A stretch of DNA of 20,319 nt from a virus. Below, piece by piece: positions 1 to 20,319 of the stretch (positions are counted from its first letter, which is position 1; each line of letters opens with the position of its first letter). The position numbers and the translations under genes were made by a program. The stretch is from IMG/VR virus record IMGVR_UViG_3300006737_000299, positions 1-20,319 of that record, one strand, 5' to 3'. The notes beneath the pieces are model-generated. The model saw only the letters and a list, made by a program, of their open reading frames with translations. It was not told where the DNA came from and ran no database searches.

Positions 1-90
1 ATACACATCCTTCTCTTCTACTACTTCAGGGTTTTCTGAAACCTCTTCTTTTTCCATTATTATAGAGTTGAAATCAATATTTTTATTCAT
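1..90 (-). CDS. Hypothetical protein, N-terminal 30 residues only
   Basis: An ATG three bases after the stop of the 928-aa gene opens a reading frame that stays open for 30 codons to the window edge. The visible peptide begins MNKNIDFNSIIMEKEEVSEN and then continues acidic (several Glu and Val residues). The start is supported by the same tight spacing and A/T-rich leader seen at the other genes; an in-frame second Met at residue 12 is an alternative. It is the next gene in the same presumed late operon, so a virion or internal protein is plausible, but nothing in 30 residues shows a function. Confidence 0.6.
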   Translation of the reverse strand, partial: MNKNIDFNSIIMEKEEVSENPEVVEEKDVY

Positions 91-93
91 ATT

Positions 94-2880
94 TTAATAG
101 TTAGGAATTTTAAATACTTTTCCATCATCAAAAACCAGCTCGTCGCCAGGTATTAAATTTTGAGATAAGTAAAAGCTTCTTTGCTCAGACTTTGATTTCT
201 TATTGAACTGTCTATTAAACTGCTTGTAACTTTTCACCGCGTCTTTTGGTACTTTTAGTTTTTGTTTTTTAATTTTTGATATATCCATTCTCGCACCTTG
301 ATCAGCAGCAAAACCTTGCCTACCATCAATCATGTAAAGTTTTCTTCTTGATAATTCTAATTGTCTATCGCTAGGTTTTGAATTAGCATTAACGTCGAAG
401 TTGTTGAACTGCTCAGTTTCTTCTACAGTTGTCCATTTAGATTTTTCACCATCAGGTATTTCGTCACCAGCTTTTGTGTGCCCCTCTGGATAAACTAATT
501 TTCCATTTTCAAGAGCAGAAACATTTTTGTTAGCAATAACACCATCCCAAACGCCGTTAGCTACCATAAGCATCTCCTTAGCACCTCTTCCGCTGTTCAT
601 TTTGTAATCTATCAAATAATCTTTTACGTTGCTTTCTAGCGCGTTAAACTCATCTCTATTGATACCAAGATCTGTTGTTATTAAAGTGTTGCCACCTTCT
701 AAAGTAACATTACTTCCATCACCAATTATATATTGACTTACAGTTTGTTCAGCTGCTAAAGCTGTAACGTATTTATCGTCAAGTCCACCAGGTCCACCAT
801 TATCCGCTATAACCTCTGCTTTCACTTTTTCAAAAGCAGCTTTATTAGCTAGTCCTTTAGTGGTACCTCCACCTCCAGTAAAGCCCATGTTTGTGTAATT
901 ACCTTTTTTCTCAAAGTTTAAAACTTTAGCTATAGAACTTTCTGTTGAACCATCTCTTTTATCCTCTATGTAACCTGTTGAGTTAACAGGCACAGTAATA
1001 CCAGAAGGTGTAACAAGAGATTGATAAGTACTAGTGGGTTGGTTTTGTTGGTTGTTGTTGTTGTTATTGTTATTGTTGTTGCCGGTGTTGGTGTTATTGT
1101 TGTTGTTGTTGTTGCCGGTGTTGTTGTTACCGGTGTTGGTGTTAGTGGTGTTGTTTCTATAATCTTGCTCATACTGTATAAGTAAATCTTCAGCGGATAT
1201 CGCATCCTGAGCGTCTTGTATAGTTGCTTGACCAACGCTAGTAGAAACAGTATTTCCACCTCCACCTGATCTATTATTTACTCTAGTTGTTGTTTTACCT
1301 TTGTATTTAGGCTCGTTTCTATCTGCAGACCCAACCATAGCTAGTAAAGTACCATCTGCTCTTGCTGAAGGAAAAGAACCATTTAGTATGTCTCTTTCAA
1401 AAAACTCTTTTTCTTCTTTTTTTGAAAAATCGTACGAAACTTCAACTTGTTTTGTTTTTGTAGGATCAGTAGGGTTATTTACTGTCATTGTAACAAGATA
1501 CTCGTCGGAGGTGGCTCCAACCTTTATATCTGTTATCATACCGTGACCAGTATCTCTATTGCCTCCAGTTGCTTTAATGTATTTACCCATGAAGTTTGTC
1601 TTCATGCCAGCTAAACCTATGTTTAGGGAATTAGCACCTGTATGACTTCCATATATAATATCTTTTGTTTTCTTATGATTTTCTTTTGCAACTTCGTAAA
1701 TAGCATCATGACCAGGGTTGCTAGTTGTGTATGTTGATCCGGTTGAAAAATTTGAAGAATTTAAAGCTTTATCTTGATCTGGTTTTAAATCTAAACCTAT
1801 ACTTTCTATAAAAGCTGTTTTAGCCATTAGTTCAATAGCTTGCATTTGATCCCTGCCTTCTTGAGTGTTTGGATCTGCTTCTGTATACTCTTGTAGTAAA
1901 GTCATTCCTCCAAACTTTTGGATCATAGCGTTTTTGTTATCAGGCGTATTAAAGACACCGTCAATTAAACTTTTACCATCACCATTTAAAAAATAGTCAT
2001 TTCTAGCTTTTGTATCTACATACAGTTTTTTAGTTTGTTGACCGTTACTATCTTCTATTGTAAGCTCTTTGTAAAAATCAGGATTAGTCTTTTGAGCGGT
2101 TATAGATTTAGAAATTGTTTTCTTATATTCTGAATAAGCTTTTACGGTTGAAAAAGGCGGAATTGCGCCAGACTTAAAATCTGCACCCACTTTAGTTAAG
2201 TCTAAAACCTCTGAAGCATCATATTTACCGTCTCCAATTAAGTTTCCAGTTCCAGTTCCGTCGTCTAAGTTTTGAGCATCAGAAAATATGCTAACTCCAT
2301 TTTCAATACTTCCTGCAATTCTTAAATTACCAAAATCTAAGTCATCGTTACTTGCTAAAGCGCCTAATATACCAGGATAGTTATCATCAACAACTAAACT
2401 TCCGTTACCCGTACCATCAGGTGACTGAGCATTTTTATTAAAAGCCTCATCTCTTTGAACAGCATAAGCATTAGCACCTATTATCCCATTAGTCATACCT
2501 TGAGCTTTACCTATCATATCAGTAACAAACAGTTGTATATCACCATCACTAGCCGTAGGGTTGTTTTCGATGTAATTTTTAATAGACTCTAATCCACCTT
2601 TAAACTGACCGTTTAAGTCATTTTGAAACTGCGTTTTAAAATCTTTATTATCTATGTTACCTAATATATCTTTAGCGTCTATAAAGTCTTTTTGAGTACC
2701 TTTTATAAATCTATCTTGATATCTTCTAAGTTTTGTTATTTCTGCTTTTTGTTGATTAATGTTTCTTTTTCTTATAGCAGCTTGATTTTTAGTAACGTCA
2801 CCGTACATTTTCTCTAGACCCTTGGTTAGAGTTTCGTACTTTTTGTTTATTAAATCTACTTTGGGTTTATCGTAAGCCAT
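94..2880 (-). CDS. Large putative internal virion/ejection protein with Asn-rich linker
   Basis: A 928-aa protein that I do not recognise as a named family. Residues 1-110 are charged and predicted helical (Lys/Gln-rich, coiled-coil-like). Residues 110-540 are a mixed, probably globular region with many Asp/Asn/Gly loops, including a Gly-rich turn near 539-542. Residues 576-610 are almost only Asn, Thr and Gly. Residues 620-928 form a second region ending in a Lys/Arg-rich tail (about 870-928). No signal peptide or clear membrane segment is seen, and no lysozyme or protease motif is obvious. It follows the 198-aa ejection-type gene by 8 nt and is the largest gene after the tail genes. This position in short-tailed phages often holds internal proteins released into the cell with the DNA, so that role is inferred from context only. 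A tail-tip or fibre-associated role is an alternative. Confidence 0.6.
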   Translation of the reverse strand: MAYDKPKVDLINKKYETLTKGLEKMYGDVTKNQAAIRKRNINQQKAEITKLRRYQDRFIKGTQKDFIDAKDILGNIDNKDFKTQFQNDLNGQFKGGLESIKNYIENNPTASDGDIQLFVTDMIGKAQGMTNGIIGANAYAVQRDEAFNKNAQSPDGTGNGSLVVDDNYPGILGALASNDDLDFGNLRIAGSIENGVSIFSDAQNLDDGTGTGNLIGDGKYDASEVLDLTKVGADFKSGAIPPFSTVKAYSEYKKTISKSITAQKTNPDFYKELTIEDSNGQQTKKLYVDTKARNDYFLNGDGKSLIDGVFNTPDNKNAMIQKFGGMTLLQEYTEADPNTQEGRDQMQAIELMAKTAFIESIGLDLKPDQDKALNSSNFSTGSTYTTSNPGHDAIYEVAKENHKKTKDIIYGSHTGANSLNIGLAGMKTNFMGKYIKATGGNRDTGHGMITDIKVGATSDEYLVTMTVNNPTDPTKTKQVEVSYDFSKKEEKEFFERDILNGSFPSARADGTLLAMVGSADRNEPKYKGKTTTRVNNRSGGGGNTVSTSVGQATIQDAQDAISAEDLLIQYEQDYRNNTTNTNTGNNNTGNNNNNNNTNTGNNNNNNNNNNQQNQPTSTYQSLVTPSGITVPVNSTGYIEDKRDGSTESSIAKVLNFEKKGNYTNMGFTGGGGTTKGLANKAAFEKVKAEVIADNGGPGGLDDKYVTALAAEQTVSQYIIGDGSNVTLEGGNTLITTDLGINRDEFNALESNVKDYLIDYKMNSGRGAKEMLMVANGVWDGVIANKNVSALENGKLVYPEGHTKAGDEIPDGEKSKWTTVEETEQFNNFDVNANSKPSDRQLELSRRKLYMIDGRQGFAADQGARMDISKIKKQKLKVPKDAVKSYKQFNRQFNKKSKSEQRSFYLSQNLIPGDELVFDDGKVFKIPNY
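1039..1155 (-). repeat. Asn-codon-rich simple repeat (low-complexity linker)
   Basis: On the coding strand this is a run of AAC/AAT codons interrupted by ACC and GGC/GGT, giving an Asn/Thr/Gly tract at residues 576-610 of the 928-aa protein, followed by Gln/Asn. A TNTG or NTG sub-motif recurs three times. The tract separates two better-conserved-looking halves, so it probably acts as a flexible linker. Trinucleotide-type repetition makes it a likely site of length change by slippage. Confidence 0.85.
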
Positions 2881-2888
2881 TTTTTATA

Positions 2889-3485
2889 TTATTTTTTAGC
2901 CATTGAGCCAAATTCATTATAATTCATTAAGCCCTGTACTGATCCACTTATACCACCTGTTAAAGCTGCCATAGCGTCCGACTCATATTGATACTTTTGC
3001 ATTGTTTCTCTATCTAAAAGATCAGAAGTTCTATCAAGTTTTTGTTTTTCTCTAGTTTCTTGAATTGCAAACGCTTTTTCTTCGCCTTGTGCTCTTAGTT
3101 TCTCATTAGCAACTTCTTGCGCTTCTGAAGAAGCTGAAATGCCTTTTTTACTTTGTAAAGCAGCTTGTGCCAATGCTGTTGCTCCACCTGCGCCAGCTCC
3201 AGTTGCGGCTAAAGTGTCTAACGTGTTAGCTAAAGAAATATCTGCCTGTTCTGCTTGAAACTCCGCTGCTTGTGTTGCAACAGCTAAATTAGCATATGGG
3301 TTAGTTATAGCTTGTCTACTTTCTTCTAAATTACTTAACTGCTCTTGTAAGGCTGTTTCTCTCTCCTCTGCTTGTCTAGCGGCTTCGTTAGCTGCTCTTT
3401 GAGTTATTAAACCGCCAATAAAAGGACCTGCTATCATCAAGCCGTCCATAACGTTTCCCATTTTTAAATCTGATATTTTAGTCAT
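2889..3485 (-). CDS. Small Ala/Gln-rich internal virion (DNA-ejection) protein
   Basis: A 198-aa protein. Residues 10-30 form a short Gly-containing hydrophobic segment (around LMIAGPFIGGLI). Residues 30-90 are a long helical Ala/Glu/Gln region, 93-104 are Gly/Ala-rich (ATGAGAGG), 105-160 are a second charged helix, and the C-terminus has another Gly/Ser-rich turn (176-185). This pattern, a glycine-rich hydrophobic start followed by long amphipathic helices, is typical of T7 gp14 or P22 gp7-type proteins that leave the virion with the DNA and help form a channel through the envelope. The assignment is by architecture and position (after the tail genes, before a large unknown protein), not by a diagnostic motif. 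Spacing to the upstream gene is 5 nt and to the next gene 8 nt. Confidence 0.55.
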   Translation of the reverse strand: MTKISDLKMGNVMDGLMIAGPFIGGLITQRAANEAARQAEERETALQEQLSNLEESRQAITNPYANLAVATQAAEFQAEQADISLANTLDTLAATGAGAGGATALAQAALQSKKGISASSEAQEVANEKLRAQGEEKAFAIQETREKQKLDRTSDLLDRETMQKYQYESDAMAALTGGISGSVQGLMNYNEFGSMAKK

Positions 3486-3490
3486 AATTT

Positions 3491-5647
3491 TTATTTTGAT
3501 GATAATACAAACTCGCTAGATACAGCGAATAATTCTTTTCTTGCTTCTGGATCTGTGAATTCATCAGTAGCTAACGTAACAGTTATAAAATAACCTTTTA
3601 AACCAGTCATATCTTGTCCAAATATGATCTCACCAGGTCTTTCTGTTGAACTGTTTATAATATTAGCAACATACTTACCTTCTTTTAACTTGAATGAAGA
3701 TCTAACGTTATCGCTAGGCTCTTCTGTCATAGAGTAGCTTTTTATACCCGAAGAAGCATCGAAGAATCCTACATTAAGAGGAAGTATAGGTCCAGTAGTA
3801 TCAGAACTAACACTTGATACTTGCCAACCATTACTACCTTCGTAGTTTATTGTTTTAAAGTTTTTATTAACAGAAGGTTCAGGATTAAACACAAACTCTA
3901 TAAGAGAAGGTTGTTTAACTCCATAAAAAGTGTTTGTTGAAGACAAGTTTGTATAGTGAGAGTATAACTGGTTTGACTTAATAGTGTAGAAGATATCTTT
4001 TAAGTTAAATATAAAATCAGGTCTAAAGGTGTAAAAAGTTGTCCAACCTTTAACAGACTCGTCAAAAGCAACTGTAGAGTAATAACCGTTTATGTTATTC
4101 CTATAATCACTTACTTCGTTAAGGCTTTTACTTGATGATTGTCTTTTTAAAGAAACAACATAATTATCTTTATGAACATCGAATCCTCCGTCTATGTAAT
4201 CTTTAGTATATTCTAAAAATTTTATTTTGCTAGCTTCGTACTCTACTCCGTTTTGACCAGGTAGTCCATAATTACCACCTGTTGTAAAAACTAAATACGG
4301 TCTATTATTTTGATAAGTTATACCAGTTACAAAATGCTCTAAAGTATACCACACGCCGCTGCCATCATCTATTATTCCTATTACTTCATTTACACATAAA
4401 AAACCTCCAGTTCCTCCTAATCCGCCTGGATCATCTATTGAAAGTATATCTCCAAGAGCGTAACCTGTGCCGATTTCTAATGGCATAGGAAAACTAGTAT
4501 CAGCACTTATTATAGCGCCACTAGGATCAACGTTTAATTTTATTTTTAAGTTGCTACCACTACCACCTGAAACTTCATAAGCAGAACCACTAACATATCC
4601 AGAACCAGACTGCGTTAAAATATTACCAACTGCATCACAGGGAGTAAGTAAAGCTTGAGCTGGGCTTCCACCTCTCATGTATATAGAAACGTTAGAACCT
4701 ATTGTAATATTATCTTCACTTGGAGATAATGCGTTACCCACTTGAACGTATGTTGAAGTAGGCATTTGTTGGGGGTTAAGGTTTGGTATTCCTGGATATT
4801 GATCAGATATAGGATAAACAGAAGATATCAATGATTTTCTAAAATCAGACACTAACTTTAATTTATCTCTAAAGTAATCTTTCATACCATATTGAGATAT
4901 TTCAGTTAAACCATCTCTAGACAGTCTCATTACGGTGTTTCTATATTTGTCTGTAAAATACCTCCTAAAACCAAAAGAAGCAAAAGATTCTGGGTTTTTA
5001 CTTATACCGTATTCACCTACGTAAGGTTGAACAGCCCCAATAACCACGTTAGATTTAGTCGTTATTGGTTGACCTTCTTGAGTATAAACAGCATCTTTAT
5101 CTATCATTGCTTGACTAACCTTGTTTTCTTGGAATATATTTAAAGCGTTATCCATTGCAAATAATTTCTGTATACTACCCAAGTTTTTATCAACAGATCT
5201 AGTTATGTCTGTTCCTGATGCAAAAACATTAGATTGGTTTATGCCTGTTCTACTATTAAAAACCCCTGAATAAACGACAGTGTTTTCTCTTATTCTAACT
5301 TTATTTTCTTTTTCAACTAAGAAAGCTCTAGGGGACAAATCCATTATTGGGTTATTATAACCACCTCTAATTCTTGATTCTTCTAAAACAAAATTAGTAC
5401 CAGCAGATGTACTGCTTAAAAAACTACTTAATGTAAAAGCATTGGTAGAAGGTCCATCAACAACTTGCACATTGTTTGGCCTGTGATCTATCCAAGGTGG
5501 TCCACCCCAAACTAAGTTAGAGTGCATCCATGGAACACCATCGTATGCAGAGCTTTGAGCACTTTCAGATAAAGTAGAAAGCTTTGGTACTGGAGTATGC
5601 TTTGAATATATAGTGTTAAAATATTTTAACTGTAAACTTTTAGACAT
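3491..5647 (-). CDS. Tail structural protein (putative ring/hub), crAss-like type
   Basis: A 718-aa virion protein. Residues 150-260 carry a strongly patterned block (GEYGISKNPESFASFGFRR at 211-229, then RLSRDGLTEIS and a Phe/Arg-rich helix) that I associate from memory with tail proteins of crAss-like and other Bacteroidota short-tailed phages. Residues 530-610 contain a second typical block: GWTTFYTFRPDF, then LYSHYTN, FYGVKQPS and KNFKTINYEGSNGW. The C-terminal 100 residues look beta-rich. Residues 335-423 are a glycine-rich insert listed separately. There is no signal peptide. The gene lies between the giant nozzle-like gene (11 nt) and the ejection-type gene (5 nt), which fits a distal tail-barrel or hub component. 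The exact position in the tail cannot be told from sequence alone. Confidence 0.65.
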   Translation of the reverse strand: MSKSLQLKYFNTIYSKHTPVPKLSTLSESAQSSAYDGVPWMHSNLVWGGPPWIDHRPNNVQVVDGPSTNAFTLSSFLSSTSAGTNFVLEESRIRGGYNNPIMDLSPRAFLVEKENKVRIRENTVVYSGVFNSRTGINQSNVFASGTDITRSVDKNLGSIQKLFAMDNALNIFQENKVSQAMIDKDAVYTQEGQPITTKSNVVIGAVQPYVGEYGISKNPESFASFGFRRYFTDKYRNTVMRLSRDGLTEISQYGMKDYFRDKLKLVSDFRKSLISSVYPISDQYPGIPNLNPQQMPTSTYVQVGNALSPSEDNITIGSNVSIYMRGGSPAQALLTPCDAVGNILTQSGSGYVSGSAYEVSGGSGSNLKIKLNVDPSGAIISADTSFPMPLEIGTGYALGDILSIDDPGGLGGTGGFLCVNEVIGIIDDGSGVWYTLEHFVTGITYQNNRPYLVFTTGGNYGLPGQNGVEYEASKIKFLEYTKDYIDGGFDVHKDNYVVSLKRQSSSKSLNEVSDYRNNINGYYSTVAFDESVKGWTTFYTFRPDFIFNLKDIFYTIKSNQLYSHYTNLSSTNTFYGVKQPSLIEFVFNPEPSVNKNFKTINYEGSNGWQVSSVSSDTTGPILPLNVGFFDASSGIKSYSMTEEPSDNVRSSFKLKEGKYVANIINSSTERPGEIIFGQDMTGLKGYFITVTLATDEFTDPEARKELFAVSSEFVLSSK
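4379..4645 (-). other. Gly-rich beta-type insert in the 718-aa tail protein (copy 3 of 3)
   Basis: Residues 335-423 of the 718-aa protein. The pattern is GSGYVSG at 348-354, GSNLKIKLNV at 364-373, a GAI strand at 377-379, GTGYALGDILSI at 393-404 and GGTGGFLCV at 411-419. The order GSGY, strand, G-x-GY-x-x-GD-x-x-x-I, Gly-rich turn, strand matches inserts in the 1715-aa and 345-aa proteins. The alignment was made by eye. Confidence 0.5.
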
Positions 5648-5658
5648 ATTTGTTTTTT

Positions 5659-8600
5659 TTATGAATTACCACTTCCAGGGCAATTGTTACTACTTTTTTG
5701 TTTGTCATAAACAACAAAACCTGCTCTTATTATGTTGTCAGTAGTTCCAACAACATCTAGTTTTTCAGATCCATCGCCAGGTGTTGGATTGTTAGGATCT
5801 GTAAAATCTCCAGCGTCATAAGCTTCAACTTCTAAAAGTAATCTAGCCGCTCCTCTTTTGCCTGATCTTACGTTTTTGTTTAGTCTAATGTTGCCAGATC
5901 CGTCCCACTTTCCACCAAGATCTTTATTGCTACCGCTTCCAAAACTTTGACTAGCTGTAAAACCGCCTCCATTCCATTTAACAAAAGAAACCATATCGTC
6001 CCAAGTTTTCCCACCAGCGTTGCTACCTGCTATAGGAACTCTAACTTCTCCTACGGTGTATGTTACATTTTGGCCATGTAGGTAAAATTTTAAAGGAAAA
6101 TTCTGTTCCATTCTTTCAAAATTTCCAGTACCACCATTCCAGTACCATATTATAGGTTGAGCTCTTACCTTTACAAGACCAACTGCTTCTGTAGGTGTAG
6201 ACCCTGGAAATGTTGAAGGTTGCATTTCGATCCAACACCTATAATCTTGTTTATCAGTTTCAGGACCAGTATTACTAAATCCATCATAAAAAATAGCTAA
6301 CTCTTGTGTTCCTGATCCATCTGGCTTTCTAACAAGAACTTTAGGCCAAAGAGTGTGACTCTCTAAGTAATATGTAAAAATTTGCCATCTAGGTTTTCTT
6401 ACTATTTCAAACAAAGAATTTGGACTAGAAAGAACTTGACTTGTAGAAACAGCTCCACTAGTACGAATACCATTATTGTAATTATTGTACTCCCATCCAT
6501 TAGTGTCTAGTAATCTAAATTGATTTTGATTTGAACCTTTTATATCGTGCATACCAAAAGTTAATATCCATCTTCTAATTTGATAAAAAACACCGTTGCC
6601 ATCAACTTTAGTTCCCCAAGCTCCGTTTTTATGGTCGTCTAATAGCATTATACATCTGTCATTATCCTGCTTATTATCTTTAAACATAACCTGGTCTGGA
6701 AATTGAGATGCGCCAATACCAAACCAGTCAGTAGTAGATCTTATTTGTTGGCAATCAGTTCTTCTAGGAGCATCAGGATCACTAGCTGAGTTAACTATCC
6801 AAGCCATATTTGAAGTTATGTGAGGACTATCGCCAATTATAGTTGGGTGTCCAGAACTACCTATGGAAGGTTGGTTTAAAGCGAATGAAGTATAGGATCT
6901 ACCTGTACTAAAGTCTACATCTTTTCTTGGGTTTTTAAAATATCCAGAGTTAGGTTTAATACCATTACTATGTAATCTAACTTCATTAGAAACCTCATTA
7001 ACCCATTTGTTCCAACATCTATATCTAAAGAAAGCTAGTTCTGAATTACCATATCCTTGTTTTCCATTACCCCAAAATCTGTCATAGTCAGCGCCGTAGC
7101 TGTCTGTCCAAAAACTTATATTATCGGGATCATAAGGTGTTGACCATATTGAAGGCCTTGACACGTAATCACCAGGTCTACTTCCACCTTGTCTCCAGTC
7201 TTCACCAGTAAAATTCATTAACCACTTTGGAGAGTGTATTCTATCTGCCTGCGCTCCACTTTGTTGTTGAAATAATTCTATTTGACCCTGCCTATTAGTC
7301 ATAACACCTTGGTGCTTAGCTGTGGACGAGTTACCGTCTTCGTCTGTTATTTTAAAGGTAAATATATAGAATTCTTCAGTAGATGAAGTTGAAGAAAAGA
7401 AATCTAAACCTAAAGCGTCTCTAGGTACTGAAATATCAGCGTATCTAATCGCATACTTAGGAGAAGCTGGTGGGTTAGCTGTACCTATTGCTGTTTGAAC
7501 TAAACTAAATTTAGAAACGTTAGTATAACCTATAGGGTATTCTAAGTTTGTTATATCAACTGAAGATCCTCCTACGATGCTACCGCTAGAGTCTAAAGAT
7601 ACTTTTTCTACCTTTTCTAACTCTATGAAAGCAAATTCTTGATTAAGATAATTTCCATTGTCATCAATTATACTAAACTCTGTTGAAACTATACTTCCAG
7701 CTGAAGAACCTTCAGAATAAGCTAAATTAAAGAAATCAACGTCATACTGCACGGGTGGATCATTATCCGCTTTTATAGCTTGGTTTAGGTCTTTTATGAG
7801 ACCAGTTGTTGACGTTTCGTAAAATATATCTATAGCTGAAACTTCTGGAGAAACCTCATACACGTTAAGTTTTTGAGAAAATACAAAAGTATCAAGTCCA
7901 GTTGCTCCACCGCCACTGTCTTGAACACCACCAGTAAAAGGTGTCCAACCTGAAACAGCGGTATAAGGTACAGAAGTTTGAAAACCGTATCTTTTAGAAA
8001 CACTTAGCGTAGCTATAAATGGATTTTCTTGAGCTCTAAAAAATGGATCTGATTTACCAGTAACCCCAGGGTAAGGATACTGTGACTGGCCATTGACAAT
8101 ACCTCCAGGGGCGTATAATTTACTTATATCAACACCTCTCTTGTTAGTCCAGTCACCCATTTCTCTAAAAGGTTTTATATCACTAACCTCTATAGCTGAA
8201 GGGTTTAGTTCTTGTCCCCATATTTGAGTTCTAATATTATCATTGTATTCATTAGCATATAGCCTATTCCATAATCTTTTACTAGATCCATAAACTTTAT
8301 CTTGAGGTCCAGCTTCTTTAAGGTCTCTAGGGAGCTTGTTTATGTTATCTCCATATATAGCTATCATAGCAGAGCTATTCTCACCTTCATATGTTAAGTT
8401 AACAGCTTCACCTCCTGAAAGTGTTTTAGTTTCATATTTAAAAATACCTGAAGTAGTTCCAGGTACATATAAGTTATACCAATCTTGCTCAAGCTGTTGC
8501 ACTACAAACCTATAACTATACCAACCTAATGGATTTCTTATTCTATCATAAATACCTACATAATCACTAGTTCTTTTTTCTGGTATTAATTCGTTCATGG

Positions 8601-10806
8601 TAACTCTAATAGCGTTACCCCACCAATCGGCAGGACTATCACTACCATTTACTATACTAGAAAAACAACCTTGAGCTGTGTTGCTGGTTATAACATTAGA
8701 GGCTCTACCAAATCTATCGTAAAGAACCAAACCTACCTTGTATGTTCTATTTTGTTTTAAAGAATGGTATGGTAATTCAATTGGTATAATACTATCTTGA
8801 TCCGGCTCGTCACCGGACAATTGAGTTGCAACCTCTCTTTCATCAACAGAAACATCAAAATCTAAAGTTTCAGGAACTGTTAAATTTTGTAAAAAGTTAC
8901 CATACATTATTCTACCACCTACAGCTTCTTGAGCTAAAGCTCTCATAGGTGTTATATCTGAAACCCTAGTTAAAACATTTTCTGGTAATGTTTTTATTGG
9001 TTTTTCAGATCTATATTCATAATATATATAATTGTCAACAGCTGTAACTTCTACTTCAGCAAGAGTTGTCAACGTTGGGTTGAATGGATCTCTAAGGCTA
9101 TATTTATCACCTTTTCTAATATTCAAACCAGTGACATATGGAGCTGGTTGAACATCATCAATAACACCTGAGCCAGGAGTAGTTGGCGTAGAGACAACTT
9201 TTAAAAAAGTTCCGTTAGAGTCACCTATTTTTTGAGCTGATAAAACATTTCCAGTTCCACTAACTCCCGAATTATAACCACTACCGTTTTCAGTTATCTC
9301 CACTTGTCTAGCAGATCCTAAACCTAAAGCATCTTTAATAGGTATGTCAGCTATAACTTTAACAGCTAAATCATCAGAAGCTTTAGCGACTATTTGCACT
9401 TCTTTTATTTTATGATAAAGCTCTATTTGATCTAACCAACCCGGTCTTTGTAATAAATCATCAGGACATGGTATGTTTAAACCTACATATGTAACTGAGT
9501 TTTCTAAAAAACTAACAACGCCAGATCTTTTAGCGTCTTCGTCATCGTTGTATAACCACCTACTTTGTTGTTTTGGAATAAAAGCAACTTGAGAAAATGG
9601 AGCTAAAATAGAATATTCGTTATCATCATATTTAAATCTATAGCTAAATCTAACAAACCTGTCTCTTAAATAACTATTGTCTCTACTAGTATTTAAAAAA
9701 TTAGAATCATGGTAAGGGTTAGGTATGCTTATATCTAATATGTCTCCAGGTTTCCATTTTGTTTCAAAAGAAGTCATAGCTGGAGTGCCTGTGTCTACAA
9801 AATCAGTTAATGAAAAAGTAAGTTCGTCGTGGTAAATGGAAGGAATAGCTGTTAATACTCTTTTAGCTGATCTTAAATAGTACTTGGTTCCGGTTTCTCT
9901 ATTGCTTACTTGCATAACTCTCCAGAAGCGAGAAAACTGAGAATTAGCGCCGTGTGTTTCGTCAAAAGTATAATCGTAACCAACGTCTTGTATATATTTA
10001 TTACCAACTAACCAAATGTAAGGGTTTTGATAAATGTCGTTAGCTGGAATTATAGAGCTAAACTTAGCTATAGTTTCGTCTCCAGCAGAGTCGTTTTCCC
10101 AGGAAGTAAACATTGTAGAAACATGTGGGGCTAAGTATTCTGAGGACTCGTCAATCAACGAAGATTCTACTACTCCAGAAGGGTAGACATTTGACCTTAA
10201 AAAAGATATAGGTCTATAAGGAGCGTATTTAGCAACGCTTATATTATCTTCATATTTGTAGTAAGAAGGATTTTTTAAAGCTGTTTCAACGTTTATTTTT
10301 CTAGGTTGATTTCTATTATCTGTCCAAAACATTAAATCTTCTACAATATTAGATCCAGTTATGCGGGAAAATTTTGAAAAGTTTAAAAAAGTTCCTTTAA
10401 CTATAATTGTAGTTTCTTGTGTAATTATATTGTAGCAAACTATCAAGCAAGAAGAACCTTTGACATCCTGTGTATTACCTTTACCATCTATAACGGTTCT
10501 ATCACCACTTGGAAAACCAGATTGATCTATAGTTCCATCTGTGTAGTTTGTTAAAAATAAAAATATCCTATCTTTCGCCTCGTCTCTACAATATCCTATT
10601 ATACTTATATTTATAAACTTACTTAATATAGAATCTTCTAGTAAAAAATTGTTACTTATTATATTTTCTAAGGCGCCAACGTCAGCATCTTCAGAAGAGC
10701 TAACAGACGCGTTTATAGCTTCTCTATATTCTCCATTTGGAACAAGCCTAGCATCTAGGTCTTTGTTCATTTTAGATTTTATAAAAGTGTTTTTAATTTC
10801 AGCCAT
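5659..10806 (-). CDS. Giant tail nozzle-like protein with C-terminal extension
   Basis: A 1715-aa protein. The N-terminus (KMNKDLDARLVPNGEYREAI, then DVGALENI) matches the start pattern I know from beta-propeller nozzle proteins of short-tailed phages. Blade-like strands follow, e.g. DRIFLFLTNYTDGT at 79-92 and DLMFWTDNRNQPRKINV at 157-173. Residues 385-411 (FRFSYRFKY type, APFSQVAFIP) and 593-640 (YIYYEYRSEKPIKTLPE, MRALAQEAVGGRIMYGNF) are further recognisable blocks, and DIFYETSTTGLIKDLN is another further on. An Ig/cadherin-like stretch (FTFKITDEDGNSS) ends the better-known part. The last roughly 500 residues are rich in Trp, Tyr, Gly and Asn and are unfamiliar; they may be a receptor-facing or fibre-docking part. 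Residues 500-592 hold an insert listed separately. The start is fixed by the nozzle-type N-terminus; the gap to the upstream gene is 2 nt. Confidence 0.7.
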   Translation of the reverse strand: MAEIKNTFIKSKMNKDLDARLVPNGEYREAINASVSSSEDADVGALENIISNNFLLEDSILSKFINISIIGYCRDEAKDRIFLFLTNYTDGTIDQSGFPSGDRTVIDGKGNTQDVKGSSCLIVCYNIITQETTIIVKGTFLNFSKFSRITGSNIVEDLMFWTDNRNQPRKINVETALKNPSYYKYEDNISVAKYAPYRPISFLRSNVYPSGVVESSLIDESSEYLAPHVSTMFTSWENDSAGDETIAKFSSIIPANDIYQNPYIWLVGNKYIQDVGYDYTFDETHGANSQFSRFWRVMQVSNRETGTKYYLRSAKRVLTAIPSIYHDELTFSLTDFVDTGTPAMTSFETKWKPGDILDISIPNPYHDSNFLNTSRDNSYLRDRFVRFSYRFKYDDNEYSILAPFSQVAFIPKQQSRWLYNDDEDAKRSGVVSFLENSVTYVGLNIPCPDDLLQRPGWLDQIELYHKIKEVQIVAKASDDLAVKVIADIPIKDALGLGSARQVEITENGSGYNSGVSGTGNVLSAQKIGDSNGTFLKVVSTPTTPGSGVIDDVQPAPYVTGLNIRKGDKYSLRDPFNPTLTTLAEVEVTAVDNYIYYEYRSEKPIKTLPENVLTRVSDITPMRALAQEAVGGRIMYGNFLQNLTVPETLDFDVSVDEREVATQLSGDEPDQDSIIPIELPYHSLKQNRTYKVGLVLYDRFGRASNVITSNTAQGCFSSIVNGSDSPADWWGNAIRVTMNELIPEKRTSDYVGIYDRIRNPLGWYSYRFVVQQLEQDWYNLYVPGTTSGIFKYETKTLSGGEAVNLTYEGENSSAMIAIYGDNINKLPRDLKEAGPQDKVYGSSKRLWNRLYANEYNDNIRTQIWGQELNPSAIEVSDIKPFREMGDWTNKRGVDISKLYAPGGIVNGQSQYPYPGVTGKSDPFFRAQENPFIATLSVSKRYGFQTSVPYTAVSGWTPFTGGVQDSGGGATGLDTFVFSQKLNVYEVSPEVSAIDIFYETSTTGLIKDLNQAIKADNDPPVQYDVDFFNLAYSEGSSAGSIVSTEFSIIDDNGNYLNQEFAFIELEKVEKVSLDSSGSIVGGSSVDITNLEYPIGYTNVSKFSLVQTAIGTANPPASPKYAIRYADISVPRDALGLDFFSSTSSTEEFYIFTFKITDEDGNSSTAKHQGVMTNRQGQIELFQQQSGAQADRIHSPKWLMNFTGEDWRQGGSRPGDYVSRPSIWSTPYDPDNISFWTDSYGADYDRFWGNGKQGYGNSELAFFRYRCWNKWVNEVSNEVRLHSNGIKPNSGYFKNPRKDVDFSTGRSYTSFALNQPSIGSSGHPTIIGDSPHITSNMAWIVNSASDPDAPRRTDCQQIRSTTDWFGIGASQFPDQVMFKDNKQDNDRCIMLLDDHKNGAWGTKVDGNGVFYQIRRWILTFGMHDIKGSNQNQFRLLDTNGWEYNNYNNGIRTSGAVSTSQVLSSPNSLFEIVRKPRWQIFTYYLESHTLWPKVLVRKPDGSGTQELAIFYDGFSNTGPETDKQDYRCWIEMQPSTFPGSTPTEAVGLVKVRAQPIIWYWNGGTGNFERMEQNFPLKFYLHGQNVTYTVGEVRVPIAGSNAGGKTWDDMVSFVKWNGGGFTASQSFGSGSNKDLGGKWDGSGNIRLNKNVRSGKRGAARLLLEVEAYDAGDFTDPNNPTPGDGSEKLDVVGTTDNIIRAGFVVYDKQKSSNNCPGSGNS
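9031..9309 (-). other. Gly-rich beta-type insert in the 1715-aa protein (copy 2 of 3)
   Basis: Residues 500-592 of the giant protein: ENGSGYNSG at 506-514, SNGTFLKVV at 530-538, GSGVIDDV at 545-552, GLNIRKGDKYSL at 560-571 and LAEVEVTAV at 582-590. It lies between two blocks that are normally contiguous in proteins of this type (VKVIADI before, YEYRSEKPIKTLPE after), which suggests an inserted module. It is the most divergent of the three copies. Confidence 0.45.
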
Positions 10807-10808
10807 AA

Positions 10809-11963
10809 TTAATGTTTAATCCATTTAGATTTGTTTCTCATAACTTGCGCTATTTCCTCAATCTTTACATTGCTTAATCTTATTTTAGCGTTTCTATACG
10901 CTGCTGATCTCTCCCTTTTATACCTGTTTATAATATACTCAGGTATACCTTTTCTAGTTGATAATATAGCGTGCGTTATATGCATGTATATAGCTTGTTC
11001 TGCCATTTTAGGTATTTTCATGTCTCCATCATAGCCTATGCCATCGGAAATGTATTCCAATATTATTAGCTTATCAACTAGGTCGCTAGTAAAATTAAAA
11101 ACACCTAACCTATCGTTTATAGTAAACTTTCCATTTACTTGAGCTTCTTCAGGTTGCAAACCATACATTTTACCTCTTCTGGGATTTCTTGGATGTCTCC
11201 AGTTAGCAGGAGCCATATTATTTGTTTGATCTTGACTAGCCCATTTGTCTTCAGTTAAAGAGTTATTAGAGTATATATTCTCTTCAGTCCAGTCCTGTGT
11301 TGGTATACCGTCATTGTCTTGTATAGGTAATTCAGTTGGATTGCTAGTAACTCTAGTTGGATATATTATATGTTTACCTCCAGCATCATCTACCCAAGAT
11401 ATTTTAACATAATTAACATAGTCTTGAGGCATGGGTATAGTTAAAGAGTGAGGTATAGTTAACTCTTGAGATTTTACAACTTTAAGTAAATCGTAACTAA
11501 ATTCCTGTAAACCTCTTTTAGCGTGAAAAATAACGTCTGTTTTGTTAACTCTAGGTATAATCTTTTCGTAACCTACATATCCAACCATAAAGTTATTTAT
11601 AACATTATCTAGCGTAATATAAGCATAGCCACCATAGTTGTTATTTATAGCGAACTGCTTAAGTTGTATATAGAAAAAACCATTGTAACCAGTTGTTGCT
11701 GGGTCTCTCAATACTAGCTCGTTATTAGGTTTTATGTAAGATAGGTCTTCGTTTAAAGCAGTGTAACCACTACCATTGTCATAATATATAGTGTAGTTAG
11801 AAGCTGCGCCAATATGAGCGCCTGTGCTATCGAAAGCGCTTATAGCATCTGTATTGAAATTCCAAGATGTTATTGATATTTCATCACCAGGTGTGTTAGT
11901 TAAAACTCCTAAGTCTTGTTGACCAGAGTAATATTGAGCGTTAGTTTCAGTTATAGTAGCCAT
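10809..11963 (-). CDS. Putative tail ring/adaptor protein with extra N-terminal beta domain
   Basis: A 384-aa protein. The core begins near residue 123 (NNFMVGYVGYEKIIPRV) and continues with FHAKRGLQEFSYDLLKVVKS at 146-164 and LTIPMPQDYVNYVKISWVDD at 174-193, a helical-then-beta pattern I associate with ring or connector proteins below the portal in crAss-like phages. Residues 270-384 hold DRLGVFNF, LIILEYISDG and a C-terminal helical bundle rich in Arg/Lys (RYKRERSAAYRNAKIRL). Residues 1-120 are beta-rich and look like an additional domain placed before the usual core (GDEISITSWNF, NYTIYYDNGSGY). No signal peptide or membrane segment is seen. The neighbours are the other ring-like gene (5 nt upstream) and the nozzle-like gene (2 nt downstream), which fits sequential assembly of the tail barrel. 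The ring assignment is inferred. Confidence 0.6.
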   Translation of the reverse strand: MATITETNAQYYSGQQDLGVLTNTPGDEISITSWNFNTDAISAFDSTGAHIGAASNYTIYYDNGSGYTALNEDLSYIKPNNELVLRDPATTGYNGFFYIQLKQFAINNNYGGYAYITLDNVINNFMVGYVGYEKIIPRVNKTDVIFHAKRGLQEFSYDLLKVVKSQELTIPHSLTIPMPQDYVNYVKISWVDDAGGKHIIYPTRVTSNPTELPIQDNDGIPTQDWTEENIYSNNSLTEDKWASQDQTNNMAPANWRHPRNPRRGKMYGLQPEEAQVNGKFTINDRLGVFNFTSDLVDKLIILEYISDGIGYDGDMKIPKMAEQAIYMHITHAILSTRKGIPEYIINRYKRERSAAYRNAKIRLSNVKIEEIAQVMRNKSKWIKH

Positions 11964-11968
11964 TTTTA

Positions 11969-13006
11969 TTATTGTTTTTCGTTAGCTTCGTCTTGGTTTA
12001 TTTTAGCCATTGCTGTTTGAACAACTTGAGGATCTCTTATAACAACACCAGCATAAAACAATATTCTCAACACCAACTCTTGTCTTTCCGAATCATGTAA
12101 TCCAAAATCTATATATCCACCAGTACCATCGTCCATTAATGTACCTGTGTCTACTTCTAAAACTATTTGACCTGTTGCTGTTCCACCAGCTGGGTTTGTA
12201 TTATTAGCAGCAAAGTTAACATCTATTGTTATAGTGTCTCCCACTTCAAATCCGCCTCCACTAGTAACTATACCAACAACACTAACTTCATCATCATCAT
12301 TTGTTATAGTTATTTCTGGAAGGGTAGCGTTAGGATTAGTTGTTGTTATATTTGCAGGCGGCACGGCTAGATCTTGACCATCTACTGTACCATTTGCTGA
12401 GGTATTGTTTATTATTAATCCACTAGTGTATTCTCCTAAAACAAAACCTCCTTCAACAAAAGGGTAGTCAGTAAACACATAACCTCCGTTTGGACCGACT
12501 TCATATCCCCATCTTACATCTTCAGGTTTTTTAACATATTGTGCTTTTATATTAGACACTATATTAGATGGAGACATAATTATCTTATTATCTTCATATA
12601 AAAAAGCTGGACAATTTTTGTCTGGTTTAGTTAAAGGGGATTTTATAATATTGTAATACTCGTTTCTAGTAAGTCTAGTAGCTTCACTTATTTTTCCATT
12701 TTCATAAGTCAAAGTATTCAATCTATATAATTCATCGGGAAGGTTAAACTTACCTGAATCGTAAGTTAATTCTTTTTCAGTTTTAAATTCTGCAATTTTT
12801 TCATCAGTATTAAAAACTCTATTTGAGTAGTCGTATTCAGTTTGCTGTATTCTAACTTGCTGGTTAAGATCTTCAAAGTAAGTTTCAAATATTTCTCTTT
12901 GAACTTGACTGCCTATGCTGTTGAATTCGCTAGGCGTTAAATAACCACGTTGCTCTTTGTTAAGTATAAACAACACTGTTTTGTATACTGAATCTATATT
13001 TGGCAT
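11969..13006 (-). CDS. Putative head-tail adaptor/ring protein
   Basis: A 345-aa protein. The N-terminal helical block (VLFILNKEQRGYLTPSEFNS, then QREIFETYFEDLNQQ) is a pattern I recall from the first ring or adaptor gene of crAss-like and related marine phages. Residues 80-165 are beta-rich (KFNLPDELYRLNTLTY, NKIIMSPSN, IKAQYVKKPEDVRWGY). The C-terminus (FGLHDSERQELVLRILFYAG, then VVIRDPQVVQ) looks like the closing helices of the same family. Residues about 185-298 separate these two conserved parts and hold a Gly/Thr/Asn-rich insert listed separately. The gene ends in tandem TAA TAA. It is the first gene after the terminator at 13019-13046, so it probably heads the tail-gene transcript, though the 12 nt between the T-tract and ATG leave no room for a promoter. 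Confidence 0.6.
   Translation of the reverse strand: MPNIDSVYKTVLFILNKEQRGYLTPSEFNSIGSQVQREIFETYFEDLNQQVRIQQTEYDYSNRVFNTDEKIAEFKTEKELTYDSGKFNLPDELYRLNTLTYENGKISEATRLTRNEYYNIIKSPLTKPDKNCPAFLYEDNKIIMSPSNIVSNIKAQYVKKPEDVRWGYEVGPNGGYVFTDYPFVEGGFVLGEYTSGLIINNTSANGTVDGQDLAVPPANITTTNPNATLPEITITNDDDEVSVVGIVTSGGGFEVGDTITIDVNFAANNTNPAGGTATGQIVLEVDTGTLMDDGTGGYIDFGLHDSERQELVLRILFYAGVVIRDPQVVQTAMAKINQDEANEKQ
12143..12409 (-). other. Gly-rich beta-type insert in the 345-aa adaptor (copy 1 of 3)
   Basis: Residues 200-288 of the 345-aa protein: a loose NGTVDGQDLAV start, a NATLPEITIT strand at 226-235, VSVVGIV, GGGFEVGDTITIDV at 250-263, an AGGTATG turn at 273-279 and QIVLEV at 280-285. The GFEVGDTITI core aligns with GYALGDILSI of the 718-aa protein. 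The surrounding 185-298 region interrupts the family's N- and C-terminal blocks. Confidence 0.5.
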
Positions 13007-13018
13007 ATCTATGTATTT

Positions 13019-13046
13019 AAAAAAAAGGCGGCCGCATAGCCGCCTT
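13019..13046 (-). terminator. Intrinsic terminator after the 248-aa gene
   Basis: On the minus strand an 8-bp perfect stem (AAGGCGGC pairing with GCCGCCTT, loop TATGCG) is followed by a T run (eight T residues in all, two of them inside the stem). It starts about 15 nt after the stop of the 248-aa gene and ends 12 nt before the ATG of the 345-aa gene. The GC-rich stem is conspicuous in this AT-rich genome. Orientation is set by the T-tract. Confidence 0.9.
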
Positions 13047-13061
13047 ATTTATTATCACTTG

Positions 13062-13808
13062 TTATTTCAACTTTTTATTTAAAGCTTTATAAACCTCAAC
13101 ACCTTCATCTGTTTTAAACCACGCAGCCATAGCTGAATATGGGTTTTCATCAAAAGGCACTGTCATCAACTTTCTACCATTGCTCCATTTAAAAGTTCGT
13201 TGATCTTCAGCAAGAAATATCATTTTAGCCTCTGCAGCTTTTATAGCAAAGTTTCTTAAAACAATATTTTCATCATTAGACAACTGTATGAAAGCTTCAG
13301 GACTATTTTGAGCATATATTAATAAGTCTCTTTTAAGCTCTTTAGAACTCATAGAATTAACTTCTGAACCTATTTCAACTCTCATTATTGATTCAGCTTG
13401 ATCTATTTCCATATCTCTAGCTAAGTTTAAAGCGTCTATAACTAAATTCATATCTACTAAATCTTCTACAGCTTCTTCCTTAGGATCAAACTCTTCATAC
13501 CTAGTACCTTTAAACGGGTGGTATAGAGATAGCAGTTTTTGTAAATTTTGAAGTTGTTTAGGAACAAATAAAGCTCCTTTTTCAAAAACAACATGGCCTA
13601 GCATAGCTTGTCCTTTTTGTTCTTCTAAAAAAGGAGAAGAATGGTTGGTAGCATATCTAAGTTCTTTTTGTGTATTAGTTTCTTTATCAAAGTACATTAA
13701 CGGAGCTAGTCTAGTTGATCTAGACCTAAGCCTATATGTTAATGGTCTTTTATCATTTAATAGGAAATAAGATCTATCTTTTATTTCCCAATCTTTTTCT
13801 TTTGACAT
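13062..13808 (-). CDS. Conserved-looking phage protein of unknown function
   Basis: A 248-aa soluble protein; I cannot name a function. Residues 15-75 are a beta-type segment with the pattern PLTYRLRSRSTR, LMYFDKETN, LRYATNHSSPFLEEQKG and a hydrophobic strand (MLGHVVFEKGALFVP). Residues 80-195 are helical and acidic. The C-terminus (residues 205-248) has a small domain with FKWSNGRKLMTVPFDENPY and a final amphipathic helix. I have the impression of similar proteins sitting between capsid and ring genes in other Bacteroidota phages, but that is memory only. It is flanked on both sides by intrinsic terminators, so it may be its own transcription unit or be expressed by read-through. A capsid accessory or head-completion role is a guess from position. 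The start is supported by a leader shared with the 373-aa gene. Confidence 0.65.
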   Translation of the reverse strand: MSKEKDWEIKDRSYFLLNDKRPLTYRLRSRSTRLAPLMYFDKETNTQKELRYATNHSSPFLEEQKGQAMLGHVVFEKGALFVPKQLQNLQKLLSLYHPFKGTRYEEFDPKEEAVEDLVDMNLVIDALNLARDMEIDQAESIMRVEIGSEVNSMSSKELKRDLLIYAQNSPEAFIQLSNDENIVLRNFAIKAAEAKMIFLAEDQRTFKWSNGRKLMTVPFDENPYSAMAAWFKTDEGVEVYKALNKKLK

Positions 13809-13821
13809 AATATAATATAAT
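13797..13821 (-). promoter_or_regulatory. Duplicated start-codon leader, copy at the 248-aa gene
   Basis: The 25 bases spanning the ATG are identical to those at 16513-16537. On the coding strand the core is ATTATATTATATTATGTC followed by AAAAGAA. It contains no Shine-Dalgarno motif. The A/T-only part may be a translation-enhancing leader or a TATATT-like -10 element giving a very short leader. Confidence 0.5.
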
Positions 13822-13829
13822 TAAAGATT

Positions 13830-13858
13830 AAAAAAACTAGAGCACCGAAGTGCCCTAG
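13830..13858 (-). terminator. UUCG-tetraloop intrinsic terminator after the capsid gene
   Basis: On the minus strand CTAGGGCAC, loop TTCG, GTGCTCTAG forms a 9-bp stem (one G-T wobble) closed by C(UUCG)G, an exceptionally stable tetraloop, followed by seven T residues. It starts 12 nt after the major capsid stop codon and ends 21 nt before the ATG of the 248-aa gene. This is a strong rho-independent terminator, or a stable 3' end for the abundant capsid mRNA. Confidence 0.92.
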
Positions 13859-13870
13859 CATTATTTTTGT

Positions 13871-15382
13871 TTAGTCTACGAACAATAAGAAATTGTTTGC
13901 AGCTTGTACACATAGACATCTCTCAGATAAGAAATGAATTTGCATAGCATCAAGAGCAGAGGTAGCAGCGCCACCAACAGAACCAGTCATCCAAGACTTC
14001 ATTCTTCTGTCTTCTACTTCAGAAGCTCTATATCTTACGTGTAAGAAAGGTCTTCTAATGTTAGATCCCATAATTTGATCGTATACCGTAGATGTTCCAG
14101 CAGGTACTAAAGCACCAGTGATGTTTTCACCACCACTAGGAGTTAACCCAGCCATTTTGTAAACACCTCTAGTAGAAGCATCGTTTAGATATTTCCAGTC
14201 AGTTTTGTAGAAGTCATAAGAACCTCTTCTGAAACCAGAGAAACCTAAATTTAATGCCATTTCAGCTTCGTTGTTAAACAAACCGAAAGAAGCACCAATA
14301 CCACCAGCGTTATTACCACCTTGAGCAGATCCGTTAACCTCAGCTAACATATCGTCAATTTGTAAAGCCATGTTTCTATCTAGGAAAAGCATGTTTTCTT
14401 CAATAGATCCTTCTTTATCAAGTTGCTTTAAGATATTATCAAAATCTCCTAAGCCACCAACACCACCACCGGCAGATGCGAAGCCGTCCATGATTTGACC
14501 TCTGTCTTTAATAGCGGCGAAGAATCCTTCAGAACCAGTTCTACTATCTAAGCTTGATAAATTAGCAGCGTCAGCTTTTTGAGCTTCCATCATCATCATT
14601 TCCATATAGTCTTCAAATCTTAGTCTTGTTTCAGACTCAGCTTTTAAATACCATAAGTATCCTGATGTTCCGTCTTCAGTTGCAACTTCAACCCAACCGA
14701 TCTGAGCAGTATCAGAACCGTTTACGTCGAATTGATCTCTAATGATAAGAGGCTTGTTGTCATACTGAGTAAACTTAGGCACGATTGTTTTTATGTCAGT
14801 GTTTGATCCTTTTTCATATTCAGAACCAACAACAAACACAGCACATTCAGCACCGTCAGCAGCACCAAGTGGAGCAGCTGTTAAGTTAGCACCTTGATAA
14901 GGCATAACAGGAACAGTAGCTGTAGATGTACCTTGAGCTGTAGCAACAGTAGGTTCAGCAGTAACTAAAGCAGTAACTTCACCAGAAGCAGCTTGAATAA
15001 CTATAACTTGATGCTTTTTAATAGCGCAAGTAACGTTACCAGTAGGTAATGTAATTTTAATTTCATTTACCGCAGGAGGCCCAGCCGCATAGTTAACTTC
15101 ACAATCGTCGTAACTAACGTGTAGTCTATTTTGCTCAGACCAAATAACTTGATCAGATGACATTGGCATTTCAGCTCCAACCATTCTCAAGAAACCACCA
15201 ATAGTTCGGTTTCCGTATCTTTCTACTTCAGCTTCATAAAGCTCCGGTAAGTACTGCTCAGCAAATGATGAGAAGTCGCTACCGTTTTTGTCAGTAAACT
15301 GAAGGTAATTTGAATTTAAAGCCATTCCCTTTTTTGGCGCAGGTTCTAAACCTGGGGAAAAGCTATTTAATGTTCCAGCCAT
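13871..15382 (-). CDS. Major capsid protein (HK97-like fold, inferred)
   Basis: A 503-aa protein that would form the icosahedral shell. Residues 1-95 look like an N-arm and start of the E-loop region (SSFAEQYLPELYEAEVERYG, then VIWSEQNRLHVSY). Residues 100-215 are beta-rich and Ala/Thr/Val-rich, a probable insertion domain. A long helix at 253-275 (RFEDYMEMMMMEAQKAD) fits the spine helix. Residues 310-385 include the P/A-domain transition (NMLFLDRNMALQIDDML, then a Gly-rich loop), and the C-terminus ends LSERCLCVQAANNFLLF. There is no cleavage site or prohead protease gene that I can see. Position after portal and scaffold genes, length near 500 aa, and a strong terminator right after it all support the call. 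Its base composition is visibly less AT-rich than its neighbours, as expected for a highly expressed gene. The leader is A/T-only (ATTAAAAAAA before ATG). Confidence 0.8.
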   Translation of the reverse strand: MAGTLNSFSPGLEPAPKKGMALNSNYLQFTDKNGSDFSSFAEQYLPELYEAEVERYGNRTIGGFLRMVGAEMPMSSDQVIWSEQNRLHVSYDDCEVNYAAGPPAVNEIKITLPTGNVTCAIKKHQVIVIQAASGEVTALVTAEPTVATAQGTSTATVPVMPYQGANLTAAPLGAADGAECAVFVVGSEYEKGSNTDIKTIVPKFTQYDNKPLIIRDQFDVNGSDTAQIGWVEVATEDGTSGYLWYLKAESETRLRFEDYMEMMMMEAQKADAANLSSLDSRTGSEGFFAAIKDRGQIMDGFASAGGGVGGLGDFDNILKQLDKEGSIEENMLFLDRNMALQIDDMLAEVNGSAQGGNNAGGIGASFGLFNNEAEMALNLGFSGFRRGSYDFYKTDWKYLNDASTRGVYKMAGLTPSGGENITGALVPAGTSTVYDQIMGSNIRRPFLHVRYRASEVEDRRMKSWMTGSVGGAATSALDAMQIHFLSERCLCVQAANNFLLFVD

Positions 15383-15402
15383 TTTTTTTAATTTTTAAGT
15401 TG

Positions 15403-16524
15403 TTATTTTTTATTTATTCTTAATTTCAACTTAGAACTATCAACACCACCTATAGCCTTAACTTTTAGTCCGCTAACATAAACATCTCCACCAGAAGTAG
15501 TTCTAGGTGAATTATCTATATTTTTAGATTTAGCCATCATGTCTTTTACAGCGTCGGCTTTGCCTTGCTCATAAAAATGATTTGCAATTGTATCAGCGTT
15601 TTCAGCAGTGTAAATAGCTTTATGATAATCGTTATAGTCTTTTAAATTACCCTCTTTGTTAAAGAACTTCTCTACAAAATTGTTTAAATTAGATTGATTA
15701 TTAGCGACATTTTGTTTATTATTTACATTGTATCTAAATCTTTTTTCTCCTAAGTTAAATTCAAATCCCTTGAATTCTTCGTTGTCAAAAAATTGTTTAG
15801 TGTCGTTAGCAAATTTTGAATGTCTGTTTTTAGCTATTTCTTGTTCTTTGTTGTATCTATTGAAAAACTCATTAGCCTTGATTTGTTCTTGGGTAACGCC
15901 CGGTCTCAACTTGATCTCGTCGTAATATTTACCTTTTAAATCTTCAAGGAAGTTATGAGCTTTTGCAACCTCTTCTTTATATGCTAATTTCTTTTTCTTT
16001 ATAGTTTTTTCATCTTCTATATCTTCATCTACAGAAAACTTATCTTCTAATATAAAGTCAATTTCTTCAGCATCTAAGTGTGGTTTAGTACTTTTATAAT
16101 ATTCTCTTAGTAAATCACTTTTATCAACCTGAGAGTAATCAGTACTTAAACGCACATAATCTTTTAGATTACCACCTGTTTCTTTCATGAAGTTTACAAG
16201 CTTTTCAACGTTTTCAGGATAAGCTTCTTTAACTTCTTCTTTAGGTGTGTAAGTTTCTTCTTCTTTATTTAATTCTATAATAGGTTGTTCTTCAGTAATT
16301 TTTTCTTCAACTTTTTCATTTTTAACTTCTTCAACTAGTTTTTCTTCAACTAGCTTTTCTTCAACAACTGTTTCTTTAACAACCTCCTCAACTTCTTTAA
16401 CCTCTTCTTTTTTAGCTAAATCCACTTTGATATCTCCAGCAGAATTAGTTAGTTTTTTAGGTCTACCCTTTTTCTTTTTTGGTGGCATTTTAAAGTCGCC
16501 TTCTTGTTTTACTTCTTTTGACAT
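15403..16524 (-). CDS. Putative capsid scaffolding protein
   Basis: A 373-aa, very charged protein. Residues 13-25 are basic with a KKKKGRPKKL motif (an AT-hook-like GRPKK core). Residues 36-105 are almost only Glu, Lys and Val, with a VEEKL repeat. Residues 106-260 are a helical region with recognisable blocks: VEKLVNFMKETGGNLKDYVR, LLREYYKSTKPHLDAEEIDF, KYYDEIKLRPGVTQEQIKA and FFNRYNKEQE. The C-terminus ends in a short basic peptide (SSKLKLRINKK) of the type scaffolds use to touch the capsid protein. The gene lies between portal (25 nt) and capsid (20 nt), the classic scaffold position. No protease motif was seen. It could instead be a capsid-associated or internal protein; the role is inferred from composition and order. 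Confidence 0.6.
   Translation of the reverse strand: MSKEVKQEGDFKMPPKKKKGRPKKLTNSAGDIKVDLAKKEEVKEVEEVVKETVVEEKLVEEKLVEEVKNEKVEEKITEEQPIIELNKEEETYTPKEEVKEAYPENVEKLVNFMKETGGNLKDYVRLSTDYSQVDKSDLLREYYKSTKPHLDAEEIDFILEDKFSVDEDIEDEKTIKKKKLAYKEEVAKAHNFLEDLKGKYYDEIKLRPGVTQEQIKANEFFNRYNKEQEIAKNRHSKFANDTKQFFDNEEFKGFEFNLGEKRFRYNVNNKQNVANNQSNLNNFVEKFFNKEGNLKDYNDYHKAIYTAENADTIANHFYEQGKADAVKDMMAKSKNIDNSPRTTSGGDVYVSGLKVKAIGGVDSSKLKLRINKK
16327..16365 (-). repeat. 15-nt tandem repeat encoding VEEKL
   Basis: Two full 15-nt units and a partial third in the Glu/Lys-rich part of the scaffold-like gene (residues 54-66: VEEKL VEEKL VEE). The two full units differ by only one synonymous base (AAA versus AAG), suggesting recent duplication by slippage. 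Confidence 0.75.
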
Positions 16525-16537
16525 AATATAATATAAT
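16513..16537 (-). promoter_or_regulatory. Duplicated start-codon leader, copy at the 373-aa gene
   Basis: Identical over 25 bases to 13797-13821 and centred on the ATG; both proteins therefore begin MSKE. The portal stop codon is 25 nt upstream, so this leader fills most of the intergenic gap. No Shine-Dalgarno motif is present. Confidence 0.5.
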
Positions 16538-16549
16538 AATTAATAATTG

Positions 16550-18967
16550 TTACTGAGGTTCAAATTGTTGTAACCCCATACCTCCGACATTGTCGTTACC
16601 TTCAGATTCAAAATTAGTAGGCGTCGAATTATCTTTTCTTTGACTAATCATTTGACTTTGTTGACTAGCTTGAATTTTAGTTCTTTCGTCTTTTCTGTTT
16701 TCTTTAACATCTTCAGACTGTTGTTTAGCGCCAGCTTGCGCTTGAGCTAGTTCCATATTATAACCAAACTCCTGCTCCATCAACTGTCTTTTAAGATCAG
16801 CTTCCATTTGAAGTTTTTTCATTTCAAACTCAGATTTAGACTGTTCTAGTTGTATTTTTTGTTCAGTTAAAACTTGCTGTTTTTGGGTTTCAGCTAAAGC
16901 TGTTTGTTCTGCAGTTTTCGCAGCCGCTTGTTGTTGAGCTTGTATATTTTGTTGTTGCATAGCCTGCTCTTTCTTTTGCTTTTCTTCTCTAAATCTTTTA
17001 AGCATTCTATTAGCAAGCTTTAAGTTTTTAACTTCTCTAACTTCTATTGCATTTTCTAAATATATTTGCTGCTGTTGAAGAGACATCTGTATGTTCTGCT
17101 CTAACATTTGCTTTTGTTCTTCGTCTGGCTCTAACTGTAAAAATATTCCAAAGTCATGAATATTTTTAGTTTGTAATTCTTTTAACGTGTTAGAGTTATA
17201 CTTAGATATAGAATCAACTAGAGAAGCGTAAGTTGTAGGAAAATTAATAGAATCTGCAATCCTCATGGATACGTTTTCACACGTTCTAAGAGTTAAATAT
17301 AAACCTGCTTGAAGTATATGTCTTGTAGCGGTGTTACTATTTGCAGCTGCTAGCTTTTGTAAACCTACTAAAGCGTTTTTATCTGGCTGACTAGCATCTC
17401 TAGCTTCATTAAGACCAGTTACATCTCTTATCATTTGTAGATAGTATTGATAAGTTTGTATTAAAGCTTGGATTTTTTGCATACCATTAGACGTGGCTAG
17501 CTCCTGTATAGGAACTTTACCTGGGTTACCAGTGCCGTCTTGAGTAAAAGATCTACCCACAATAGAACCAGTTTGAAAGTACATATTCAAAGCCTCAGCT
17601 GGGTTATAGTTTGTTCCATTGCCTAGGTCTACTTCTTGTAAGCCATCCATGTCCACAAAAACACCGTCAGGAACAACTCTAGACATTACTTGTTGTAACT
17701 TCAAATGTGTTAGCTGTATCATATCGGCAAAAGTAGTAACTCTGCTAACTATAGAATCTATTTTACCTCTGTACATTCTAGGCGCAACTATGTTATAGTT
17801 CATTCTAACTTTACACGTGTTAGCTTCTGGTCTAGTTATATTAACAGCTGGGCCCCATTCAAGCATTTTATTATGACCTAATACTTTAGCACCACTATAT
17901 AAAACTTCTATTGATCTATAAGCTTTTTTAAAGTTGTCTGTTTCAGGAGCTTCTAAAAAAGTATCTTGTTTTTCTAAAACTTTTTCAAAACCATTATCAT
18001 TTTTCTTTATTTTATATACTTGATTTGTATAAGTTTTGTATTCAAAAAATAATACCTGAACAGTGTCATTGTCTTGTCTGCCATTCCAACCTCTACTATA
18101 ACTACTATTTCCAGGGTATTTTTGTATTTCCTCAAGTTCTGATACAGTTAAATTTGGAAACTGCTTTTTTACTTCCGCTATAGTTATTGATTTTACCTCT
18201 CCTACGTAAAATATATCTTCAAAGTTTGGATCTTCAGTGTATGAATAAACAAGACTAGCTGGATCTACGTAATCAACTGTAACACCTTCTGATCTATTCC
18301 AGCAAGTTTTAACAGCAGCTATACCTAAAACACACAAGTCGTAATTTAATCTTTTTCTAGTAAGTTCATATTTATTTTTGTCAAGCACAAAGTTTATAGC
18401 CTCTTCTTCTGCTATTTCTATTGACTGCTTGTAATCTAGCTGCATGTGTATTTCTAGGTCTTCTTTTGTTTTGGGAGCTTTACTACCAGTTGGACCTAAA
18501 GAAACATCCATACCGCCTGTCATTTGTTTCACTTTAGCTATATATTCAGCAGCGTAAATATCTGTTAGTATGTTGGTAGCATAGTCAGTTCTTTCTTTTA
18601 TAGATTCAGGATCTTGAGCGTAAGCGTTTAAGTCGTACGTTCTTTGTGAAAAACCATTTACTAAAATATCTACAAACTTGGGTATTACAGGTACAGGTTT
18701 CCAATCTAAGTTTAAATAAGATAAATCACCATTTATAGAGAGCTCGTCTTTATATTTTTTTATAGACTGTTCTCCCCTAGCGTAAAGCCTTAAGTTGTGA
18801 AAATTATTATAGTTGGTATTAAACCTATTTCCAGAAGCTCTATCAGCTCTAAACCATTCGTACTCAATAGCTCTAGCTATTTTTAAACCATACTCGTAAC
18901 TAATTTTCTCTATATCTGGTACTACCTGACTTGGAAAAGAACTGTTTGTATTTGCGTTTACTATCAT
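16550..18967 (-). CDS. Portal protein
   Basis: An 805-aa protein expected to form the dodecameric ring at the packaging vertex. The N-terminal clip/wing-type region includes RAIEYEWFRADRASGNRFN and KPVPVIPKFVDILVNGFSQR at 90-109. A central core has VDYVDPASLVYSYTEDPNFE at 231-250, a long helix around 405-430 (SRVTTFADMIQLTHLKLQQV) suited to the tunnel stem, then DGVFVDMDGL, and 510-545 (MIRDVTGLNEARDASQPDK, LVGLQKLAAANSNT). Residues 612-770 are an unusually long Gln/Glu/Lys-rich helix, a probable barrel or coiled coil extending into the capsid. Size near 800 aa and this tail resemble portals of crAss-like phages as I recall them. The gene starts on the base directly after the terminase TAA, so translation is probably coupled. 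The last 35 residues are Gly/Asn/Ser-rich and likely disordered. Confidence 0.8.
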   Translation of the reverse strand: MIVNANTNSSFPSQVVPDIEKISYEYGLKIARAIEYEWFRADRASGNRFNTNYNNFHNLRLYARGEQSIKKYKDELSINGDLSYLNLDWKPVPVIPKFVDILVNGFSQRTYDLNAYAQDPESIKERTDYATNILTDIYAAEYIAKVKQMTGGMDVSLGPTGSKAPKTKEDLEIHMQLDYKQSIEIAEEEAINFVLDKNKYELTRKRLNYDLCVLGIAAVKTCWNRSEGVTVDYVDPASLVYSYTEDPNFEDIFYVGEVKSITIAEVKKQFPNLTVSELEEIQKYPGNSSYSRGWNGRQDNDTVQVLFFEYKTYTNQVYKIKKNDNGFEKVLEKQDTFLEAPETDNFKKAYRSIEVLYSGAKVLGHNKMLEWGPAVNITRPEANTCKVRMNYNIVAPRMYRGKIDSIVSRVTTFADMIQLTHLKLQQVMSRVVPDGVFVDMDGLQEVDLGNGTNYNPAEALNMYFQTGSIVGRSFTQDGTGNPGKVPIQELATSNGMQKIQALIQTYQYYLQMIRDVTGLNEARDASQPDKNALVGLQKLAAANSNTATRHILQAGLYLTLRTCENVSMRIADSINFPTTYASLVDSISKYNSNTLKELQTKNIHDFGIFLQLEPDEEQKQMLEQNIQMSLQQQQIYLENAIEVREVKNLKLANRMLKRFREEKQKKEQAMQQQNIQAQQQAAAKTAEQTALAETQKQQVLTEQKIQLEQSKSEFEMKKLQMEADLKRQLMEQEFGYNMELAQAQAGAKQQSEDVKENRKDERTKIQASQQSQMISQRKDNSTPTNFESEGNDNVGGMGLQQFEPQ

Positions 18968-20319
18968 TTATATTATTTTTGAAACATAACCAGTGTTATC
19001 GTATTTTTTAAATCCTAAATCTATAGAATCAAATTTCTTTTTAGCAACAGGTGTGTATTTGTTTTTATTACAAGCCATTATTGCGAGTCCTGAACTAATA
19101 GAAGCATCGTGCTTAGTTCTATTATTAATGTTAAATCTACTCCAGTCTTCTAAAGTATCTTGAAAGTACATATCACCCATACCGTCTTGTAATTGACCAA
19201 CGTGGTCTTCTATATAGCTTTCTATAGCCGCGGCATGAGCTTGCTTAATATCTTCGCTTGTGTTTGGTATGCCACCTATTTCTTTTTCAGTAGCAGATAA
19301 TTTATTCCAAACTTTGTCTGGTCTATTTATACTAAAACCCCTGTATCCTCTGCGTTTTAAATAGTACAACAACCTAGGCTTGTTATTCTCTGCTAGTATT
19401 GGCATTCCATAAAATACTAAAGCCATAAGAACATCTTCAAAAAATATTTCAGCCGTTTGAGGCCTTGATATGTATTCTAAAAAAAAGTGATTAGCAGGAG
19501 CGTTGTCCATGCTAAACTTAGTTAATCCGTGAAGTGATCCTTTAGACCCTTTACCGTCGACAGTACCACTAATATCATAAGAGTCACAACCAAATGCTCC
19601 GATATGATCGTTTCCAGGAAATTTAATACCATTTTTAAAAATTAATTTATTTTGAAGTCCATATTCAGGAACCCAAGTAACTAAAAACCTACCGTTTTTA
19701 TTTGGTGTAAAAACAACCCTAGTGTCTTTAACACCTCCATCCCACATAAAACTACCTCTTGTAACACTTTTGTTGTTAGCTAGCTCTTCGTTGTAGTCTA
19801 TTTGTTGATATATTTTTGTTAAATTAAATAAACTATCTTTACTTTCATCTCTAAACGCATGCTGTTCAGTTCTTGGGAATTGACGATAATATTCATTTAA
19901 GCCATCTTGATCACTTTTTAATCCATCAACTTCGTTTTCCCAGTGCTCAATGACCCCTGTGTCAATTGGGATATTATCAATTCCGATGATTTTATTTTCT
20001 GGCGTAGTGAATACAGGTAATCCAAAAGTATCCATGAATCCTTCGTAGTTCCACTCCATAGGGATGAAAAGAGAATAGAGTCCGCTAACTGTCTGTCCGT
20101 TTCTATTTCTTTTTGTAACGTCTGAATTGTAGTATAATTTTTTAAAGTTGTCTCCACCTTTATCTAACGCGTTTGAAGTTGAGCCCATCATACACTTGCC
20201 TACTATTTTTCGGCCTAGTCTTAATGTAGTTTTTGTAACTCTCCAGTTGTTTAATATATTGTCTGGTCGTTCCCATTTTCCTGATTCGTCGTGTGCTAAT
20301 ATTTTTAATTTCTCACCAT
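18968..20319 (-). CDS. terL: Terminase large subunit, C-terminal part (5' end outside window)
   Basis: The reading frame runs off the right edge; 449 residues are visible (first complete codon at 20317). It is the ATP-driven DNA-packaging motor and headful or site-specific nuclease. Upstream of the apparent internal Met are LKILAHDESGKW, a Walker B motif with the DE pair, and then GKCMMGSTSN, which fits the coupling motif (Ser/Thr). The C-terminal nuclease domain shows its acidic residues at IGAFGCDSYDISGT (Asp 245 of the visible part), PILAENN (Glu 310) and KHDASISSGLAIMA (Asp 404). FPRTEQHAFRDE is a further typical stretch. The Walker A region lies beyond the window. The ATG ATG at 20191 is not the true start, because conserved terminase sequence continues above it without a stop. 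The stop TAA abuts the portal ATG. Confidence 0.9.
   Translation of the reverse strand, partial: GEKLKILAHDESGKWERPDNILNNWRVTKTTLRLGRKIVGKCMMGSTSNALDKGGDNFKKLYYNSDVTKRNRNGQTVSGLYSLFIPMEWNYEGFMDTFGLPVFTTPENKIIGIDNIPIDTGVIEHWENEVDGLKSDQDGLNEYYRQFPRTEQHAFRDESKDSLFNLTKIYQQIDYNEELANNKSVTRGSFMWDGGVKDTRVVFTPNKNGRFLVTWVPEYGLQNKLIFKNGIKFPGNDHIGAFGCDSYDISGTVDGKGSKGSLHGLTKFSMDNAPANHFFLEYISRPQTAEIFFEDVLMALVFYGMPILAENNKPRLLYYLKRRGYRGFSINRPDKVWNKLSATEKEIGGIPNTSEDIKQAHAAAIESYIEDHVGQLQDGMGDMYFQDTLEDWSRFNINNRTKHDASISSGLAIMACNKNKYTPVAKKKFDSIDLGFKKYDNTGYVSKII

Follow-up and report, generated by a model that had tools for sequence, protein, structure and literature searches.

The window, a 20,319-base virus record analysed over its whole length, is a fragment of a marine, crassvirus-like podovirus related to crAssphage of the gut; its long genes all lie on the minus strand and include a head-and-tail block of crassvirus-like type, with terminase, portal, capsid, a 345-aa ring protein, a 384-aa second ring-type protein and two proteins of 1715 and 718 aa (Table 1). 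Marine Flavobacteriia are the hosts of cultured relatives of this phage. The 345-aa protein was assigned to the ring 3/4 family by its match to PHROG 14543 (E 2.8e-31) and could be aligned with the ring proteins of phi38:1, elemoF and Panino, the Pfam model CrAss_Ring_3_4 giving 15.3 bits, under its cut-off of 27. The 718-aa protein was identified as a muzzle protein with Pfam crAss_MUZ_C (48.5 bits, cut-off 27), and the 1715-aa and 718-aa proteins matched successive parts, the first and the last, of PHROG 14478 and together correspond to the muzzle. This protein is split over two genes in the window and its marine relatives and encoded by a single gene in phi38:1 (~1324 aa) and an elemovirus (~1493 aa). 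The 1715-aa protein exceeds all aligned relatives in length (1123–1632 aa among the apparently complete ones) and therefore probably holds further insertions. Elsewhere in the window, a 928-aa protein includes a long low-complexity stretch rich in Asn, Thr and Gly (GNNNTGNNNNNNN...), which may serve as a flexible linker.

Table 1. Genes, module copies and other features of the window, with the evidence for each assignment.
Feature	Position	Strand	Evidence
345-aa crassvirus ring protein (R3/R4-like), host gene 1	11969..13006	-	PHROG 14543; weak Pfam CrAss_Ring_3_4
Module in 345-aa ring protein, residues 183-293	12128..12460	-	Profile match, window left out of training
384-aa second ring-type protein	10809..11963	-	
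Optional N-terminal block of 384-aa protein, ~115 aa	11619..11963	-	
Muzzle, split over two genes	3491..10806	-	
1715-aa protein, N-terminal part of split muzzle, host gene 2	5659..10806	-	PHROG 14478 positions 1-176
Module in 1715-aa protein, residues 494-592, most diverged copy	9031..9327	-	Site shared with relatives, AF2, shuffles
718-aa protein, C-terminal part of split muzzle, host gene 3	3491..5647	-	Pfam crAss_MUZ_C; PHROG 14478 positions 935-1099
Module in 718-aa protein, residues 334-422	4382..4648	-	Profile match, AF2
Low-complexity stretch of 928-aa protein	approx. 980-1140	-	

A first-pass annotation made from the sequence had proposed that the 345-, 1715- and 718-aa proteins each carry an extra segment between conserved blocks and that these segments represent one module spread among virion genes. 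All three segments were found where it had placed them, with the flanking blocks confirmed in alignments of relatives; the module bounds used here were taken from profile matches. A profile built only from the ring inserts of other phages matched the 718-aa protein (i-E 3.5e-6) and the 345-aa protein (i-E 3.4e-5) of the window, together with inserts at the matching site in ~20 relatives of the 1715-aa protein and inserts in the 384-aa family of relatives. After iteration, these values reached 1.6e-9 and 1.7e-4, respectively, the best score among 1512 reversed ORFs being 0.039, and three rounds gave 47 domain matches with i-E <0.01 in the ring family, 28 in the 1715-aa family, six in the 384-aa family and one in the 718-aa family. 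Conversely, a profile made from the 1715-aa family only matched the 718-aa protein at 4.1e-8. In a profile-profile comparison, the ring and 1715-aa modules were matched over 68 columns (probability 98.2%, E 4.4e-14), with the motifs GFEVGDTITI and GLNIRKGDKYSL, which the annotation had considered alignable by eye, in register. The module has a sequence signature of GSGY and GSGYxxGDxI motifs.

The copy in the 1715-aa protein of the window gave no significant match in the database search (E 8.8) or with the profile of its own family (0.16). Nevertheless, it scored above 1000 of 1000 shuffled sequences with two profiles and above 997 of 1000 with a third, and it occupies exactly the site of clear copies in 21 relatives. 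The weak score of this copy, and the fact that the module is short, glycine-rich and without a residue that is invariant across the whole set, would fit a convergent origin of Gly/Ser/Thr-rich beta segments with GD turns, arising independently in each protein, but this is highly improbable in view of how the profile scores compare with those of reversed ORFs and shuffled sequences, the 68-column match and the agreement of the predicted folds of two copies, and was already disfavoured for the ring and 718-aa copies. The three segments are very probably diverged copies of a single compact domain, ~90–100 residues long, which forms a six-stranded beta barrel and is exchanged between genomes; neither of the two outcomes named beforehand as contrary to a single module, differing folds (compared here for two predicted copies) or inserts that are always present, was observed.

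The fold was predicted with AF2 for two of the three copies. For the 718-aa copy, a model based on 56 module sequences showed six strands (pLDDT 85.4, pTM 0.76), and the 1715-aa segment was modelled with its own family only (pLDDT 71.7). The best structural matches of both models were the six-stranded domain III of EF-Tu, eEF1A and eIF2gamma, with modest Z-scores (<8) of 4.2–4.3 over 74–78 residues for the 718-aa model against EF-Tu domain III-type barrels and of 6.3 over 84 residues at 2.9 Å for the 1715-aa model against EF-Tu domain III (model residues 49–147 corresponding to protein residues 494–592). The arrangement shared with EF-Tu is no proof of common origin; the point is that the two predicted structures agree on a six-stranded barrel nearest to EF-Tu domain III, although at such scores a fold outside the listed matches might also fit. 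Over half of the alignment behind the 718-aa model consists of relatives of the 345-aa copy and, because this alignment also includes some modules of the 1715-aa family, the two models are not fully independent. Foldseek gave no match with E <0.001 in the PDB for either model, and the best matches among viral models were structural proteins of cyanophages and uncultured phages (best E 0.008). A PDB search with the ring-protein alignment returned no match, and hence no solved ring on which to place the insert.

Homologues lacking the insert, which the annotation had suggested looking for, were found for each of the three proteins. Relatives of the 345-aa protein are either 330–362 aa long, with the insert, or 228–257 aa long, cleanly without it, and the ring proteins of phi38:1, elemoF and Panino, all cultured crassviruses, lack it at the same site. 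For the 1715-aa protein, 21 relatives have no insert and four have an expanded one; the 718-aa insert was found in the window only, with none of the 31 aligned relatives carrying it. When mapped on the best tree of the neighbouring 384-aa gene, the ring insert requires at least 11 state changes, of which well-supported branches force at least five, and the 1715-aa insert shows seven. The 384-aa protein itself has a second optional block at its N-terminus, relatives being either about 292 aa or 359–469 aa long and differing mainly by this region; four of them (L003, L014, L018 and L019) carry the module within it, and no module was found by profile in the 384-aa protein of the window.

Pairwise comparison of related genomes showed that the module can be replaced in an otherwise conserved gene. 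Specifically, the ring proteins of L041 and L042 share 99% protein identity in the flanks and 48% in the module, and those of L012 and L037 share 94% and 39%, respectively, with DNA identity in the latter pair of 96–100% through codon 165, 38–62% across the module and 80–97% beyond. Empty-site pairs were found in L038/L055, L043/L060 and L042/L061; in the first of these, the DNA is 93–100% identical before the site and 87–100% beyond, with one genome lacking the module. The reverse case was given by L005 and L009, in which the flanks are 74% and the module 80% identical. This pattern of identity suggests that exchange takes place by homologous recombination in the flanks. The median dN/dS within module lineages was 0.28, compared with 0.16 in the flanks, a module value indicative of purifying selection; no positive selection was seen inside the module at this ratio.

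In L035 (12124–12558), one module copy is nested in another just before the GSGYxxGD motif, the profile matches 5–63, 8–99 and 63–102 corresponding to the first half, the whole and the second half of the module, and L026 and L039 have the same ending as the nested L035 copy. Recent duplication of a single insert inside one genome could account for such tandem or nested copies in L026, L035 and L039 and for the presence of several copies in one tail block, but it is most unlikely as the source of the copies considered here: ring and muzzle modules are no more alike within than between genomes (mean score 72.1 versus 74.2 permuted, P 0.73, 15 genomes), and in the window the 718-aa copy shares just 17% and 25% identity with the two remaining copies. 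Same-genome copies are thus not mutual closest relatives, which favours exchange between genomes.

The module also occurs outside this group of phages. Members of the set matched 21 PHROG virion-protein families, including baseplate wedge, head closure and tail fibre proteins, and a tblastn search with one module of the 1715-aa family retrieved 270 phage records, nearly all from cyanophages, down to 8e-10. A profile restricted to crassviruses found copies in P-HM1 gp7, P-RSM4 gp8, a structural protein of S-PM2 and a fibre protein of a Pelagibacter phage, the carriers in cyanophages being baseplate, neck and fibre proteins. Absent or exchanged in close relatives and present in unrelated ocean phages, the module looks like a mobile accessory domain. 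No model in Pfam or NCBIfam describes it, and no name for it was found in the literature searched. Run against PDB sequences, the module profile mainly retrieved gp18 motif matches and antibody chains, none with E <0.01.

The comparison drawn in the first-pass annotation with the Ig-like domains of phage structural proteins holds for the behaviour of the module and probably fails for its fold. Like the module, phage Ig-like domains are optional, exchangeable beta domains that occur in many unrelated virion proteins and are unneeded for the core fold, and a statement quoted in PMC9230969 suggests that they bind carbohydrate weakly. In contrast, the module has its own signature and a predicted six-stranded barrel nearest to EF-Tu domain III, and among 56 module members compared with Pfam only one touched an Ig family, at E 0.051. 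The module is a portable accessory domain like the Ig-like domains, distinct from them in sequence and probably also in fold.

Another likeness may be found in domain I of the T4 sheath protein gp18 (Pfam PF22639), a six-stranded barrel of ~90 residues that is inserted in another domain, protrudes from the tail without subunit contacts and binds the retracted long tail fibres (PMC3004832). The motif TPGSNYAVGDKITV is common to this domain and the module, and the G106S mutation of gp18, which blocks fibre retraction (PMC3004832), appears to fall within it. The resemblance is suggestive but limited to a profile match of 23 columns (probability 77–89%, PDB E 0.02), and gp18 domain I has an extra helix. 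Furthermore, gp18 was not in the Foldseek lists or in the VIA lists, which were dominated by EF-Tu domain III, although its absence from the latter does not exclude it.

Two other accounts of tail proteins are related to these observations. Shuffling of domains between otherwise conserved tail and neck proteins of related phages has been described for the neck passage structure (Smug et al. 2023, PMC10684548), where the exchanged unit is a C-terminal domain rather than an internal insert in a ring or muzzle protein, and the available part of that text does not name the module family. Length differences among crassvirus muzzles are reported to result from insertions in the IG2 and crass-domain regions (Bayfield et al. 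2023, PMC10172136); the available part of this source does not identify the inserts as one recurring module or say that ring proteins share it.

Taken together, the best explanation, to which we assign a probability of roughly 75%, is that the module is an optional barrel cassette located in loops of ring and muzzle proteins, exchanged between phages and presenting a binding face at the particle surface. In marine crassvirus-like phages, the domain is inserted in-frame in loops of ring and muzzle proteins of the tail. Recombination through the conserved gene sequence that flanks it probably accounts for its gain, loss and exchange between genomes, and unrelated ocean phages have relatives of the module in other virion proteins. 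It is most likely an independently folding unit that protrudes at the particle surface and is dispensable for core assembly. By analogy with T4 gp18 domain I, the nearest tested precedent, and its interaction with the retracted fibres, the module could offer a changeable binding face to host-surface polysaccharide or to the phage's own tail fibres, a role that we propose tentatively, at somewhat less than even odds.

The main rival of this binding role is a structural one, in which the same module would stabilise the structure instead of binding the host or the fibres, the copies on the last ring and the muzzle touching each other and bracing the ring-muzzle joint. This would fit the docking of ring 5 on the muzzle in phicrAss001 and the distribution of the copies in 43 relatives (loci L002–L080), where the muzzle copy occurs only where there is a ring copy (both in 21, ring only in nine, neither in 13 and muzzle only in none). 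However, when kinship is taken into account, this nested pattern is not significant, with too few independent contrasts on the tree (about three versus none, median p 0.25), and linked genes could simply be exchanged jointly. Bracing is also difficult to reconcile with the nine genomes that have a ring copy alone, with the replacement of ring copies by versions just 39–48% identical, and with the occurrence of the module in cyanophage baseplate proteins and fibre proteins of other phages, and is considered unlikely.

Returning to the exchangeable binding cassette, a more speculative extension, which we regard as rather doubtful at present, is that tailed phages share a plug-in drawn from a single barrel family without a name, which would include the modules of crassvirus rings and muzzles, those of the baseplate, neck and fibre proteins of cyanophages and pelagiphages, and T4 sheath domain I, and which might present fibres or host glycans with a changeable docking face on parts usually deemed invariant.

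Diversification of phage-host interaction is usually sought in the tail fibres, whereas here core tail parts, the ring and the muzzle, hold a swappable domain, which can be entirely different in two phages with ring proteins that are 94–99% identical elsewhere. The module has no Pfam or NCBIfam model yet recurs in these many PHROG virion families, so that many marine structural proteins could be better annotated, and its function can be tested directly with the natural pairs of genomes that differ by an empty site or a swap.
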